Assembly (NCBI GenBank): GCA_021819105.1
Contig: JAKASK010000002.1
Span: 1-64,000, forward strand
Length of the DNA: 64,000 bases
Source: an archaeon
GTDB lineage: Archaea > Thermoproteota > Nitrososphaeria > Nitrososphaerales > Gagatemarchaeaceae
Direction of reading: 5' to 3'
The position numbers and the translations under genes are program-made. Under the pieces are notes generated by a model that worked only from the letters and a program-made list of their open reading frames with translations, had not been told where the DNA came from and did no database searches. Shown here in pieces: positions 1 through 64,000 of the stretch (positions are counted from its first letter, which is position 1; each line of letters opens with the position of its first letter).

Positions 1-46
1 CTTCAAGGAGAACCGTCCCTCCGACCTCAACTCCCCTGCTGGATGA
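1..46 (+). CDS. C-terminal end of an unidentified protein (partial)
   Basis: A reading frame is open from the window edge and stops with TGA at 44-46, encoding a tail that reads FKENRPSDLNSPAG. It is too short to identify and could be chance. No gene follows it on this strand for almost 2 kb. Confidence 0.3.
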   Translation, partial: FKENRPSDLNSPAG

Positions 47-345
47 GCCGTCTCACGGACAACTTATTGGAGCTGTTTCTCCCTTCCCGCCAGCAGCCCA
101 GGCCGCACTTTGGGGCAGCGAACGCCTTTGTTGGGGTGTGACTGACGGAAGCGTTCATTGGAGCTACGATATCCCACTGGTATCCGGACCCACTAGTCGC
201 CATGAAGTCCGCGTCAAGGCCTTACGCCAGGATTGGCCTTCCTGGCCGCCTCGGCCGCATCAGCGCCGTCGGGGGCGGTGTTGCTTCGCAGGAACTGCGG
301 CGGCGTCGGTCCACCTGAACGCGGCAGAGGAAGCCTCCAATCATC
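47..345. other. Stretch without a supported gene
   Basis: Short open frames here have low-complexity Arg/Pro-rich translations, as expected from high-GC noncoding or shadow frames. I see no tRNA, repeat or clear promoter. Confidence 0.5.
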
Positions 346-732
346 TTACCCCGTGTAGGCGAGCGCCGAGAAGTAGGCGGAGAAGGCGGAGACGAACGCC
401 AGCGCCATGAGATAGGAGTAGGCGTTGTTCCCGCCCGAGAACAAGAAGTACATGCCCCCCAGACCGGCGAGCAGCACCGAAACAAGACCCACGGCCGACA
501 GGTCGATCACAGACGACTTGCCGTGGATGAGAGAAAGCACGAACACCACGAGTGCGCCGGCGGCCATGAGCCATCCGAGCATGATGTGTAGCATGAGCAC
601 GGGCGCGCTGGCCGAATACATGACGGCGAACATGATTCCCATCATCCCGTAGCCGGGGGCCAGCTGCGGGATCGAAGCGTAGAGGTTGACCCACATGCCC
701 AGCGCAAACTGGAGGAAGAGCAGCGCAAGCAT
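346..732 (-). CDS. Four-helix membrane protein of unknown function
   Basis: The 128-residue protein has four strongly hydrophobic segments at about residues 1-15, 30-66, 78-98 and 104-126. His49 (LHIMLGW) lies inside a helix and His70 at a helix end, so a membrane haem or metal site is conceivable but unproven. I chose ATG at 732; GTG at 735 is equally possible, and the frame continues upstream without another standard start. It is the third gene after arsR and a methyltransferase on the minus strand and is probably co-transcribed, with a 71-nt gap. I do not recognise the family. Confidence 0.6.
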   Translation of the reverse strand: MLALLFLQFALGMWVNLYASIPQLAPGYGMMGIMFAVMYSASAPVLMLHIMLGWLMAAGALVVFVLSLIHGKSSVIDLSAVGLVSVLLAGLGGMYFLFSGGNNAYSYLMALAFVSAFSAYFSALAYTG

Positions 733-803
733 CACAGTCAGACCCGCTCGGAGAGGGAGGAACCCCGTGCCGCCTGCCGTGTCCGGCGAGGACAGTCCTC
801 CGC

Positions 804-1397
804 TCAGCCTCCCGGGACGGCTGAGCCGTCGAGGGCTACCTCCGCCCACCGCCCCGCCAGCCCGCTGCCTTCCTCGATCACCCTGAACCCCGCCAGTATC
901 CTGCGCCACTCCTCTCCGTCCACCCCCATCCTGCCTTTCCTGAGGAAGGTCCTCGTTACGCTCAGGTACGCCGACCCCACGGGCTTGAGTATCCTCCTTA
1001 TCTCGCCCAATGCGCCCGCATGGTCGGCCATGCAGCAGAGCAGGCCTCCCGCCAGGACGAAGTCCACCGAAGAGCTGGGTATGAACCCGATGCCTGCGGC
1101 CGATGAAACGTGCGCCTCTATGTTGGAGCGGCCGAGCCTCTCGGCCTTCCGGCTGAGCTTCCGGATAGCCTCGCCGTCGAAGTCCACGGCGTAGACCTTT
1201 CCGCTCGGCCCCACTCTCCTCGCCATCTCCAGGGTATTGAAGCCGGGCCCGCACCCCAGGTCGACGGCTACCTCTCCCCCCGAGAGGAACCTAGAAGCGA
1301 GCCTGGTCGGGGGCGCGAGAAGGCGGCGGACCGGGTTGTCTGTGACGAACGCAGGGATGCGCCTGTCGGCAGCGCAGCACTTCTCCTCTGTCGCCGT
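804..1397 (-). CDS. Class I SAM-dependent methyltransferase, no standard start codon
   Basis: Motif I is DLGCGPG, followed by VYAVDFD (motif II) and a methyltransferase-11-like tail with ILKPVG, so it is a Rossmann-fold methyltransferase that uses S-adenosylmethionine. The N-terminus carries KCC, a DNPVRR segment and LLAPP. Between the upstream arsR stop (1404-1406) and the SAM loop there is no ATG, GTG or TTG in frame; the first ATG (1226) lies after motif I. A perfect Shine-Dalgarno GGAGGTGA ends in the arsR stop codon and sits six bases before ACG at 1395-1397, which I take as the likely start. An ArsR-methyltransferase fusion split by TGA, or a lost start codon, are alternatives. The substrate is unknown; the Cys pairs would suit a metalloid, but this is inference. 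Confidence 0.65.
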   Translation of the reverse strand, partial: TATEEKCCAADRRIPAFVTDNPVRRLLAPPTRLASRFLSGGEVAVDLGCGPGFNTLEMARRVGPSGKVYAVDFDGEAIRKLSRKAERLGRSNIEAHVSSAAGIGFIPSSSVDFVLAGGLLCCMADHAGALGEIRRILKPVGSAYLSVTRTFLRKGRMGVDGEEWRRILAGFRVIEEGSGLAGRWAEVALDGSAVPGG

Positions 1398-1403
1398 CGT
1401 CCT

Positions 1404-1736
1404 TCACCTCCTCGCCGGACCGACGAGCTTCGTCAGCTCCTCGCCCTCCTTCAGCTGTTCGACGAGGACCTGCTTCATCAGTTCGCACGCCTGGATTATC
1501 TTTGGATTCGAAACGCGGTAGTAGATGTTGACCCCATCCTTCCTTGTCGTCACCACGCCTCTTTGCCTGAGGACGGCAAGGTGCTGAGACATGTTGGGCT
1601 GCCTGACGCGGAGAGCGGCGGAGAGGTCCCCCACCGACTTCTCCCCTCCCTTCAGAGCGTTCAGGATGTTTATCCTGATCGCGCTCCCGAGCGTCTTGCA
1701 GAGTTCCGCATGCAGCTCCGAAATGCGGTCGGGCAT
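1404..1736 (-). CDS. ArsR/SmtB-family winged-helix repressor
   Basis: The 110-aa protein has the ArsR layout: helix ELCKTLGS, then SVGDLSAAL, the recognition helix QPNMSQHLAVLRQ and the beta-wing TTRKDGVNIYYRV. Such regulators leave DNA on binding metals, metalloids or, in the SqrR/BigR branch, on thiol oxidation by persulfide. Two cysteines, C13 and C84, are available as sensors; the ELCVC box of arsenic/cadmium sensors is absent. The start is ATG at 1736, 33 nt after a TTTTTAAC box. A dyad at 1749-1764 lies between that box and the start, consistent with autorepression. A closely similar site precedes the sulfide-oxidoreductase operon at 2845. Confidence 0.85.
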   Translation of the reverse strand: MPDRISELHAELCKTLGSAIRINILNALKGGEKSVGDLSAALRVRQPNMSQHLAVLRQRGVVTTRKDGVNIYYRVSNPKIIQACELMKQVLVEQLKEGEELTKLVGPARR

Positions 1737-1748
1737 AGCCAAGTAGAC

Positions 1749-1775
1749 ATTCGCATATATGCATCCGGTTAAAAA
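1749..1775 (-). promoter_or_regulatory. arsR promoter and operator
   Basis: On the minus strand a TTTTTAAC box (about 1768-1775) is followed by ATGCATATATGCGAAT (1764 down to 1749), which contains the perfect palindrome GCATATATGC. The dyad lies ten bases upstream of the arsR ATG, the expected place for an autoregulatory operator. The same 16-mer with one change recurs at 2845-2860. Confidence 0.6.
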
Positions 1776-1800
1776 TCTTGCGAGGCTGCGGTGAGCAATT

Positions 1801-1822
1801 CTCATATCACCTCTGATATGAG
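1801..1822. promoter_or_regulatory. Perfect 9-bp inverted repeat over the divergent promoter
   Basis: CTCATATCA (1801-1809) and TGATATGAG (1814-1822) form an exact inverted repeat with a CCTC spacer. The right arm is AT-rich and lies about 28-36 nt before GTG at 1850, so it overlaps the likely TATA box of the plus-strand operon. The half-site TGATATG recurs at 2841-2847. It is a probable operator for the neighbouring ArsR protein. Confidence 0.55.
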
Positions 1823-1849
1823 GGATGTAGCCAGAGGCGATGTAAGGCA

Positions 1850-2147
1850 GTGCCGAGACACGGGTGGGGCGGCCAGTGCGGCTGTTGCTACTCCGGGCCT
1901 GGCTATTCTTGGACAAGGAGAAGGGATGAAGCGGTGGAAGAGCAGGAGGACTTTAAGGCGGGCCTCGAGTCCGCGATAACCGCCTTGGAGAAGAGGATCC
2001 AGTCCCTCAAAGAGAAGAAGGAGTGGGACTGGTGCGTGGAGGCCGTACAGGATCACTCCGAAGGGGAAGGAGGCGCTGAAGGACTACGACAAGTTCAGGG
2101 GCGAGTGGATGGAGGGCGTCTCGCAGCTCAGGGAGACGTGGTGGTGA
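1850..2147 (+). pseudogene. Frameshifted small Gly/Cys-rich coiled-coil protein (DUF5320-like)
   Basis: From GTG at 1850 the frame encodes a Gly/Cys-rich N-terminus (GWGGQCGCC) and then a charged helix with ALEKRIQSLKEKKEW, the layout of DUF5320-type archaeal proteins. Near 2048-2052 coding potential jumps to another frame, which reads ITPKGKEALKDYDKF and ends LRETWW at TGA 2147, resembling the end of a PadR-like winged helix. Removing one base near the GG at 2050-2051 would join them. This may be a real frameshift, programmed frameshifting or a sequence error. The stop lies just before the next ATG at 2149, so it looks like the first gene of an operon. Confidence 0.5.
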
Positions 2148-2148
2148 A

Positions 2149-2469
2149 ATGAGCAAGACAGTGGAGCTGCTGTATTTCGAGGGCTGCCCGACCTATAAGA
2201 CGACACTGAAAGATCTGGAGGAGATAGTGAAGCAGGAGGCCCTCGACGCCCGCATCGACCTCATCAGGGTCGAGTCTGAGGAGGATGCGAAGAAGCTCGC
2301 ATTCCTGGGTTCGCCGACCGTCAGGGTTGACGGGGCCGACGTCGACCAGACCGCAAGGGGCTCCAGCGACTTCGGCCTCGGGTGCAGGATCTACAGAGCC
2401 GAGGGAAGGATTCTCGGCACCCCGTCAAGGGAGGTGCTGAGGCGAGCCCTGAAGGGGGAACCGACATGA
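2149..2469 (+). CDS. Thioredoxin-fold small protein (FEGCPTY type)
   Basis: The 106-residue protein begins with a beta strand and the motif ELLYFEGCPTYKTT, followed by GSPTVRVDGADV, the cis-Pro region of a thioredoxin fold. Related proteins occur beside mercury, arsenic and thiol-stress genes. The active site keeps one Cys (C14) and has Tyr where the second Cys is expected, so it is more likely a thiol carrier or persulfide acceptor than a disulfide reductase. A further Cys lies in GLGCRIY. Its stop overlaps the next start (ATGA at 2466), showing tight operon linkage. Confidence 0.75.
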   Translation: MSKTVELLYFEGCPTYKTTLKDLEEIVKQEALDARIDLIRVESEEDAKKLAFLGSPTVRVDGADVDQTARGSSDFGLGCRIYRAEGRILGTPSREVLRRALKGEPT

Positions 2470-2717
2470 CGGCCCAGGTCGCGCTTGTCGTAGCGGAATG
2501 GTGCCCGGTCCGCCCGAGCGCCAAAGAACTTTGGAGGAATCTGAGGAAGGAGGTTGACTTCCATTACGACGAGATTGACATCGCCAGCCCACTCGGGGAG
2601 AAGCTGGTTGCGGAATCCAACATCCTGAGCGTGCCTACCGCGACAATAGATGGGAGCGTCGCGTTCGTCGGGGTGCCGGAACGCAATGAGGCGATCAGGA
2701 GGGTGACGAAGGGTTGA
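2466..2717 (+). CDS. Thioredoxin-like protein with single active-site Cys
   Basis: This 83-aa protein has the short glutaredoxin/thioredoxin layout: strand VALVVAEWC, helix PSAKELWRNL, strand DFHYDEIDI, cis-Pro segment VPTATIDG. The active site is WCPVRP, keeping the first Cys but not the second, so it cannot do ordinary dithiol chemistry. Its start overlaps the upstream stop (ATGA) and its stop overlaps the next start (TTGA at 2714), so all three are translationally coupled. A role in moving sulfane sulfur or metal-bound thiol is plausible from context. Confidence 0.75.
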   Translation: MTAQVALVVAEWCPVRPSAKELWRNLRKEVDFHYDEIDIASPLGEKLVAESNILSVPTATIDGSVAFVGVPERNEAIRRVTKG

Positions 2718-2839
2718 AGTGCGAAGAGTGTGGGGTGGAACTGACCGAGGAGAACACCTACAGGAGGGCGATGCACGGGGTGGAGCATCACTTCTGCTGC
2801 TCCCACTGCGCCGGCAGTTATCAGAAGGGCAAAGCCTGA
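2714..2839 (+). CDS. 41-aa cysteine/histidine metal-site peptide (TRASH/YHS-like)
   Basis: A TTG start overlapping the previous stop opens a 41-residue frame. It has CEEC near the N-terminus, then HGVEHHFCCSHCAGSY, giving two Cys pairs and adjacent His residues. This resembles TRASH/YHS metal-binding domains, which bind copper, zinc or mercury and often accompany ArsR-type regulators. The overlap, strong motif and operon position argue for a real gene despite its size. It ends 48 nt before the flavoprotein gene, which has its own promoter. Confidence 0.65.
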   Translation: MKCEECGVELTEENTYRRAMHGVEHHFCCSHCAGSYQKGKA

Positions 2840-2840
2840 C

Positions 2841-2860
2841 TGATATGCATATATACGAAT
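2841..2860 (+). promoter_or_regulatory. Promoter/operator of the sqr-dsrEFH operon
   Basis: The segment contains TGATATG followed by ATGCATATATACGAAT (2845-2860), which matches the arsR operator at 15 of 16 positions; a GTCT also follows both. The CATATATA part is centred about 36 nt before the ATG at 2888 and can act as TATA box, so bound repressor would block TBP. Confidence 0.6.
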
Positions 2861-2887
2861 AGTCTTTCGTCTTCCTCAGAAGACGAA

Positions 2888-4042
2888 ATGAGCGGGAATC
2901 AGATTCTCATCCTCGGCGGCGGTGTCGGCGGCCTTGTCGCATCGAACGTGCTTGCGGAAAGGTTGGGAGACAGGGCGAAGGTGACGCTCGTGGAGAGGAA
3001 GGACAAGTTCCAGTTCCCGCCGTCGTATCCCTGGCTCATGCTGGGCATGAGGGGGCCTGAACAGGTCCAGAGGGACCTGAGCGTGCTCAGGAGGAAGGGA
3101 ATCAGGGTGGCGAACGAAGAGATCGTCTCAATTGATGTTGGAAAGCGTTCGGTGGGGACGAAGAGCGGCGAATTCTCCTACGACTACCTGGTCGTATCCC
3201 TTGGAGCGGAGTACGCCCCACATACGATACCGGGGCTCCTGGAACACGCGCATCACATCTACGACCTGGAGTCTGCGACGCGCTTCAAGGATGCGGTGGA
3301 GAAGTTCAGGGGCGGGACGATCGCAATCGGCATCTCGCGCACTCCCTTCAAGTGCCCCGCCGCTCCTTACGAGGTCGCGCTCCTCCTTGAAGACTACTAC
3401 ACGAAGAAAGGGTTGCGAGACAAGTTGAAGTTCGAGTTCTTCACTCCCGAGCCTGGTCCGGTCCCGGCCGTCGGACCTGATATCGGGAACAAGGTGCTCG
3501 AGGTGCTCAGATCCAGAGGGATAAATTACCATCCCAAGCTGAGACTGAAGGAGATTAGGCAGAACGATTTGAGCTTCGAGGGTGGGGAAACGATGCGTTT
3601 TGACCTCCTCTTCTGCGTCCCTCCTCATGTAGCTCCTCCACCTGTGGTGAAGGCAGGGCTGACCAACGAAACCGGATGGATTCCGGTCAACCCAAGAACG
3701 ATGGAGACCAGCCATGAGGGGGTATACGCGGTGGGCGACGTGACTTCGATTCCCACTCCGTCAGGGTATGTGCCCTTCCTGCCAAAGGCGGGAGTCTTTG
3801 CTCACGGCCAGGCGGAGGTCGCGGCAAGGAACATAGCAACAAAGATCACGGGGAGGGGCAAGGCGACGACGTGGGACGGGAAGGGCTCCTGCTTCCTCGA
3901 AGTTGGTGGAGGCCAGAGCGCCTTCGTGAAGGGCAACTTCCTTTCAGAGCCCAGGCCAGAAATCGAATTTCACATGCCCGGGCGGGTCTGGCACGCCCAG
4001 AAGGTCATATTCGAGAAGTACTGGATGAGACACTGGTTCTGA
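2888..4042 (+). CDS. Sulfide:quinone oxidoreductase-like FAD flavoprotein
   Basis: The 384-aa protein opens with ILGGGVGGLVASNVL, an FAD-binding GxGxxG motif, and has the second dinucleotide-binding signature AVGDV near residue 282. Cys156 (PFKCPAAPYE) and Cys335 (GSCFLEVG) match the pair that carries the trisulfide in sulfide:quinone oxidoreductases; Cys243 is extra and the third Cys of some archaeal enzymes is missing. The C-terminal FEKYWMRHWF resembles the amphipathic membrane anchor of this family. It would oxidise sulfide to polysulfide and pass electrons to quinone. Three DsrE-type sulfur-carrier genes follow at once, supporting the sulfur role over an NADH dehydrogenase role. Confidence 0.8.
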   Translation: MSGNQILILGGGVGGLVASNVLAERLGDRAKVTLVERKDKFQFPPSYPWLMLGMRGPEQVQRDLSVLRRKGIRVANEEIVSIDVGKRSVGTKSGEFSYDYLVVSLGAEYAPHTIPGLLEHAHHIYDLESATRFKDAVEKFRGGTIAIGISRTPFKCPAAPYEVALLLEDYYTKKGLRDKLKFEFFTPEPGPVPAVGPDIGNKVLEVLRSRGINYHPKLRLKEIRQNDLSFEGGETMRFDLLFCVPPHVAPPPVVKAGLTNETGWIPVNPRTMETSHEGVYAVGDVTSIPTPSGYVPFLPKAGVFAHGQAEVAARNIATKITGRGKATTWDGKGSCFLEVGGGQSAFVKGNFLSEPRPEIEFHMPGRVWHAQKVIFEKYWMRHWF

Positions 4043-4057
4043 GGAGCGAACGTAGAG

Positions 4058-4426
4058 ATGAGTGAGAGCGCAAAGTCGAAGCACCTCGGCATGCTTCTCT
4101 TCACCACGCCATACAGCTCGGAGAGCACCTCGGCCGCGATCAAGCTGGCGGGGGCAGCTTTGAGGAAGGGGCACCGCGTAACAATCTTCGCTTACGGCGA
4201 CAGCGTTCACAACTTCACGAAGGGGCAGAAGGCTACGGGAATCACCAACGCCGAGTCCGATTTCCGGACTCTGATCGGCGAGGGTTTGAAGGTGCAGCTG
4301 TGTGGCACCTGTCTCGCCTTCAGGGGCATAGGCAACGAATCGATCATGGAAGGGACGGAGCCGAGCAGCATGCGCAACCTGTGCAAGCTTATTGACGATG
4401 CGGACAGGTTCGTCTCCTTCACATAG
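4058..4426 (+). CDS. DsrE/TusD-like sulfur-carrier protein
   Basis: The 122-residue protein has the DsrE fold pattern: strand LGMLLFTTPYSS, helix AAIKLAGAAL, strand RVTIFAYGDSV and a late GLKVQLCGTCLAFRGI. C82 and C85 sit where DsrE/TusD proteins carry the persulfide-forming cysteine. It begins 16 nt after the flavoprotein gene. With the next two genes it forms a DsrEFH/TusDCB-like set that could take sulfane sulfur from the oxidoreductase. Confidence 0.8.
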   Translation: MSESAKSKHLGMLLFTTPYSSESTSAAIKLAGAALRKGHRVTIFAYGDSVHNFTKGQKATGITNAESDFRTLIGEGLKVQLCGTCLAFRGIGNESIMEGTEPSSMRNLCKLIDDADRFVSFT

Positions 4427-4444
4427 GGGAGTGCATCAATAGAG

Positions 4445-4804
4445 TTGGCCAAATCCCTGGCGATCGCGATAACCAAGGCTCCCTTCGGCACGATACATGC
4501 AGCCGAGGCGATCAGGCTGGCAAACGGAGCGATTTCATACGGGCACGAAGTGACGGTCGTTCTCATAGGCGACGGGATCTACATGGCGAAGACGGGACAG
4601 AAAGCTGAAGAAGCTGGTTGGACCTCACTCTCCCCCCTGCTGGAAAAGTTGGTCTCGAGCGGTCGCGCCAAGGTACTCGTTGACAGCGGCTCTGCTGTTG
4701 AGAGAGGCGTCCGTGCCGAGGACCTAGTGGCGGGCGCGGCGGTGTCGGAGGGACGGAGCATCTCCTTGGCCATGGCAGACGCTGACAGGTGCGTCGTCTT
4801 CTGA
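4445..4804 (+). CDS. DsrF/TusC-like protein
   Basis: The protein (119 aa, TTG start) repeats the DsrE fold: LAIAITKAPFGTIHAAEAIRLA, then HEVTVVLIGDGIYMAKTGQ, and ends in DADRCVVF. As in TusC/DsrF, no cysteine is present at the central active position, so it is probably the structural partner of the complex. It lies 18 nt after the DsrE-like gene and its end abuts the DsrH-like gene. Confidence 0.75.
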   Translation: MAKSLAIAITKAPFGTIHAAEAIRLANGAISYGHEVTVVLIGDGIYMAKTGQKAEEAGWTSLSPLLEKLVSSGRAKVLVDSGSAVERGVRAEDLVAGAAVSEGRSISLAMADADRCVVF

Positions 4805-4815
4805 GGTGCCTTGGA

Positions 4816-5139
4816 TTGACTAATCCGTTGCTGGTGATCTTCTCGTCAGGGAGGAACTCTGACCATACAATCGCCGGCTTGGAGCTCTTGCACAATCTCT
4901 CGGGAAGGAAGCGCGTGATGGTACTACTGACGCAGGATGCGGTGCTGCTTGCGCTGAAATCTCGGTCAGGCGCGAGCGACGCTTTCGGCGGCGTGTCCGA
5001 GGCTTATGTGCTCGCCGACCACCTTGCGAAGCGGGGTTTCGGGCAGGACTCCCTCGTGGAGCCTTTCAAAGTTCTGAATTACGATCAGGCGGTCGACCTG
5101 ATGATGGCGGATGGAATCTCGATCGCCGGTTCCTTCTAG
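4816..5139 (+). CDS. DsrH/TusB-like protein
   Basis: The 107-aa product from TTG at 4816 reads VMVLLTQDAVLLALK, then AYVLADHLAKRGF and VLNYDQAVDLM, the order typical of TusB/DsrH (strand, 'YVL..DL..RG', 'DYD.FVDL'). GAGGTG at 4803-4808 is a good ribosome site for this start; an upstream GTG at 4789 would overlap the preceding gene. It completes an E-F-H order as in the dsrEFH operons of sulfur oxidisers. The Cys expected near the C-terminus in some DsrH proteins is absent. Confidence 0.65.
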   Translation: MTNPLLVIFSSGRNSDHTIAGLELLHNLSGRKRVMVLLTQDAVLLALKSRSGASDAFGGVSEAYVLADHLAKRGFGQDSLVEPFKVLNYDQAVDLMMADGISIAGSF

Positions 5140-5433
5140 GAAATCACGAAGCGCCTGCTATCGGCTATGGCTGCGAGGGCGGCGAGCCTGTCCAGGACGG
5201 GGTCCGCGGTTCTCAAGGCCGGCAAGGAGGACAGCGGCTTTGAGACCGGGTCTTCGGACCACTCCATATGACGACAGGAGGGGGCAGTACTAATATTCGG
5301 GAGTCCTTCAGCTAAATTGGCACGTTGAGTGCCGAATTTGGTCCTAGTTTGGTCCCTGGTACTGGTTTAGGCATTTTCCGCACCGTCATGAAGGCCTTGG
5401 ACCGGTTCCCTGCCGAGCCGATGCGTTGAGCGA
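5140..5433. other. Intergenic stretch after the sulfur operon
   Basis: No convincing gene or RNA is visible. From about 5330 the minus strand may hold a frame-shifted continuation of the methyltransferase remnant described next. Confidence 0.4.
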
Positions 5434-5634
5434 TTAGCCGGGGAGGGGATTCCAGGTGTATCCCCGGCCGGTCGTCCTGTACACTGGTCGGCCCGTCCCG
5501 CATCCGACGTCTACTACCGGGTGATTGGGTTCGAGTCTCAGCGCGCCATACAGCAGTTCCTTGTATCCGGCCCTCCATGAGTGCCGTCTGACCTGCTCTA
5601 GGGTCTTGACAGGAAAGCGCAGTTGTCTTGCCAA
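5434..5634 (-). pseudogene. N-terminal remnant of a SAM methyltransferase
   Basis: The minus-strand frame reads RAGYKELLYGALRLEPNH then VVDVGCGTG, the first helix and SAM-binding motif I of a class I methyltransferase. Just after the glycine loop the sequence loses family character and stops. Another frame continues with RPGIHLESPPRLIAQR, which could be the shifted next segment. I read it as a decayed gene truncated after motif I. Confidence 0.45.
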
Positions 5635-5708
5635 CCGTTAGCGCAGTCACTCCGGGCGTTGATAGCCGCGCATAGGGTTCATTGCGCCTCGGCTGGGGAT
5701 GACCTGCC

Positions 5709-6458
5709 CTAACCCCGGGCGCTGTTCAGCCGCCTGATGATTCCGGGAATCCCCGACAGGGTGGTCACGCTGAAGTCGGGCGTTGGCGCTCCGCTCGGAA
5801 CATCCTGGTTCGTTTCATGGTCCACAAAGACGGCGGTCATTCCGCACGCCTTCGCGCCCGCGATGTCGTTCTTGAGCGAGTCTCCGACGAAGACTGTCTT
5901 GTCGGCTCGCACCCTCAGGGATGCAATGCACTTCGCGAACGCCCTCGGGTCTGGCTTCCTCACTCCAAGCTCCGAAGAGCTGAAGACGCGGAAGAAGTAG
6001 GAGTCGAGCTCGAACTGCTTCAGGCCCCGCTCCAGTGCCCCCTGGTCGCTGTGGTTCGAGAGGACCGCCATCTTCAACCCCATCGACTTCAGCTCTTCGA
6101 GGCTGGACCTGGCCCCCCTACCCACCAATCGGTACTTTGCTCCGAAATCGTGGAACTCCCGGTTCGCCGAGTTGGCTATCATACGGCGCCATGCCACAGG
6201 TTTCGCGGGGAAGAGCCTCCTGGCGAGCTCGTTGTACTTCGTTGTGTCGGGTATGTCACGGTCCTCCCTCGCTTCGGCCTCCGCGAACCCCGCGAAGACG
6301 GAATCGTTGACACTCCGGAACTCCTCGAAGGTTGACTCGAAGCCAGCCTCCGCGAAGACGAGATACGCTGCGCGCACCGCCCCTGGCAGGATCGCCGCGA
6401 AGGGGATGCGGTGGTGGACAAGGGTGTCGCCGTAGTCGAAGACTGCCGCCCTGATCAA
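5709..6458 (-). CDS. HAD-superfamily hydrolase
   Basis: The 249-aa protein carries all HAD motifs: DYGDT (residues 8-12, nucleophile Asp8), LSNHSD (motif II), a KPDP lysine (motif III) and VGDSLKNDIAGA (motif IV). The cap is helical (subclass I), as in phosphoglycolate phosphatase-like enzymes. The substrate cannot be read from sequence. The start is TTG, with a TTCTTATC box about 27 nt upstream, so the mRNA is probably leaderless. It stands alone between noncoding stretches. Confidence 0.85.
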   Translation of the reverse strand: MIRAAVFDYGDTLVHHRIPFAAILPGAVRAAYLVFAEAGFESTFEEFRSVNDSVFAGFAEAEAREDRDIPDTTKYNELARRLFPAKPVAWRRMIANSANREFHDFGAKYRLVGRGARSSLEELKSMGLKMAVLSNHSDQGALERGLKQFELDSYFFRVFSSSELGVRKPDPRAFAKCIASLRVRADKTVFVGDSLKNDIAGAKACGMTAVFVDHETNQDVPSGAPTPDFSVTTLSGIPGIIRRLNSARG

Positions 6459-6820
6459 GCGTCGCTCTTGGCTCAGCCGCCGATAAGAAGCGTTTGGGGG
6501 TAGACCTGCTGGAGCCTTCTGGATGTTGTCGCCCTTCGTGAGGCCAATTGCGCCTACGCAGGGAATACCTCATCCATTGCGCTGGGGTATAGTCAATAGC
6601 TTGGCTGGATTGGTCGCCGCGTCCCTGCGGTGGGGGTGCGACTTCCGTACCACCTCTTCTTAGATAAGACCCTCGTCCCTCCCTTCCGGTCCGTGCACGG
6701 GCGCTGATAGCGAGCGAACCGCACCCCGGGAACGTGATATCCGCTCAACTCTCGTCGACTTCGGGATAACTTCCTCCGACTCTGGGCCATTAATGGCGAG
6801 GCCACGGACGCGGGTGGGCC
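6459..6820. other. Intergenic region with flanking promoters
   Basis: I see no gene here. At its left end (about 6482-6490) lies a TTCTTATC box for the minus-strand hydrolase, and at its right end CATTAATGG (6788-6796), about 28 nt before the TTG at 6821. The middle is unassigned. Confidence 0.45.
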
Positions 6821-7150
6821 TTGCCCAAGATAGCCGAAAGCGTCCTCGTGTCGTACTGCGACTTCTGCCAGGAATTGAACGAGCGTGCCAAGGCGCATTC
6901 GAGGTGCAAGCTCTGCGGCTCGCTCCTGTGCGGGCGCCACCAGATAACGATCAGTTTCGACTGCGGAGCGCCTGAGCAAAGGGAAAGAACGCCTGCGCAA
7001 GACCTCTTCGAGAGCCTGCTCATGCAGGTCCCGACGAGCTTCATGGCATGCATCTGCCCTGAGTGCGCCGACAACTCTCGCTTGAGCGAGATCGCCAGGA
7101 GGGTGGTCGACCTGAGGGTGAAGGCCGTTCCGAACAAGGGCACGCCATGA
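6821..7150 (+). CDS. Zinc-binding protein with multiple CxxC pairs
   Basis: The 109-aa product has CDFC, CKLC, LLCGRHQ and CICPEC, enough ligands for two zinc sites in a cross-brace or double-ribbon arrangement. I do not recognise the family. TTG at 6821 is chosen because a TATA-like CATTAATGG lies about 28 nt upstream. It is followed after 19 nt by a helical protein and the two probably form a unit. Confidence 0.6.
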   Translation: MPKIAESVLVSYCDFCQELNERAKAHSRCKLCGSLLCGRHQITISFDCGAPEQRERTPAQDLFESLLMQVPTSFMACICPECADNSRLSEIARRVVDLRVKAVPNKGTP

Positions 7151-7169
7151 AACCCGGTTGAGACAAGCC

Positions 7170-7670
7170 ATGCCGTTCTACCGTGAAGTCGACCGTGCGA
7201 TGTCGAGGATCGAAAGACACATTCAGGCCCTGATGTCCCTTGATGAGAAGCTGGGCGACGACTACGACAAGATGTTCACGGCGCTGCTAGACAGGGCGGA
7301 GGACTTCGGGGAAGCAGATTCCCGGGACCTGAAGGAGCTTGGAAGGCTGAGGAAGCTGAAGCACCTGAACCTGACCACCATCGCCTCGCTCCAATATCTC
7401 AGGATGTGCATCTGGGTCATGCTGGATGGACTTGAATTAGAAGCGCCGTTGGACCCGCGGCGCGCAATCGAGAGACTCAGAGGCGTCAATGAAGCCCTCC
7501 GCGGCTCGTCGGAGACGCAAGTGAAGCGGCTGGACAGGTTTGTAATGATGATGTCAAGGAAGCTGACCGACCGCCCTCCTGACCAGTCGAGGAACATCAT
7601 TCTCGCCCTAAGATCGGTCGACGAAGATGTAGGCAAGATATTCGGTGAAGCGATATCGGTGAGGAGCTAG
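7170..7670 (+). CDS. All-helical protein of unknown function
   Basis: The product (166 aa from ATG 7170; TTG at 7158 is an alternative) is charged and helical, with no membrane segment and no recognisable catalytic motif. Heptad-like spacing occurs in ALLDRAEDFGE and DLKELGRLRKLKHL. It follows the zinc-binding gene in the same direction and could be its partner. Confidence 0.6.
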   Translation: MPFYREVDRAMSRIERHIQALMSLDEKLGDDYDKMFTALLDRAEDFGEADSRDLKELGRLRKLKHLNLTTIASLQYLRMCIWVMLDGLELEAPLDPRRAIERLRGVNEALRGSSETQVKRLDRFVMMMSRKLTDRPPDQSRNIILALRSVDEDVGKIFGEAISVRS

Positions 7671-7849
7671 ACGCCGTCAGAAGGACCGCCGTCCTTTCTT
7701 GAGCCTCTCCGGTGCCGTCGTTCCTCCTCCCAGCAGCGATCGCACCTGACCGAGGGCCAATCGTCGGACTCGCGCATCTTTCCCTCTCTGCCGCACAGCT
7801 CGCATGTATGCTCGCTCCTGTCGGATGCTAACCTGATCAGGTTCTCGAC
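7667..7849 (-). pseudogene. Zinc-ribbon reading frame lacking a start codon
   Basis: The minus-strand frame encodes HTCELCGREGK and, after about 15 residues, RCDRCWEEERR, a clear C-x2-C...C-x2-C zinc ribbon ending at TAG 7667-7669. Going upstream the frame stays open but has no ATG, GTG or TTG and runs straight into a tRNA T-arm-like sequence. A 5'-truncated gene left by an insertion or deletion is the simplest reading. Confidence 0.4.
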
Positions 7850-7860
7850 CTCGGGTGAGT

Positions 7861-7940
7861 GCAGGCCCGACGGGGATCGAACCCGAGTCGCGTGCGCAGC
7901 CGAACATCGGGCGGAGCCTCCGCTATGACTAAGCCTCCAT
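7861..7940 (-). other. tRNA-like remnant (T-arm with box B)
   Basis: The minus strand contains GGTTCGATCCC (7873-7883), matching the box B/T-loop consensus, with a near-complete T-stem, and upstream a possible D-arm including GG in the loop. No complementary acceptor stem or proper anticodon stem can be drawn, so it is not a functional tRNA as read. It may be a tRNA 3' fragment left by integration. Confidence 0.3.
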
Positions 7941-7968
7941 TCAAGCGGAGCGACGCGACCCTATCAGG

Positions 7969-8139
7969 TCACTGAGGAACGCTGTTTTCTGGTACCGAGA
8001 CTTTCTCGTGGGCGGCGACTATTTCGCTCAACCTCCAGTAGAACCAGAGGTCCAGGATCGGTATCAGTCCGATGATGAACCACTTGAGGGTGGATTCTTT
8101 CTTCTTGTGCCTGAGGGTTTCGACGTTAACACCTGACAT
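7969..8139 (-). CDS. Small membrane protein, 56 aa
   Basis: From ATG 8139 to TGA 7969 the frame encodes a basic N-terminus (RHKKKEST), one hydrophobic segment (WFIIGLIPILDLWFYW) and a short polar tail. The layout recalls DUF4234-type small membrane proteins, but that match is tentative. A TTTATGTTAAAAT box lies 27-40 nt upstream. Confidence 0.5.
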   Translation of the reverse strand: MSGVNVETLRHKKKESTLKWFIIGLIPILDLWFYWRLSEIVAAHEKVSVPENSVPQ

Positions 8140-8374
8140 ACAACCATGCCCGTCTCGACGACACTATTTTAACATAAATCTGCGTCCTAGGACACGCGAT
8201 GGTTCGCGGGCTTTGCCCGCCTGAAATAGACTTGGGAAGGGGGGTTCTGTTGGCAAATGACAATCGGAGCCGTCTGGAACGTGCCCCGCTTTGGTTAAAC
8301 CGTCACGGATGGCGCTGTCGAGCCTCCCCCTGCGGACCGTAAGGGAGGGACGGGGTCGATGTAGCCCAGGCGGC
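8140..8374. other. Intergenic region with a short hairpin
   Basis: The only structure I can point to is a perfect hairpin, GCGGGC-TTT-GCCCGC, at 8206-8220. It has no U-tract and may be a repeat unit or chance. The left end holds the promoter of the 56-aa membrane protein. Confidence 0.35.
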
Positions 8375-8548
8375 CCCGCCATGGCCCTCGACAGATGGAC
8401 CGAAGACGCGGACAAATCCTTAGGTCAACTCAGGTCCGCTGGTGCTCCCGCCGTCCAGCCGCCGCATCCTTCAGGCGAGCACAACCGAGCAGCTCGCCTG
8501 CGCGACCCCGACGGGAACCTCGTCAAGAACGTGGCAGGGGCGGCGTAA
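8375..8548 (+). pseudogene. C-terminal remnant of a glyoxalase/VOC-fold protein
   Basis: The frame reads DKSLGQLRSAGAPAVQPP and then LRDPDGNLVK, the standard last helix-strand and metal-ligand region of vicinal-oxygen-chelate proteins. The N-terminal half, including the first metal-binding repeat, is missing and the upstream translation is not protein-like. It is best seen as a truncated gene. Confidence 0.5.
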
Positions 8549-8751
8549 CCGCTCCATCCCGGCTACCCCTGGTGTCGGTGCACCGTTAGAGACGCAAAAA
8601 CGCAGGCTGACCGAGCACCGGCCGGTCGAATCCGCAGGCTTCCCTCGCCAGCCCACTTTGGCACTTCGCGCGTCCAGCAGAAATGGGTCGCCTTCCGGCC
8701 GCACGCGCTGGAGACCAGGGCTGGGCATTCCGGGCCCTCGAAAGGGGCAGG
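8549..8751. other. Stretch without a supported gene
   Basis: Frames here have no family character. It separates the VOC remnant from the end of the PadR gene. Confidence 0.4.
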
Positions 8752-9318
8752 TTACTGATGGGAGCTGGCTCGCTTCGAAGAACCGTCGGGGACCCACCCT
8801 ATCTCCATGTGAACTTCGAGCTTATGGTTTTCTTTCGCGTAGAGGAACTTGAACTTCAGTGGGTCGGTCGGGGTAATCTTCACCGCCTTGTCTGCAGAGA
8901 ACAGGTCCGAAGTCACGATGACCCCTCTGTCGATCGCCGAGCCCAGTTCTGTCAGTATCCTCGACACCTCTCTCCTGTTCGTCTCGGCCTTGAACCTGCT
9001 TATCGACTCGTGCGCTTCCCGGTAGTTCTCCAGGAGTTCGGTCATCTTCGTCCAGTGGGCCATGGACTGCAACAACTGTGCCCTTCCTTCCTCGGTAAGC
9101 GCGTAGTGCTTGCGGTCTGGAACTTCCTCCATGAACTCGATGCGGCTCGTCACCAACTTCCCCCTTTCCAGCCTTTCCAGGGCCGGGTAAATCGTGCCTG
9201 TCTTCGGCTTCCAGAACCCCGAGAAACGTTTCTCCAGTTCCCTGATGATCTCGTAACCATACATCGGTTTCTCCGAAAGCAGGAGTAGGACCCAGAGCGA
9301 CACGGTCTCCAGCTTCAT
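8752..9318 (-). CDS. PadR-family transcriptional regulator
   Basis: The 188-aa protein starts with the PadR hallmark MKLETVSLWVLLLLSEKP, then MYGYEIIRELEKR and the winged-helix segment GTIYPALERLERGKLV. The C-terminal helices mediate dimerisation. I prefer ATG at 9318, where family members begin, over the ATG at 9360. It is divergent from a ChrB-like gene with a shared palindromic TATA box and a dense inverted-repeat array, so it probably represses both. Confidence 0.85.
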   Translation of the reverse strand: MKLETVSLWVLLLLSEKPMYGYEIIRELEKRFSGFWKPKTGTIYPALERLERGKLVTSRIEFMEEVPDRKHYALTEEGRAQLLQSMAHWTKMTELLENYREAHESISRFKAETNRREVSRILTELGSAIDRGVIVTSDLFSADKAVKITPTDPLKFKFLYAKENHKLEVHMEIGWVPDGSSKRASSHQ

Positions 9319-9363
9319 TCCGCGCGGTACCACCTGGGACACGGCCGTGGCACCCGCCAAGCT

Positions 9364-9402
9364 TTATATAAGTAGCCCATCTACTAGGTAGTAGAGCTAC
9401 TA
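9364..9402 (+). promoter_or_regulatory. Shared promoter and palindromic operator array, padR/chrB-like
   Basis: TTATATAA (9364-9371) is a palindromic TATA box. CTACTA-GG-TAGTAG (9381-9394) is an exact inverted repeat, and it overlaps a second one, TAGTAG-AG-CTACTA (9389-9402), that ends on the A of the ATG. A related AGTAG...CTACT pair spans 9371-9385. A PadR dimer bound here would cover the chrB-like transcription start. Confidence 0.6.
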
Positions 9403-9848
9403 TGAAGTGGGTAACGCGGTCAAACGCACATGTGGACAGGATAGCCTGCCCCTGGCTGATCAGGAAATTCGTCGACTCACAAGCGGAGTTCCTCTTCGTG
9501 CCGGCTTCGATGGTCAAGGAGGTCGCGAAATCGGAGGGTGCCATCCCCTTCGACGCCCCGGGCATCGAGCTGACGCACTACGAGGAGGACGGCCACGAGC
9601 GGGTCAGTTTCGACGCAATCATCAAGAAGTACGGCCTCAAGGACCCAGCGCTACTCAAGGTGGCTGAGATAGTGAGGGGAGCGGACGCGAAGATCGCCGA
9701 GGCTCCTCAAGAGTCGGCTGGTCTCAAGGCCGTCGCGGAGGGTTTCCAGGCGATAGCCAAGGACGACCATGACAACATTTCAAGGCAGTTCCCGACCTAT
9801 GATGCGCTCTACGCGTTCTGCAAGCTCGCGGTCCAGAAGAAGGCGTAG
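9402..9848 (+). CDS. ChrB-domain protein (chromate-resistance family)
   Basis: The 148-aa product begins KWVTRSNAHVDRIACPWLIR, followed by EFLFVPAS, which is the ChrB C-terminal-domain signature, and carries conserved acidic and His residues typical of the family. In bacteria ChrB regulates or assists chromate efflux by ChrA, but no chrA lies here, so the substrate in this organism is open. It is transcribed divergently from padR and is followed after 49 nt by a beta-propeller gene. Confidence 0.8.
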   Translation: MKWVTRSNAHVDRIACPWLIRKFVDSQAEFLFVPASMVKEVAKSEGAIPFDAPGIELTHYEEDGHERVSFDAIIKKYGLKDPALLKVAEIVRGADAKIAEAPQESAGLKAVAEGFQAIAKDDHDNISRQFPTYDALYAFCKLAVQKKA

Positions 9849-9897
9849 CGTCACCCGGCGCGACCAGCCCGGGTCGATCAGTGGGTGTTAGCGTAAC

Positions 9898-10842
9898 ATG
9901 CTGGAACGAATAGGGTCGGTCGCACTCCCTTCGCGCCGGACCGATGGCTACGACCACGCGGATGTTCATCAAAGGAGCGGGAAGGTCTACATCGCCCACA
10001 CTGCCAACGACAGCGTAGAGGTCGTCGACGGGGTGAGGCTGGAGCACATCGCGACGATCTCCGGCTGCACCGAAGCGAGCGGCGTTCTATGCGCCCAGGA
10101 GGAGGGGCTGGTGTTTGCCGCTTCTCGAGGAGAGGGCAAGGTGCTCGTGATTGACGCCGGGTCAGACAAGAAGGTCAGCGAAGTCCGAGCGGGGAAGAAG
10201 CCCAACGGACTCGCATGGGACCCGCACAGGGGGCACCTGCTGGTGGCCGACGTCGGTGACAACAAGGCGAGGCTGCTCGACCCCCAGTCTGGGAGGGCTC
10301 TGGCTGAGCTGGCCCTCGAAGGAAGGCCGCGGTGGTCACTGTACGAGCAGAGCCTGGACCTGTTCCTGCTGAACATCAGGGACCCTCCCGGAGTGGCGCT
10401 CATATCACCTGATTCGTTCGCAGTGAAGAAGTTCGTTCCGATCTCAGTTAAGGGGCCCCATGGACTCGAGGCCGTTCCGGGGGCTGGAAGGGGGTTCGTG
10501 GCCTGTGACGGCAAGTCTCTGGTAGAGGTGGACTTCGCGAACGGAAAGGAGCTGGGCTCGGTTCCTCTTTCCGGGGAGCCTGATGTCCTCTGGCTCAACC
10601 CGGCGAAGGGTCGGATCTACTGCGCGATAGGAGAGCCAGGCGTCATCGATGTCATAGACACTCGGAGACTCGTCCCCTTGGAGAAGTTGCCCACCGAAGA
10701 GGGTGCTCACACCCTCACCTTCGACGTGAAGAGGCAACGCCTGTATGCGCTGATGCCGAAATCGCAGTGCGCGGCTGTGTTTGCCGAGAGGAGCGCCCAA
10801 GATTGGCCCGGGGGCTCCGCAGGCCCCACGGAAACCGGTTGA
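9898..10842 (+). CDS. YncE/NHL-type beta-propeller protein
   Basis: The 314-aa protein consists of repeated blade-like units, for example GKVYIAHTANDSVEVVDG, GKVLVIDAGSDKKVSEV and GHLLVADVGDNKARLLDP, as in YncE-like seven-bladed propellers. No signal peptide is evident, so it is probably cytoplasmic. It follows the ChrB-like gene and may share its PadR control. Function unknown; propellers usually act as binding scaffolds. Confidence 0.7.
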   Translation: MLERIGSVALPSRRTDGYDHADVHQRSGKVYIAHTANDSVEVVDGVRLEHIATISGCTEASGVLCAQEEGLVFAASRGEGKVLVIDAGSDKKVSEVRAGKKPNGLAWDPHRGHLLVADVGDNKARLLDPQSGRALAELALEGRPRWSLYEQSLDLFLLNIRDPPGVALISPDSFAVKKFVPISVKGPHGLEAVPGAGRGFVACDGKSLVEVDFANGKELGSVPLSGEPDVLWLNPAKGRIYCAIGEPGVIDVIDTRRLVPLEKLPTEEGAHTLTFDVKRQRLYALMPKSQCAAVFAERSAQDWPGGSAGPTETG

Positions 10843-10907
10843 GTCTCGGCCTATAGGGTCTCTCCAGCCCAAGAGAGGCCCAACGGCTTGCGTGGATGAT
10901 GGCCCGA

Positions 10908-12704
10908 TCAGTCGTGTTTAGACTGCAGGGCGTACATCTTGGCGAACTCGCCGTCGGGCAGGGACATCAGGCGCTCGAAGGTCCCTTCCTCGACGATCCT
11001 GCCCGCCTCCAGGACCACCACCCTGTTGGCAAGTCTGATGGTCGAGAGCCTGTGGGCCACCATGATGGTCGTCCTCCCCTTGATCATGGCCGCCAGCGAA
11101 CGCTGCACCCTGAGCTCGGTGAACGGGTCGAGCCCGGATGTCGCCTCGTCAAGGATGAGCACCTTCGGGTCCCTCAGAAGCGCCCTGGCGAAGCAGATCA
11201 GCTGCTTCTGCCCCATGGAGAGGTTCGTTGCCCCTTCGGCGACCATGGTGTCGTATCCGTCCGGAAGGGCGGAGACGAACTCGTCGACGCCGAGGGCCTT
11301 GGACACCGCCTTCACCTCGTCCGCGGTGGCGCCGGGCTTCCCGTACCTGATGTTGTCGGCTATGGTGGCCGCGAAGAGGACCGGGTCCTGAGGCACGACG
11401 CTCATCCGCACCCGGAAGTCCCTGAACCTGAGTCTCCTGAGGTCAACCCCTCCCAGCACGACGGCACCCTTCTGCGGGTCGTAGAACCTCTGCACCAGGC
11501 CCACTATGCTCGACTTCCCGGCCCCGGTGGGCCCCACTATGGCGACCACTTCGCCGGGGGCGACTTCGAGACTGACGTCCCTGAGGACTGGGTCCCCTTC
11601 CGAGTACCCGAACGTCACGCCCTCGAGCGCCACCCCCCAATCCTTCCCTGGGTCGATGCTCTCCGGGGCTGCAGGCTCCTTGACTTCGACGTCGGTGTTC
11701 ACCAGCTGGGTCACCCGGTCCAGCCCGGTCACCGCCGACTGGAAGGAGTTGTAGAATGTGGTGAGCTGGATTATCGGGTTGAAGAAGGCGTTCACGTAGA
11801 GCATGAACGTCACCAGAGTCCCGACCAGGAGTCGCCCTCCTAGTATCTCCGTAGCGCCGTACCACAGGACTAGGGCAAGGCCCAACGACTCGATCACCTG
11901 GACGATGGAATTGAAGGCAGACGTGTACTTGTTCGCCCTCAGGTTTGCCGTCATGTTCTCGTTGTTCACCACGTCGAAGTTCTGCGAGATCCTGTCTTCG
12001 CTGACGAATGCCTGGGTGACCCGGACCCCGCTTATCCCCTCCTGGAGCTTGGCGGTGACAGCGGCGATCTTCTTCCTAGTCTCCACGAAGTTCCTAGATA
12101 TCCGCCCCTGGAAAACGAGGGTCGTGACCACCAGCGCCGGTATCACCACGAACGACACGAGGCTGAGCTCGACGTTGAAGATGAGCATTATGATGACTAT
12201 CGAGACGATGGTAAGGAACCCCGAGAGGACCTGGGGGAGCTGGAACGTCACGAAGTCCTCCACAGCATCCACGTCGTTCATGATGTAGGACATTATTCTC
12301 CCAGTCTCCCGGGACGAGAAGTAGGAGGGGGAGAGGCGCTGGAGGTGGTCGAAGGCGTCCCGCCTGATGTCCCTCAGGGAGTTCTGGCCCACGAGCTGCA
12401 TCGAGTATGTCCTCCTGTTGTCAGCAACGTAGTTTGCCAGGTACAGCAAGGCGTAGGAACCGGTCAGGAGGGCGACACCGCTGAAGTCTGCGGTGAGCAT
12501 GTCGTTCACTGCGAAGCCGAGAAGGACGGGGCCCACTATCCCGGCGGCGGAGGTGAAGATGAGCCCGCCGAGGGTGATGGCCAGGTCGCGGCGATACCCC
12601 AGGACGTAGCCCACGAGCCGCCGGACCAGGTAAGCGTCGCTGTACTTCCTGTCCTTCCTCGACTCTGGGTCGTCGTCGGCGACGTACATCCCCCTGAGCC
12701 CCAC
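10908..12704 (-). CDS. ABC exporter half-transporter, consensus ATPase site subunit
   Basis: This 598-aa protein has an N-terminal six-helix type-IV exporter domain (residues about 40-330) and a nucleotide-binding domain with Walker A GPTGAGKSS, Walker B VLILDEATSGLD with the catalytic Glu, and signature NLSMGQKQL, which departs from LSGGQ. GTG at 12704 shares one base with the upstream TAG stop. Paired with the next subunit it makes a heterodimeric multidrug/lipid exporter. Its deviant signature would face the partner's degenerate Walker B. Confidence 0.9.
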   Translation of the reverse strand: MGLRGMYVADDDPESRKDRKYSDAYLVRRLVGYVLGYRRDLAITLGGLIFTSAAGIVGPVLLGFAVNDMLTADFSGVALLTGSYALLYLANYVADNRRTYSMQLVGQNSLRDIRRDAFDHLQRLSPSYFSSRETGRIMSYIMNDVDAVEDFVTFQLPQVLSGFLTIVSIVIIMLIFNVELSLVSFVVIPALVVTTLVFQGRISRNFVETRKKIAAVTAKLQEGISGVRVTQAFVSEDRISQNFDVVNNENMTANLRANKYTSAFNSIVQVIESLGLALVLWYGATEILGGRLLVGTLVTFMLYVNAFFNPIIQLTTFYNSFQSAVTGLDRVTQLVNTDVEVKEPAAPESIDPGKDWGVALEGVTFGYSEGDPVLRDVSLEVAPGEVVAIVGPTGAGKSSIVGLVQRFYDPQKGAVVLGGVDLRRLRFRDFRVRMSVVPQDPVLFAATIADNIRYGKPGATADEVKAVSKALGVDEFVSALPDGYDTMVAEGATNLSMGQKQLICFARALLRDPKVLILDEATSGLDPFTELRVQRSLAAMIKGRTTIMVAHRLSTIRLANRVVVLEAGRIVEEGTFERLMSLPDGEFAKMYALQSKHD

Positions 12705-14458
12705 TAGGGACCCCCCTCCGTCCCGAGGACCGCCTGAGGAGCGTACTGCGACCGGTACAGCCTCGCGTAGGCCCCGTCATTCTCAAGGAGCGCCTCGTGG
12801 ACCCCCTGCTCGACGACCCTCCCTCCCTCGAAGACCACTATCCTCTGGGCCAGCCTCAGCGTGGACAGCCGCTGCGTTATGATTATCGTCGTCCTGTTCT
12901 TGATGACCTCCTTCAGCGCGTCTGCGATGGCGAACTCGGTTCCGGCATCGACGCTCGAAAGGGAGTCGTCAAGGATCAGAACCCGGGGGTCAGTCAGGAG
13001 CGTCCTGGCGATCGCGATCCTCTGCTTCTGGCCCCCTGAGAGGGTGACCCCCCTCTCACCGACCCGGGTCTCGTACCCCTCGGGGAACCGGTCGATGAAC
13101 TCGTCTGCGTGGGCGAGCCTGCAGACCCTCTTCACTTCCTCCTGGCTGGCTTCTGTCTTCCCGTAGCAGACGTTCTCCCTAATGGTGGCCGAGAAGAGGA
13201 AGATGTCCTGGCTGACGAGCCCCACGGACGCCCTGAGAGACTTCAGCGTCAGGTCCCTGACGTCGATGCCGTCGATCTTCACCGAACCGGCGGACACGTC
13301 GTAGAAACGCGGGATGAGGTTGGCCGTGGTGGTCTTCCCCGACCCCGAAAGCCCAACGAAGGCCACAACCTCGCCGGGGGGTATGTCCAGGTCGACCCCC
13401 TTGAGGACATCCCTTCCCCTACCGTACCCGAACCTGACCCCGTCGAAGCGGATCGAGCCTTTCACTTCGCCGAGAGGCTTGGCCCCCGGCCTGTCCTTCA
13501 CTTCAGCCTCGGCGTCCACAACCTCCAGTATCCTGTCGAACCCGGCCATGCCGTTCTGCGCGATCAGGATCAGTTGCCCGAGGAACCTGCTCGGTCCTGC
13601 GAGCAGCGCCAGAAGGTTCGCCGCGGCGACGAGCTCCCCCAGGGTGATGGTCCCGGCTATCACAGGGCCGCCGCCCAGGAAGTAGAGCGCGGCGAGATCC
13701 AGGCTGATGATTAGGCTGAGGAGCGGGACGTAGACCGCCCTGACGGCGGAGGAACCGACGATGCCGTCTCTGTATGCCTGGTTGGCAGCGGCGAAACGCG
13801 AGGCCTCCCCGTCCTCTGCGGTGAACGATCTGACGATGCGGGCGCCCGCAACGTTCTGCTGAAGGACCGAGTTCATGGTGCCGTAGTTCTTCCTGGTGAG
13901 CCGCCAGAACGGCCCCTGCGTCTGGCTGAACTTCCAGCTCACCGCAATGATCAACGGAAAGACGACCGAGACTACGGCGGCGAGGTAGAGGTTGAGATAG
14001 AAGAGCGACACTATGACCCCGCCCACGAGAAAGGTGTTAGAGAGCAGCTGGCCCCATCCGAAGCTGACGAACCTCCGGACGGCTTCGACGTCTCCAGTCG
14101 CCCTCGACATCAGCTGCCCTGTCTCGTTTCTGTCGTGGAAGGAGAAGGACTGGGACTGGATGGAGGTGAAGATGGTGTTGCGCATATCATAGATCATCTT
14201 CTGGCCAAGCGCTTGCCCGCCGTAGCTCAGACCGAAGCTGAAGGCCGCCGACACGGCGCTGACCGCCACTATCTCCAGTGAGAGATAGAGCACGTCGGAC
14301 GCGGGCGATTTCGCCACGATGTCGTTCACGGCCTCCCCGGTGAGGAACGGGACGAGGACCCTGAATGCTGTCAGGGCGGTCACGCTGGCCAGCATCACCG
14401 CCGCGATCGCCCAGTGCCTCCTAACGGCCGCCAGCAGCCTCAGGTACTTCTCGAACAA
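12704..14458 (-). CDS. ABC exporter half-transporter, degenerate ATPase site subunit
   Basis: The 584-aa protein has six TM helices (about 15-310) and an NBD with Walker A GLSGSGKTT, a canonical signature TLSGGQKQR and a Walker B VLILDDSLSSVD where Asp replaces the catalytic Glu. This is the expected pattern for the non-hydrolysing site in heterodimeric exporters of the BmrC/D or TM287/288 type. The start is TTG; a GATTTAAG box lies about 40 nt upstream. It is the first gene of the pair. Confidence 0.9.
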   Translation of the reverse strand: MFEKYLRLLAAVRRHWAIAAVMLASVTALTAFRVLVPFLTGEAVNDIVAKSPASDVLYLSLEIVAVSAVSAAFSFGLSYGGQALGQKMIYDMRNTIFTSIQSQSFSFHDRNETGQLMSRATGDVEAVRRFVSFGWGQLLSNTFLVGGVIVSLFYLNLYLAAVVSVVFPLIIAVSWKFSQTQGPFWRLTRKNYGTMNSVLQQNVAGARIVRSFTAEDGEASRFAAANQAYRDGIVGSSAVRAVYVPLLSLIISLDLAALYFLGGGPVIAGTITLGELVAAANLLALLAGPSRFLGQLILIAQNGMAGFDRILEVVDAEAEVKDRPGAKPLGEVKGSIRFDGVRFGYGRGRDVLKGVDLDIPPGEVVAFVGLSGSGKTTTANLIPRFYDVSAGSVKIDGIDVRDLTLKSLRASVGLVSQDIFLFSATIRENVCYGKTEASQEEVKRVCRLAHADEFIDRFPEGYETRVGERGVTLSGGQKQRIAIARTLLTDPRVLILDDSLSSVDAGTEFAIADALKEVIKNRTTIIITQRLSTLRLAQRIVVFEGGRVVEQGVHEALLENDGAYARLYRSQYAPQAVLGTEGGP

Positions 14459-14655
14459 TCCGGTTTCCTTTGACAGTGGCGCACCGTTCTACGGCTTCTT
14501 AAATCCGCGAACGGCCGTTTCGCCCATCAGGAGAATATGGGGCGTTGTTCCTCTGGGCCCCGGCCCGGGCCTGCGTCAGCCGCTGCCGGGCCAGCCTGTC
14601 TAGCCCGACCTGCAGCCACTCGGTTTGCGCCCTTCCAGAGCTGGGAGCCGGACAT

Positions 14656-14925
14656 TCACGCTGTGATGATGAGGTTGGACACCAGCAGGACCATCAGGGC
14701 AAGGTAGCCCACCGCCAGCCAGGCGTCGCTCGGCTCCCTCGACTCGCGCCTCGACCTGTAGATGTAGGAGATCATCGCGAAGGCCAGGAGGTCGAGGCTG
14801 AGGTAGAGCGCGAAGGTGTCAGTCTGTATCTGGGTCAGCGGGTTGAGGAGCCATATGACCACCAGGGTCGTGACCTGCAGGGCCACCAGGAAGATCACCT
14901 GGAACGAGATCAGGGCCGGGCGCAT
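14656..14925 (-). CDS. Small three-helix membrane protein linked to cytochrome b
   Basis: The 89-aa product has three hydrophobic segments (about 5-27, 36-55, 68-88) and basic residues between the second and third (YRSRRESREPSD). It starts 1 nt after the cytochrome b stop, so it is almost certainly co-translated and may be an accessory subunit of the bc-type complex. I do not recognise the family. Confidence 0.65.
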   Translation of the reverse strand: MRPALISFQVIFLVALQVTTLVVIWLLNPLTQIQTDTFALYLSLDLLAFAMISYIYRSRRESREPSDAWLAVGYLALMVLLVSNLIITA

Positions 14926-14926
14926 C

Positions 14927-16411
14927 TCACTCCCTCCAACCTAGCTCCAGGGCCTTTACCCGCCGCTTGATGGTACCGGTCCTCAGGTCGAGCCTGTAGA
15001 TGAGGAACACGCTCGCCACGAGGTCGAGCGCCAGGAGCCCCGCCGAGACGGCCACGGTGGCGAGCGAGCCGAGTGACAGGTCGCCCAGTGCGACCCCGAC
15101 GGCCCCGTTCACGAGCAATCCGATTGAGAAGGCGCCCAGGGCGACCAGCACTGTGAAGGCAAGGCCGCTGCGGAGCTCGGAATGGGGGATAGAGTTGGGG
15201 GACGTCGTGGCGAGCTTCCCCTTTGCGCCCCGATACAGCGCCTTGTAGGTCACCAGAGAGCCCGCGACGATCAGCAGCGCGATCCCGCCTATCACCAGCG
15301 CGGTCTGCTCGAAGGGTATCGTCTCCCCTGGTGTGATCAGCCCCCAGTAGGAGAGCGCCAAAACCTCGCCGACGAACACCAGCCCCAGCGTCGTGTACAC
15401 CGGCCTTCGGGAAAGACGCCTCTCCCTCCCTCTGTCGATGAATGGGAGCAGGACCAGCGCGGCGAACACGACGGTTACAATCGCAAGCGCCGTGGGCAGC
15501 CCGTACTGTCCGAGAGGACCGTTCGCCTCAAAGACAGACAGCTTGAGTACCTGATAGACCCAGAGGAAGTACCAGTCCGGCTGGGGGGTGTAGTTCGAAG
15601 CAGCGGCGACGGAGTACTCGGGGGGAAGCGTGATGGGGAAGACGGCTGAGATCAGCAGCATCCCGGCGCCGAAGAGCAGGGAGAGCTCGAGGAGGTACAT
15701 GGTCACGTCCGGGAAGATCGGAGACGTCTTGGGCTTGGCTGATGGCGGTCCTTCCGTCGGGTCGGCGACGCCGTGGGACTCGAGCATGTACATCTTCACC
15801 ACCAGGAGGATCAGCAGGACCGCCGGAAGTACGACCACGTGGAGGTCGAAGAACCGGAGGACCTCGGCCGAGTCTCCACCGCTCCCCTGTATCAGGAACG
15901 TAAGCAGCGACGAGATCGGCTGCGGGAGGGCGCTGACCATCCCCACCCCGACGTCCGTCGCCGACTTCGAGACGACGGTCCAAGGGAGGAGATAGCCTGT
16001 GAAGCCGAATCCAAGCGTGACGAACCCCATCAGCATCCCGACGATCCACATCACTTCCCGGGGCCTCTTGTGCACAGAGACGAAGTAACCCCTCATCATG
16101 TGCATGAACGCGAGCATTATCATGGCGTAGGCGGTGTAGAGATGAATTGTCTCGAGGAACCGGCCGTTGTAGACGTTCTGGAAGATGTAGAGGGTCGAAG
16201 AGTAGGCCTGGGTGGGGCTGGGGATGTAGTACAGCATCATTATCATCCCCGTGACGCCCTGGATCACGAAGGCGACCACCGCCAGTGCGCCCAGCCAGTA
16301 GAACGGGTTCAGCGCGTACTGGGGAACGGGGCGGAGCATGGGGTAGCTCAGACCCAGCCTGGAGTCGAACCACTCTGCGAGGCGCTGCAGTGCTCCCTGT
16401 TTCTCTGGCAT
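14927..16411 (-). CDS. Cytochrome b of a Rieske/cytochrome b complex
   Basis: The 494-aa protein shows the cytochrome b core: His90 and His104 fourteen apart in helix B, the Qo-site motif PDWY (278-281) and His191 in FFDLHVVVLP. With b6-type spacing, the partner of His191 should be 15 residues on, but position 206 is Lys. About four extra C-terminal helices (from 290) extend it beyond b6 plus subunit IV. It would oxidise quinol and pass electrons to the Rieske protein encoded just upstream. If Lys206 does not ligate haem, the high-potential chain works with an altered inner haem. Confidence 0.9.
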   Translation of the reverse strand: MPEKQGALQRLAEWFDSRLGLSYPMLRPVPQYALNPFYWLGALAVVAFVIQGVTGMIMMLYYIPSPTQAYSSTLYIFQNVYNGRFLETIHLYTAYAMIMLAFMHMMRGYFVSVHKRPREVMWIVGMLMGFVTLGFGFTGYLLPWTVVSKSATDVGVGMVSALPQPISSLLTFLIQGSGGDSAEVLRFFDLHVVVLPAVLLILLVVKMYMLESHGVADPTEGPPSAKPKTSPIFPDVTMYLLELSLLFGAGMLLISAVFPITLPPEYSVAAASNYTPQPDWYFLWVYQVLKLSVFEANGPLGQYGLPTALAIVTVVFAALVLLPFIDRGRERRLSRRPVYTTLGLVFVGEVLALSYWGLITPGETIPFEQTALVIGGIALLIVAGSLVTYKALYRGAKGKLATTSPNSIPHSELRSGLAFTVLVALGAFSIGLLVNGAVGVALGDLSLGSLATVAVSAGLLALDLVASVFLIYRLDLRTGTIKRRVKALELGWRE

Positions 16412-16427
16412 CAGAATCCCTCTATGC

Positions 16428-17060
16428 TTATGTGACCTCGGTCCCGCCCTGGAGGTCGTAGGTCACGTCGTTCGAACCAGTGTGATGGCTGAATACTGCT
16501 GGAGGGCCCATTCCGACCGCGTAGATGTCTCCCGACCCGTCGACCTCGAGCTGGACCTGAGGCTGGGGCCTCGGCGACGGCCCGCCGATGACCTTCGCCC
16601 CCTGGGTCAGAGCGTAGACGCTGCCGTGGCAGGGGCAATAACCCACAGGCTGAGAGGCGACGTATGAGTGGTTGACTTCGGGGGACCCTCCCTGGGGGAC
16701 GTAGTCCCAGATGCATCCCAGGTGCTGGCAAATCTGGCTGAAGGCCACGATGTCGCCTTCGGGTCCGACACCGCCCTCCGCCTTCTGCCCCAGCTTCACA
16801 AGGAGATTGGGCTCGTTGTCCAGCGGATAGTTGAAGTTCACCGCCTTCCCGGCTGAAAGCTCGCTCAGGCTGGAGACCTTCACCCGAGGGAAGCTCGAGG
16901 GAGACGGAGCGGGGACCGAAGGTATCACCACGGACTTCATCACTGAAGCGATCCCTGCCACCGCCAGGACGCCGGAGACGGCGGCCGCTGCCTTCAGGAA
17001 CTCTCGGCGGGACCCGTCCTTCTCGCCGTTTCCCCCGTGGTCGCTCTGGTCAGACGTCAA
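16428..17060 (-). CDS. Rieske [2Fe-2S] protein with Tat signal
   Basis: The N-terminus has SRREFLK (twin-arginine motif) followed by a hydrophobic anchor to residue 40. The cluster motifs are CQHLGC (C111, H113, C116) and CPCHGS (C142, C144, H145), giving two Cys and two His ligands plus the disulfide pair. The protein would shuttle electrons from the Qo site of cytochrome b, encoded 16 nt downstream, to an outer acceptor such as the cupredoxin encoded upstream. Confidence 0.93.
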   Translation of the reverse strand: MTSDQSDHGGNGEKDGSRREFLKAAAAVSGVLAVAGIASVMKSVVIPSVPAPSPSSFPRVKVSSLSELSAGKAVNFNYPLDNEPNLLVKLGQKAEGGVGPEGDIVAFSQICQHLGCIWDYVPQGGSPEVNHSYVASQPVGYCPCHGSVYALTQGAKVIGGPSPRPQPQVQLEVDGSGDIYAVGMGPPAVFSHHTGSNDVTYDLQGGTEVT

Positions 17061-17099
17061 GCACCGACCCCCGCTATCAGGGATAGGCGCGCCAGTTTA

Positions 17100-17774
17100 T
17101 CAGCTCGCCACCACGTTGCCGGTCATCCAGCCAGCGGTGGACATGGCGCCTTCGGTGCCGTCGGCACCGGACCCACAGGTCGTTTCACAGAACCAGATGA
17201 AGGTCCCTGCCTTTGTGATCGTGAAGTACGCCACCACAGTAGAAGACTGCGGGACAGGGATGTTAAGGTTCAGCGCCGGGATGGTGAAGGTGTGAGAGAG
17301 GTTGTCCATCGGGACTGAACTGACAGCCTCGCCGCCCTGCAGGACGATGCCGGCCGCGCCCTGGCTGGCGTTTATGTTGTCGTTCGAGGCGACGAAGACG
17401 GTGCCTCCTGTGGTCCCTGAGACCACGTTGTCATTGGGGACTACGAGGGAGGCGGCTCCGTCGTCGTAGTTCGTTATCACAAGCTCGATCAGGCGGTTGG
17501 CGGGAAGCGAGAGGTTTTCCGTGGACCCCAGGCCGCTGGGTCCGAGGACGAAGTACCCCGGCTGGTCTCCGACGGTCGAGTTGAAGATGCTATTGGTCGC
17601 TATCACCAGGTTGACCACATAGGGCGACGTCGAGTTTGTGGAGGTGATCGTCGTGGTAATCGTCTTGCCCCCGACCCCACCTATGGCGACGGCGCCACCA
17701 TAGCCGGCGAGAATAAGTGCCACGGCTAGAACGGCTATCACGAAGCCGCTCGTTAGGGAAGTCCTCGAACTCAA
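17100..17774 (-). CDS. Membrane-anchored cupredoxin (sulfocyanin/CuA-like)
   Basis: The 224-aa protein has an N-terminal TM anchor (12-33), a Ser/Thr-rich linker and a cupredoxin domain. Possible ligands are His in LSHTFTIP, Cys in FIWFCETTCG and Met in the AMSTAGWM tail. The CETTCG spacing is like CuA in oxidase subunit II, but the His expected after the second Cys is absent and the loop is longer. Its place upstream of Rieske and cytochrome b suggests it accepts electrons from that complex outside the membrane. Confidence 0.7.
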   Translation of the reverse strand: MSSRTSLTSGFVIAVLAVALILAGYGGAVAIGGVGGKTITTTITSTNSTSPYVVNLVIATNSIFNSTVGDQPGYFVLGPSGLGSTENLSLPANRLIELVITNYDDGAASLVVPNDNVVSGTTGGTVFVASNDNINASQGAAGIVLQGGEAVSSVPMDNLSHTFTIPALNLNIPVPQSSTVVAYFTITKAGTFIWFCETTCGSGADGTEGAMSTAGWMTGNVVAS

Positions 17775-17859
17775 ACGCCTAAACGCGGTGAGTTAGAGAT
17801 GTTATAAGCCACCCCGACGATTCTCAGAAATGATAACGAGTCGGAGAGGCCCGACTACC

Positions 17860-19029
17860 TCAGCTCCGCCGCGGCGGAAGGCACCTGCCAATCCTGGAGA
17901 TCCCTTCGCTTATCCTCTCTGAGTCCTCTGAGCAGAACACCAGGCGGATGTGCCCCTCTCCGCTCGGCCCGTACTCCACCCCGGGCATCGTCTTCACCCG
18001 GGCCTCCTTCTCCAGGGCTGCCACCAGGGCTTTCGAGTTGCGCGAGTATGCCGAGAAGTCGGGGAACACTTCGAACCCCGCCTGGGGGACCACGCAGGGC
18101 ACGTCCCTGAGCTCCGAGAGCCCGGCAAGCATCGCACGCCTCCGCCTCGTCAGCTCTCCGACCATCCGCTCGACGAAGTCAGAACACTCGCCCAGGGCGA
18201 CCGCCCCCGCGTACTGCACGGCGTAGCTGACGCCCCCGTTGTACTCGAAGGAGAGCCTTTTGATCCTCTCGGTGTTCTTCTTCCCCGCGACGACGTAGCC
18301 CAGCCGCCACCCGGTCATGGCGTAGGCCTTGGAGAAGCTGCCTACGACGAAGAGCTGGTCCATGAGCTCCCTCTCCCCGAGGAGGGTGCGGTGGGCCCCG
18401 CCGTCATACAGTATCCTCGCGTAGCACTCGTCAAGGAGCATCGACACGCCCCTGTTCGCTCTCAGGATGGCTGCAAGCGCGTCCATGTCTTCGCGGCTGC
18501 ACACGGTCCCCGTCGGGTTGTTGGGGTTGCAGACGAATATCATCCTGGTCTTGTCGGTGACCGCCGAAGCTATGGCGCCAGGGTCCAGCCGCCAGCTGTC
18601 CTCCTCCATCAGCGAGACGAAGACCGGCTTCACCCCGAAGATCTCGAGCTTCTCGATCAGGACGCTGTAGGTGGGCTCCGGGACGATGATCTCGTCGCCG
18701 GGGCGTGTGCACGCCTGGATCGACAGCGAAAGGGCCTCCTGCGCCCCGTGGGTAGCGGATACCTCACCCAGGGGGTCGAGGTTCGCCCCGAACCCGTCAA
18801 GGTAGTACTTCGCCACCGCCTTGGGCAGTGCGAACTCGTCGAAGCCGGCTGCGGGGAAATAGTGGGTGCACCCCCTGCGTACGGCGTAGTCGAAGGCTTC
18901 GACAATCCTCGGGTCTGTCTCGAAGCCGGGGTCGGCCACCCACAGGTTAATCGGGCCACCGTCGCCGCCGCGTTGGTCTTCCTGCTCGGCCATGGCCGCC
19001 GCGAAGGGCGTGGGGCGGCGTATATCCAT
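17860..19029 (-). CDS. Class I/II PLP-dependent aminotransferase
   Basis: Fold-type I aminotransferase of 389 aa. Conserved points are VCNPNNPTG (substrate/PLP Asn), LLDECYA (Asp for the pyridine N), SFSKAYAMTGWRLGY with the Schiff-base Lys, and a C-terminal HIRLVFC Arg that binds the carboxylate. It resembles the aspartate/aromatic or alanine aminotransferase branch; the exact amino acid cannot be read. It has its own promoter region, 170 bp from the divergent ATP-grasp gene. Confidence 0.87.
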   Translation of the reverse strand: MDIRRPTPFAAAMAEQEDQRGGDGGPINLWVADPGFETDPRIVEAFDYAVRRGCTHYFPAAGFDEFALPKAVAKYYLDGFGANLDPLGEVSATHGAQEALSLSIQACTRPGDEIIVPEPTYSVLIEKLEIFGVKPVFVSLMEEDSWRLDPGAIASAVTDKTRMIFVCNPNNPTGTVCSREDMDALAAILRANRGVSMLLDECYARILYDGGAHRTLLGERELMDQLFVVGSFSKAYAMTGWRLGYVVAGKKNTERIKRLSFEYNGGVSYAVQYAGAVALGECSDFVERMVGELTRRRRAMLAGLSELRDVPCVVPQAGFEVFPDFSAYSRNSKALVAALEKEARVKTMPGVEYGPSGEGHIRLVFCSEDSERISEGISRIGRCLPPRRS

Positions 19030-19199
19030 TGGGGGCGGACAATGCAGCGCGCCGCCAATGCTCCGGGAGCTCCTGGGACCGTGACAAGAGTCGACCCGAG
19101 ACCGCCCAGTCGCTGCGAAGGTCCGTTGACGGGCGCCGCCGGGGCGATGGCGGATTTCACTAACAGATATTAACGAGCGGGAATCTCTGAGGACATCTG

Positions 19200-21527
19200 A
19201 TGAAGTTTCTCTTCGTCACCTACGAAAGCTTGTCTGCGGATTTGGCCTGGCAGCTCAAGAAGGAAGGTCACGAGGTAAAGATGTACTGCCACGGTCAGGG
19301 GGAGAAGGACGTCGGCCTGGGGTTCTTCGAAAAGGTGGAGGAGTGGGAGTCGCTCAAGGACTGGGCCGACGTGATAGTCTTCGACGACATCGGATTCGGA
19401 AACAAGGCGGACCAGCTCCGGGGGGAGGGGAAGTTCGTTGTTGGTGGAAGCCCCTACACGGACAAGCTCGAGCTCGACAGGGAGTTCGGGCAGTCGGAGC
19501 TGAAGGCGGTCGGGGTCGACGTGCTGCCCAGCTGGAACTTCACCTCCTTCGACGAAGCCATCGACTTCGTCAGGAAGAACCCTGACAGGTACGTGCTGAA
19601 GCCGAGCGGGAAGGCGCAGAATGAAAAGGAGCTGCTGTTCGTCGGCCAGGAAGCGGACGGGAAGGACATCCTGCAGATACTCGAGCACTACAAGGTGAAC
19701 TGGTCGAGGAAGATCAAAGAGTTCCAGATGCAGAAGTTTGCCGAAGGGGTGGAAGTGGCGGCGGGAGCATTCTTCAACGGGAAAGACTTCGTGTATCCCT
19801 TCTGCGTCAACTTCGAGCACAAGCGGCTCTTCCCCGGGGAACTAGGGCCAAGTACGGGCGAGATGGGGTGCTACGACGAACAGACCGAAGTCCTGACCAG
19901 GGCCGGATGGAAGCGCTTCGGCGCCCTGGGGTACCACGATGAAATCTGCACGCTGAACCCAACTACAGACGAAGTGGAGTACCAGCGCCCCGAGGCACTC
20001 GTCGCCTTCACCCACCACAAGAAGCTGCTTTCCATTCAGACCAAGGCGCTCGACATAGTCGTCACCCCAGACCATAACATGTACGTCCAGTCGCGGGGAG
20101 ACGCCCGCAAGCGGAGGAACAAGTTCAGTTTCATCAAGGCCAGGGACCTCGGGGCCCAATCAGTCGTCAAGAGGACCGGGATCTGGGCGGGGAAGGAAGC
20201 CGAGCGCTTCACCCTCCCGTCTGTGGAGATGGGGCAGGTTATAGGCCGGACGGGCCTGGTCGCTCGCACGGAGTCCGGCGAGACGGAGGTCCCCATGGAC
20301 GCCTGGGTCGCCTTCATGGGGATCTGGCTGTCGGGCGGCGGATGGGCGCAGGAAGGTCAGGGGTGCCGGGCCGCCGTGGCTCGGGACGTGGGAGGTCCGA
20401 CGGATAAGGCAAAGGAGCTCCTGCAGGCCCTACCCTTCGAGTTTCACGAAGACGGCCACCGGTTCGTTTCCGATGACCAACGGCTCTGCACCTACCTCAG
20501 GGAATCCGGAGAGGCGAGAGAGAAGCACGTTCCGCGGTACGTCAAGGAACTCGGCCCGAGGCAGATCAACATCTTCCTCGACTGGTTCTCGAAGGGGGGC
20601 GCCGCGACGACGAAGGACAGCCACCGAGTCTTCCACACCGCATCCCGGACGCTGGCTGATGACATTCAGGAACTGCTGCTCAAGGTCGGCAGGGTAGGTA
20701 CGATCACGCATGGGAGAGGGCGAGGCGAAGCGCGGGCGGCCGACCATCGGGCGGATGGTTCAGGGAGCCTGTTCGAAGTGCACGAGCAGGTAAGGAGGCT
20801 GGACTCCTTGATCGACAGGAGAAAGGTGAAGGCGATCAGTTACGGCGGAACGGTCTACTGCGCCACGGTGAAGAACCACCTGATGTATGTCCGCAGGAAC
20901 GGCAAACCCTACTGGTGCGGAAACACGTCCATGTATTGGACTAGGAGCAGCCCGGTCTTCGACCGGACGCTGTCCAAGATGAAGGACAGGCTCGCAGCGA
21001 GCAAGTACGTCGGCTACATAGACATCAACTGCATAGCGAACAGCAAAGGCATCTGGCCCCTCGAGTTCACGGCGCGTCCCGGATATCCGACGATAAGCAT
21101 TCAGATGGAGGGCATCACGAGCGAATGGGGTCAGTTCCTGTCGGACATTGCGCATGGGGGCGACACGCTGCTGAAGACGAAGAAGGGGTATCAGATCGGA
21201 GTTGTCGTCGCCATCCCACCCTGGCCCTTCGAGGACGAAAAGGCGTTCAAGCGGTACTCGGAGGGCGCCACCATCCTCTTCCGGCGCCAGGCACTGGACG
21301 GGATACACATCGGCGAGGTGAAGCAGGAGGACGGCGACTGGCACATCGCGGGGAACTCGGGCTACGCCCTCGTCGTCACCGGTTCGGGCGCCACGATGTC
21401 CGATGCCATCGAAAGGGCCTACCAGAACGTGAAGAACGTGATGATACCGAACATGTTCTACCGCAGCGACATCGGTCAGCGGTGGACCCACGACAGCGAC
21501 ATGCTGATCAGTTGGGGCTACATCTAG
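19200..21527 (+). CDS. PurD-like ATP-grasp ligase interrupted by an intein
   Basis: Without the intein (residues 224-575) the host protein is about 423 aa, the usual length of phosphoribosylamine-glycine ligase (PurD)-like enzymes. Matches include KFLFVTYES at the N-terminus, VLKPSGKAQNEKE in the ATP-grasp subdomain and the metal/ATP loop GELGPSTGEMG, at which the intein is inserted; IDINCIANSKGIWPLEFTAR follows. It may be a PurD paralogue, since other pur genes are not nearby. A GATATTAACG box 27 nt before ATG indicates a leaderless mRNA. Confidence 0.82.
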   Translation: MKFLFVTYESLSADLAWQLKKEGHEVKMYCHGQGEKDVGLGFFEKVEEWESLKDWADVIVFDDIGFGNKADQLRGEGKFVVGGSPYTDKLELDREFGQSELKAVGVDVLPSWNFTSFDEAIDFVRKNPDRYVLKPSGKAQNEKELLFVGQEADGKDILQILEHYKVNWSRKIKEFQMQKFAEGVEVAAGAFFNGKDFVYPFCVNFEHKRLFPGELGPSTGEMGCYDEQTEVLTRAGWKRFGALGYHDEICTLNPTTDEVEYQRPEALVAFTHHKKLLSIQTKALDIVVTPDHNMYVQSRGDARKRRNKFSFIKARDLGAQSVVKRTGIWAGKEAERFTLPSVEMGQVIGRTGLVARTESGETEVPMDAWVAFMGIWLSGGGWAQEGQGCRAAVARDVGGPTDKAKELLQALPFEFHEDGHRFVSDDQRLCTYLRESGEAREKHVPRYVKELGPRQINIFLDWFSKGGAATTKDSHRVFHTASRTLADDIQELLLKVGRVGTITHGRGRGEARAADHRADGSGSLFEVHEQVRRLDSLIDRRKVKAISYGGTVYCATVKNHLMYVRRNGKPYWCGNTSMYWTRSSPVFDRTLSKMKDRLAASKYVGYIDINCIANSKGIWPLEFTARPGYPTISIQMEGITSEWGQFLSDIAHGGDTLLKTKKGYQIGVVVAIPPWPFEDEKAFKRYSEGATILFRRQALDGIHIGEVKQEDGDWHIAGNSGYALVVTGSGATMSDAIERAYQNVKNVMIPNMFYRSDIGQRWTHDSDMLISWGYI
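19869..20924 (+). mobile_element. Intein (352 aa) with inactivated LAGLIDADG endonuclease
   Basis: The insert begins with Cys (CYDEQTEVLTRAGWKRF, block A), has block B TPDHNMYV and ends YWCGN before Thr (+1 of the C-extein). It sits in the conserved GEMG|TSMY loop of the ATP-grasp host. The residue before the final Asn is Gly instead of the usual His. The two homing-endonuclease motifs read FMGIWLSGGGW and FLDWFSKGGA; the catalytic acidic position is Gly in both (codons at 20334 and 20595). Splicing should still be required for an active host enzyme, while homing is probably lost. Confidence 0.85.
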
Positions 21528-21916
21528 CCTTCGGGCTTCGCTGACACCGACCAGGGGTCGGTCCTTCGCCCGGAGATGAGGTGGGCAAGCACGAGGACGA
21601 TAAGAGCCACCTCAGAGACCGAGCCGATGACTATCGTGAGGGTCGCGGTGACGTCCCCGCTTGCGATGAGGGAGTAGTGCGCAGGCTGAGACACCGTCGC
21701 CCCCAGTGCCAGGACTGCGAGGACCAGGCCCAGGTAGTAGGAGACCCTTGGCCTGACGAACGTGAGGGCGCTGTCAACCACGAACAGGAACCACCCGAAT
21801 GCCACGGTGTAGAAGACGGAGGACGGGAGGATCGGCTGGACCTCGTACAGGAAGGCGACCCCGAACAGGGTGCAGAAGAGGATGACCCCCTGGATCGCTC
21901 TGGTGAGCGCGCTCAC
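21524..21916 (-). CDS. Four-helix membrane protein of unknown function
   Basis: The 130-aa product has four hydrophobic segments (about 8-28, 34-53, 59-78, 88-113), with PRVSYY and SGRRTDPW as loops. No catalytic motif is visible. It converges with the ATP-grasp gene and overlaps its stop by 4 bp. Confidence 0.65.
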   Translation of the reverse strand: MSALTRAIQGVILFCTLFGVAFLYEVQPILPSSVFYTVAFGWFLFVVDSALTFVRPRVSYYLGLVLAVLALGATVSQPAHYSLIASGDVTATLTIVIGSVSEVALIVLVLAHLISGRRTDPWSVSAKPEG

Positions 21917-21995
21917 GACCGACGGCAGACGGGGCCGGATATTTCAACACTGCACTGTCAGAAAGCATTTATGACCTGCAGGAGGAACCGTTCCG

Positions 21996-24485
21996 ATGGC
22001 GGCTGGGAGCCACCTGTCATTCCGCCTTCCCGAGTCAAGGCCTCACTACGCTCCCCCCCTCGAGTTTCACACCCGCCACACGAAGATCGAGCTGGATGTC
22101 GACTTCGGACGGAAGAGGATCGCCGGAGCGTGCACCCTCGACATAGAGCCGGTCAGGAGGGAATCGGACGTCGCCCGCCTGGACGCCGTTGGGCTCGACA
22201 TCGCAGGGGTGAGAGTGGACGGCTCCCCCGCGGAGTACGACTACGACGGCGACCAGCTCGCGGTCAAGCTCGGCCCGGGCGGAGGGAGGCGCTCGGTCAG
22301 GGTCGAGTACAGCGCTTCTCCCAAGATGGGACTATACTTCCCAGGTCCGGACGCCGAGCACCCCGAGAAGGAGACGCAGGCCTGGACCCACACCGAAGCC
22401 GAAGAGTCCAAGCACTGGTTCCCCTGCCACGACCATCCGGCCGACAAGTCAACCAGCGAGCTGATTATCACCGTGCCCAAGGAGTTCAGGGTGATATCGA
22501 ACGGGAAGCTGCTTTCGACCAAGGTCGACGGTGACAGGGCTACCTTCCACTGGAAGGAGGACATCCCCCACTCCTGCTACCTCACTTCGTTCGTCGCCGG
22601 AAGGTTCGGGGTCGTCACTCAGGAGTCCCGCGGCGTGAAGCTGAACTACAACTTCCCGGAGTCGAAAAGGGAAGACGTCCTCAGATACTTCGGCGAGACC
22701 CCCAAGATGATCGAGGTCTTCGAGGACCTGGTGGGGGTGAAGTACCCGTACCTCAAGTACGACCAGACCACCGTGGAGGACTTCGTCGCCGGCGCCGAGG
22801 AGAACCTCAACGCGACGACTCTGGCGATGAACTACTACCCCGATGCGGCGTCAGAGGAAGACTTCGCGACCAGCTACTCCCTCCCCGGCCAGAGGCCGAT
22901 GGACCTCGTGTCGCATGAGCTCGCCCACCAGTGGTTCGGTGACTACGTGACCTGCGCGGACTGGCCTCACGCCTGGCTGAACGAGGGGTTCGCTTCCTAC
23001 TTCCAGGAGCTCTATCTCGAAAAGACGAGGGGGGTCGACGAGATGGTCTGGCACCTGGACCTGCGCGTCGAAGACTACTTCGAAGAGGCGGAGAAGGAGT
23101 ACCGGAGACCGATCGTGGAGAGGTGCTACGTATGGCCGGACGACCTCTTCGACAGCCATCTGTACCCGAAGGGGGCCTCGATGCTCCACCAGCTCAGGTT
23201 CATGGTGGGAGACGAGGCATTCTTCGCTGGAATTTCGCGATACCTCAAGGCGTACGCGCTCTCCGTCGCCGACACCCATGACTTCCGCAAGGCCATGGAG
23301 GCCGCGAGCGGGATGCAGCTGGAGGAGTTCTTCGAGCAGTCGTTCTACAAGCCGGGACACCCCGAGTTCGAAGTCAGTTACGAGTGGAACGACACGCAGG
23401 GGACAGCGAACATCAGAGTCAGGCAGACCCAGGGGACGGAGGACGGCACGCCGGTCTACAAACTCCCCTGCGAGGTGACGTTCTACTTCGGTGGAGAGAA
23501 GGTCAGCAGGAGGGTCTCGATAGAAGGCGCAGACCAGGCGTTTTCATTTTCGTTCCCGAAGAAGCCGACGATAGTCGAGTTCGACCCCAACAGATGGCTC
23601 CTGAGGAAGACGAAGTTCGAGAAGAGCGTGTCGCTGCTGCTCAGCCAGCTCGCAGGGAGTGAGAGCGCCTACAGCAGGGCCGAGGCAGCCAGGGAACTTG
23701 GGAGGCTGAAGGCGGAGGCGGCTGTCCGGGGGCTGGCCGACGCTGCTGCCAAGGAGCAGTACTGGCACGTAAGGGCGTGCGCTTCAAAGGCGCTGGGAGA
23801 GATAGGGACCGAGGCGGCGCTCGCAGCGCTCCTTGGCGCGGGCGTGCCGAAGGACAGGCGGGCGAGGAGGGGGATGGCTGCCGGGCTCGGGCACTTCAAG
23901 GACAAGCGGGCGGTGGAAGCCCTCCTGAAGCTCCTCCAAGAGGACGAAAGCCCCTTCGTCAGGTGCGAAGCCGCCCTCAGCCTGTCGAAGGCGTGGCCGG
24001 AGGGGGCGCTCCCTCATCTGAAGGAGGCGATGAAGGTGCACACCGTCAACGAGACCCTCGCTGAGGCCTGCCTCGCGGCAATGGGGAAGCTGAAGGACGG
24101 CGAGGTCAGCGAGATCGTCGCGACGTCCCTGCGCTACGGAAGGCCGACTAGGGAGCGCATCGGGGCGCTGAAGGCGATCAAGGAGAGAGGGACGATACTT
24201 GACGAGGAGGTCCAGGTGCTGAAGGAGCTGCTGCTGCTCGACAAGGAGTTCAGGGTGAGGATGTTTCTCGTCGACGTCGTGATCCGCACCCTGCAGGACA
24301 TGCGGCTGCTGGGCGCCCTGAAGGAAGCATCGCACTCCGACCCCCAGCTCTCTGTCAGGAGGAAATCACTCCACCTCTATCATCAGCTGGAGTCCATCCG
24401 GGAGACGAACGAGTCCCTGGCCAGGCTCAGGGCAGAAGTGGAGCAGCTGAAAGTGGAGGGGAAGCGCCCTCCCCAGGGCGCCTAG
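21996..24485 (+). CDS. M1-family zinc aminopeptidase with C-terminal HEAT repeats
   Basis: The 829-aa protein has the zinc site HELAH (307-311) with the third ligand Glu330 in WLNEGFASYF, the correct M1 spacing. The N-terminal-substrate loop GAMEN is GAEEN (266-270). From about residue 545, helical HEAT-type repeats (SRAEAARELGRLKAEAA, HVRACASKALGEIG) run to about 800 and replace the usual ERAP-type domain. It cleaves N-terminal residues from peptides in the cytoplasm. GCATTTATG about 26 nt upstream of the ATG suggests a leaderless transcript. Confidence 0.92.
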   Translation: MAAGSHLSFRLPESRPHYAPPLEFHTRHTKIELDVDFGRKRIAGACTLDIEPVRRESDVARLDAVGLDIAGVRVDGSPAEYDYDGDQLAVKLGPGGGRRSVRVEYSASPKMGLYFPGPDAEHPEKETQAWTHTEAEESKHWFPCHDHPADKSTSELIITVPKEFRVISNGKLLSTKVDGDRATFHWKEDIPHSCYLTSFVAGRFGVVTQESRGVKLNYNFPESKREDVLRYFGETPKMIEVFEDLVGVKYPYLKYDQTTVEDFVAGAEENLNATTLAMNYYPDAASEEDFATSYSLPGQRPMDLVSHELAHQWFGDYVTCADWPHAWLNEGFASYFQELYLEKTRGVDEMVWHLDLRVEDYFEEAEKEYRRPIVERCYVWPDDLFDSHLYPKGASMLHQLRFMVGDEAFFAGISRYLKAYALSVADTHDFRKAMEAASGMQLEEFFEQSFYKPGHPEFEVSYEWNDTQGTANIRVRQTQGTEDGTPVYKLPCEVTFYFGGEKVSRRVSIEGADQAFSFSFPKKPTIVEFDPNRWLLRKTKFEKSVSLLLSQLAGSESAYSRAEAARELGRLKAEAAVRGLADAAAKEQYWHVRACASKALGEIGTEAALAALLGAGVPKDRRARRGMAAGLGHFKDKRAVEALLKLLQEDESPFVRCEAALSLSKAWPEGALPHLKEAMKVHTVNETLAEACLAAMGKLKDGEVSEIVATSLRYGRPTRERIGALKAIKERGTILDEEVQVLKELLLLDKEFRVRMFLVDVVIRTLQDMRLLGALKEASHSDPQLSVRRKSLHLYHQLESIRETNESLARLRAEVEQLKVEGKRPPQGA

Positions 24486-24832
24486 GATGAGCCCTTGCGG
24501 GGGCTGTCCCCGTGGGTCGAGGTGACGCGTCCCTGCTTCGAAGAGAGGAGCCGTTTCATCTTCGGGCCCATCACGTCGAACACCTTGGCGATGTTGTATC
24601 CGGTCTCTGTGAACGAGTGCCTGTCGCGGGGGGTGTAGACCTCCACCGACACCTCGTACCTGGCGTGGGTCTTGGACGCCTTCTTCGACTTCACCACCGC
24701 CCTGATCTCCTCGATGAAGGGGTACACCTTGCACAGCTCCTCGGAGAGCCTCTCGAACTTCGCCCTCGCCGTGGTCGCCTCCATCGGCTCCTCGGGCAGG
24801 CCTACGATATAGTACGGGGCTTGCTTGGCCAT
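24482..24832 (-). CDS. HPF/RaiA-like small conserved protein (tentative)
   Basis: The 116-aa product (MAKQAPYYIVGLPEEP start; ATG 24850 is an alternative) alternates helix and strand with VKSKKASKTHARYEVSVEV and ends TETGYNIAKVFDVMGPKMKRLL. A beta-alpha-beta-beta-beta-alpha order and basic strand fit the ribosome-hibernation/dsRNA-binding fold, but similarity is only general. It converges with the aminopeptidase gene with a 4-bp overlap and follows the GMC gene on the same strand. Confidence 0.6.
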   Translation of the reverse strand: MAKQAPYYIVGLPEEPMEATTARAKFERLSEELCKVYPFIEEIRAVVKSKKASKTHARYEVSVEVYTPRDRHSFTETGYNIAKVFDVMGPKMKRLLSSKQGRVTSTHGDSPRKGSS

Positions 24833-24836
24833 CTCG

Positions 24837-26861
24837 TCACCGACCGCCAAGTGAGAGCTTTATGGACTCTGCGGTCCGGCGCGACATCGCCATTATGGAG
24901 ATCATCGGGTTGACTGCGGGGGTGGTCGGGAACACGCAGGCGTCGCCGACGAAGAGGTTCCTGACGGTGTGGAGCTCCCCTGTGGGCGAAGTGGGCCCCT
25001 TCGACGGGTCGGCACTCATCCTGCACGAGCCCATGAGATGGGCGCTGTACAGCATCATCCTGTTGTACCTCACCCCCTCCCTCCTGAGGGCAGCGCTGAA
25101 GGAATCGAGGTCTCCGGCCGTGAGCGGCTTCTCCCCGTCCCCGGCGAACACCTGAGAGTTGTGGGTCGTCCAGACCCCCCTCGCGCCCGCAGCCGCAAGG
25201 ATCCTGGCCGTCTCCTCCATCCCCCGTACGAGGGTCTCCCTGTCTGCCCGCTCAAGGTCGTATGACACCCTGGCGAACCCGTCTTTGTCCAGGGTCACCC
25301 TCCCCGAGCTCCTCTCCCGGAGGAGGACTATCGAGGCGGAGGAGCGACTGTAGTATCGGAGCATGAAGTCCTTGTGCTGCTTGCCGTTGACCCACGGGAT
25401 CGACAGGGCGAAGAGCCCCGGGTGGGCAGGCGCCGCCTCGACCCAGAACCCGTGGTACGTCCCGTCCAGGTCGATGAACTTCCACACGGCGACGGTCTGG
25501 GGCGGCCCCTTCCAGGGGTCGATGGGCCTGTCGAAGACCCCGCCCACCGCCACCGTCGGGTCGAGACGGAGATTCGCGCCGACGTTCCTGTCCTTCACTC
25601 CTGACCTGAGCAGCAGCGCCGGGGTCTCTATGGCGCCGCAGGCGGCCACCACAGCCCTGGCTTTCACTTCCAGCCTGTGGCTCCTCCCCTCGGAGCCGAC
25701 AGTGGCGACGACACCCTTCGCGGCCCCTCCTTCGATGACCACATGCTCTGCCCTGGCGTCGAAGACGAACCTCGCTCCCCTCCTCTGCGCCCGGGGGAGG
25801 TAAGTCAGGGCGGTAGACTGCTTCGCGGAGTAGATGCACCCGTAGGTGCAGAAATCGCACCTCTCCCTGCAGCCGACTGCGTTGCGCGAGATGGTGTGGA
25901 AGTCCGTCCCCTCGTTGAACCCGAGGGCTTTGCAGCCGTCCCAGAGGACCTCGTTGTTGGCGTTGCGCTGGCTTTCGGCGTCGTTGACCCCGATGGCGTT
26001 CCACGCTTCGTCCAAGAACGCGGAGAACTGGGGGCCCGCGACCCCCTCGATGCCGAACTCGGACTCCCACTCGGCGAGCACCCTGGTGGGCGGCTTCAGG
26101 CAGGTGTTCCAGTTGACTGTGGTCCCGCCTCCCGCCCCCCTTCCCGCCAGCAGGACGAAGGAGAGGTCGCTGGTGGCCGCTGTACCGCTCTGCTGGAAAA
26201 GTTTCTGCATCATCCGCATCTCGTTCTGCTGGAACGTCTCTGCGGTCTCGTAGGGCCCCTGCTCGAGCACGAGGACGTCGTAGCCCGAAGCCGCGAGCGA
26301 GTCGGCTATGACGCTCCCCCCGGCCCCTGAGCCTACGATGACGACATCGGTGTTCACCGTCGCATCGGAGTCCACGGCCATGGGGATGAGCCTGAGCTCC
26401 TCGGGGACCGGGACGGGCCGGTCGTGAGACGCGCCCGGGTAGCCTATGGCGTCCCAGTTGGGGTTGGACCCGTTGGGGCCCATGGAGGCATAGGCGAGGA
26501 AGAGCGCGAGGCGCTTGAGGGCCTGGAATGCGGAACGCTTGAGCGCGATGGGGCTGTCCCGCCAGGCTTCGAGGTACTTCTCCCGAGCCTCCGTGCCGAG
26601 CGAAGTGAACCTGACGGGGCGTCCCGTGAGGATGAGGTTGTAGAGGGGGCTCTCCACCGCAGATAGTACCCTCCGAAAGTCCCGGGCGTTGCCCGGCTGG
26701 AGCGAGTGCTCAACCGCCTCGGCGAGCAGGGAGTCGACCCCCAGGTCGTGGGCGCTCCTCCTGTTGAAGTCCGACCCGTCGGAAGCGCCGGGGAACAGGG
26801 TGTCGCAGAGGGCGGCCATCGCCCGGCGTTCGCTCCCGCTTAGCTCCAACGTCATCAGCAT
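24837..26861 (-). CDS. GMC-family FAD-dependent alcohol oxidase/dehydrogenase
   Basis: The 674-aa protein has a helical N-terminal domain (1-165) as in long-chain alcohol oxidases, then the FAD motif VVIVGSGAGGSVIADSL, GAGGGTTVNWN, and a Cys-rich stretch CRERCDFCTYGC that precedes SAKQST, typical of that subfamily. The C-terminal active-site region HLMGSCRM and the GMC signature VGDACVFPTTPAVNP are present. It probably oxidises long-chain or sterol-like alcohols, with a quinone or oxygen as acceptor. The third codon, ATG 26855, may be the true start. Confidence 0.88.
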   Translation of the reverse strand: MLMTLELSGSERRAMAALCDTLFPGASDGSDFNRRSAHDLGVDSLLAEAVEHSLQPGNARDFRRVLSAVESPLYNLILTGRPVRFTSLGTEAREKYLEAWRDSPIALKRSAFQALKRLALFLAYASMGPNGSNPNWDAIGYPGASHDRPVPVPEELRLIPMAVDSDATVNTDVVIVGSGAGGSVIADSLAASGYDVLVLEQGPYETAETFQQNEMRMMQKLFQQSGTAATSDLSFVLLAGRGAGGGTTVNWNTCLKPPTRVLAEWESEFGIEGVAGPQFSAFLDEAWNAIGVNDAESQRNANNEVLWDGCKALGFNEGTDFHTISRNAVGCRERCDFCTYGCIYSAKQSTALTYLPRAQRRGARFVFDARAEHVVIEGGAAKGVVATVGSEGRSHRLEVKARAVVAACGAIETPALLLRSGVKDRNVGANLRLDPTVAVGGVFDRPIDPWKGPPQTVAVWKFIDLDGTYHGFWVEAAPAHPGLFALSIPWVNGKQHKDFMLRYYSRSSASIVLLRERSSGRVTLDKDGFARVSYDLERADRETLVRGMEETARILAAAGARGVWTTHNSQVFAGDGEKPLTAGDLDSFSAALRREGVRYNRMMLYSAHLMGSCRMSADPSKGPTSPTGELHTVRNLFVGDACVFPTTPAVNPMISIMAMSRRTAESIKLSLGGR

Positions 26862-26879
26862 CTGCGGCCCGGTATTTGA

Positions 26880-27539
26880 TTAGACGCCCAGGACCGCGCC
26901 GAGCTCCGAGAGGGCCGAGATCGTGTAGTCGGCCCCTTCAGACTTCAGCCTCTCCGCCGTGTAGTTCCCCGTGGCGACAGAGACGACCCTGATCCCCGCG
27001 GCTTTCGCGGCGTGGACGTCGAAGGCGCTGTCCCCAACGTAGAAGACGGAGCCCTTGGGGAGCCCGAATTTCGCTGCTGCCATCTCCAGCCCCTCGGGCC
27101 TAGGCTTCATGAGCTCGGTGTCGTCCCTGGTGAGGACGAACTCGAAGCAGTCCAACAGGCCTGCCTTGCCGAGGGCCGCCAGGGCGGACCTCCTCCCGCT
27201 GTTCGAGAGCACGCCGAGCCTCACCCCCCGGGACCGGAGCGAGTCGAGAACCTGGCGGACCCCCGGCAGTATGGTGGTGGTCGCCGAGCTCTCGACCTCG
27301 AACGCGTCGAGGATGGCGAACACAGCCTTGCGGAGGGCGTCATAGCCTGTGCCCCTCCCGGCCGCGGACTGCTCCCGCGCCGAGTCGAGTATGCGCTGCG
27401 TCGGGGAGCCGAGGTCGAGGCCGCCGGTGTCGTACCCCTGGCGCCTCAGCTCATCGATGAGGGCCTTCCGTGCGCCGCGGACGTCGAAGCGGAACGTGAC
27501 CAGGGTCCCGTCTATGTCGAAGACGACTCCGACGACCAT
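26880..27539 (-). CDS. HAD-superfamily phosphatase (phosphoglycolate-type)
   Basis: All four HAD motifs are present in 219 aa: DIDGT (8-12), LSNSGRR, MKPRPEG and VGDSAFDVHAAKAAG. The helical cap between motifs I and II (about 20-90) is of the phosphoglycolate phosphatase kind. The substrate is unknown. It lies 18 nt upstream of the GMC gene on the same strand. Confidence 0.87.
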   Translation of the reverse strand: MVVGVVFDIDGTLVTFRFDVRGARKALIDELRRQGYDTGGLDLGSPTQRILDSAREQSAAGRGTGYDALRKAVFAILDAFEVESSATTTILPGVRQVLDSLRSRGVRLGVLSNSGRRSALAALGKAGLLDCFEFVLTRDDTELMKPRPEGLEMAAAKFGLPKGSVFYVGDSAFDVHAAKAAGIRVVSVATGNYTAERLKSEGADYTISALSELGAVLGV

Positions 27540-27545
27540 TGCCGC

Positions 27546-27674
27546 CTAGATCTTCTTCTTAGAGAACAGTATCAGTATCGCCAGCCCGACCAGCCCTATC
27601 GCCACGACGAGGATGGCGATGGCTGTGAAAGTGTCGGAAGGGTCAGCCTGTAGGAAAGGCAGCGAGAAGAGCAA
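27546..27674 (-). CDS. Possible 42-aa single-helix membrane peptide
   Basis: From TTG 27674 to TAG 27546 the frame reads LFSLPFLQADPSDTFTAIA and then a strong hydrophobic helix ending ILFSKKKI. The pattern (short lumenal part, one TM, basic end) is like a tail-anchored or C-terminally anchored peptide. It lies just upstream of the HAD gene on the same strand. The size and start are uncertain. Confidence 0.35.
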   Translation of the reverse strand: MLFSLPFLQADPSDTFTAIAILVVAIGLVGLAILILFSKKKI

Positions 27675-27717
27675 CCTTCACGAGTTTGCCCGCCTTCGTA
27701 TTTATTCGTTCTTTGGA

Positions 27718-29118
27718 ATGTTAATTAGCTCAGGGGCCCCGGTCTCTGCGTTGCCCCCGAACGTGCGCTGCTTCGGCGGGGTGGGCGAGATAGGAGGGAA
27801 CAAGTTCCTCCTGCAGGACAGGGGGACGAAGGTGCTCCTCGACTTCGGCACCGGGTTCTCGGACGGCTCGATGTATTTCGACTCCGGGATCCAGCCGAGG
27901 ACGGTCAACGGCGCCGGCGACCTGTTCGAGTTCGGGCTCCTCCCAGAGATAGGGGGTCTCTACTCCGAGAAGGCGCTCCAGAACACGCGGCTGAGGTATG
28001 CGGACCCTGAGATAGACGCGATCGTGCTGAGCCACTACCACTCCGACCACAGTGGGAGGATAGGATACACCGACCCCAAGATACCGGTGTACTGCGGCGA
28101 GACGACGTCGCTGATACATGAAGCGTACAGCGACTCCAGGTCGTCCCCCCTCGACGGGCACCCCATCAGGAAGTTCAGGACGGGGGACAGGTTCAGGGTG
28201 GGGTCCATGGAGTTCGTCCCGGTCCACGTCGACCACTCCATCCCCGGGGCCTACGGGTTCGTGATACACACCAGCGAAGGCGCCATGGCCTACACCGGGG
28301 ACTTCAGATTCCACGGGCCGGCGGGGTCCATGACAGACGACTTCGTCGAGGCCGCGAAGAAGGCGAAGCCGGACATGCTCCTGACCGAGGGGACCAGGGT
28401 GGGGCACGGAGTCGCGGGGGCGAACATGAGCGAAAAAACGGTGCTTGACGAAGCGCGGAGGGTGGTGAAGGGCACGAAGGGGCTGGTCTTTTCGTCATTC
28501 CGGGGAAACGACGTGGACAGGATCAACACGTTTTTCGACACATGTGAAAACTCCGGGAGGAGGCTCGTGATATCGATGAAGATGGCCATCATCCTCGAGA
28601 AGCTGAAGGCTGACAGGCGCCTGAAGGTGCCGAGGATCGGGAAGGACTTTGGAGTCTACGTCAAAAGGAAGAGGACGGGGAGCCTCGACGACTCGGACTA
28701 CTACCAGTGGGAGAGGCCTTACCTGGACCACGGGGTGAGCGCCCACGACGTCAGGAAACGCCAGAAGGAGGTCTTCCTGCACCTGGAGGCATGGGACTTC
28801 CCAGAGCTCATCGACATCAAGCCGGACAGTGGGGGGACGTACATCCACTCGGCGACGGAGGCCTTCAACGAGGAGGGTGAGAAGGAGGAGGCGGTGATCA
28901 AGAACTGGGTCCTGCACGTGGGGTTCAGCTACGCCCAGCTCCACGCCTCGGGGCACGCGCCCTCGCGGGAGGTCGGTTCTCTGGTGGAAAGGGTGGGAGC
29001 GAAGAAGGTGGTCCCCGTCCACACAGAGCACCCCCTGAGGTTCAAGTCATTCAGGAAGGGGAAGGAGTGGCGGCTGGAAGTCCCCAGAAAGGGGGTCCCC
29101 ATCGCCTTCTCGCGGTAG
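27718..29118 (+). CDS. RNase J-like metallo-beta-lactamase/beta-CASP nuclease
   Basis: The protein shows MBL motif 2 as SHYHSDHSGR, further His/Asp ligands in VHVDHSIPGAYG and YTGDFRFHG, and beta-CASP residues in FSSFRGND and HASGHAPSREV plus PVHTEHP. This is the RNase J/CPSF group, acting on RNA 5' ends. ATG 27718 gives 466 aa; TTG 27751, which would start at LPPNVRCFGGVGEIGG and lies 27 nt after TTAATTA, is an equally likely leaderless start. Confidence 0.83.
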   Translation: MLISSGAPVSALPPNVRCFGGVGEIGGNKFLLQDRGTKVLLDFGTGFSDGSMYFDSGIQPRTVNGAGDLFEFGLLPEIGGLYSEKALQNTRLRYADPEIDAIVLSHYHSDHSGRIGYTDPKIPVYCGETTSLIHEAYSDSRSSPLDGHPIRKFRTGDRFRVGSMEFVPVHVDHSIPGAYGFVIHTSEGAMAYTGDFRFHGPAGSMTDDFVEAAKKAKPDMLLTEGTRVGHGVAGANMSEKTVLDEARRVVKGTKGLVFSSFRGNDVDRINTFFDTCENSGRRLVISMKMAIILEKLKADRRLKVPRIGKDFGVYVKRKRTGSLDDSDYYQWERPYLDHGVSAHDVRKRQKEVFLHLEAWDFPELIDIKPDSGGTYIHSATEAFNEEGEKEEAVIKNWVLHVGFSYAQLHASGHAPSREVGSLVERVGAKKVVPVHTEHPLRFKSFRKGKEWRLEVPRKGVPIAFSR

Positions 29119-29173
29119 CGGACCCGACGCGCAATCAGGTTTAGAAACTCCCGTCCCCCGGCTCCGGCTGACC

Positions 29174-30613
29174 ATGGGGACCCAGCAGGCAAGGGACCTC
29201 GCGGAGGGCGCCGTCGTCAGGGCCCGGAACGCAGGGGCCACCTATGCCGAAGCGCGGGTGCAGAGCACCTGGGAGAGGGAGTTCGGCCTGAAGAACGGCG
29301 AGCCCCAGCCGTCTTTCTTCGCTGAGGGGTTCGGCATCGGCGTCAGGGTCATCGCCAGGGGCGCTCTGGGCTTCGCCGCCACCAACGACATGAGCCCGAG
29401 CTCGGTGAACGAAGTGGCCCTCAAGGCGGTGAGGCTGGCAAAGGCATCGTCCGCTGTCCTTAGGCACCCGGTTGTCTTCGACTCGTCCAAAGCGGCCAGG
29501 GCGAAGTGGTCCGCCCCGGAACAGAGGAAGATCGAGAACGCGGACTCGGCGTGGCTCCGCGGCGTCCTAGTGGAGATCGAAAGCAGGATAGCCAACGGCA
29601 GAGCCGGAGTCAAGCTCCCGGGGAGGCTCCTCTACATCTCTGCCGAGCTGCAGGAGAGATACTACGTCAACAGCGACGGGGCCAGGGTCGTCGGACGCGT
29701 TCCCCGGGTGAGCTTCGGAGGGTCCCTCACCGCCGTCGAAGGCGGGGAGTCGGCCCAGAGGTTCATCCAGCAGGGGGAAACCGGAGGGTTGGAGGTGGCC
29801 AGGAGGATAGGGCTTGCGGAAAAGGTCGAGGGCGAAGCCAAGGTCATGGGGAAGGTCCTGAAGACATCGGCCAAGCCCCCCACCGGCGTCATAGACGTCG
29901 TCCTCGGCCCCGAGCTGTCTGGGATCGCGGCGCACGAGTCAGTGGGCCACCCCCAGGAGGCCGACAGGGTGCTCGGCAGGGAAGGCGCACAGGCTGGCGA
30001 GTCATACCTGAAGGAAGACAGCATCGGGACGAAGATAGGAAGCGACGAGGCGAACGTGAGCGACGACCCGACTCTGCTGCACTCCAACGGGTTCGTCCCT
30101 GTGGACGACGAAGGGGTGAAAGCGAGGAAACGCTTTCTCATCAAGGACGGGGTGATCAACGAGTTCCTGCAGGACAGGGCGACCGCAGAGCGGTTCGGCA
30201 GGGAGAGCAACGGAGCGTCGAGGGCTGTCTCCTTCGACAGGGAGCCGATAATCAGGATGTCCAACACCTTCGTGGAGCCCGGCGACTACTCCACCGCGGA
30301 GCTCATCAGAGAGGTCAGGCATGGCGTGCTGTTCAAGACGTTCACGGAGTGGAACATCGACGACAAGAGGCTGAACCAGAGATACGTAGCCCTGGAGGCG
30401 TACCTGATCGAGCAGGGGGAGCTGAGAGGGCTGGTGAAGGCCCCGGTCCTTGAGATCACCACCCCCAAGCTGTGGGGGAGCGTGAAGGCCAGGAGCAAGC
30501 ACATGGAGTTCGAGGCGGCGACCTGCGGCAAAGGGGACCCCATGCAGGGCGCCCCCGTGTGGACCGGGGGCCCCGAGACGCTGCTCGGCGGCATCAGGCT
30601 GGGGGCGAGGTAG
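29174..30613 (+). CDS. tldD: TldD-type metalloprotease subunit
   Basis: The 479-aa protein carries the TldD zinc motif HESVGH (254-259) with downstream ligands in the HMEFEAATCG/KGDP region. TldD and TldE form a heterodimeric protease that digests unfolded peptides or trims modified peptides. The partner gene starts 3 nt downstream. A GGTTTAGAAAC box about 30 nt before ATG suggests its own promoter. Confidence 0.9.
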   Translation: MGTQQARDLAEGAVVRARNAGATYAEARVQSTWEREFGLKNGEPQPSFFAEGFGIGVRVIARGALGFAATNDMSPSSVNEVALKAVRLAKASSAVLRHPVVFDSSKAARAKWSAPEQRKIENADSAWLRGVLVEIESRIANGRAGVKLPGRLLYISAELQERYYVNSDGARVVGRVPRVSFGGSLTAVEGGESAQRFIQQGETGGLEVARRIGLAEKVEGEAKVMGKVLKTSAKPPTGVIDVVLGPELSGIAAHESVGHPQEADRVLGREGAQAGESYLKEDSIGTKIGSDEANVSDDPTLLHSNGFVPVDDEGVKARKRFLIKDGVINEFLQDRATAERFGRESNGASRAVSFDREPIIRMSNTFVEPGDYSTAELIREVRHGVLFKTFTEWNIDDKRLNQRYVALEAYLIEQGELRGLVKAPVLEITTPKLWGSVKARSKHMEFEAATCGKGDPMQGAPVWTGGPETLLGGIRLGAR

Positions 30614-30616
30614 GCC

Positions 30617-31948
30617 ATGGACCTGGACGGGCTGACCCAGCAGGCGATAGCGGCAGCCGAGGCGCTCAGGGTAGACGACGCGGTGGCCCTCGGCGCCCGA
30701 AGCGCCGACAGCATGATCAGGTTCGCGAACGACTCCGTGACGCTGGTGAGCAGGGTCGAAGAGGCCGAGCTCTCCGTCTACCTCGCGAAGGACAGGCGCA
30801 GGGCGATCGCGTCCACCTCCAACCTGTCCCCGTCGGCGGTGAAGAAGTTCGTCAGGGACCTCTTCTCCTCCATGAAGGGGCTCCCCCAGTCCGAGTACGT
30901 CCCCCTCCCGGAAAAAGCGGCGAAGTACTCGCCGAGAGGAGCCTGGCACGACAGGAAGCTCGAGGACCTGGACGAAGAGCTCCCCGGGCTGGCGGGGGCG
31001 GCGATCGACTCAGCCCGGACAGCAGGAGGGAAGAGGTCGGCGGGGGTCATCAGCGCTGGGAAGGTCGACGTCTCGATCCTGACCACCACCGGGACCAGGG
31101 GCTCTGACTCGAGGACCGCCATCACGTTGAACATCAGGTCATTCGGGGAGAACGAGGCCAGCGGCCACGGGCTCTCCTGCTCTTCCACTCTCAGCGGCTT
31201 CGACCCGGTGACTGCGGGAAGGAGGGCGGGCGAAGGCGCGAGGGGGATGGAGCAGGCCTCGGAGCCCGAGGCAGGGAGGTACGAGGTGCTGCTCAGCCCC
31301 ACGGTGGCGTCGAACCTTGTCGAGTCGGTAGCTGGAGCGGCTTCGGCCTTCTCCGTGGACGCAGGGACATCCTACCTGGCAGAGAAGCTCGGGAAGAAGG
31401 TCGCCTCGCCCTCGTTCAACCTCACCGACCACGGAGCGGTCAAGGGGGGCCTCGGCGGGAGGGCCTTCGACGACGAAGGGACCTCCACCGGGACGAACAG
31501 GATCATAGAAGGGGGAGTGCTGCGCGGCTACCTCCACAACCTCACCACTGCGAAGAAGTGGAAGTCGAAGAGCACAGGCAGCGCCGGGTTCGTTTCCCCC
31601 CACCCCTGGAACCTAGAGGTGGGGAAGGGGGACGCGACCTATGACGAGATGGTCAAGGAGATGAAGAGGGGGATCGTGCTGACGAGCAACTGGTACACGC
31701 GGTTCAAGAACTACAGGACCGGCGAGTTCTCGACGGTCCCCCGGGACGGCGCCTATTTGGTCGAAAACGGGAGGATTTCGAAGTCCCTGAAGGGGATGAG
31801 GGCAGGCGACGCCCTCGAGAGGCTGTTCTCGTCCGTCAGGCTCCTCTCCAAGGAGCGGGAGTGGATCCAGTGGTGGGAGGTCGAAACGCCCACCCTCTGC
31901 CCCTGGGTCCTGGTGGACGGCGTTTCGATTACGAGAGCCTACGGGTAG
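30617..31948 (+). CDS. tldE: TldE/PmbA subunit of the TldD/TldE protease
   Basis: This 443-aa protein shares the U62/PmbA architecture but has no HExxxH motif, as expected of the non-catalytic partner. Family segments include GRYEVLLSPTVASNLVES, DHGAVKGGLGGRAFDDEG and VLTSNWYTRFKNYRTGEF. Translation is coupled to tldD. Confidence 0.9.
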   Translation: MDLDGLTQQAIAAAEALRVDDAVALGARSADSMIRFANDSVTLVSRVEEAELSVYLAKDRRRAIASTSNLSPSAVKKFVRDLFSSMKGLPQSEYVPLPEKAAKYSPRGAWHDRKLEDLDEELPGLAGAAIDSARTAGGKRSAGVISAGKVDVSILTTTGTRGSDSRTAITLNIRSFGENEASGHGLSCSSTLSGFDPVTAGRRAGEGARGMEQASEPEAGRYEVLLSPTVASNLVESVAGAASAFSVDAGTSYLAEKLGKKVASPSFNLTDHGAVKGGLGGRAFDDEGTSTGTNRIIEGGVLRGYLHNLTTAKKWKSKSTGSAGFVSPHPWNLEVGKGDATYDEMVKEMKRGIVLTSNWYTRFKNYRTGEFSTVPRDGAYLVENGRISKSLKGMRAGDALERLFSSVRLLSKEREWIQWWEVETPTLCPWVLVDGVSITRAYG

Positions 31949-31954
31949 CGCCGC

Positions 31955-33322
31955 CTAGGGGACCGTCGGAACGCCTGCGAGCGCGCGGTCTAGGGTGGCT
32001 GCGTCAGGCTCGAAGTCCACCAACCTGTTGGCCAACTTGTCTTCGTATGCCTTCAGGTCGAGGAGGCCGTGGCCGCTCAGGTTGAAGAGGATGGTCTTGG
32101 GCTCGTTCTTACGCTTGCACTCCAGGGCGATGTCGATGGCTGCCTTCACGGCGTGGTTCGACTCTGGGGCGGCTACTATCCCCTCGGTCTGGGCGAGGAG
32201 CATGCCCGCCTCCATCACCTCGTTCTGGGTGTAGGCCACGCTCCGCATGAACCCTCTGTCTATCAGCATGCACATGGAGGGCGCCTTGCCGTGGTACCTC
32301 AGCCCCCCTGCGTGGATGGGCGGGCACTGGTAGTCGTGGCCGACGGTGTGCATCTTGATGAGCGGGGTGGTCCCTCCGGCGTCGGCGAAGTCGTATCGGT
32401 ATGCGCCCCGGGTCGTGGACGGGACGGCCTTCGGTTCGGAGGCGACGAACTCAGCGTCGGACCTGCCGTGGAGCTTGTCGCGCATGAAGGGGTAGGCGAG
32501 CCCGGCGAAGTTGCTCCCTCCTCCGATGCACCCCACGATGTAGTCGGGGTCTGCGTCGAAGTCTTCCATCTGCATCTTAGCCTCCTGGCCGATAACCGAC
32601 TGGTGGAGCAGGACGTGGTTGAGGACGCTCCCCAGGGCGTACTTCGTGTTGTCGTGGGTCACGCAGTCCTCGACGGCTTCGCTGATCGCTATGCCAAGGC
32701 TCCCGGGATGGTTGGGGTCCTGCTCGAGGTACTTCCTCCCCGCGGCCGTCTTGGAGCTAGGGGAGGAGTGGACCTGGGCGCCATAGACTTCCATGAGGGT
32801 CCGCCTGTAGGGCTTCTGTTCGAAGCTGCTCCTCGTCATATAGACGGTCAGGTCGATGTCGAAGAGTGCCGTCGCCAGGGCGAGGGCGCTCCCCCACTGC
32901 CCTGCGCCTGTCTCGGTCGCAAGGCGCTCGGTGCCCTCCTTCTTGTGATAGTAGGCCTGGGCGATGGCGGTGTTGGGCTTGTGGCTCCCGGCGGGGTTGA
33001 GGTCTTCGCGCTTGAAGAAGATCCTGGCAGGGGTCCGCAGCTTGGCTTCGAGCCTCGTGGCCCTGTAGAGCGGGGTAGGGCGCCCCAGCCTGAGGTATGC
33101 CTCTCTGACTTCTTCCGGTATGGGTATGAACTCCTGCGTGGCCATCTCCTGCATGAGGCACTCCTTTGCGAAGAGCCGCATCATGGGCTCGGGGGACATG
33201 GGCTGCAGCGTCCTTGGGTCGAGGGGGGGCGGAAGCGGCTCGGGGAGGTCGTGCTGGATGTTGTAATATTCTCGCGGCAGCCTGTCCTCTGTAAGGAGGG
33301 CTCTAAGCTGAGTCTTGCTCAT
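31955..33322 (-). CDS. trpB2: TrpB2-type tryptophan synthase beta chain
   Basis: The 455-aa PLP enzyme has [12 protein letters not shown], the Schiff-base Lys in [10 protein letters not shown], the phosphate loop [12 protein letters not shown] and a SGHGLLDL end. The long N-terminus and [15 protein letters not shown] mark the TrpB2 family, which condenses indole or O-phosphoserine-derived aminoacrylate and can act without TrpA. No trpA is nearby. I chose ATG 33322 ([10 protein letters not shown]), since GATTTATCC lies about 25 nt upstream, over the upstream extension. Confidence 0.9.
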
Positions 33323-33445
33323 GGGCCAACCGGCCCCCGCGGGGGATAAATCATATCGTGAAGGTTTCTGTGCATGAGATGTGAAGCAGGATTGGAACAA
33401 AAACGTCATAAATGCTCATTTCCGTGCACATAGCGCAGAAGTGTC

Positions 33446-33952
33446 ATGTGGGCGAACGTCCGGAAGCAGTTTGAGCGCCAGGTGGTGAGGCCAGAGATTG
33501 TAAGGAAGATGATAGAGTGCGGGATGAGGGTCTCCGAAGACGAGAAGATATTCGTCGGCGACGTGGAGGTCGACTACACGGCCGTCGCCAGGGCCCTGGA
33601 CGTCGACAGGCGCGTCGTCAAGCAGACCGCGCAGCAGATCAGGAGGAACAGGTACCTCTTCTCCCTGTTCTCGAAGACGAAGCCCCTGGGGACCAGCCTG
33701 GTGGACGTCGTCTCCCAGCTCGGGTACACCGCGATAGTCGTCGAGGCCGACCCGACCTCTTCCGGAGTGATGGCGGAGGTCGCAGAGATACTCTCAAGGC
33801 ACGGGATGGTGGTGAGGCAGGCTGTCGCAGAGGACCCGGAGATGGTCCCGGACGCGAAGATGACCCTCGTGGTCGCGGGCCAGCTGACCGGCCGGGCCAT
33901 GGAGGAGCTCCACGGGCTGAAAATGGTGCGGAGCATAAAGATACTGAAGTAG
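33446..33952 (+). CDS. HTH-ACT regulator of amino-acid metabolism (COG2150-like)
   Basis: The 168-aa protein has an N-terminal helix-turn-helix (VDYTAVARALDVDRRVVKQT) and a C-terminal ACT-like domain (GYTAIVVEADPTSSGVMAEV; MTLVVAGQLTG). Archaeal proteins of this type are predicted amino-acid-sensing regulators. It is divergent from trpB2 across 123 bp and is followed after 1 nt by a sugar kinase, so it may control trpB2. Confidence 0.75.
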   Translation: MWANVRKQFERQVVRPEIVRKMIECGMRVSEDEKIFVGDVEVDYTAVARALDVDRRVVKQTAQQIRRNRYLFSLFSKTKPLGTSLVDVVSQLGYTAIVVEADPTSSGVMAEVAEILSRHGMVVRQAVAEDPEMVPDAKMTLVVAGQLTGRAMEELHGLKMVRSIKILK

Positions 33953-33953
33953 C

Positions 33954-34910
33954 ATGGCGAGAAAGTTCGACGTAGCCGTGATGCACGACTTCTTCGTGGA
34001 CAGGCTCGTGCACACCGCATCGCTCCCGGAGCTCCTGGGCGGGGTCTCTCGGAAGGCGAGGGACGGCGGAGGGGGGATTCACGGGGTCGAGCAGGAGGAC
34101 ATCAGGGGAGGGAACGCGGTGAACCTGGCTCACGCCCTGGCGAGGCTCGGGCTAAGGACGCTGCTCATCACGCACAGCGACCGAGACCACCAGGGGTTAC
34201 TGAGGGGCACATTCGAAGGGATGGATGCCGACCTTCGGGTCAAGCCCGCCCCTGCAGGACTCACCGTGGCGTTTGAAGAGGAAGTGAACGTCATGTTGGG
34301 AGACGGGGGAGGCGCTGCCGACTTCGGCCCTGAGCTGCTAGACCCCGCGGACTGGTCCGCGCTGGAGAGGTCCAGGGTCGTCTGCTCGGTGAATTGGGCT
34401 GCCAACGGCCGCGGGACCGACCTGGTTGCGGCGCTGAGGAAGAGGCTCGGGAGGGAGAAGCCCATCTTCTTGGACCCCGCAGACTTCAGGGACAGGGTGC
34501 CGCAGTTCAGGGAGCTGCTCCTGAAGATTTCGAAGGACGGCCTGGTGGACTGGATAAGCATGAACGAGGGAGAAGCGAAAGAGGCGGCGAGGGTGCTGGG
34601 GGTCCAGGGCACAGAGCTCGGCGACGTCTGCAGGGGGCTCGCCCGGAGGCTGAAGGTGGTGTTCGACCTCCACGCGGTGAAAGGGTCCTATTCGAGTGAA
34701 GGGACCGAGGTCGCCTCAGCCGCTTCGGCCGAAGTGGACGCGAAGAGGCTCACGGGCGCAGGCGACGTCTGGAACGCCGGGGCGATCTACGGCAGGCTGA
34801 AGGGGATGGACGAGGTCACCAGGCTGAGGTTCGCCAACAAAGCAGCGAGGCTCTATCTGAAGAGCAAAGAGCCGGTGCCTCCGACCCTCGAGCAGGTGCA
34901 GAGGGCCTAG
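33954..34910 (+). CDS. PfkB-family carbohydrate kinase
   Basis: The 318-aa product contains the PfkB substrate loop GGNAVNLAHALARLG and the second signature RLTGAGDVWNAGAIYG with the catalytic Asp and anion hole. The extra N-terminal stretch GGGGIHGVEQEDIRGGN is typical of archaeal sugar/nucleoside kinases. The substrate is not assignable. The ATG is 1 nt after the regulator stop, so the two are co-translated. Confidence 0.85.
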   Translation: MARKFDVAVMHDFFVDRLVHTASLPELLGGVSRKARDGGGGIHGVEQEDIRGGNAVNLAHALARLGLRTLLITHSDRDHQGLLRGTFEGMDADLRVKPAPAGLTVAFEEEVNVMLGDGGGAADFGPELLDPADWSALERSRVVCSVNWAANGRGTDLVAALRKRLGREKPIFLDPADFRDRVPQFRELLLKISKDGLVDWISMNEGEAKEAARVLGVQGTELGDVCRGLARRLKVVFDLHAVKGSYSSEGTEVASAASAEVDAKRLTGAGDVWNAGAIYGRLKGMDEVTRLRFANKAARLYLKSKEPVPPTLEQVQRA

Positions 34911-34911
34911 G

Positions 34912-35439
34912 TTACTTCTCCAGCATCCGAGAGAAAGTCCATGCGACCGTGTTGATCACTTCGTTGAGCCTCGCCTTCTCCCTGTAGTTCTCGATGATGA
35001 CCCTGGAAATCGAACCGTCCGCTTCTTCGACGTCGAACCTGAGCTCCGCCCCCTTGGCGAGCTTGCCCGACTTCACCAGCGCCTCGTCGCTGGCCTTCAT
35101 CCCCTGAAGTATCTTGCCGAGGAGGAACGACTTGAAGGGCGGGGTAGACGACGCCAGGGTGACCCCCGTCGGCTCTATGGTCACAGTGTCAGGAGTGATG
35201 GACGCTGTGGCGATGACCTGGCCCCCCTTGTCCCTCTTCAGCTCCCTGACCTCGGCCGCCTCCTTCGGTTCGGCCATCATCTCGATGGCTGGCCGGAAGG
35301 TGGAGGCCCTGAGGTTGGAATCGACGTATCCCAGGGTCTCGTTCAGCCTGGCCAACTCCTCCTGCAGCTGGGCTATCCTCCCTTCGAGCCAGAGCTTGAG
35401 CTCGGCCGCCTTCTTCACGTCGTTCTCCGAGGACGCCAT
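34912..35439 (-). CDS. Conserved archaeal protein with N-terminal coiled coil
   Basis: This 175-aa protein begins with a coiled coil (about 5-40, LWLEGRIAQLQEELARLNET) followed by a beta-rich domain with SSTPPFKSFLLGKILQGMKA and AELRFDVEEADGSISRVIIE. It resembles conserved Nitrososphaeria-type hypothetical proteins. No function can be given. It converges with the PfkB gene, leaving 1 bp between. Confidence 0.65.
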   Translation of the reverse strand: MASSENDVKKAAELKLWLEGRIAQLQEELARLNETLGYVDSNLRASTFRPAIEMMAEPKEAAEVRELKRDKGGQVIATASITPDTVTIEPTGVTLASSTPPFKSFLLGKILQGMKASDEALVKSGKLAKGAELRFDVEEADGSISRVIIENYREKARLNEVINTVAWTFSRMLEK

Positions 35440-35543
35440 CGAGCGGGTCCCAAGGAGGACTCGCTAAAAACGTTAGTCGGCTGCAGCCCCCGGACGAGAG
35501 GGGGAGTGAAAGTGTTAAGACCGGACCTCCCCACGCGCCTCCA

Positions 35544-36272
35544 TTGCTGAGGTTGAAGCGTCGGACCGCCGTGGTCGCGGCCGGCTCCCTCTTCGCGGCG
35601 CTCTACGCCATACTGGGTGCGATCCCCGTGTCGAAGCTGCTCCTCGGTTCAGGCAACTTCCTCACGGCGAGCAACTTCCTGACCCCGCTGGCAGGGATGG
35701 TCTTCGGGCCGGTCGTGGGTGGGTTCGCGGTGCTGGCCGGGGACCTGCTCGACGCCTATGCGGGATACATCGCGTTCGGAAGCACCGGCGTCGCCATCCT
35801 GGCGGCGGACCTCGCCGCAGCGGCGACCGCAGGGCTTGCCTACACGGGGAGGTGGAAGGCCGCGCTCGCGGTCCCCGCGGCGGTACTCGTACTCTACTGG
35901 GCGGACCCCATCTCGGTGCTCTTCGTGGGGCCGGTCCCCTTCACCTGGCTACACATCCTGTCGCTCATCCCGTTCTCCGCAGCCCTGATCCTCCAGAGGT
36001 CAGGAAGGCTATCGAAGCTCAACCCGGCCTTCGTCGCAAGCGTCACCTTCGCGGCCCTGCTCTGCGGCCAGCTCACCGGCACCCTTGTGGGCCAGGAACT
36101 CACGGTGAGGGTGTACCAGACCCTCTCGCTCCAGGCGTGGCGGGGGCTGGTCCCCCTCTTCTTCCCGCTCTATCCGATTGAGCGGACCCTCTTCACTGCG
36201 GTGGGCTCGGCGATCTCGCTCCCTGTCCTCCGCGCCCTCTGGAAGAGGGAGCACCCCCACGCTGCGGGGTGA
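35544..36272 (+). CDS. Membrane protein, ECF-transporter S-component-like
   Basis: The 242-aa protein has six or so hydrophobic helices, with the early motif AAGSLFAALYAILGAIPV and FLTPLAGMVFGPVVGGFAVLAGDLLDAY that recur in substrate-binding S components of energy-coupling-factor transporters. The substrate is unknown and no ECF ATPase lies nearby. The start is TTG; a GTTAAG box lies about 27 nt upstream. Confidence 0.6.
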   Translation: MLRLKRRTAVVAAGSLFAALYAILGAIPVSKLLLGSGNFLTASNFLTPLAGMVFGPVVGGFAVLAGDLLDAYAGYIAFGSTGVAILAADLAAAATAGLAYTGRWKAALAVPAAVLVLYWADPISVLFVGPVPFTWLHILSLIPFSAALILQRSGRLSKLNPAFVASVTFAALLCGQLTGTLVGQELTVRVYQTLSLQAWRGLVPLFFPLYPIERTLFTAVGSAISLPVLRALWKREHPHAAG

Positions 36273-36329
36273 ATGCGGGGGACGCGATTTGGGAGCAGAT
36301 TTTAATGGAGTGGGAAGGGGCTCGGATCT

Positions 36330-37529
36330 GTGTCGCACCCTTCCTTCGAGAATGCAGTGGGCCGCTTCCGGACGATCCTTGAAGAGCAGTACCAGCGAGT
36401 CGAAAGGATCAGCAGGCCAGTAGAGTGGCTGGACTACAGCAAGCTGGACAGGCTCGTCGTCGGGGTGATAGGCGGAGACGGCATCGGGCCCATCATCGCA
36501 GGTGAGGCGAGGCGCGTCATGGAAGAGCTCCTCAGGGATGAGTTGAAGTCGGGGAGGGTGGAGATAAGGCAGATCGAAGGGCTGACCATTGAGAACCGGA
36601 TCAGGGAGCTGAAGCCACTCCCGGAGGAAGTGCTCGCCGAGATCAAGAAGTGCCACGTGCTGCTCAAGGGCCCCACCACCACCCCCGAGGAGGGGAGCGG
36701 GGTCCCGAACATCGAAAGCGCCAACATCGCGATCAGGAGGGCGTTCGACCTCTTCGCAAACGTCAGGCCCGTCAGGATCCCTTCCCAGGGCATCGACTGG
36801 GTCTTCTTCCGTGAGAACACAGAAGGCGAGTACGTCCTTGGGAGCAAGGGGGTGCTGGTGACCCCCGACATGGCGGTGGACTTCAAGGTGACGACGAGGC
36901 CGGGGGCGGAGCGGATAATCCGGATGGCGTTCGAGCACGCAAGGAAGACGGGGCGAAAGAGGGTCACGGTGGTCACCAAGGCGAACGTGATCAAGACCAC
37001 GGACGGCCTCTTCCTCGAGGTCGCGAAGGGGGTGGCGAAGGAGTTTCCGGAGATCAGCTGGGACGGGTGGTACATTGACGTCTTCACCGCCAAGCTCATC
37101 GACGAGAAGAGGCGCCGGGACTTCCAGGTGGTGGTACTCCCGAACCTCTACGGCGACATCGTCACAGACGAAGCGGCCGAGCTCCAGGGCGGGGTGGGGA
37201 CGGCAGGGAGCGCGAATATAGGTGCGAGGTTCGGGATGTTCGAAGCCATCCACGGCTCTGCACCAAGGATGATTTCAGAGGGGAGAGGTCAGTACGCCGA
37301 CCCGCTGAGCCTGATGAGGGCTGCGGTGATGATGCTGGAGCACGTCGGGATGAAGGAGAAGAGCGCCATGCTGTCGAAGGCTCTGGACGTCTGCGGCGTC
37401 TACGACCAGAAGGCGAAGATAACCGGGAGGCCCGACGGCGCGACCGCCGCGCGGTTCGGGGACTACGTAATCGCGACCCTCAGGGACCCCGGTCTGGACG
37501 CGAAGTGGGCCTCGTTCCAGAAGGCCTGA
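36330..37529 (+). CDS. Isocitrate/isopropylmalate dehydrogenase-family enzyme
   Basis: A beta-decarboxylating dehydrogenase of 399 aa. Markers are GGDGIGPIIAGEA, KGPTTTPEEGSGVPN (substrate Ser/Arg loop), RENTEGEY, KANVIKTTDGLFLEV and NLYGDIVTDEAAELQGG with metal-binding Asp residues. The longer N-terminus and SVPN-type loop favour isocitrate dehydrogenase over LeuB, but coenzyme choice is unclear. GTG start; GATTTTAATGG 27 nt upstream. Confidence 0.85.
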   Translation: MSHPSFENAVGRFRTILEEQYQRVERISRPVEWLDYSKLDRLVVGVIGGDGIGPIIAGEARRVMEELLRDELKSGRVEIRQIEGLTIENRIRELKPLPEEVLAEIKKCHVLLKGPTTTPEEGSGVPNIESANIAIRRAFDLFANVRPVRIPSQGIDWVFFRENTEGEYVLGSKGVLVTPDMAVDFKVTTRPGAERIIRMAFEHARKTGRKRVTVVTKANVIKTTDGLFLEVAKGVAKEFPEISWDGWYIDVFTAKLIDEKRRRDFQVVVLPNLYGDIVTDEAAELQGGVGTAGSANIGARFGMFEAIHGSAPRMISEGRGQYADPLSLMRAAVMMLEHVGMKEKSAMLSKALDVCGVYDQKAKITGRPDGATAARFGDYVIATLRDPGLDAKWASFQKA

Positions 37530-37536
37530 AGCTGCT

Positions 37537-37812
37537 TCACCCGTAGATCCGAAAGTCCTTGTGGTTCCGGAGCGAGGCGGGCTGCACATCCACGCTGTCG
37601 ACCCGCGCCCTCGGAGGGCCGGACTTCGCCCATTCGACCACCCTCCTCACCCTCCTCTCGTCCCCCTCCAAGAACGCCTCGACTGACCCGTCGGGGAGGT
37701 TGCGGATCCACCCCCTGACCCCGGCGTCCGTCGCTATTCTCGCCATGGTGGCCCTGAAGGACACGCCGTGCACGTAACCCCTGACCCTTAACCTGACGGC
37801 GGTGCCCACCAC
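37537..37812 (-). CDS. acyP: Acylphosphatase
   Basis: The 91-aa protein has the acylphosphatase signatures RGYVHGVSFRATM (phosphate loop with the catalytic Arg) and GWIRNLPDGSVEAFLEG (catalytic Asn). Such enzymes hydrolyse acyl phosphates such as 1,3-bisphosphoglycerate and carbamoyl phosphate. It lies 1 nt after the MarC gene on the same strand. Confidence 0.92.
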   Translation of the reverse strand: MVGTAVRLRVRGYVHGVSFRATMARIATDAGVRGWIRNLPDGSVEAFLEGDERRVRRVVEWAKSGPPRARVDSVDVQPASLRNHKDFRIYG

Positions 37813-37813
37813 G

Positions 37814-38434
37814 TCACGCCACCGACTGGACGATGTTCGTGATCCCCGTGACCACGAATGATACTGCGAGCGCGGCTATGAGCAGGGCCGTGATCCTCGA
37901 AAGGGCGTTCGTGCCGTTGGGCCCGAAGAATCGGCTGACCCAGTCCGACCCTGACAGGATGACGAAAGCGAGGAGGGCGTTGCATGCGATTACTAGCAGG
38001 GCGAGGAAGGGACTGTACGGGCTCGCGGAGATTATTATCACGGTCGATATAGCACCGGGGCCGGCGAGCAGGGGGGTCGCCAGCGGAAAGGCCGCTATGT
38101 CGGAAGGCTCCAGCCCCTTGGACCTGCTGTCGCTGTCCCTCAGGTGGTCTACGGCGACCATGAAGAGGATGATCCCGCCGGCTATTCTGAAGTCGTTGAT
38201 GGTGATCCCGAAGGCTTGGAAGATGAGCCAGCCGAAGAGGGCGAATACCACCAGGATTGCGGTCGATATCACAACCGCCTGCCTCACTATCCTCTTCCTG
38301 TGCTCGGCGAAGCCCGTTGTCAGCCCGATGAATATGGGCACGGTGCCGACTGCGTCGATCACCGCGAAGAGGAGGACGAAAGCCTCAGTGAACAGGACGA
38401 TGTCGAAGGCGAAGAACGAAGAGAGCAGCGACAT
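37814..38434 (-). CDS. MarC-family integral membrane protein
   Basis: The 206-aa protein has six hydrophobic helices and MarC family features: LFAVIDAVGTVPIFIGLT near the N-terminus, FRIAGGIILFMVAVDHLR and PLATPLLAGPGAISTVII. Function remains unclear despite the old link to antibiotic resistance. It is divergent from the DUF59 gene over an AT-rich box that both may use. Confidence 0.87.
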   Translation of the reverse strand: MSLLSSFFAFDIVLFTEAFVLLFAVIDAVGTVPIFIGLTTGFAEHRKRIVRQAVVISTAILVVFALFGWLIFQAFGITINDFRIAGGIILFMVAVDHLRDSDSRSKGLEPSDIAAFPLATPLLAGPGAISTVIIISASPYSPFLALLVIACNALLAFVILSGSDWVSRFFGPNGTNALSRITALLIAALAVSFVVTGITNIVQSVA

Positions 38435-38460
38435 CCGTTCCCACGGTGGCCTCCAAACGG

Positions 38461-38470
38461 ATAAATAAAT
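38461..38470. promoter_or_regulatory. Shared TATA-like box between marC-like and DUF59 genes
   Basis: ATAAATAAAT (38461-38470) is the only AT-rich block in the 58-bp gap. Its centre is 27.5 nt from the TTG of the plus gene and 31.5 nt from the ATG of the minus gene, so it fits TBP binding in both directions. Confidence 0.5.
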
Positions 38471-38492
38471 CGTAGAAGGGTTTCGAAGGAGC

Positions 38493-38798
38493 TTGTCTCA
38501 GGTGGAGCAGACCGCCGTCGACTCAGCCATGTCCAAGATCATGGACCCCGAGCTGGGCAAGCCGATAACGGACCTCAAGCTGATCGACAAGACGGTCATC
38601 AACGGCGGCTCGGTCGAGCTGGAGTTTCACCTGACCGCCCCGTTCTGCCCGCCCGTCTTCGCCCTGAAGATCGCGGCCGACATCAAGGCCGGCCTGCTTT
38701 CAGTGCCCGGGGTGACTGAGGCCAAGGTGACGCTCCGAGGGCACTACCTTGCCGAAGCGGTGAACAAACAGGTCAACAAGCCCGCGCGACCAGCGTAG
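38493..38798 (+). CDS. DUF59/MIP18-family Fe-S assembly protein
   Basis: The 101-aa protein has the DUF59 core: MDPELGKPITDLKLI and FHLTAPFCPPVFALKIAADI, with the conserved Cys, and ends in a helix. SufT/PaaD-type relatives assist iron-sulfur cluster maturation. Start is TTG (leaderless). Its TAG stop shares one base with the GTG start of the next gene. Confidence 0.85.
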   Translation: MSQVEQTAVDSAMSKIMDPELGKPITDLKLIDKTVINGGSVELEFHLTAPFCPPVFALKIAADIKAGLLSVPGVTEAKVTLRGHYLAEAVNKQVNKPARPA

Positions 38799-39262
38799 TG
38801 GGCGCTTTGGGGAGCCGCGAGCGGGTGGCTGAGTACCTGTCCAAGTCAGGGGTGAAGTACGAGATCAGGGAGTTCGACGAAAGCACGAAGAACTCCGCCC
38901 TCGCGGCCCGCGCCCTGGGGTGCTCGGTCCCCGAGATAGCGAAGAGCGTGGTGTTCGTCGGCGACAGGACGGCAGTCGTGGTGACCTCCGGAGACAGGCG
39001 GGTCAGCGTCCCGAAGCTGTCGAGGATGGTGGGCGACGCGAGGATCGCGAGGCCCGACGAGGTCCGCGAAAAGACAGGCTTCCCCATCGGAGGGGTGCCC
39101 CCCTTCCCTCATGACAGCTCGGTTGCGGTCCTGACGGACATCTCGTTGACCAGGTTCCGTTCGGTGTGGGCGTCGGCGGGCGCCCCCAACGCGGTCTTCA
39201 GGATGGACCCGTCAGACATGATCCGCCTCGTCGGGTCCGGCCCGTTCGACCTCTCCGACTAG
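38798..39262 (+). CDS. YbaK/ProX-type aminoacyl-tRNA deacylase
   Basis: This 154-aa protein has the YbaK fold: KYEIREFDESTKNSALAARALG, IAKSVVFVGDR with the conserved Lys, VTSGDRRVSVPKLS and GGVPPFPHDS. Such proteins hydrolyse mis-charged Cys- or Ala-tRNA. Translationally coupled to the DUF59 gene. Confidence 0.85.
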   Translation: MGALGSRERVAEYLSKSGVKYEIREFDESTKNSALAARALGCSVPEIAKSVVFVGDRTAVVVTSGDRRVSVPKLSRMVGDARIARPDEVREKTGFPIGGVPPFPHDSSVAVLTDISLTRFRSVWASAGAPNAVFRMDPSDMIRLVGSGPFDLSD

Positions 39263-39294
39263 TTCTATATAGAGGAGGCAGCAGTCATAGAGAC

Positions 39295-40284
39295 ATGCCT
39301 GCGAGGAAGGCGATCGAGATGGGCCGGGGGACCATACTCGTATCCCTGCCCAAGGAGTGGGTGAAGAAGAACGGGATCAGGAAGGGGGTGGACATCTCGG
39401 TGGAAGAGCTCTCCCCCGGGAAGCTGGTGGTCAGGCCCTATGGAGACAGGGAGGAGGAACAGAAGCAGATAGTAATCGAGTACGACGGCGAGGACCTGGG
39501 CCAGGTCACCAACGACGTGACGGGGGCGTACCTTCTGGGCTACGACCTGATCAGAGTGGTAGGGTCCAAGGTGATAACCCGGGAAGACAGACGGGGCATC
39601 AAGGAGATGATGGCCAGGCTGGTCGGCCTGGAGACACTCGACGAGGACTCGAAGAGGCTGACCTTCCAGTTCCTTCTGGAGCCCACCGCGATCACCCCCG
39701 AGAAGATCGTCCGCAGGATGTCGGGGCTGCTCGACGGGATGCTGAAGGACACGGCGGAGGCGCTCTCCAAGGGGGACTCGAAGCTCATGGGGCTCGTCAG
39801 CGAGAGGGACGACGAGGTCGACCGACTGTACTTCCTCCTGGTGAGGGCCACCAGGGCGGCGATCGTGCGGCCAGAGGTCGCCGAGAGATACGGACTGTCC
39901 CCGGTGGACCTGCTCGACTACAGGGTCCTGGCGACCTTCCTCGAGAGCGCAGGTGACGCAGTCAGCGAGCTGTCGCGCAAGCTGCAGGGGAGGACGGGGC
40001 GGATGCTGTTCGCGAAGGAATATTCGAAGTGCGTGATGAAACTCATGGAGATGAATGAGCTGGCCACCCAGGGGTTCCTTTCGCGTAGGGCAGGGAGGCC
40101 GAGGACCGTGAGCAAGCAGATGAGCGGGCTGGCCCAGGAGGTGACCGGCGAGCTTGCGGCCATCGCCAAAGTCCCGAACGGGGACGGAGCCAACGTCGCC
40201 GAGACCCTCGCGTCGCTCGAGCGCGTCAGCAGGCTCCTTGTCGACGTTTCGGACCTTGCTGTGATAACCCAGCAGGTCACCTAG
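39295..40284 (+). CDS. phoU: PhoU-family regulator with N-terminal AbrB/SpoVT domain
   Basis: The 329-aa protein begins with a swapped-hairpin AbrB domain (MGRGTILVSLPKEWVKKNG) that binds DNA, followed by two PhoU helical repeats (LLDGMLKDTAEALSKGD; LATFLESAGDAVSELSRKL). Archaeal members are predicted phosphate-responsive regulators. ATG 39295 is set by TCTATATA (39264-39271), 27 nt upstream. Confidence 0.85.
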   Translation: MPARKAIEMGRGTILVSLPKEWVKKNGIRKGVDISVEELSPGKLVVRPYGDREEEQKQIVIEYDGEDLGQVTNDVTGAYLLGYDLIRVVGSKVITREDRRGIKEMMARLVGLETLDEDSKRLTFQFLLEPTAITPEKIVRRMSGLLDGMLKDTAEALSKGDSKLMGLVSERDDEVDRLYFLLVRATRAAIVRPEVAERYGLSPVDLLDYRVLATFLESAGDAVSELSRKLQGRTGRMLFAKEYSKCVMKLMEMNELATQGFLSRRAGRPRTVSKQMSGLAQEVTGELAAIAKVPNGDGANVAETLASLERVSRLLVDVSDLAVITQQVT

Positions 40285-40328
40285 AAACTCGAGCAAGGCT
40301 TAATTAACGAGGGGCCTCAACTCCCGAC

Positions 40329-41954
40329 TTGCCCAAGTATCTGTTCGTAACCGGTGGGGTCATGTCGGGGCTGGGCAAGGGCGTAGTCACTTCTTCTGTA
40401 GCCAAGCTTCTCCAACTCTCGGGGGCTCAGGTGACCTGCCTCAAGATAGACCCCTACCTCAACTTCGACGCCGGGACCATGAACCCCTACACTCACGGCG
40501 AAGTGTTCGTGACCGACGACGGAGGGGAGACCGACATGGACATTGGGAACTACGAGCGTTTCCTCAACCGGAACCTGGCGAAGTCCAACAACATAACCAC
40601 GGGCCAGATCTACAAGAAGGTCATCGACGACGAAAGAAGGGGGAAGTTCCTAGGGAAGTCGGTCCAGATAATCCCCCACGTGACCGACGAGATCAAGCGC
40701 AGGATACGGGAGCTGGCGACCAAGGAGGAGGTCGACATCCTGGTGGTCGAGTGCGGGGGGACCGTCGGGGACATCGAGAGCCTCCCGTTCCTGGAGGCGT
40801 TCAGGCAGATGCGGATGGAGGAGGGACCGTCGAAGACCCTCTTCATGCACGTGAGCCTCGCCCCGGAGCTGTCGGTGGTCGGCGAGATGAAGACGAAGCC
40901 CACTCAGCACAGCGTGCAGGAGATGAGGAGGATAGGCATCCAGCCCGACATCATTGTGATCAGAGGGACCAGGCCCCTGCCGATGGAAACGAAGGAGAAG
41001 ATCTCTCTCTTCGCCAGCGTGCCCGCCGGGAGCGTGATTTCCGACCCTGACGTCGAGACAATCTACCGGGTACCCAGGCTCCTGGAGAAGGAGGGGCTGC
41101 TCAAGCCCATCCGCAAGCAGCTTGGAGTCCGCTCGAGGGTGGCCATGAGGGGGTGGAACGCTGTCGCCGACAGGTTCGTCGACCATCAGCTTACTGTGAG
41201 GATAGCGATGGTCGGGAAGTACGCGAACCTCGCCGACAGCTACGTAAGCGTCAACCAGGCGCTCTCTCACGCGGGAGCGGTCAACGGGGCGGGGACAAGG
41301 ATATCATGGATAGAGTCGGAAGAGATAGAGAAGGACGAGTCGAAGCTGGGCCTGATCGATGCCTACGACGGCGTGGTCCTCCCGCAGGGGTTCGGGGGCA
41401 GGGGAGTCGAGGGAAAGATAGCGGCCGCAAACAGGGCACGGGTGGCCCAGGTGCCGTTCCTCGGGCTCTGCTACGGTTTCCAGTTGGCCAGCGTGTCGTT
41501 CGCGAGGCACGTACTCGGGCTGAAGGGAGCGAACTCCACAGAGGTCGACCCGGACACCCCCCACCCGGTCATACACCTCCTCCCGGAGCAGGCGCGGGTC
41601 AGGGACCTCGGGGGGACGATGAGGCTCGGAGGACATGACGTCTACATCAAGAAGCCGAGCAGGGCGTTCGAGATCTACCGGACCGACAAGATCAGGGAAA
41701 GGCACAGGCACAGGTTCGAACTGAACCAGAAGTACATCAGGAAGTTCGAGGAGAAGGGGATGAGATACACGGCGTTCAGCGACAACGGGAGGAGGGCCGA
41801 GATCCTAGAGCTCGAGGGCCATCCATTCTACATGGGGACGCAGTACCACCCTGAGTATGTGAGCAGACCCGAGGCCCCTGAACCGATCTACGTGTCGTTC
41901 GTCGAGGCATGCGTCAGGCGGGCCAGGCGGTCCGGGAAAGCAACGAAGGCCTGA
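40329..41954 (+). CDS. pyrG: CTP synthase
   Basis: Full length at 541 aa. The N-terminal synthetase domain has [11 protein letters not shown] (P-loop), [15 protein letters not shown] and [17 protein letters not shown]; the C-terminal glutaminase has the catalytic Cys in GLCYGFQLA and the His-Glu pair in [11 protein letters not shown]. It makes CTP from UTP, ATP and glutamine. TTG start; GCTTAATTAAC 27 nt upstream gives a leaderless mRNA. Confidence 0.96.
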
Positions 41955-41957
41955 GCC

Positions 41958-42893
41958 CTAGCTCGCTGAGTATTCACCGGCGAGCCTGATCGCGAGCTCC
42001 GCCACGTCCCTGGCACCCCGGGCGAAGAGGTAGAGGTTGGGCTCGGTCCCGCCTCCGCCTTCGTCGATGACAGCGTCAAAGCGGCCCCGGGACGTCCGCA
42101 GCTTCCTTTCGAAGGCGCTGAACGTGGGGTCGTCGACCCCGCTCCGAGGGACGCCGGATATGGGGAAGGTCCTGAGACCCGCCCTGCGCAGAACCCCTTC
42201 CATCCTGCGGTCGAAGCGGAGGTTGATGCAGGCCCGGAGCTCTGGCTGGCGAGACCTGGCGAGCAGGAGCATCCGAGCCATGTGGACCGAAGCGCCCGCC
42301 TCGGGCGGAAGCATCGCCTTCGCCCTCCCCTTCACCTTCACGATCCTGCCAGGGACGGCGACGACGTCTGACGGTGTGGCGGCGTCTCCCGCCGCGCAGG
42401 CGATGTTCACCGAGACCTCCGGCATGACCTCGGCGAAGTACTTCGAGCCTTCGAGCACCCTGACAGCCTCCGCCACCTCGGCCACCGCCGCTTCCTTCTC
42501 GCCCCCGCGGCGGCCATACTCGACGATGCAGAAGTCGCACCCTGCGAGAGACGGGTGGAGCCTACGGTGGGCGTCGCAGACGGAGCCGTTCCCCAGCAGC
42601 CCGGTCCATATCCCGGCCAGCGCCCTCACTCCGTCTGTGGGCCCCTTCGCGAGCGCGGTGGAGAGCTGAGAAGCGTACCTGTCGGCGTCAGGGCCGGCCA
42701 CGCCCAGGGTCGACAGTCCCGCGTAGGTCTTCTTCCTGTCGGATGACAGGTAAATGCTGACCGAGGCCTGGGTAATCCCGAGGAGAGACGAGATCCTGTT
42801 CTGGGAGAGCCCCTGGGACCGGAGCCTGGCGGCTACGAGCTGGCGCATGGACGGAAGGAAGACCTGGGTCATGAGCTCGTCGGGGGGCTGCAT
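41958..42893 (-). CDS. HTH-ThiN transcriptional regulator (ThiR-like)
   Basis: The 311-aa protein has an N-terminal HTH (RLRSQGLSQNRISSLLGITQASVSIYL) and a C-terminal ThiN domain with RACINLRFDRRME and DVAELAIRLAGEY, the fold that binds thiamine phosphate. HTH-ThiN proteins (ThiR) repress thiamine genes in archaea. It is divergent, over a palindromic TATA box, from an ECF S-component-like gene, its likely target. A CxxH...CxxC set (VCDAHRRLHP, AGCDFC) between domains suggests a metal site. Confidence 0.82.
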   Translation of the reverse strand: MQPPDELMTQVFLPSMRQLVAARLRSQGLSQNRISSLLGITQASVSIYLSSDRKKTYAGLSTLGVAGPDADRYASQLSTALAKGPTDGVRALAGIWTGLLGNGSVCDAHRRLHPSLAGCDFCIVEYGRRGGEKEAAVAEVAEAVRVLEGSKYFAEVMPEVSVNIACAAGDAATPSDVVAVPGRIVKVKGRAKAMLPPEAGASVHMARMLLLARSRQPELRACINLRFDRRMEGVLRRAGLRTFPISGVPRSGVDDPTFSAFERKLRTSRGRFDAVIDEGGGGTEPNLYLFARGARDVAELAIRLAGEYSAS

Positions 42894-42916
42894 GGTATAA
42901 GCGGTTTATTCACCGA

Positions 42917-42924
42917 TTTATAAA
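42917..42924. promoter_or_regulatory. Palindromic TATA box shared by thiR-like and S-component genes
   Basis: TTTATAAA (42917-42924) is a perfect palindrome. Its centre is 26.5 nt from the plus-strand ATG (42947) and 27.5 nt from the minus-strand ATG (42893). One box can thus serve two leaderless genes. Confidence 0.6.
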
Positions 42925-42946
42925 GGCGACCTGGACACGGGGGACC

Positions 42947-43525
42947 ATGGGGAATGCGGCAGGGGGCGTCGCTGGCTTCCGGGTCAGCGCCACCGTCAAC
43001 CTTGCCGTGGTCATAGTCTTCTCCGCGCTCATCGCGCTGGGGACCTTCCTTTCGATAAAGCTCCCGGTGCCGCTCGGAGAGATCACCTGGGCCCCCCCGG
43101 TCTACATGGCGCTGAGCATCCTCGGCGGCCCCTGGACCGGGTTCACGGCAACTGCCATAGGATCGTTCGTCGGAGAGTCGCTTAACGTCGCCTACCTCGG
43201 CTGGCCGGCGATCTACGCACCGGGGATAGTGTGGGCCCGTGCCCCCGAGGCTCTCATCATAGGGTGGGCGAGGAAGAAGGGGACGAAGGCCATGGTCGCG
43301 GCGATGGTCGGAGCCACGGTGTTCGAGACCCTCCTGTTCTTCTTCCCCGACGCATTCTTCTACACCTACGGCCTGTTCGGCTACGGCAACTCCACGTCGT
43401 GGGCAAGCGGCTTCGCCCTGGCCTCGACGGACCTCCTCACCATGCTCGACCTGGCGTTCATCCCGGTCGCGCTCGTCCTGATCCGCGTCGCCCGGCCAGC
43501 GTTCAGGAGACTGGGCTACGGCTAG
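42947..43525 (+). CDS. ECF-transporter S-component-like membrane protein
   Basis: The 192-aa product has six hydrophobic helices and S-component features: NLAVVIVFSALIALGTFL near the N-terminus, SILGGPWTGFTATAIGSFVGE and IYAPGIVWARAPEALIIGW. Because the divergent gene is a ThiN-type regulator, thiamine or a precursor is a reasonable guess for the ligand. The ECF ATPases must lie elsewhere. Confidence 0.65.
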   Translation: MGNAAGGVAGFRVSATVNLAVVIVFSALIALGTFLSIKLPVPLGEITWAPPVYMALSILGGPWTGFTATAIGSFVGESLNVAYLGWPAIYAPGIVWARAPEALIIGWARKKGTKAMVAAMVGATVFETLLFFFPDAFFYTYGLFGYGNSTSWASGFALASTDLLTMLDLAFIPVALVLIRVARPAFRRLGYG

Positions 43526-43536
43526 GGGCGGGACCG

Positions 43537-44586
43537 ATGCACCACGGAGGGAAGGAGAGAATCCCGTTCATGGAAAAGGTCGTCTACGCCAGCCTGGGCA
43601 AGAGGTCGGGCAGGGTGGTAGTGGGACCCGGGCTCGGACTCGACAACGGGGTGGTCTCCCTGGGGAGGGGCCGGGTCATGATCGTCACCGCGGACCCTGT
43701 TTCAGCGGTCCCGGCCTTCGGCATGAGGCTGTCGGCGTGGATGAGCGTCCACCTCATCGCCTCGGACTTCACGGCGTCGGGCGCAGACCCCCAGTTCGCG
43801 GCCTTTGCATACAACTTCCCCCCGTCCATGACCCCGGACCAGAAAGAGGGCTTCGTCCGCGCCGTGGGGGCGGAGTGCAGCCGCCTGGGGGTCGCCATCG
43901 TCGCGGGCCATACCGGTAGCTATCCGGGGGGAGGGTTCACGGTAATCGGCTCCGGGGTCATGTTCGGCACCTCCCCCCGCGACGGCTATGTCACTCCGTC
44001 CATGGCGCGGGTGGGGGACAGGATACTGATGACCAAGCATGCCGCCATCGAAGCGACATCCACACTGGCACGCTCGTTCCCTCGCTACCTGGGCGAGAGG
44101 GTTGGGACTGACGCCGTGAGGAGGGCGAGCTCGATGACCAGGCTGTGCACGACCGTGGAGGACGCCCGGACGGCCAGAGGAGCGGGGCTGGGGGGCGAGG
44201 GGGTGTCGTCCATGCATGACGCGACCGAAGGCGGAGTCCTGGGGGCGCTGCAGGAGATGGCTACGGCGTCGGCGAAGGCGTTCGTGGTGGACCCTGGGAA
44301 GGTCAGGGTGACGGACGAAGCAAAAGCTGTCTGCGAAGCGTTTGGAATCGACCCGCTGGGAACCATGGGAGAGGGGGCGCTGTTGCTCACCTGCGCCCGG
44401 GAGAGGGTTCCGGAGGTCGAGAGGCGGATGTCCCGGGCCGCCATCCCGGTCACCGAGGTAGGCTACGTCAGGGCCGGGAGAGGGCTCTGGCTCGCGCGGA
44501 GGGGTGGAAGGACCCGTCTCGAGGTCGCCGGGCCCGACGGTTTCTGGGCGGCCTACGACCGGGCTTCGGGCCACGGGCTGTGCTGA
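43537..44586 (+). CDS. AIR synthase-related protein (PurM/HypE/ThiL superfamily)
   Basis: The 349-aa protein has the superfamily's order: VIVTADPVSAVPAFG (metal-binding Asp), HLIASDFTASGADPQFA, IVAGHTGSYPGGGFTVIGS and SMHDATEGGVLGAL, ending with a C-terminal PurM-like half. ThiL (thiamine-phosphate kinase) and HypE share this fold. It follows the S-component gene after 11 nt. ATG 43570 (MEKVVYASLG) is an alternative start behind a good AAGGAG site. Confidence 0.78.
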   Translation: MHHGGKERIPFMEKVVYASLGKRSGRVVVGPGLGLDNGVVSLGRGRVMIVTADPVSAVPAFGMRLSAWMSVHLIASDFTASGADPQFAAFAYNFPPSMTPDQKEGFVRAVGAECSRLGVAIVAGHTGSYPGGGFTVIGSGVMFGTSPRDGYVTPSMARVGDRILMTKHAAIEATSTLARSFPRYLGERVGTDAVRRASSMTRLCTTVEDARTARGAGLGGEGVSSMHDATEGGVLGALQEMATASAKAFVVDPGKVRVTDEAKAVCEAFGIDPLGTMGEGALLLTCARERVPEVERRMSRAAIPVTEVGYVRAGRGLWLARRGGRTRLEVAGPDGFWAAYDRASGHGLC

Positions 44587-44632
44587 GCGTGCGCGGAAAG
44601 CTCATTTAGATTGCCCTCAGGGCACAGGCCCG

Positions 44633-45322
44633 ATGCCGAAGCAGGGGCTCCCGCTCCCTGAAGAGTTCGCGAAGAGGATCCACAACACTCTCGTGGCGCC
44701 CGAGGCCACCCTCGCCGAGCTGGAAGCATTCTGCAGAGAAGCAGTCGCATACAGGTTCGGTGCCGTGGTGGTCCAGGGCTGCTGGGTCAGCGAAGCCAGG
44801 AAGGCCCTTGGCGACTCGGTGCAGCTGTCGGTGGGGGTTGGGTTCCCCATGGGAGGGGTGTCGACCAAGGCGAAGATCCTCGAGATCGAGGAATCGTCCC
44901 GGCTCGGGGCCGATATGTTCGACGTCATGCCCAACATCGGATATCTGAAATCCGGGATGCAGGAGCGGTTCAGCGAGGACGTCGCAGCCATGGTCCGGGC
45001 TGCTGGAGGGCGGCCCGTCAGGGTGATGCTGGAGTTCGCGATCCTAGACAGGGAGCAGAAGGTCTTGGCGGCTAGGCTCAGCGAAGAGGCAGGGGTCGCC
45101 GGGGTGAAGAACTCGAGCGGCTGGGGGAGGGGAGGCCCCGCCACCGTCGACGACATCAGGCTCCTCAGAGAGACGGTCAGCAAGAGGGTGCACGTGAAGG
45201 CTTCTGGGGGGATCAGAAACCTCGACACGGCACTGGCCCTGGTCGACGCGGGGGCTGACTACCTGGGCACCCGGGCCGGGGTGGCGATAATCGACGAACT
45301 GAAGGAGCGCCTCGCCGGGTGA
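44633..45322 (+). CDS. deoC: Deoxyribose-phosphate aldolase
   Basis: The 229-aa class I aldolase has the Schiff-base Lys in GVKNSSGW, the second active-site Lys in HVKASGGIRN and the N-terminal HNTLVAPEAT. It splits 2-deoxyribose-5-phosphate into glyceraldehyde-3-phosphate and acetaldehyde. CATTTAGATT 26 nt upstream of ATG marks a leaderless start. Its stop overlaps the ribokinase GTG. Confidence 0.9.
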   Translation: MPKQGLPLPEEFAKRIHNTLVAPEATLAELEAFCREAVAYRFGAVVVQGCWVSEARKALGDSVQLSVGVGFPMGGVSTKAKILEIEESSRLGADMFDVMPNIGYLKSGMQERFSEDVAAMVRAAGGRPVRVMLEFAILDREQKVLAARLSEEAGVAGVKNSSGWGRGGPATVDDIRLLRETVSKRVHVKASGGIRNLDTALALVDAGADYLGTRAGVAIIDELKERLAG

Positions 45323-46227
45323 AACCCATCACCGTGGTGGGGAGCTACCTCACGGGCCTCACCATGAGGGTCGCAAGGCTCCCCAAGCCAGGGGAGACAG
45401 TGGTGGGGTACGACTATGCCGCTGTCCCCGGGGGGAAGGGGTCGAACCAGGCCATCGCGGCCAGGAGGCTCGGCGCCCGGGTGAACTTCGTCGGGCGCAT
45501 CGGGGAAGACGAAAGGGGAGATGCGGCGGTCGAGCTGTGGAAGGCTGAAGGGGTCGACGCCGACCTCGTGGGCAGGTCCAGGACCCCCACCGGGCTCGGG
45601 TTCGTGATGGTCGACGGTGACGGGGCCAACGCAATTGCCATCGACCCCGGCGCCAACGGCGAGGTGGGGCCGGAAGACCTTGGGAGGGCAGACTCGGTGC
45701 TTTCGGCGTCGGGGCTGGTGCTCCTCCAGCTGGAAATCCCGCACCTCACGATGGAGGCTGCGGCCAAGAGAGCCAGGGAGCACGGGGCCAAGGTGATACT
45801 GAACCCGGCCCCCGGCATGCGAGCGGACGAGCTCAGGCTGGAGGACGTGGACATCATCACTCCCAACGAGGAGGAGTTCAGCGTCCTGACCGGGACCGCC
45901 GACTTGGACTCGGGGGCCAGGGCCCTCCTTGCGCTGGGGCCCAAGGGGGTGGTGGTAACGCTTGGCGCCCGCGGAGCCAGAGTCGTGACCTCCGGCGACT
46001 CCTACACGGTCCCTGCGCCGGCCGTCAGGGTCGTGGATACGACGGGGGCCGGCGACGCGTTCAACGGGGCCCTGGCTGTCGCCCTCTCCGAGGGGGAGCC
46101 GCTGCGGCAGGCGGTGCGTTTCGCCAACTGCGCCGGCGCGCTGAGCGTGTCGAAGCCAGAGGTGGTCGCCTCGCTCCCTCGGAGGGCCGAGGTGGACGAG
46201 TTCATCAGAAACGACGTGCTCGAGTAG
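45319..46227 (+). CDS. rbsK: Ribokinase-like PfkB kinase
   Basis: This 302-aa protein has GGKGSNQAIAARRLGA (ribokinase signature 1) and DTTGAGDAFNGALAVAL (signature 2 with catalytic Asp), plus ITPNEEEFSVLTG. It would phosphorylate ribose or another sugar. Overlap with deoC and the convergent nucleoside hydrolase gene (1 bp apart) support a nucleoside-sugar salvage role. Confidence 0.88.
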   Translation: MKPITVVGSYLTGLTMRVARLPKPGETVVGYDYAAVPGGKGSNQAIAARRLGARVNFVGRIGEDERGDAAVELWKAEGVDADLVGRSRTPTGLGFVMVDGDGANAIAIDPGANGEVGPEDLGRADSVLSASGLVLLQLEIPHLTMEAAAKRAREHGAKVILNPAPGMRADELRLEDVDIITPNEEEFSVLTGTADLDSGARALLALGPKGVVVTLGARGARVVTSGDSYTVPAPAVRVVDTTGAGDAFNGALAVALSEGEPLRQAVRFANCAGALSVSKPEVVASLPRRAEVDEFIRNDVLE

Positions 46228-47172
46228 TCAGACGGGTCCGCCGCTCAGCGTCCTGTAGAGCATCTCGCGGAACAGCTTCTGCGACGCTTCATAGACCACG
46301 TCCACGTTGGGCTTCTTCCCCAGGACCCCGCGCTCGTCCACAACCGTCGCCCCGCGGGACGGCCCGTCGGTGCTGTCCACCTCGACGAACTTCTTTCTGA
46401 CGTCCGAGGCCACCCGGGGGTTGAGCACCATCGACATGGTAAGGCTGTCCGTGCACTCTGTCCCGTCCAGGCCGTAGGTCCTCTTCGTGAACCGCCGCAC
46501 CTCCCTGTTGACCGCCAGGAAGAACTTCGACTCGCCGGTCCCCATCGCTTCGATTCGGTCTAGCTCACGGGCGCCGAGGAACCCCCGCCTCATGCAGATC
46601 TCCCAGCCCACCATGGTCGCCGGGAGCCCCGATTCGAACACGATCCTGGCGGCGTCGGGGTCGACCCAGATGTTGAACTCCGCCGCCGGGGTAACGTTTC
46701 CCAGGTACTGGTTCGATCCTCCCATGAAGTAGAACCTCCTGACCTTCTTCACTATCCCAGGGTCCTTCCTGATGGCGATGGCGAGGTTGGTCATCGGGGC
46801 TATCTCGACGAGGTCGATCTCCCCCGGGTTGCTGTTGATCGTGTCGACTATCGCATCGACCGCATGGGTTGTCTCCGGCCTCTGCTTCGCCTTCGGGAAA
46901 TAGGAGCCCCCCATGCCGTCGTTGCCGTGGACTTCCTTCGCGGTCCTCCACTCCTTGAGCAGGGGGTGCGTTGAACCCGGATAGACCGGGACCTTGCCCG
47001 ACCTCCCAGCGACCTGGACCGTATAGAGCGCGTTCTCCACCTGCTGCTCGAAGTCCACGTTGCCGCAGTTGATCGTGATGCCCTCGAGCACCGCGTCCCT
47101 GGCCCTCAGGGCCATCAGGATGGCTATGGTGTCGTCCCCGGCGGTGTCTGTGTCCAGCAGGAGCCTCCGCAC
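46228..47172 (-). CDS. Inosine/uridine-preferring nucleoside hydrolase family
   Basis: From GTG 47172 the 314-aa product begins RRLLLDTDTAGDDTIAI, the family's calcium-binding DxDxxxDD motif, and contains EIAPMTNLAIAIRKDP and FNIWVDPDAARIVFESG. It cleaves ribonucleosides into base and ribose. TTTCTTATCATCC about 30 nt upstream supports this start over the long upstream extension. No transmembrane segment. Confidence 0.87.
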   Translation of the reverse strand: MRRLLLDTDTAGDDTIAILMALRARDAVLEGITINCGNVDFEQQVENALYTVQVAGRSGKVPVYPGSTHPLLKEWRTAKEVHGNDGMGGSYFPKAKQRPETTHAVDAIVDTINSNPGEIDLVEIAPMTNLAIAIRKDPGIVKKVRRFYFMGGSNQYLGNVTPAAEFNIWVDPDAARIVFESGLPATMVGWEICMRRGFLGARELDRIEAMGTGESKFFLAVNREVRRFTKRTYGLDGTECTDSLTMSMVLNPRVASDVRKKFVEVDSTDGPSRGATVVDERGVLGKKPNVDVVYEASQKLFREMLYRTLSGGPV

Positions 47173-47257
47173 GGCAGAGGTCCCACTCCCAGGATGATAA
47201 GAAACCTGCGCCGCGAGGACTTTAATCGGGCCACCCACCGCGGCGACCTGAAGCGGA

Positions 47258-48145
47258 GTGTCGAGCACGGAAAGGGCGGCGAGGGCGCTGAAGTCCCTCA
47301 AGGACGAGGAGTGGAGGACGCTGGCGGGGCTCGAACGCTCGGCCGCGGGGTCTGGGACCTCCGACCTCGGGAGGCTGGCACGCATGAGCAGGCTCCCGCC
47401 CGACAGGGTCAGGTTCGCCACCGACGCCCTCGAGAAGAAGGGGCTCGCGAAGCGGAAGGGGAAGGGGTACGCGCTCACAATAGAGGGGGTGGAGGCCATG
47501 GCGCTGAAGGACTACGTGAAGAAGGACCTGATCTTCGCGCTGGGGGCGGTAATAGCGAAGGGGAAGGAGTCGGACGTCTACGAAGCGCTGACGGAGGAGG
47601 GGACGGCCTACGCCCTCAAGCTCTACAAGATCGGAAGGGTCAGCTTCACAAGCGTGAGGAAGAAGCGGGCGAGTGAGCCGGCTGAGTTCAGGAGCTGGAT
47701 GACCGCGAACTACGACGCGGCCAGGAGAGAGTACCACGCCCTGAAGAAGCTCGAGGGGCTTTCGTCTGTCTTCCCCAGGGCTGTGTCATACAGCAGGAGC
47801 ACCGTGCTTCTGGAGGAACTTTCGGGGGTGAGGCTCTCGCAGAGGCCCGAGCTGGTCGACCCGGCGGCGACCCTGAAGAAGACCATCGAATCGATGAGGA
47901 CCGCGTTCATAGAGGGCGGGCTGGTGAACGCAGACCTCAGCGAGTACAACATACTCACAGACGGGGCTTCGGTCTGGCTCATCGACTGGCCCCAGGCGGT
48001 CGAAGCGGCCCACCCCAACAGCATGGACCTGCTCTTGCACGATGTGAGGGCGGTCACGGCGTTCTTCGCGAGGGCGTACGGAATCGAGTCGGACTTCCAG
48101 AAGGACTTCGACTACGTGAGCGGGAAGTCGGCGGTGCCGGAGTAG
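47258..48145 (+). CDS. rio2: Rio2-type atypical protein kinase
   Basis: The 295-aa protein has an N-terminal winged helix (about 10-90) and a RIO kinase domain: AKGKESDVYEAL in place of a glycine loop, YALKLYKIGR with the ATP-binding Lys, NADLSEYNIL (catalytic loop; Asn where His is usual) and LIDWPQAV (metal-binding Asp). Rio2 acts in maturation of the small ribosomal subunit. GTG start. Confidence 0.9.
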   Translation: MSSTERAARALKSLKDEEWRTLAGLERSAAGSGTSDLGRLARMSRLPPDRVRFATDALEKKGLAKRKGKGYALTIEGVEAMALKDYVKKDLIFALGAVIAKGKESDVYEALTEEGTAYALKLYKIGRVSFTSVRKKRASEPAEFRSWMTANYDAARREYHALKKLEGLSSVFPRAVSYSRSTVLLEELSGVRLSQRPELVDPAATLKKTIESMRTAFIEGGLVNADLSEYNILTDGASVWLIDWPQAVEAAHPNSMDLLLHDVRAVTAFFARAYGIESDFQKDFDYVSGKSAVPE

Positions 48146-48183
48146 AATCGGCTTCCTCTGCGCGGTCGACTGGGCTCTTCGCC

Positions 48184-48444
48184 CTAGAGCCTGTCTTCTA
48201 TCTTGACGTAGAGTACGTTGTTGCCCCTGATTACGACCTTGCCGTAGTTGGCGACCTTGGCTCCGTTCTCGGACTCCTCGGCGTCTGTAAGTATCACATT
48301 CATGTAGGGATCGACGTTAGACATCTTCCCTCTGTATTCTATCTCGTTCTTGAGCCTCACCGACACCACTTTGTTCGCCGCCCTTTGGAGGACGTTGAGC
48401 GGGCGCTTGGTCTGTTGGGGAGGTTGAGACGGCTGGGGAGTCAC
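48184..48444 (-). CDS. Sm-like RNA-binding protein (SmAP)
   Basis: The 86-aa protein has Sm1 (VVSVRLKNEIEYRGKMSNVDPYMNVIL, split by the usual turn) and Sm2 (GKVVIRGNNVLYVKI) motifs. It would form a heptameric ring that binds U-rich RNA. I chose GTG 48444 because the only TATA box (48477-48483) lies 36 nt upstream; GTG 48474 would start too close to it. Confidence 0.9.
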   Translation of the reverse strand: MTPQPSQPPQQTKRPLNVLQRAANKVVSVRLKNEIEYRGKMSNVDPYMNVILTDAEESENGAKVANYGKVVIRGNNVLYVKIEDRL

Positions 48445-48476
48445 TGCGAACTTTTTCTCCGGGCCCCGAATCACAG

Positions 48477-48483
48477 TTAAAAA
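48477..48483. promoter_or_regulatory. Shared AT box between Sm and radB genes
   Basis: TTAAAAA (48477-48483) is centred 25 nt before the radB TTG and 36 nt before the Sm GTG on the opposite strand. No other AT-rich block lies in the 60-bp gap. Confidence 0.5.
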
Positions 48484-48504
48484 GACATCGGTGATGAAAC
48501 GAGT

Positions 48505-49236
48505 TTGAAAGTGGAGGTCGGGGAGAAAACGGCAGGGTCGGTGGAAACTGCGGCAGGGTCCCTGGGGAGGGTCGCGTCGTTCCCGTTCTTCGGCTCGGGG
48601 TCGGAGAAGCTGGACTCGCTGCTCGGAGGAGGGTATAGGGCCGGGACACTGACAGAGATCTTCGGGAGGAGCAACACCGGGAAGTCCCAGCTGGCCGTCC
48701 AGGCTGCGCTGGAGGCGGGGAGGTTGGGCCACCGGACCCTCTACCTGGACACCGAAGGGTCGTTCAGGCCCGAGAGGCTGGAGCAGATCGCCTTCGCCCG
48801 GGGCTGGGATACCAAGGGGCTCCTTGAGAGGGTCGTCTACGCGAGGTCCAGCACAGCGGCCGAGCAGATGGAGGCGGTCAGGCGGATGCAGGACAGGGAG
48901 GCGACCGCGCCCTGCAGGCTGGTGGTCGTCGACACTTTGACACGGAACTTCTCAGTTGAGCTCCCCGGAGCCTCGAACATGGCGAGCAGGCAGGGCGCCA
49001 TCGACGTGCACCTGAGCGAGATGGCCAGGGACGCCTACATCAACGGCAGGGCCTACATCCTGACAAACAGGGTCACTTTCGGTCCGACGCACGACGTGCG
49101 CATCGGAGGGAGGACCGTGGAACAGATGGTGAACGCTTCGATCATCCTCGAGAGAGAAGGCCAGAAGGTGAGGGCGACCCGGACCGACTCGGGACGGTCG
49201 GCCCAGCTCGAGATGAGTGGAGCCGGCGTCGCCTGA
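48505..49236 (+). CDS. radB: RadB-like RecA-family recombinase paralogue
   Basis: The 243-aa protein is a bare RecA core: GSGSEKLDSLLGGGYRAG, Walker A EIFGRSNTGKSQ, LYLDTEGSF and Walker B RLVVVDTLTR. It lacks the N-terminal helix-hairpin-helix domain of RadA, as archaeal RadB does. RadB assists RadA in strand exchange. TTG start; leaderless. Confidence 0.9.
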   Translation: MKVEVGEKTAGSVETAAGSLGRVASFPFFGSGSEKLDSLLGGGYRAGTLTEIFGRSNTGKSQLAVQAALEAGRLGHRTLYLDTEGSFRPERLEQIAFARGWDTKGLLERVVYARSSTAAEQMEAVRRMQDREATAPCRLVVVDTLTRNFSVELPGASNMASRQGAIDVHLSEMARDAYINGRAYILTNRVTFGPTHDVRIGGRTVEQMVNASIILEREGQKVRATRTDSGRSAQLEMSGAGVA

Positions 49237-49256
49237 CGAGGCGCCCCCCGTTACCG

Positions 49257-49571
49257 CTATTCCCTGATCATTGTGAGCAGCATCTTGAAGCGCGTGGTGG
49301 CTCTCACGGCATGGGGCTTCCCGGCTGGGAGGACGATGGCATCGCCTGCCTTCATCCGGCTTTCACTCCCTGCTATGGCTACTAGGGCCTCGCCTTCGAT
49401 GAGGTACAGGAAGGCGTCGTAGGAGGCGGTGTGGGGGCTCAGCCCCTCTCCTTCGTCGAAGGCGAACAGGGTCACCGTCCCTGCTCCGCGGTCAATCAGC
49501 GTACGGCTCACAACGGACCCGGACCCGTAGGCGACAAGGTCGGCCAGCGGATGCTTCTCGGCTGGCTCCAT
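49257..49571 (-). CDS. Small cupin-domain protein
   Basis: The 104-aa single cupin has motif 1 in GLSPHTASYDAFLYLIEGEALV and motif 2 in GDAIVLPAGKPHAVRA, with His residues for a metal. No specific function can be given. ATG 49571 (MEPAEKHPLAD) matches the usual cupin length; the frame extends upstream without family character. Confidence 0.8.
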   Translation of the reverse strand: MEPAEKHPLADLVAYGSGSVVSRTLIDRGAGTVTLFAFDEGEGLSPHTASYDAFLYLIEGEALVAIAGSESRMKAGDAIVLPAGKPHAVRATTRFKMLLTMIRE

Positions 49572-49744
49572 GCCACCGCGTCTCCGGGGTGATGCCTCGC
49601 CCTCTCCGCTCTCGGTCACGGCAACGCCAGGTCCCGGCCCCCGATTTGAACTTCGCCCATGCTGGCGCGGCGCCGAAAGCCGGCCGCCGGCGCGTGGAGC
49701 CCGGGCAGATACCGATATTACATCCAAAGCCCCGTGGGCATCCT

Positions 49745-50683
49745 GTGAGCATCGGGTCCCTGACCTCGAGGCACTTCACGCTCCATGAGCAGGGCGACGG
49801 GATCTATGCCGCCATCGCAAGCGACGGAGGGTGGGCCATCTGCAACGCCGGAGCCGTCGACCTCGGCGACCAGGTGCTGGTGTTTGACACCTTCGTCAAC
49901 CAGCATGTCGCGGAGGAGTTCAAGAGCATGGTCACCCAGCTCATCCGCAAGCCAGTCGGTTACGTGCTGAACAGCCACTTCCACTCAGACCACGTCAAGG
50001 GGAACCAGGCCTTCGAAGGCGCGCGGATCGTAGCCACCACCAAGACCCTCGAAGTGATGGCGAAGTCGAAGACGCGCTACGACACCGACCCCGAGTCGGT
50101 CAGGAAGGACGTCCAGGAGGACCTAGAATCCCGGCTCGCCCACCCGGAAGACCCCGACTCCCTGCTCTTCGAGGGCTATGACCGAGGGCACCTCGACGGG
50201 CTCCCGACCCTGCGATACACGCTCCCCGAGGTCACCTTCGACGACAGGATGACCTTTCATGGCTCGAAGAGGACCGCCGAGGCGATAACCTACGGCGGGG
50301 GCCACACCGTGAGCGACTCGCTCCTCTATCTTCCGGAAGAGAGACTGGCGTTCATGGGAGACCTCCTGTTCGTCGGGTGCCACCCGTACATCGCCGACGG
50401 AAACCCGGCGGAGCTCTTCAGGATACTCGACAAGGTGGAAGCGCTGGACGCGAAAGTCCTCGTGCCAGGCCATGGCCCGGTTGGCTCTCCGGAGGACCTG
50501 GGCGAGAACAGGGGCTACGTGGAAGAGCTTCAGAGGGCAGTGGAGGAGTCGCGGCGCTCTGGGAGCGGACTGGAACAGGCGCTGGCCCGTCCGGTCGGCG
50601 CGCCCTTCGAGAACTGGAAGTGGCACGCATTCCGCAGGGATAACCTGGAGTTCCTCTTTTCGAACCCGCCCACGGCCGGCTAG
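49745..50683 (+). CDS. Metallo-beta-lactamase-fold hydrolase
   Basis: This 312-aa protein has the MBL motif NSHFHSDHVKGN (HxHxDH), further ligands in GGGHTVSD, FMGDLLFVGCHP and PGHGPVG. It resembles cyclase/hydrolase or SoxH-type MBL proteins; the substrate is unknown. GTG 49745 lies about 27 nt after GATATTACATCC. Confidence 0.85.
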   Translation: MSIGSLTSRHFTLHEQGDGIYAAIASDGGWAICNAGAVDLGDQVLVFDTFVNQHVAEEFKSMVTQLIRKPVGYVLNSHFHSDHVKGNQAFEGARIVATTKTLEVMAKSKTRYDTDPESVRKDVQEDLESRLAHPEDPDSLLFEGYDRGHLDGLPTLRYTLPEVTFDDRMTFHGSKRTAEAITYGGGHTVSDSLLYLPEERLAFMGDLLFVGCHPYIADGNPAELFRILDKVEALDAKVLVPGHGPVGSPEDLGENRGYVEELQRAVEESRRSGSGLEQALARPVGAPFENWKWHAFRRDNLEFLFSNPPTAG

Positions 50684-50826
50684 CAACGGCGAGAAGCCCA
50701 GAGCGCTGAGACGGTCCCAGGCGTCAGAGCAGCGTTCAGCCCTTGGCCGTGTGAAGACAAGTTAATTCCGAGGTGAAGGTATTCAACCTCAGACGTGTAA
50801 GGAAGGTTAAATATCATACAAACGCC

Positions 50827-51159
50827 GTGCTCACGAAAGTCGTGCAGGCATCCATCGCGTCGATCCTTGACTCATTGAAGAGGGCAGACCTGGACGACGC
50901 AAAGAGGAAGATCCAGGCCCTTGCGCCGGAAGTGAAGACGGAGAGGGAACGGGGTAGCCTAACGGCTGCCATGGGCATTTACGCGAGCATGTTGAAGGGG
51001 AAGGAGGGAACCATGCAGAGCTGGGACAGCGCCAGGGTCGAGAGGGCGGCGAGGTCGGTAAGCGGAAGCCAGCTGGCCGACGAATTCGACTTCGGCTACG
51101 CTGACACGCTGCTGAACTACTCCAAGCTTACAGGGGCAGGCCAGCAGTCCGCATCGTGA
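50827..51159 (+). CDS. Helical conserved protein of unknown function
   Basis: The 110-aa helical protein contains SLKRADLDDAKRKIQALAP and LTAAMGIYASMLKGKEGTMQ. No known domain is recognised. TTAAATATC (50807-50815) implies a start near 50837, so GTG 50827 or GTG 50842 is more likely than GTG 50773. It overlaps a convergent small membrane gene by 32 bp. Confidence 0.6.
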   Translation: MLTKVVQASIASILDSLKRADLDDAKRKIQALAPEVKTERERGSLTAAMGIYASMLKGKEGTMQSWDSARVERAARSVSGSQLADEFDFGYADTLLNYSKLTGAGQQSAS

Positions 51160-51373
51160 AGAGCAGCATCCAAGTGAAAAGGAAGACCAGGGCGAACCCG
51201 CCGACTCCGGTTGTGTAGACCTTCCCCTGCTGCTGCTTGGGGAGCCCTCTGTACCAAGTGAAAAGCGCCCCGTAGTAGGTGACCAGGTACATCCCGATGG
51301 CGATGCTAACCCCTACGCTCCAATCGGTCCCGAAGGCCACCTCGAGCCCCTCGGTTGCGACCCCCGCTATCAC
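51128..51373 (-). CDS. Small membrane protein, three helices
   Basis: The 81-aa product from GTG 51373 has hydrophobic helices at about 1-14, 20-38 and 55-75. An AATATA box lies 24 nt upstream, favouring this start over the longer frame, whose extra N-terminus lies over the promoter and the opposite gene. Function unknown. Confidence 0.6.
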   Translation of the reverse strand: MIAGVATEGLEVAFGTDWSVGVSIAIGMYLVTYYGALFTWYRGLPKQQQGKVYTTGVGGFALVFLFTWMLLFTMRTAGLPL

Positions 51374-51393
51374 CGCGCACCCGATCCTGAACC

Positions 51394-51408
51394 AATATAG
51401 CTTATCAA
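51394..51408. promoter_or_regulatory. Overlapping divergent TATA boxes, small membrane gene/rqcH-like
   Basis: AATATA (51394-51399) suits the minus-strand GTG at 51373 and CTTATCAA (51401-51408) the plus-strand GTG at 51432. The two boxes adjoin within 15 bp, so only one preinitiation complex could probably sit at a time. Confidence 0.45.
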
Positions 51409-51431
51409 ACGCGGCGGGAGGCAGAGGACTC

Positions 51432-53216
51432 GTGGCCGAACTATCAGGCTTCGAGATCTTGGTGCTCGCCAAAGAAATCGATTTGGCGCTTCGAGGCACC
51501 TACGTTAATAACATTTACACGATTGGAGCTTCTCAGCTCATCCGGTTCAGGAGGCCCGGAGGCGAGGACGTCTGGCTGGTGGTCTCGCCCAAGAAGGGCT
51601 CCTGGGTCTCTGCGAAGGTGTCAGAAAGGGGGGAGACCAGCGAGTTCACCTCGAAGCTGAGGGCCGAGCTTGAGAGGGCGCGATTCTCTGGGGCCGCCCA
51701 GGCGGACCTAGACAGGGTGTTCCTCCTTGAGTTCGAGGGGAACGAAAGGAAGACCCTGGTCCTTGAGCTCATGCCCCCGGGGAACCTGGCGGTGCTCGAC
51801 CGGGAGGGGAGGGTCCGGCTGGTACAGAACGAGATCAGGGGCGGAACGAGGCGACTGGTCAGAGGCGCCGTCTATCTCCCGCCGGCTCAGGGCAGGCTGA
51901 GCCCGAGCGAAGTGGACACGAAGTCCATGGCGGGCGTGCTCAGGGAGGAAAAGACGGTGGGCAGGGCGATCGGGAGGCACGTCGCCCTTCCGAGGAAATA
52001 CGTCGCCGACGTCCTAGCAAGGCTCGGGGTGGACGACGGTACCGCCACCACTTCATTGGCAGGGAGGGAAGAGGAGGTCTCCGAAGTCATAAAGGGGATG
52101 GTCGAACGGGCCAGGAGCTCCCCTTCGCCCTGCATCTGCGAGACAGACAGCGGGGACGAGCTCTTCGCGTTCCGTCCCTTGAAACTAAAGGCGAAAGCCG
52201 AAGCGGCCGCGATGTCAGAACTCTGCGACAGCCTCCTCCTCCCTGAGGCAACCTCACAGGTCGTCGAGGAGACGCCCCAGGAGTCAAAGCGCAAGGAACT
52301 GCAGGCGACGGTCTCCAAACTCAGGGCCGAGTCAGAGTCGCTGCGCGCGAGGGCCTCGAAGGCGAGGGAGGCCGCGAAGGAGGCGAGGGCTTCCACCTTC
52401 GAGGATGCGCTGAAGACGATGCACGCGGCAGGAGCGAAGCCTTCGAAGGAGCCGGCCTCTGCCGAGGGCGCTGCGTCGGCCCTCTACGACCTGGCAAAGG
52501 AACTCGAGGCAAGGGCCTCGGTCGACCTCGAGACCGCTACAAGGCTGGAGAAGAGAACGCTGAAGGCGCCGCAGAAGAAGGCGCAGACCAAGCCCATCGC
52601 CAGGAGGAAGGGGGAGTGGTTCGAGAAGTTTCGGTGGTTCGTGACGGGCGAAGGCCGCCTCGCCATCGGCGGCCGGGACGCCCAGACCAACTCGGCCATA
52701 CTTTCGAGGCACATGGACGCCAACGACACCGTCTACCACGCCGACCTCTTCGGCTCGCCCTTCTTCGTCCTGAAAGGGGGGGAGGCCCAGACAGACGAAG
52801 AGGCCAGAGAGGTGGCACAGGCGACCGTCGCATTCAGCAGCGCGTGGAAGACCGGCCTGGGCTCCGCCGACGCCTACTGGGTCAGACCCGACCAGGTCAG
52901 CTCGGCTGCGCCGAGCGGGGAGTACCTGGCGAAGGGGAGCTTCGTCATCCGTGGCAAGAAGAACTTCATCTCAAAGATGATGGTGGAGCTGGCGGTCGGA
53001 GTCGACCGCGAGGGGAGGGCGATGGCGGGTCCCGAAGCGGCGATAAAACGGACATGCGTCCGCTACGTCATCCTGCGGCCTCACAACGAGAAGGGCTCGG
53101 AGACCGCCAGGCGCGTATTGAAGGACCTTTCAGACAGCGGAAGCCCCCTCCCGACCCTCGAGGAGATTCAGAGGGCGCTCCCCGCGGGCGGAGGGAAGGT
53201 CGTCCGCAGGGCCTGA
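51432..53216 (+). CDS. RqcH/NFACT-family ribosome-quality-control protein
   Basis: The 594-aa protein has an NFACT-N domain (LSGFEILVLAKEIDLALRG to about 220), a helical/HhH region, a coiled coil (about 310-400, SKLRAESESLRARASKA), an EWFEKFRWFVTGEGRLAIGG stretch and the NFACT-R domain with GRDAQTNSAILSRHM. Homologues bind stalled 50S subunits with peptidyl-tRNA and add C-terminal tails. GTG 51432 is set by CTTATCAA 27 nt upstream. Confidence 0.9.
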   Translation: MAELSGFEILVLAKEIDLALRGTYVNNIYTIGASQLIRFRRPGGEDVWLVVSPKKGSWVSAKVSERGETSEFTSKLRAELERARFSGAAQADLDRVFLLEFEGNERKTLVLELMPPGNLAVLDREGRVRLVQNEIRGGTRRLVRGAVYLPPAQGRLSPSEVDTKSMAGVLREEKTVGRAIGRHVALPRKYVADVLARLGVDDGTATTSLAGREEEVSEVIKGMVERARSSPSPCICETDSGDELFAFRPLKLKAKAEAAAMSELCDSLLLPEATSQVVEETPQESKRKELQATVSKLRAESESLRARASKAREAAKEARASTFEDALKTMHAAGAKPSKEPASAEGAASALYDLAKELEARASVDLETATRLEKRTLKAPQKKAQTKPIARRKGEWFEKFRWFVTGEGRLAIGGRDAQTNSAILSRHMDANDTVYHADLFGSPFFVLKGGEAQTDEEAREVAQATVAFSSAWKTGLGSADAYWVRPDQVSSAAPSGEYLAKGSFVIRGKKNFISKMMVELAVGVDREGRAMAGPEAAIKRTCVRYVILRPHNEKGSETARRVLKDLSDSGSPLPTLEEIQRALPAGGGKVVRRA

Positions 53217-53220
53217 CCTC

Positions 53221-53946
53221 CTAGGCTCGCTTTTCGCTCCGCCGCCACTCGTCCCTGGGGAGAGTGCGCCGTTGCCTCCTGCTGCCCTGCTTCGGCCTGG
53301 AGGCGTACCTAGGACTCGGCCCTGCGTTCAGCTGGTGCCACCCCCTGTGGGAAGCCGGGTCGAAGACCCCGATGTACCCGTTTGGGAGGAGCTGGAAGGG
53401 CCTGCCGATGTGCCTTCGGAAGTCGAACTGGGTGCTCCCCGCCTTCCGGAACCCTTCGAACCATGCGGGGAAGACGAAGTCTGAGACCAGCACTCCGTCA
53501 ATGAGATAGCCGTCGGGGTCATCCTCGCAGGGGTCGCAGACCTCGTAGGCATAGAAGACCAGCCTCCCCTTTTCCTCCCTGTAGGCTGCGAGGTTGATGT
53601 CCGGGTCTCCCAGCATCTCGAGGACTTCATGACTGATGTCGTTGGTCCATGAGCTCCCGGACTGTAGGTTACTCTCAGCGAAGACCTTCCCAAGTGGGAG
53701 CCCCTCGGGCGTAAGGTCGTGGTAACCAAGCGCCCCCGCCTTGTCCGAGTTGTCGAAGACCCCCACCCGCCAGGCGTTGCGGTGGGGCTCCTTTCCCTTC
53801 GGAACGAAGGTGACGTCGGCGTCGATCCCCCAGGCCGGCGCGAAGTCCCTGTGCACCTGAGTACGGACCGCGGCTGCCGCCCTCGCCACCTGCACGTCCT
53901 TCAGGACGGTGCACTCGTTCACGATCTGTATCTTTACCACTGCCAT
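53221..53946 (-). CDS. Conserved protein with HEVLEMLGDP motif, possible metalloprotease
   Basis: The 241-aa protein contains SWTNDISHEVLEMLGDPDIN, a His-Glu motif found in a widespread uncharacterised family, and YEVCDPCEDDPDGYLIDG. A zinc-protease-like site is suggested but the usual second His is missing. The C-terminus is basic (RRQRRTLPRDEWRRSEKRA). It converges with the RqcH gene 4 bp away. Confidence 0.55.
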   Translation of the reverse strand: MAVVKIQIVNECTVLKDVQVARAAAAVRTQVHRDFAPAWGIDADVTFVPKGKEPHRNAWRVGVFDNSDKAGALGYHDLTPEGLPLGKVFAESNLQSGSSWTNDISHEVLEMLGDPDINLAAYREEKGRLVFYAYEVCDPCEDDPDGYLIDGVLVSDFVFPAWFEGFRKAGSTQFDFRRHIGRPFQLLPNGYIGVFDPASHRGWHQLNAGPSPRYASRPKQGSRRQRRTLPRDEWRRSEKRA

Positions 53947-54122
53947 GTCCCCCAGTCGGTCGGGTGCTTATTTGAGAGTTGACGGCCGTGGAGGGACCTC
54001 CAAACCGTTTTATTTCGAAGGTGCGCGGTGACCCGAGGTACAGGGAGCTCTTCTCCAAGAAAGGCGTCAGCGTGTGACCCCGGCGGAAGACGGCATGGCT
54101 CGGCCTGCAGGTACTCCCTTCG

Positions 54123-55943
54123 CTAGAGGCAGTCGGCCACAATCTCGGCCACGTCTCTGACCTCCATCCCAGCTCCCGTCACCTTGGTGCTGTCGTCGAG
54201 CATGGAGAGGCAGAACGGGCACTCCGTGGCTATGGTCTTCGCCCCGGTCTGTGACGCCTCTTCAGTCCTTATCCCGGCTATGGACCTCTGCTGTGGAACC
54301 TCATACCAGTAGTTGGAACCCCCTGCGCCGCAGCAGAAGGTCTTCTCCTTCCGCCTCCCCATCTCCCTGACGTCCTCCACGGACGCTTCGAGGGCGGCCC
54401 TCGGCTCGTCGAAGACGCTGTTGTACCTTGAGGCGTAGCAGGCGTCGTGGAGGGTCACCGAGACCTTCTGGACCTTCTCGGGGGGGACCGTGATCTTCCC
54501 CTCGCGGATCAGGTTGGAGATTAGCTGCGTGTGATAGACCACCTCGTACCTGCCCCCGAATGCGGGGTACTCGTTCTTGAGGGCGTTAAAGCAGTGCGGG
54601 CAGGTGGCGATTATCTTCCGGACCCCATGCGAGTTGAGCTTCTCGATGTTCTGGAAGGCGAGCTCCTGGTACCTTCCCTCCTCCCCAAGCCTGCGGGCCG
54701 GGTCACCTACGCACGCCTCCTCGCTGCCGAGGATGGCGAAGGAGACACCGGCAGCTTTGAGTATCTTGCTGAGGGCCCGCGCGATCCTCTGGGCCCTCTG
54801 GTCGAAGGACGAAACGCAGCCGACCCAGTAGACGTACTCCGCGTCGGGGTTTGCGGCGACGGTGTCCACCCCCAGGCCCTCTGCCCAGGCGGCCCTCGTA
54901 GAGTTCTTGAAGCCGTAGGGGTTCTGGTTCTCGGCCAAGTTCTGGAGCATCGCCGACTTCTTCTTGTCCAGCTTCCCCTGGGCGACGAGCCCCCGCCTCA
55001 GGTCGTAGATGACGTCCAGGTGCTCCACCCCCACAGGGCAGCTGGCAACGCAGGCGCCGCAAGAGGTGCAGGACCAGAGCTCGTCCTCCCCGACGGACCC
55101 GAAGGGGTCGGCGCTCCCGTCCTCGGCCGAAGCCGCGAGGAGGCTGACCTTCCTCACCAGCACCCTGGGCGAAAGCGGGCGCCCGGCGGCTGTCGCGGGG
55201 CAGGCGGCTTCGCAGGCCCCTATCTCGACGCACGAGTCGAAGGAAAGCCGTTCAGCCGGGTCGAACTCTGAGACCTTGCCGACCCCGACGCGGACGGACT
55301 CCGGGTCGGTCTTCCCAGCCATGACCTCGGCCAGGTTGAAGGGGACCTTCATGCCAGACAGGGGCTTGTCGTAGGTCCCGATCAGGTTCACGCTCGGCCT
55401 GGAGTAGTATGCGGCCACGAGCACGTTCCTGGCCACCCCGACCGCCGAGCCGGCCAGAACGAGGGACGGGGACCAGAGGACGGCGAGTTCGGTCGTGGTG
55501 AGCGCTATGGCCAGCATCAGTATCAGCTGAAGGTAGGACGACGAAGCGGTGAAGTCCGACGAAGCTTTCAGCCCCCTCTCCACCGCCTTGCTCCGCACGA
55601 AGCGCTCGATCCTCCAGGCGAACGAGGCGACGAGGCCGGCGATCAGAGGGACGGAGAGGACAAGAATCAGGGTGACGAGCAGGGGGACATACCCCAAGAC
55701 CGGGACCAGCAGGGAGTTTGCTATCGACAGGCCGACCCCCAGGGCGATCGACAGGTGCATCAGAAAGACAGCGTCGCCGCTCCGGAGCCGGGACGCTTCG
55801 TCCCTGGTCAGGCCGACGAGGCGACCTGGAGAAAGGCTCACCGACCCGCGTCTCGCGTGGGCGGTCAGGGCGTAGAAGACAAGGACCACGGATGCTACCG
55901 TGACCGCGTAGGCTGCAGCGAAGACGGGGTCCACTGCGGCCAT
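54123..55943 (-). CDS. Membrane Fe-S ETF:quinone oxidoreductase (HdrD-like)
   Basis: The 606-aa protein starts with five or six TM helices (to about residue 190), then two ferredoxin-type sites and two CCG domains (WVGCVSSFDQR...CVGD...CPHCFN; HDACYASRYN...CCGAGGS...CPFCL). This is the layout of EMO-type enzymes that move electrons from ETF to menaquinone. The second ferredoxin site is complete (CTSCGACVASCP); in the first, CVEIGACEAACP, the second ligand Cys is Ile241. The gene follows etfA, etfB and an acyl-CoA dehydrogenase, supporting the role. Confidence 0.87.
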   Translation of the reverse strand: MAAVDPVFAAAYAVTVASVVLVFYALTAHARRGSVSLSPGRLVGLTRDEASRLRSGDAVFLMHLSIALGVGLSIANSLLVPVLGYVPLLVTLILVLSVPLIAGLVASFAWRIERFVRSKAVERGLKASSDFTASSSYLQLILMLAIALTTTELAVLWSPSLVLAGSAVGVARNVLVAAYYSRPSVNLIGTYDKPLSGMKVPFNLAEVMAGKTDPESVRVGVGKVSEFDPAERLSFDSCVEIGACEAACPATAAGRPLSPRVLVRKVSLLAASAEDGSADPFGSVGEDELWSCTSCGACVASCPVGVEHLDVIYDLRRGLVAQGKLDKKKSAMLQNLAENQNPYGFKNSTRAAWAEGLGVDTVAANPDAEYVYWVGCVSSFDQRAQRIARALSKILKAAGVSFAILGSEEACVGDPARRLGEEGRYQELAFQNIEKLNSHGVRKIIATCPHCFNALKNEYPAFGGRYEVVYHTQLISNLIREGKITVPPEKVQKVSVTLHDACYASRYNSVFDEPRAALEASVEDVREMGRRKEKTFCCGAGGSNYWYEVPQQRSIAGIRTEEASQTGAKTIATECPFCLSMLDDSTKVTGAGMEVRDVAEIVADCL

Positions 55944-55991
55944 GGTTCGTCGGCGGTCCTTGGGAGTTTAAAGCATGTTCGCCGAATACGC

Positions 55992-56921
55992 CTAGCGCGC
56001 CCTACTGGCGAGGGCCTTCCGCAGCGCAGGCACCAGCTGGTAGAGGTCTCCCACGATTCCGTAGTCAGACGCCTGGAAGATCGGCGCGTCCTTGTCGGTG
56101 TTTATCGAAGCGACCACCTTCGAGTCCTTCATCCCTGCGACGTGCTGCAGCTGACCTGAGATCCCTACGGCAAGGTAGAGGTCTGGTTTCACCGTCACAC
56201 CTGTCAGTCCTATGTGGTGCTCCTCAGGGAGCCACCCGAGGTCGGCAGAGAGCGGCCTCGAGCAGCCGAGGGCGCCGTGCATCTCACTTGCAAGCTCTTC
56301 CAGCATCGGGAGGTCCTCCTTCTTCTTCACTCCCCTCCCAGCTGAGACTATCACCTTGGCCGACTTCAGGTCCACCGCGCCGGCTGCCTTCTTCTCCCTG
56401 CCCACAACCCTCACGGGGTCTGAGACCTCCCCCACCTCCTTCTCCTGCACCACACCCTCCCCCGCGGCCATCTTGGGATAGGAGCCGACTTTCACTGTCG
56501 CCGCAGCCGGAAACTGGCACGACACCCTGGCGACGACCTTCCCCGCGAACACGTTGCGATCGCCTGAAAACGACGCCCCGTCGGCGCTGAGATTCGCCAC
56601 CTCAGCCATGCACCCGACGCGCATCTTTGCCGCGAAACGGGCGGCTATCTCCCTCCCTGTCCGGGTCGCTCCGGTGAGCAGGACCAACGGCTGCAGCTCC
56701 CTGGCCGCCCTGGCAAGCGCCTCGGCTGCGAGCGCGGGGGTGATATCCGGATGGGGCCCCTTTAGAAGTAGCTTGCCTCCGGGCGAGAAGGCGCCGGGAC
56801 GACTGGCCCCTATGTCGACGACCTGGACCATGGCGCCGGCCCCCTCGGCCACCCCGACGGCAGCAGAAGCTACCTCGTTGGACACCGACTCTGACTCCGA
56901 GTAGACCCAGACCGACTTCAC
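55992..56921 (-). CDS. etfA: Electron transfer flavoprotein alpha subunit
   Basis: The 309-aa protein has the FAD-binding C-terminal domain: SAKVIVSAGRGVKKKEDLP, then LTGVTVKPDLYLAVGISGQLQH and INTDKDAPIFQASDYGIVGD. With EtfB it accepts electrons from the acyl-CoA dehydrogenase encoded upstream. Its start overlaps the etfB stop by 4 nt. Confidence 0.93.
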   Translation of the reverse strand: MKSVWVYSESESVSNEVASAAVGVAEGAGAMVQVVDIGASRPGAFSPGGKLLLKGPHPDITPALAAEALARAARELQPLVLLTGATRTGREIAARFAAKMRVGCMAEVANLSADGASFSGDRNVFAGKVVARVSCQFPAAATVKVGSYPKMAAGEGVVQEKEVGEVSDPVRVVGREKKAAGAVDLKSAKVIVSAGRGVKKKEDLPMLEELASEMHGALGCSRPLSADLGWLPEEHHIGLTGVTVKPDLYLAVGISGQLQHVAGMKDSKVVASINTDKDAPIFQASDYGIVGDLYQLVPALRKALASRAR

Positions 56922-57682
56922 TTGAGGACCCCCTCCTTGACGAGCGCCTCGACCAGCTTGGCCGCGGCCTCATCGGGCGTCCCCCCTATCATCACGTGCT
57001 TCCTGACTGACGGCTGGGACGACATCGATTTCACTCCGACCTGGCTGTAGTCCCCAAGCGGGGCGACCTGGTCCCCGACAAGCTCTTCGATGGGCTTCTT
57101 CCCCGCCTGCATGATCTGGATGAGCGTGGGATACCTCGGCTCGTTGATCTCGCTGACGACTGAGACGGCGAACGGCACCGGGGCCTCGACCGACTCCACG
57201 CTGTCCTCGAGGGAGCGCTCGAGCTTGGCTGCGCCTCCCTCGACTCCGATCTTCTTCGCATAGCCCACATAGGGGAGACCGAGGAACTCCGCCAACATCG
57301 GCGGGACCTGCCCGGTGTAGGTGTCCGAGGACCCCTCGGAGCAGATCACTACGTCGTAGGGGCCGGACATCCTGATGGCGGCGGCCAGCATGCTCGCCAC
57401 GCGGAAGGAGTCGAGGGACAACGGGTCCGAAGTCACCAGCACCCCCCTGTCGGCGCCCATGGCCAGGGCTTCCTTCAGGGACTTCTTCGAGTCAGCCGTC
57501 CCCACCACGAAGACCACGACCTCTCCCTGATGCTTCGCCTTCAGCCTGAGCCCCTCTTCCACCGCGTTCTTGTCGAAGCTGCTCATCTTGCCCGGCGCCC
57601 CCGCGAGGACGGGGCTCCCGTTCGCGTCGAGCTTGAGCTCTGTTTCGTCCACGGCGTGCTTGACGCAGACCGCTATCTTCAC
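56918..57682 (-). CDS. etfB: Electron transfer flavoprotein beta subunit
   Basis: The 254-aa product has KIAVCVKHAVDETELKLD at the N-terminus, the AMP/nucleotide loop ALAMGADRGVLVTSD and QVPPMLAEFLGLPYVG. It overlaps the dehydrogenase stop by 4 nt and etfA by 4 nt. No extra motif for bifurcation (FixA-type) is obvious. Confidence 0.93.
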   Translation of the reverse strand: MKIAVCVKHAVDETELKLDANGSPVLAGAPGKMSSFDKNAVEEGLRLKAKHQGEVVVFVVGTADSKKSLKEALAMGADRGVLVTSDPLSLDSFRVASMLAAAIRMSGPYDVVICSEGSSDTYTGQVPPMLAEFLGLPYVGYAKKIGVEGGAAKLERSLEDSVESVEAPVPFAVSVVSEINEPRYPTLIQIMQAGKKPIEELVGDQVAPLGDYSQVGVKSMSSQPSVRKHVMIGGTPDEAAAKLVEALVKEGVLK

Positions 57683-58848
57683 TGGGCCCTGGCCAACTCC
57701 TTTCTCGAGATCAGCATGCGCAGTACTTCGGAGGTCCCCTCCCCTATTGTGAGGAGCCGGGCGTCCCTCCAGTGCCTGTGGAGGTCGTCGGTGGTGTAGC
57801 CGTAGCCGCCGTGTATCTGGATGGCTTCGTCGCAGGCTTTCAGGGACATCTCAGTTGCGAAGACCTTCGCCTGAGACGCTTCTGAGGCGTAGTCGCCTCC
57901 GAGCTCCTTGACCCTCGCGGCGTAGAGGTACAGGAGCCTCCCTGCGCTGATGCCCGTCTTCATGTCCGCTATCTTCTCCCTGATCAGCTGGAAGTCAGAG
58001 ATAGTTTTACCGAACGCCTTCCTCGACCGGGCGTAGGCGACGGACTTGTTGTAAGCAATCTGGGAAATCCCGACGTTGAGCGCGGCGACGACTATCCTGG
58101 CGCCGTGGAGTATCTCCTTGGCGTACTCGCCCCCCTGCCCCTCCTCCCCCAGCAGGTTCTCCTCTGGGACCCGGCAGCCTTCGAATACCACCTCGGAGGT
58201 CCTCGACCCTCTCATCCCGAGCTTCTTCAGGTCGCCGCCGAACTTCAGCCCGGGGCTTGGAGCCTCCAGGAGGAAGCACGAGGGACCTTTCTTTGTCTTC
58301 GCGAAGACCAAGTAGAGGCCGGCCTCCCCGGCGTTTGTGATGAACATCTTCGATCCGTTGATCGTGAACTCCCCTCCCTTCCTCTCCGCGGTCGTGGCCA
58401 TGGAGCCGGAGTCGGAGCCGGAGGCTGGCTCGGTAAGGGCAAACGAAGCGAGGGTCTTGCCTGTAATGACGCCCCTCAGGTACTTTTCCCGCTGGCTTGC
58501 GTTCCCGAACCGCAGGAGTCCTTCAGCCACGGCGTTGTGTATCTCGACGCTCAGGGCGACGGAGGCGTCGGCGGAGCCGAGGAGCTCCACGGCAGTGGCG
58601 TAGACCGAGAACGGGAGACCGAGGCCGCCGTGCTCTGCCGGGAACGGGATCAGGGTCATCCCCTGCTCGAAAAGGGCCCTCCGCGGCCCGGCGATCGATG
58701 CGCCGCCTGCGTCCAGCTTGGGGGAGAGTGGAAGGATCTCCTTCTCCATGAACGCCCCGAGGGACGAAAGGACCTCGGAGTACTCCTGGTGGCGTCCCGG
58801 GTGGAGCATCTCCATCAGTCGCCTGTGCTCGGAGGTGTAGATCGCCAA
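57679..58848 (-). CDS. Acyl-CoA dehydrogenase
   Basis: The 389-aa protein (TTG start) has ASFALTEPASGSD (flavin-contact motif), KMFITNAGEAG, FGKTISDFQLIREKIADM and the C-terminal IHGGYGYTTDDLHRHWRDAR. The acid that would be the catalytic base lies in the IGEGTSEVLRM segment (Glu). TTG 58848 is set by GATTAAAT (centre near 58886); ATG 58815 is the alternative. Substrate chain length unknown; context suggests a dedicated acid-degradation route. Confidence 0.9.
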   Translation of the reverse strand: MAIYTSEHRRLMEMLHPGRHQEYSEVLSSLGAFMEKEILPLSPKLDAGGASIAGPRRALFEQGMTLIPFPAEHGGLGLPFSVYATAVELLGSADASVALSVEIHNAVAEGLLRFGNASQREKYLRGVITGKTLASFALTEPASGSDSGSMATTAERKGGEFTINGSKMFITNAGEAGLYLVFAKTKKGPSCFLLEAPSPGLKFGGDLKKLGMRGSRTSEVVFEGCRVPEENLLGEEGQGGEYAKEILHGARIVVAALNVGISQIAYNKSVAYARSRKAFGKTISDFQLIREKIADMKTGISAGRLLYLYAARVKELGGDYASEASQAKVFATEMSLKACDEAIQIHGGYGYTTDDLHRHWRDARLLTIGEGTSEVLRMLISRKELARAQ

Positions 58849-58942
58849 GTTGGGGGCGAAGCCTGCGCGGATTCCGGGTGGATTTAATCGTTCTTTGCTG
58901 AGACAACAATTCCTAAAAGTGCAACCTTGGGCCGCCGGCACC

Positions 58943-60322
58943 ATGGACATGGCCGGCCGCCTGGCAGAATACGCGCTTTCCGTGAAGTTCCGGACCCTCG
59001 ACGCGAGGACGGTCAAAGAGATGAAGGCCAGGACGGTGGACGCCCTGGGCTGCGCCATCGGCGCCTACGACGAGGAGCCGGTGTCCTTTGCCCGGAAGTT
59101 CGCGTCCAGGGCCGCCGGAGGCGGGCCGTCCACCCTCCTGGGGACCTCGAAGTCTTCGCCGCCGCCGGTCGCGACTTTCGTCAACGGGCTGATGATCAGG
59201 TACTTCGACTTCAACGACACCTATCTTTCGAAGGAGCCGGCCCATCCGAGCGACAACCTCGCCCCCTGCCTGGCCGTATCTCAGGCCGAGGGAAGAGACG
59301 GGAAGGAGCTCCTGGCTGCCGCTGTAGTTGCCTACGAGGTCCAGTGCAGGCTCTGCGACGCTGCCGATATCAGGCACAGGGGGTGGGACCACGTCAACTA
59401 CGGGCTCGTTTCGTCTTCGCTGGCAGCGGCGAAGCTCATGGGCCTCGGGTTGGCCCAGGCGGTCCACTCGGTGAACATCGCGCTGAACGGCCACATAGCG
59501 ATGAGGCAGGTGAGGGCCGGAGAGCTGTCCATGTGGAAGGGGGCCTCGTTCGCCAACGCCGCCAGGAACGCCGTCTTCGCAGCCATGCTCGCCAGGGAGG
59601 GAATGACTGGCCCCTCGCCGATCTTCGAAGGCGAGATGGGGTTCTTCAACCAGGTCTCGGGGCCGTTCGACCTAGACACCCGGGGGTTCGGAGGGAAGGG
59701 GGGCAAGTTCAGAGTGGCGGACACCTACCTGAAGTACTGGCCGGCGGAGTACCACGCACAGACAGCCGTGTGGGCCGCCCTTGAGATCCGCAAGAAGGTG
59801 AGTGACATGGAGAGGGTCGAGTCGGTGCTGGTGGAGACCCACGAAGCAGGCTACACGATCCTCGGGAAGGACAGGGAGAAATGGGCCCCCCGGACGAAGG
59901 AGACCGCCGACCACAGCCTGCCCTTCATGGTCGGGATGGCGCTCCTGCACGGGACTGTCGACAACTCCACCTACGGGGCGGCCAGCCTCGATGACCCTGC
60001 CAACCTCGCGTTCGTGAGGAAGGTGAGGGTCGTGGAGGACCCGGCGCTGACCGCCGCCTACCCGAAAGCCATGCCGAACAGGATAACGGTCAGGGTAAAG
60101 GGTGGAAGGGGGGCCAGCGCCCAGGTCGACGTGCCGAGGGGGCATCCGGGGAACCCGATGTCGAAGGAGGAGATCGAAGCGAAGTTCCTACGGCTTGCAT
60201 CGGGCAAGGTCAGGGACCAGGAGGCAAGGGAGGCTCTTGGGCGCCTGTGGAAGCTGGAGGAAGAAAGGGAGCTGGGAGGGGTGCTTTCACTGCTGCGGGT
60301 CGGCGGGCACTCCAAGGCTTAA
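58943..60322 (+). CDS. MmgE/PrpD-family protein
   Basis: The 459-aa protein matches the MmgE/PrpD family: TVDALGCAIGAYDEEP at the N-terminus, RYFDFNDTYLSKEPAHPSDN (active-site region) and YHAQTAVWAALEIRKK. Relatives dehydrate 2-methylcitrate or isomerise/decarboxylate related acids (aconitate decarboxylase). No methylcitrate synthase is in the window, so the substrate is open. It is divergent from the acyl-CoA dehydrogenase; TTCCTAAAAGTG lies about 29 nt upstream of ATG. Confidence 0.87.
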   Translation: MDMAGRLAEYALSVKFRTLDARTVKEMKARTVDALGCAIGAYDEEPVSFARKFASRAAGGGPSTLLGTSKSSPPPVATFVNGLMIRYFDFNDTYLSKEPAHPSDNLAPCLAVSQAEGRDGKELLAAAVVAYEVQCRLCDAADIRHRGWDHVNYGLVSSSLAAAKLMGLGLAQAVHSVNIALNGHIAMRQVRAGELSMWKGASFANAARNAVFAAMLAREGMTGPSPIFEGEMGFFNQVSGPFDLDTRGFGGKGGKFRVADTYLKYWPAEYHAQTAVWAALEIRKKVSDMERVESVLVETHEAGYTILGKDREKWAPRTKETADHSLPFMVGMALLHGTVDNSTYGAASLDDPANLAFVRKVRVVEDPALTAAYPKAMPNRITVRVKGGRGASAQVDVPRGHPGNPMSKEEIEAKFLRLASGKVRDQEAREALGRLWKLEEERELGGVLSLLRVGGHSKA

Positions 60323-60347
60323 AGCGAGACGGCGGAAGGGAAAGGTT

Positions 60348-61343
60348 GTGAAGCTCGCCCTGGGTTTCAATCCGGTCCTGGGGATAAGGGAGTCTGCGAA
60401 GATAGCCTCTCGGGCCGAGAAGCTGGGCTTCGACTCCGTCTGGATGCACGAGAGCCTGTTCCAGCGCGACGTGGTCACCTACCTCTCGGCGATGGCCTCT
60501 GCCACCCACCGCATTCGCCTGGGATCGGGGGTGATCAATACGTTCACGCGCCACCCGGTGACGGCGGCGACCACGTTCGCGACCCTCTCCGAGCTGTCTG
60601 AGGGCCGGGTGAACCTCGGCCTCGGGGTCGGGAGCTTCCCGACCATCCCGCTCATCGGGGAGCAGATTTTCCCGGTGAAGAAGACCAGGCCCCTGCGCAG
60701 GGTCAAGGAGTACGTCGACGTGGTGAAGATGGTCTGGGAAGGAGACAGGGTGGAGTTCGACGGCGAGTTCTTCCACGTGCACAACCTGACCATGGGATTC
60801 AAGGCGGAGGCGGACATACCGATCTACATCGCCTCGCTCTCCCCGCAGACCCAAGCATTCGCTGCGACGGTCGCCGACGGCGTAATCCTCTCTCCTGCGC
60901 TCAACACAGCATGGGGGACGAGGCGAATGGTGGAGAACGTCGAAAGGGGAGAGGCGAAGAGAGGGCGCCAGGTCGAACGGGCGTCGTACATGCTCACGTC
61001 TCTGGACCCCGACCCGGAGAAGGCGGCGGGGGCGGTGAGAGACTACTACTTCTTCGTCTATCAGCTCTCCGAGGTGGTCAAGGCTGAGGTGCTCGCCCCC
61101 TACGGGGTCACAGATGAGTCGCTCCGGCCGATGAAGGAGGCCTGGAAGAGGGGGGACGTCCCCGAAGCGAAGAGGCTCATCCCCGACCGGGCGATAGAGG
61201 TGCTCACCGTCTCGGGGACCGGAGACCACGCGGCCGAGAGGCTGAAGGAGTACGCAAGGGAGGGGGTGACCCTCCCGATTGCCATGCCGATAGGGAACGT
61301 CGAGTACACGATGGAACAGCTATCGAGGGTCGTCGGCCCGTAG
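60348..61343 (+). CDS. LLM-class flavin-dependent oxidoreductase (F420-type)
   Basis: The 331-aa TIM-barrel protein has LGFNPVLGIRESAKIASRAE, RIRLGSGVINTFTRHPVTAA (cofactor loop) and SEGRVNLGLGVGSFPTIPLI, like methylene-tetrahydromethanopterin reductase-type enzymes. F420 or FMN may be the cofactor. GTG 60348 follows GGCTTAAAG by 27 nt. It lies 25 nt after the MmgE/PrpD gene. Confidence 0.83.
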   Translation: MKLALGFNPVLGIRESAKIASRAEKLGFDSVWMHESLFQRDVVTYLSAMASATHRIRLGSGVINTFTRHPVTAATTFATLSELSEGRVNLGLGVGSFPTIPLIGEQIFPVKKTRPLRRVKEYVDVVKMVWEGDRVEFDGEFFHVHNLTMGFKAEADIPIYIASLSPQTQAFAATVADGVILSPALNTAWGTRRMVENVERGEAKRGRQVERASYMLTSLDPDPEKAAGAVRDYYFFVYQLSEVVKAEVLAPYGVTDESLRPMKEAWKRGDVPEAKRLIPDRAIEVLTVSGTGDHAAERLKEYAREGVTLPIAMPIGNVEYTMEQLSRVVGP

Positions 61344-61348
61344 CGGAG

Positions 61349-62251
61349 CTAGAGCGGGAGATAGAGCGGCAGGAAGAGCGAAAGCACCAGCGATGCCATG
61401 TAGAGCAGGGCGAACTTGAACGCCAGCGCCGCGGTCCTGGGGTCGGCGGTGTCCGGTATCTGGCCATTGAACATCCGGACGAGGCTCCTGGCGGCCGGAG
61501 CTGTCACGAGGACTACTGCCGACCAGACCGGGAGGAGCTTGACGATGATGCCCACCAGCACCAGCGAGTACGCTGCGGCCAGGAGCGCCGCGTACAGCCT
61601 CTCTGACCTTTCGGCGCCGAGGGCCACGGCCAGCGTCCTAGTGTTGACGGAGCCGTCGTAGGCTATGTCCCTGATGTTGTTGGCCAGGAGGACCAGGGCT
61701 ACGAAGAGGCCGATGGGGAGCGCTGCCGCCAAGGGGGTCCAGGAGAACTGGCCGGTCTGGACCATGAAGGCTCCCGCAGGGATCAGCAGCCCCCACATGG
61801 CGAACACCGTGGCCTCTCCGAGGGCGTGGGCCTTCAGGACGACTGGGTCGGCGGTATAGAGGACGCTCCCGGCTATGCCGACGGCGATTACGAACATCAC
61901 TGAGACGCTGCTCACCAGGGCGAGGTAGAGACCTGCCGCGAGGGTGAGGGCGTAGAGGAAGATAGAGATTCCAAGGATGGTGGACAGCGGCGCCTGGCCG
62001 AAAGCGGCGGGGTGGAGGCGGTACTTCGTTGTTGGCGCTCCTCCCTTGTCCACCCCGTGTTTCACGTCGAAGAAGTCGTTCAGGACGTTGGTGGCAGCAT
62101 GAAAGGCGACCATCCCTGCGAGCGTCAGGAGGTAGAGGAGGGGGCTGAAGGCCCCTGTGACCGCTGCCATGAGGGTCCCCATGGTGACGGACGAGAATGT
62201 CATCGTGAACGACCAGGGCCTGGTCGAGATGAATGCGGTCCTGAAATCCAA
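61349..62251 (-). CDS. UbiA-family prenyltransferase (MenA-like)
   Basis: This 300-aa membrane protein has about nine TM helices and the two Asp-rich prenyl-diphosphate sites: NVLNDFFDVKHGVD and NNIRDIAYD. The STRPWSFTMTFSSVTMGTL start and placement of motifs fit MenA/1,4-dihydroxy-2-naphthoate prenyltransferases, so it may make the respiratory quinone. Convergent with the LLM gene, 5 bp apart. Confidence 0.87.
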   Translation of the reverse strand: MDFRTAFISTRPWSFTMTFSSVTMGTLMAAVTGAFSPLLYLLTLAGMVAFHAATNVLNDFFDVKHGVDKGGAPTTKYRLHPAAFGQAPLSTILGISIFLYALTLAAGLYLALVSSVSVMFVIAVGIAGSVLYTADPVVLKAHALGEATVFAMWGLLIPAGAFMVQTGQFSWTPLAAALPIGLFVALVLLANNIRDIAYDGSVNTRTLAVALGAERSERLYAALLAAAYSLVLVGIIVKLLPVWSAVVLVTAPAARSLVRMFNGQIPDTADPRTAALAFKFALLYMASLVLSLFLPLYLPL

Positions 62252-62348
62252 GACAGTGGGGCATCGATGGGCTCGGCTTTAACGATAGCAGTAGAGCCGA
62301 AGGCGCCCGGAAGCGGGTTTATCCGAAGCGCCCCGCCACCCCGGCCCG

Positions 62349-62966
62349 TTGGACTCGTTCGGCAGGCTCGCCCTGGGCCTCGCCGCCGTGGTCTCCTCGA
62401 TGGTCGTACTGTTCGCCGTCCCGGCGGGCTACTTCGTCGCCGCCACCTTCAGCGCGACCTCGGTGATGGTCGCGGCGGCCTATGCGCTGGGAGCCCTGCG
62501 CGTCCCCCATGGAGCAAAGCCGTTCGCCATCGCCGTCGGGGTCGCGAGCGCAGTCGCCCTGTATCTGGTATTCTATGCGGGGGCGGTCGCCATCGACCTG
62601 TTCCACCCACTGGGCATCACGTCGGCGTCGGAGTCCTCGATATATTCGCTGATCTCCTCTCCGTCGAACCCGGTCTACCTGCAGGCGGGGGTCCTACTGT
62701 TCGACTCCGCAGGGTACGAGTCATTCTTCCGTGGGGTCCTGCAGAAGAGGCTGACGCCCCGCTTGGGGGTCGGGTCAGCGCCGGCGGTCGCGCTGTTCGA
62801 CGCTGCACTGCATCTGGTCACCCTGAACCCCGTCTGGGTCGGAGCGACCTTCGTGACCGACCTCGTGTGGGGGTTGACCTACCACTACGGAAGGGGGACC
62901 CAGGCGAGCTTCGCAAGCCACTTCCTGTGGGACCTGGCGATATTCATAGTCAGACCCGTGATGTGA
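62349..62966 (+). CDS. CPBP/ABI-family membrane protein, altered protease motif
   Basis: The 205-aa protein has about six TM helices. The CPBP motif EExxxR appears as YESFFRG: the second Glu and Arg remain but the first, catalytic Glu is Tyr. Motifs 2 and 3 read LFDAALHLV and SHFLWDL with their His residues. It may be a proteolytically inactive member. TTG start. Confidence 0.75.
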   Translation: MDSFGRLALGLAAVVSSMVVLFAVPAGYFVAATFSATSVMVAAAYALGALRVPHGAKPFAIAVGVASAVALYLVFYAGAVAIDLFHPLGITSASESSIYSLISSPSNPVYLQAGVLLFDSAGYESFFRGVLQKRLTPRLGVGSAPAVALFDAALHLVTLNPVWVGATFVTDLVWGLTYHYGRGTQASFASHFLWDLAIFIVRPVM

Positions 62967-63022
62967 AGCCTCCCTCCGGGGGGGTTCCGCTTATAACCGG
63001 ACAGGGGCCGGCTCGGGCCAAC

Positions 63023-64000
63023 TTGCCCCAGGGAAGGCTGCTCTGGCAACCCGAATCCGGCTACGTCCGCAGGACGAACATGCACGCATACGCGAAGTGG
63101 CTGGAGAGCCGGGGCCTGGGGTTCGACAGCTACGACGAAATCTGGAAGTGGAGCGTCGAGGACCTCGAGGGGTTCTGGGGCTCCATCTGGAAGTACTTCG
63201 AGCTGGCAGATGCAGACTATCCGGTCCTGGCAGAGCGGAAGATGCCGGGGGCCCGGTGGTTCGAGGGGTCGGAGGTCAACTTCGCCGAGAGGGTGTTCCA
63301 CAAGCACAGGGAAGGGGTCGCGATCATAGCGAAGTCGGAGAAAAGGTCCGAGCGGACCCTGACTTGGCAGGAGCTCGAGAAGAAGGTCGGGGCGTTGGCG
63401 GCCAGCCTGAAGGAGATGGGGGTGGGCCAGGGAGACAGGGTCGCCGCCTACCTACCGAACGCCCCCGAGGCGGTGGTCGCCCTGCTCGCCTGCGCCAGCA
63501 TCGGCGCCATCTGGTCATGCTGCTCTCCAGACTTCGGTGCCCCCGCCGTGGTCGACAGGTTCAGCCAGATCCAGCCCAAGGTCCTCATCGCCACGGACGG
63601 CTACGGCTACGGGGGGAAGTGGTTCGACCGGACGGAAGCCGTCGCAGCCATATCAGGGTCCCTCCCTACGCTGAAGAAGGTAGTGGGGGTGGCCGCGAGG
63701 TCGACCAGCAACCCCCTCCCCGGCTCGGTCTCCTGGGATGACGCCGTCGCCGGCGCAGCAAGACCCGAATTCGAGTCCCTCCCCTTCGACCACCCGCTCT
63801 GGATCCTGTACTCGTCAGGGACCACTGGGCTGCCGAAGCCCATAGTCCACGGCCACGGTGGCATCCTCGTCGAGCTCTCAAAGGCGGTCTCCCTCCACAG
63901 TGACATCAGGGAGCAGGACCGCTTCTTTTGGTTCACGACCACCGGATGGATGATGTGGAACTATCTGGTGGGAGGGCTGCTGCACGGAGCGTCACTGGTG
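63023..64000 (+). CDS. Acetoacetyl-CoA synthetase-like ligase (5' part, runs off window)
   Basis: The 326 residues present show an acyl-CoA synthetase: N-terminal LLWQPESGYVRRTNMHAYAK, as in acetoacetate-CoA ligases, YLPNAPEAVVALLACASIGA, and the AMP-binding P-loop ILYSSGTTGLPKPIVHGHGG. TTG 63023 lies 28 nt after GCTTATAACC. It would activate acetoacetate or a related acid to its CoA ester and fits the adjacent acyl-CoA metabolism genes. The C-terminal half lies beyond position 64000. Confidence 0.88.
   Translation, partial: MPQGRLLWQPESGYVRRTNMHAYAKWLESRGLGFDSYDEIWKWSVEDLEGFWGSIWKYFELADADYPVLAERKMPGARWFEGSEVNFAERVFHKHREGVAIIAKSEKRSERTLTWQELEKKVGALAASLKEMGVGQGDRVAAYLPNAPEAVVALLACASIGAIWSCCSPDFGAPAVVDRFSQIQPKVLIATDGYGYGGKWFDRTEAVAAISGSLPTLKKVVGVAARSTSNPLPGSVSWDDAVAGAARPEFESLPFDHPLWILYSSGTTGLPKPIVHGHGGILVELSKAVSLHSDIREQDRFFWFTTTGWMMWNYLVGGLLHGASLV

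Follow-up and report, generated by a model that had tools for sequence, protein, structure and literature searches.

The interval from position 350 to 5140 of the window (the whole 64,000-nucleotide stretch of DNA that was analysed) probably combines, in our judgement, two modules under separate control, unit A and unit B. It holds three gene runs, one on the minus strand and two on the plus strand. The minus-strand run consists of arsR, a SAM-dependent methyltransferase gene, and the gene of a small membrane protein. The first plus-strand run (unit A) comprises a DUF5320-like open reading frame (ORF) fused to the end of padR and the genes of a DF family protein, a thioredoxin-like protein, and a 41-aa TRASH-like peptide, with overlapping gene ends at DF/thioredoxin and thioredoxin/TRASH; the second (unit B) comprises sqr, dsrE, dsrF, and dsrH. 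A sequence-only reading of this DNA had merged the small genes and the sqr-dsr genes into a single sulfane-sulfur system. The ORFs that it named here are all present at their positions; the divergent arsR–methyltransferase–membrane protein unit and both operators, which it overlooked, are present as well. Because units A and B have separate switches (operators) and separate histories, it is probable that they merely adjoin each other and do not form a single new relay for sulfur. The genus was sampled with 31 genomes: the source genome of the window (G000), an archaeal draft of 0.9 Mb and 65% completeness, and 30 other species. No RNA family or tRNA was found in the window.

Operator A (1801..1822) is located upstream of the DUF5320-like gene and reads CTCATATCA-CCTC-TGATATGAG, a perfect palindrome of the pattern ATATCA-N4-TGATAT. 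This pattern occurs in nine places in the 31 genus genomes, every one upstream of DUF5320-like/padR, and two of these places (G004 and G022) are in genomes in which no such sqr was found. Operator B (ATGCRTATATRYGAAT) lies upstream of arsR as the 16-nt sequence ATGCATATATGCGAAT (1749..1764, minus strand) and again between the TRASH peptide gene and sqr as ATGCATATATACGAAT (2845..2860, plus strand), where it overlaps the likely TATA region. It is common to the divergent arsR and sqr genes: the 13 exact sites in the 31 genus genomes are at arsR or sqr only, and reversed-pattern controls of the operators gave 0 sites in the same genomes. Outside the genus, with up to three mismatches, it recurs in the arsR–sqr intergenic region, twice in L005 and L006 and once in L007. 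This co-occurrence suggests that ArsR binds operator B and PadR operator A. In the simplest history, unit A would have ended up in the gap that separates the divergent promoters of arsR and sqr. A directly testable putative operator is now available for an archaeal ArsR–SQR–DsrE unit.

The first ORF of unit A (1850-2152) is a chimera, in which a DUF5320-like gene runs on into what is left of a deleted padR, read out of frame. Its residues 1–58 (1850..2023, plus strand) represent a DUF5320-like small protein that shows 79–80% identity to a separate 59–64 aa gene of relatives, with a dN/dS of 0.17–0.21; its Pfam DUF5320 score of 15.5 bits is below the cut-off. The order in relatives is operator, DUF5320-like gene (59–64 aa), PadR gene (119 aa), and DF gene. 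In the window, a net loss of about 245 nt has removed most of padR, and the remaining 3' end (2042..2147, plus strand, frame RPYRITPKGKEALKDYDKFRGEWMEGVSQLRETWW) is in a different reading frame from the ORF before it.

The DF family protein (2149..2469, plus strand) exceeds the curated cut-off of NF049942 (116.7 versus 70 bits). Both of its conserved cysteines, Cys13 (in EGCP) and Cys79 (in GxCRxY), are kept in distant archaeal homologues, which contradicts its description as a one-cysteine thioredoxin. Among 198 genomes from the phylum of L016 (Deltaproteobacteria; Desulfobacterota-type genomes), many DF genes have an in-frame TGA (selenocysteine) at the position of Cys79, and two have a TGA at the position of Cys13 as well. 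This natural exchange of cysteine and selenocysteine at both positions argues strongly for two working thiols or selenols in DF. An AlphaFold2 model of DF, built from three input sequences, reached a mean pLDDT of 54, too poor for the C13–C79 distance or a fold search, and was left unused.

The neighbourhoods of DF are varied. Among its relatives in Desulfobacterota-type genomes, some adjoin MerT and MerA, others are fused to arsenate reductase, and others adjoin either ACR3 with an ArsE-type thioredoxin or an arsenite methyltransferase; DF relatives are also found there among housekeeping genes. In G004, about 1.1 kb separates the DUF5320-like/PadR/DF unit from ArsR-ACR3-ArsC-like genes of the same strand; these three were named by eye from their sequences. 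We regard DF as a protein with two thiols or selenols, and in several genomes it forms part of mercury and arsenic operons. Since its relatives are often found in such operons, our best guess from the sequence is that unit A has a metal(loid)/thiol role; under PadR control, such a module would deal with thiols and metal(loid)s, most likely in stress of the arsenic or mercury type. The metal role is not certain, because DF also occurs among housekeeping genes.

The thioredoxin-like protein (2466..2717, plus strand) scores 22.9 bits with Thioredoxin_3, slightly below the cut-off of 24.8. Six orthologues were read, one of them only in part, and each has WCPVC at its site; the window alone has WCPVR, so that its protein lacks a two-cysteine CxxC active site (CPVR), whereas the orthologues possess one (CPVC). 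It had been presented as a second single-cysteine thioredoxin, but the replacement of Cys by Arg is confined to the window. One-cysteine persulfide chemistry, proposed for these small proteins, has no one-cysteine site in the families to act on, the thioredoxin being CPVC and DF a two-cysteine protein. The 41-aa TRASH-like, cysteine-rich peptide (2714..2839, plus strand) scores 24.2 bits with the TRASH/YHS model PF24273, short of the cut-off of 27, and its Cys/His pattern (C3, C6, H25, C28, C29, C32) is kept in relatives. Its conservation in relatives and its dN/dS of 0.11–0.17 identify it as a real gene, as had been supposed; the HHxCC motif ascribed to it did not hold, the second His being Tyr in some relatives.

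An Lsm_C-TRASH gene (127 aa) follows the 41-aa peptide gene in L037 and L038, is mostly deleted in L003, and is missing in the window. The make-up of unit A is DUF5320-like, padR, DF, thioredoxin, 41-aa TRASH, and, in some relatives, Lsm_C-TRASH. The loss of padR and Lsm_C-TRASH implies that unit A is decaying in this lineage, a process that in the window would comprise deletion of padR and of the second TRASH gene and loss of the second cysteine of the thioredoxin. The surviving intact genes, the CPVR thioredoxin included, are under purifying selection (dN/dS 0.08–0.27) and, being still constrained, may be functional. An assembly error could underlie the deletion junction or the CPVR codon, the genome being a 65% complete draft.

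Unit B begins with a sulfide:quinone oxidoreductase (SQR)-like flavoprotein (2888..4042, plus strand), the gene of which has its nearest relatives among archaeal/Thaumarchaeota sequences. The protein has the fold of FAD-binding pyridine-nucleotide-disulfide oxidoreductases (PF07992, 85.8 bits, cut-off 26.1). Exactly two cysteines, C156 and C335, are invariant in 15 homologues, and in a full-length alignment they match the redox cysteines of the A. ferrooxidans SQR, with the C-terminal region aligned as well. Downstream follow a DsrE-domain protein with a CGTC motif (C82 and C85; 4058..4426, plus strand; PF02635, 71.4 bits, cut-off 22.7), a DsrF-like protein with the same domain (4445..4804, plus strand; PF02635, 74.1 bits), and a DsrH-like protein with a proposed TTG start (4816..5139, plus strand; PF04077, 29.5 bits, cut-off 24.4). 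The earlier recognition of an SQR-like protein with an E-F-H trio is borne out: Pfam identifies two DsrE-domain proteins and one DsrH-domain protein. CGTC occurs in every DsrE aligned from beside such an sqr, in archaea and bacteria, and the cysteine of the window DsrE lies at what we take to be the position of the TusD/DsrE cysteine. DsrF has no carrier cysteine at the DsrE position of the alignment, DsrH has none after its proposed TTG start (a start chosen from sequence), and DsrE is the sole member of the DsrEFH-like set in the window with the expected cysteine.

Because an SQR-type enzyme adjoins DsrE-type carriers with a conserved CGTC, unit B is likely a sulfide-to-sulfane-sulfur unit; the sulfide/sulfane-sulfur character assigned earlier to SQR and DsrE is supported by this motif and by the cysteine pair of SQR. 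A pathway controlled by ArsR, in which SQR is followed by uptake of the sulfane sulfur through DsrE, as predicted from the sequence, is well supported by the anatomy of the locus. SQR would oxidise sulfide at C156/C335, with electrons passing via FAD to quinone, and DsrE would take up the sulfane sulfur at CGTC within a TusBCD/DsrEFH-like complex. TusA was considered as an acceptor within G000, but none was found in this 65% complete genome. In L003, dsrEFH is followed by a GcvH-TusA fusion; this fusion was seen in L003 only, and the window shows nothing of it. Frames of similar length that carry TusA are frequent across the genus. On these grounds, TusA or a lipoyl protein is a possible acceptor. 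A CCG-domain protein at 54 kb in the window was considered as an sHdr component; it adjoins EtfA/EtfB and was judged to be ETF-linked.

The ArsR/SmtB-family regulator (1404..1736, minus strand) exceeds the cut-off of the metalloregulator subfamily NF033788 (81.9 versus 55 bits) and scores 67.8 bits with the BigR equivalog, for which the cut-off is 155. Its C13 is invariant in eight homologues, and C84 is kept in the archaeal ones and in L016; the two residues are presumably not at the positions of the BigR cysteines. The divergent ArsR would repress unit B and itself via operator B over both promoters, and its response would probably involve thiol chemistry at C13/C84. The methyltransferase gene after arsR (804..1403, minus strand) is of uncertain start, because the usual ATG reads AGG in the window. 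A frameshift was ruled out, the gene being a single open frame over its length with only the start codon odd; its product shows 84% identity to the L037 protein, with a dN/dS of 0.18, and its best NCBIfam match is arsenite methyltransferase, at 59.6 bits far below the cut-off of 263. The small membrane protein (349..849, minus strand, start uncertain) shows 73% identity to its L037 homologue at the same position and has further relatives in L007, L009, L012, and L015.

The two units also differ in their distribution. The sequence-only reading had staked its relay on the small genes lying next to sqr in some other genome, and this they do: the thioredoxin and TRASH genes precede sqr in four other genus genomes (G016, G024, G029, and G030), with DF where the contig reaches. 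G016, G028, and G029 are nearly identical at the locus and not independent, and G013 and G030 are probably not independent either. Among 121 relatives, the thioredoxin occurs only in genomes with this cluster, save for one weak match (33% identity), and the genus genomes that have it all have the cluster where the contig allows. Outside the genus, no thioredoxin, TRASH, or DF gene was seen beside sqr, and 0 of 18 SQR-bearing genomes has DF. Unit A exists without such an sqr in G004 and G022 and is partly unlinked in G027. The sqr-dsrE pair also occurs without the small genes of unit A. Four distinguishable genus lineages have retained unit A joined to sqr, which could mean a useful link.

The sequence of the locus is itself a mosaic. 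From DF up to a point some 450 nt inside sqr, G016 and G024 share 86–100% identity (mostly 93–100%), and beyond it 67–75%, whereas G024 and the window share about 72% in sqr just before that point and 80–97% after it. The recombination breakpoint lies within sqr near position 3370. This identity switch inside sqr implies that the upstream part was exchanged by recombination, independently of the 3' part of sqr and the dsr genes. G016 has one short DsrE instead of DsrEFH.

Three other readings of the locus were weighed against a composite of two modules. The first is a single unbroken relay of sulfane sulfur, with the thioredoxin-fold proteins and the 41-aa peptide as carriers of persulfide from SQR to DsrEFH, or to or from another acceptor. 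It would fit the shared strand and close spacing in several genus species and the association of the thioredoxin with the cluster. It is nevertheless unlikely, given the two-cysteine sites of the families, the separate operators, the separate occurrence of the units, and the absence of DF from the 18 other SQR genomes. The relatives of DF point to mercury and arsenic operons, and sqr-dsrE manages without the small genes, both of which speak against these genes as parts of a sulfur relay. Such relatives could instead suggest a metal(loid)-resistance island that spans the entire locus, with ArsR and PadR sensing As or Hg and SQR–DsrE adjusting sulfide and sulfane sulfur in the metal response; the NF033788 assignment of ArsR and the position of unit A in G004 agree with this. 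We consider it improbable, since arsR-sqr-dsrE is conserved in other archaea without any of the metal genes that this reading invokes, and this stretch showed neither a pump nor a reductase for arsenic or mercury. A metal-handling role of the methyltransferase, DF, thioredoxin, and TRASH proteins in such an island is equally doubtful; arsenite methyltransferase is the best match of the methyltransferase, but a weak one.

It is very unlikely that the flavoprotein is instead one of the other oxidoreductases of its superfamily that act on quinone or NADH, and that unit B does not concern sulfide. Its top PDB match, 3h8i, is annotated as an NADH oxidase, and there are weak matches to NDH-2 and CoA-disulfide reductase, but the alignment with the A. 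ferrooxidans SQR, the invariance of both cysteines, and the conserved DsrE neighbour argue against it. The composite of two modules is preferred over these readings. Within it, the placement of unit A between arsR and sqr might have created a real link, with sulfane sulfur passing from SQR–DsrE to the two-thiol DF and As or Hg species being thiolated or reduced. This is a long shot; if true, it would represent an archaeal sulfane-sulfur-dependent route of metal(loid) detoxification. A plausible new pathway drawn from gene order can come apart on comparison; here, a few kb turned out to contain two operators and two regulators, with histories that differ.

A literature search returned no description of this gene set, and its parts can be compared with known systems one by one. 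The window DF resembles the DF family (seleno)proteins (NF049942; PMC12013277, PMC13188914) in its full-length match above the cut-off and in both conserved Cys/Sec positions. It differs in having cysteine at both positions and in its place in a PadR-controlled module with thioredoxin and TRASH proteins. The window SQR shares the FAD/Rossmann fold and the two canonical cysteines with the type III SQR (NF049943; SQR of cable bacteria, PMC13047784), the canonical pair of that type being the pair found in the window. NF049943 is its best NCBIfam match, and at 221.1 bits against a cut-off of 525 the protein is a relative, not a member, of this selenoprotein subtype. Unlike the type III selenoprotein, it is without selenocysteine, archaeal, and paired with DsrE and ArsR.

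The candidate ArsR-family repressor at a sulfur-oxidation gene, with two conserved cysteines, recalls the persulfide-sensing repressors BigR, SqrR, and sHdrR/SoxR (PMC12423496, PMC10451225), although its BigR score is well short of the equivalog cut-off. With its tandem genes for two DsrE-domain proteins and a DsrH-domain protein, the window set resembles TusBCD/DsrEFH, and this comparison extends to the divergent DsrEFH-like proteins that belong to the YTD cluster (PMC13047784). The equivalog cut-offs of TusB, TusC, and TusD are not reached (31.0/49.2, 38.8/94.15, and 33.9/89.25 bits, respectively), and the window set differs in its CGTC motif and in a DsrH without Cys after the proposed start. 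With the sHdr/DsrE-TusA clusters (Metallosphaera, PMC4175335; LbpA, PMC6067878), the locus shares archaeal DsrE-type carriers and, through its relative L003 with GcvH-TusA after dsrEFH, a partial likeness, whereas it carries no sHdr, tusA, or lbpA gene. The composite is a new arrangement of already known kinds of parts.

The sqr gene (window positions 2888-4042, plus strand) is a mosaic itself. About 450 nt inside it, near position 3370, identity among relatives (loci L003 and L037) changes abruptly, and such a sharp switch within a single gene is a sign of recombination through sqr. A second SQR paralogue, approximately 35% identical, lies at G016:C1:339583-340938 in a genome of the same genus, with a TusA gene immediately adjacent; similar places occur in G001, G003, G008, G009, G011, G020, G023, G027, G028 and G029. 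At L003, a 216-aa GcvH-TusA fusion protein (L003:2966-3616) is encoded immediately downstream of dsrEFH and is followed by a DUF3335/C39 peptidase-like gene. The genus commonly has TusA-bearing frames close in length to this fusion.

Decay of unit A, the module with DF, thioredoxin and TRASH genes, is not confined to the window, because the copy at locus L180 (genome G022) lacks both DF and thioredoxin and its TRASH genes are frame-broken. No close sqr was found in G022.

Among the other genes of the window, the methyltransferase following arsR (804-1403, minus strand) has an open and constrained frame, in which the usual ATG is AGG. A PadR-like regulator (8755-9360, minus strand) is divergent from a chromate-resistance-type gene for a ChrB C-terminal-domain protein (9402-9845, plus strand; PF09828, 152.8 bits). 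The stretch 54126-57682 (minus strand) encodes EtfA and EtfB together with a membrane protein that carries two CCG and ferredoxin domains. Together they probably form an ETF:quinone link, and most genomes of the genus have homologous CCG frames similar in length to that of the membrane protein.

DF, the NF049942 family protein, is found elsewhere fused to a thioredoxin-type arsenate reductase in one protein (L158:3394-4107), with an ArsR gene directly upstream. In many genomes (the phylum of L016, a record titled Deltaproteobacteria; loci L130-L136, L138-L143 and L145), the second conserved cysteine position of DF is an in-frame TGA. The DF genes of L135 and L136, from genomes of the L016 phylum, have in-frame TGA at both conserved cysteine positions and, judged by these codons, probably represent a double selenoprotein form; a selenocysteine DF has been listed for one organism (PMC12013277).

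Follow-up and report, generated by a model that had tools for sequence, protein, structure and literature searches.

An intein lacking both LAGLIDADG catalytic acids at a widely used site of PurD-like ATP-grasp genes in a Gagatemarchaeaceae archaeon

Inteins with a dead endonuclease are already known, the direct precedent being the VMA intein of Pyrococcus horikoshii (PhoVMA; structure 7qst), whose endonuclease is devoid of the catalytic acids and proved inactive (PMC8966425). Approximately 5% of functional inteins carry a residue other than the customary penultimate histidine (PMC4031507), and for one of these—the RDF intein in gp51 of mycobacteriophage Bethlehem—complete splicing was demonstrated with the native glycine, while a glycine-to-histidine exchange led to precursor accumulation (PMC5050341). 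The intein described here, found in a 64,000-nt stretch of archaeal DNA (hereafter the window), has likenesses to both. Like PhoVMA, it is archaeal and lacks the acids in both helices of an otherwise intact LAGLIDADG fold (Z of 14.8, rmsd of 2.8 over 153 residues between PhoVMA and our model); PhoVMA, however, resides in another host gene at another site and has a truncated block E, whereas in the window the acids are replaced by glycines without such truncation. With the Bethlehem intein it shares class 1 membership and a native Gly-Asn end, but the latter interrupts a phage gene and retains an active endonuclease (the splicing assay called for an inactivating mutant). Our preferred reading, to which we assign a probability of about 90%, is that of a class 1 intein occupying a widely used site in PurD-like genes; it would splice and retain its endonuclease fold but, deprived of both metal-binding acids, would no longer cut and would be inherited passively.

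The host gene (19200–21527, forward strand, as are all features below) is an open frame for a 775-aa precursor. GARS_A (precursor residues 94–227, E = 1.8e-10) and GARS_C (residues 686–761, E = 2.9e-10) flank the insert with scores above the Pfam cut-offs, which makes the precursor ends part of the PurD (glycinamide ribonucleotide synthetase) superfamily. Scores for the PurD model TIGR00877 were 95.9 bits for the precursor and 98.2 bits for an orthologue with an empty site, both under the equivalog cut-off of 288, and near-complete genomes of the genus (e.g. G010) encode a second, better-matching GARS protein (E of about 1e-23) beside the PurD-like one. For these two reasons, we refer to the host as a PurD-like paralogue of putative function, not PurD proper; in the assembly containing the window (65% complete), the second GARS protein was not found. 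As the host motif GPSTGEMG aligns with GPNTGGMG of the solved PurD structure 2yrw, the insertion falls within a conserved segment of the ATP-grasp part, in agreement with the preliminary description of this locus. Sequence identity of the N-extein (19200–19868; 223 aa, ending in GPSTGEMG) to its counterparts elsewhere in the genus is 82–91%, and the C-extein (20925–21527; 200 aa plus stop) shares 90.5% identity with its equivalent in the empty-site orthologue of genome G085. Uninterrupted orthologues within the genus measure 423 aa, i.e. 775 minus 352, which is the spliced length that had been proposed. Our search of the open-licence literature for inteins in PurD or ATP-grasp genes returned nothing relevant.

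The intein (19869–20924) comprises 352 aa, running from CYDEQTEVLT to YWCGN and followed by Thr. Its boundaries, placed at these positions from the outset, recur identically in 21 other inteins at the same site and are thus not a matter of chance. Searches of Pfam and NCBIfam yielded only sub-cut-off intein and LAGLIDADG matches, and the PDB, queried with the intein as a single sequence, offered nothing useful; Hint and LAGLIDADG folds were matched by an AlphaFold model built from an 11-sequence alignment (mean pLDDT of 70, i.e. moderate confidence, with values under 50 in places within the Hint domain). The ends of this model resemble mini-inteins such as Npu DnaE (Z = 9.9). Its middle resembles TliVMA (Z = 17.7) in addition to PhoVMA, and the two-repeat LAGLIDADG fold is further apparent from matches to PI-PkoII (2cw7, Z = 17.9) and I-DmoI (4una, Z = 13.8), so the endonuclease fold is predicted to be kept.

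All 22 aligned same-site inteins possess the first splicing nucleophile Cys1 (19869–19871 in the window), the block B histidine (His69 within TPDH; 20073–20075), a cysteine at block F position 4 (Cys331; 20859–20861), the block F histidine (His337; 20877–20879), and a Gly-Asn end followed by Thr+1 (Gly351-Asn352 and Thr+1; 20919–20927), the last arrangement being present also in four phage contigs. Cys1, His69, Asn352, and Thr+1 identify a class 1 intein; the penultimate histidine, usual for this class yet not obligatory, is replaced by Gly351. Glycine likewise precedes the last residue in 46 of 50 related inteins from viral contigs. Given this invariance within the same-site set and the viral relatives, the missing histidine is a fixed trait of the family and not decay, and we dismissed the penultimate glycine as a sign of degeneration. 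A class 3 mechanism acting through the block F cysteine was also considered and rejected: class 3 inteins are marked by the lack of a nucleophile at position 1 together with Trp B:12, Cys F:4, and Thr G:5, while here there is a Cys1, and Met instead of the class 3 Trp stands two residues past the block B histidine. Splicing is very probably normal and would most likely follow the usual steps, from Cys1 to Thr+1 to cyclization of Asn352, with His337 and its surroundings likely substituting for the absent penultimate histidine, as they may do across the family (a role taken from PMC4031507 and PMC5050341).

Active LAGLIDADG homing endonucleases carry an acid at the end of each of the two helices. 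In the window, the first helix with its next residue (residues 143–157, the helix being 143–156 in the model; 20295–20339) and the second (residues 230–245; 20556–20603) were delimited by model and alignment, and the positions in question are taken by Gly156 (20334–20336) and Gly244 (20598–20600), both located at the ends of the predicted helices and both encoded by GGC. The preliminary description had recognized the two replacements and the first codon; the second, however, it had assigned to 20595–20597, which encodes residue 243, a glycine that precedes the acid column and is invariant in the 11-row alignment. At either position, 19 of the 22 same-site inteins have Asp or Glu, and the same three lack both: the window's (G/G), that of G077 from the same genus (R/R), and the woesearchaeal L082 (N/N). 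Both acids have thus been lost three times, in separate lineages. With both acids gone, homing and DNA cleavage are very probably lost, as had been anticipated, and loss of the endonuclease is well supported; inserts of this kind ordinarily reach such a state late in their life. A domain without its metal-binding acids would leave empty alleles uncut, and the intein would be passed on passively, splicing being maintained by the host protein's dependence on it. Within its genome, the PurD-like intein is the one affected by the loss, since six other LAGLIDADG inteins found there have acids at the expected places (and HN ends), as read by eye following a Pfam profile search.

To gauge constraint, branch lengths were estimated in a separate run for each domain, on the fixed topology of the intein tree; dN/dS was not used because the same-site inteins are too diverged at synonymous sites. 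For the endonuclease domain, the end branches of the window, G077, and L082 inteins amounted to 1.03, 1.45, and 1.06 substitutions per site, against a maximum of 0.52 among the other 19. The fastest endonuclease domains are those of the three acid-less copies and no others, which supports relaxed constraint, albeit not as a formal test, and the acceleration is not confined to this domain: the window's Hint branch is fairly long as well (0.45), and the Hint branches of all three acid-less inteins exceed the average. Alternatively, the domain might have been repurposed rather than be decaying, i.e. selected for a task other than cutting, such as stabilizing the splicing domain or binding the site. 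The lack of any frameshift or stop, the predicted intact fold, and the contribution of endonuclease domains to splicing suggested for the TliVMA and MvuTFIIB inteins (PMC8966425) speak for this view; yet relaxed constraint in precisely those copies without acids argues against it, and we consider it unlikely.

Two further explanations fare worse. The intein might no longer splice, or splice too poorly to matter, the gene being on its way to loss. This would accord with the absent penultimate histidine, from which slow and conditional splicing had initially been expected unless another residue compensates, but that expectation does not withstand the invariance of Gly-Asn in the same-site family and the complete splicing of the Gly-Asn phage intein (PMC5050341); as, in addition, the frame is open and the C-extein conserved, we regard a splicing defect as very improbable. 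Least credible of all is that the two glycine codons are sequencing or assembly errors hiding an intact endonuclease: each GGC is indeed a single transition away from GAC (Asp) and the data stem from a single metagenome-type assembly, but it is improbable that two independent errors would hit precisely the catalytic codons, the remainder of the domain is unusually divergent, too, and the other inteins of the genome do have their acids. A spliced intein with a dead endonuclease hence remains our preferred reading, with the qualification that the assembly is incomplete (65%) and Asp-bearing alleles may exist in the population.

The insertion site, initially thought to be rare, is common. Searching 201 genomes of the order and scanning species-representative genomes, we found ten other genomes of the order with a same-site intein, 46 to 56% identical to the window's over the intein, and, going by record titles, occupied sites in Nanoarchaeota, Aenigmatarchaeota, Micrarchaeota, Woesearchaeota, 'Candidatus ainarchaeum', and the CPR bacterium Nealsonbacteria. 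Taken together, the same-site inteins of Nitrososphaerales, DPANN archaea, Nealsonbacteria, and IMG/VR phage contigs are 33–56% identical to that of the window and have in common the site, Cys1, the GN end, Thr+1, and the block F cysteine, but differ from it by an acid at both LAGLIDADG positions in all except G077 and L082. The intein of G133, a relative from the same family, is identical to that in a Candidatus Gagatemarchaeum stordalenia record, from which the window's organism probably belongs to this thaumarchaeal family or stands close to it.

On a tree of 35 host proteins from which inteins had been removed, presence at the site changes at least nine times, with six changes forced by well-supported branches, and the nearest extein to the window's, that of G085 (90% identical), has an empty site. 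Gain through homing or transfer could account for this pattern, and so could recurrent loss. Related genomes provide a clear natural example of the homing cycle at a single site, with alleles that are empty, occupied and intact, or occupied and dead, and they lend themselves to tests of the pace at which an endonuclease decays after cutting has ceased, as well as of Asn cyclization in Gly-Asn inteins without the usual histidine. One group of empty-site orthologues (L027, L033, and L035 of G066, G097, and G157) has Asn instead of Thr as the +1 residue (TGEMGN), which should not support splicing of the PurD-like intein. Contig C48 of G100 (L094, L077) combines a PurD-like intein at this site with a related one inserted between GPPG and CGKT of an AAA-type ATPase that lies within a few kilobases.

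Four IMG/VR contigs (L129, L130, L131, and L137) likewise encode PurD-like proteins with an intein at the GEMG/T site, all with intact acids. The adjoining frames look tail-type by eye, and one contig shows a weak terminase match (E = 3.6e-8). Phages are plausible intein carriers, but their PurD-like proteins are just 32 to 35% identical to the window's host over the N-extein, and from this divergence these four phages are not the direct source of the window intein. In a broader scenario, a single intein family recognizable by its invariant Gly-Asn end and block F Cys would have spread, with phages as carriers, into one active-site position of the PurD-like genes of Nitrososphaerales, DPANN archaea, CPR bacteria, and tailed phages, and would cyclize Asn by a compensated chemistry without need for a penultimate histidine; we put it forward tentatively and hold it to be doubtful as a whole.

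The PurD-like gene offers further insertion sites. A second one, 49 residues downstream at the PurD signature (between PLEWT and CRFGYP), holds inteins in further members of the genus (L020, L021, L025, L058, L059, L066, L067, and L068 in G121, G127, G044, G172, G025, G106, G187, and G160, respectively). Several of these copies are short of one or both acids. At the catalytic positions, second-site inteins of G025 and G172 read G/G and those of G187 and G160 L/R, while G106 has kept both acids; the inteins of G121 and G127 end in LN and SN instead of GN. Joint occupancy of the two neighboring sites occurred in none of 35 genomes (10 and 6 carriers), an outcome also given by ~11% of random placements, and we therefore make no claim of mutual exclusion. 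For the six other LAGLIDADG inteins of the window's genome (L001–L007 on contigs C10 and C4), sequence motifs point to the following putative hosts: SufB (two inteins), two secretion-type ATPases, one MoxR-like AAA ATPase, and one family B DNA polymerase. Finally, a PurD-like gene from Gribaldobacteria (L089; PEWP01000053.1) has an empty GEMG site and contains two inteins, one at the second site and the other at a third, early site (after WVDWADIV and before CFDDVGWG).
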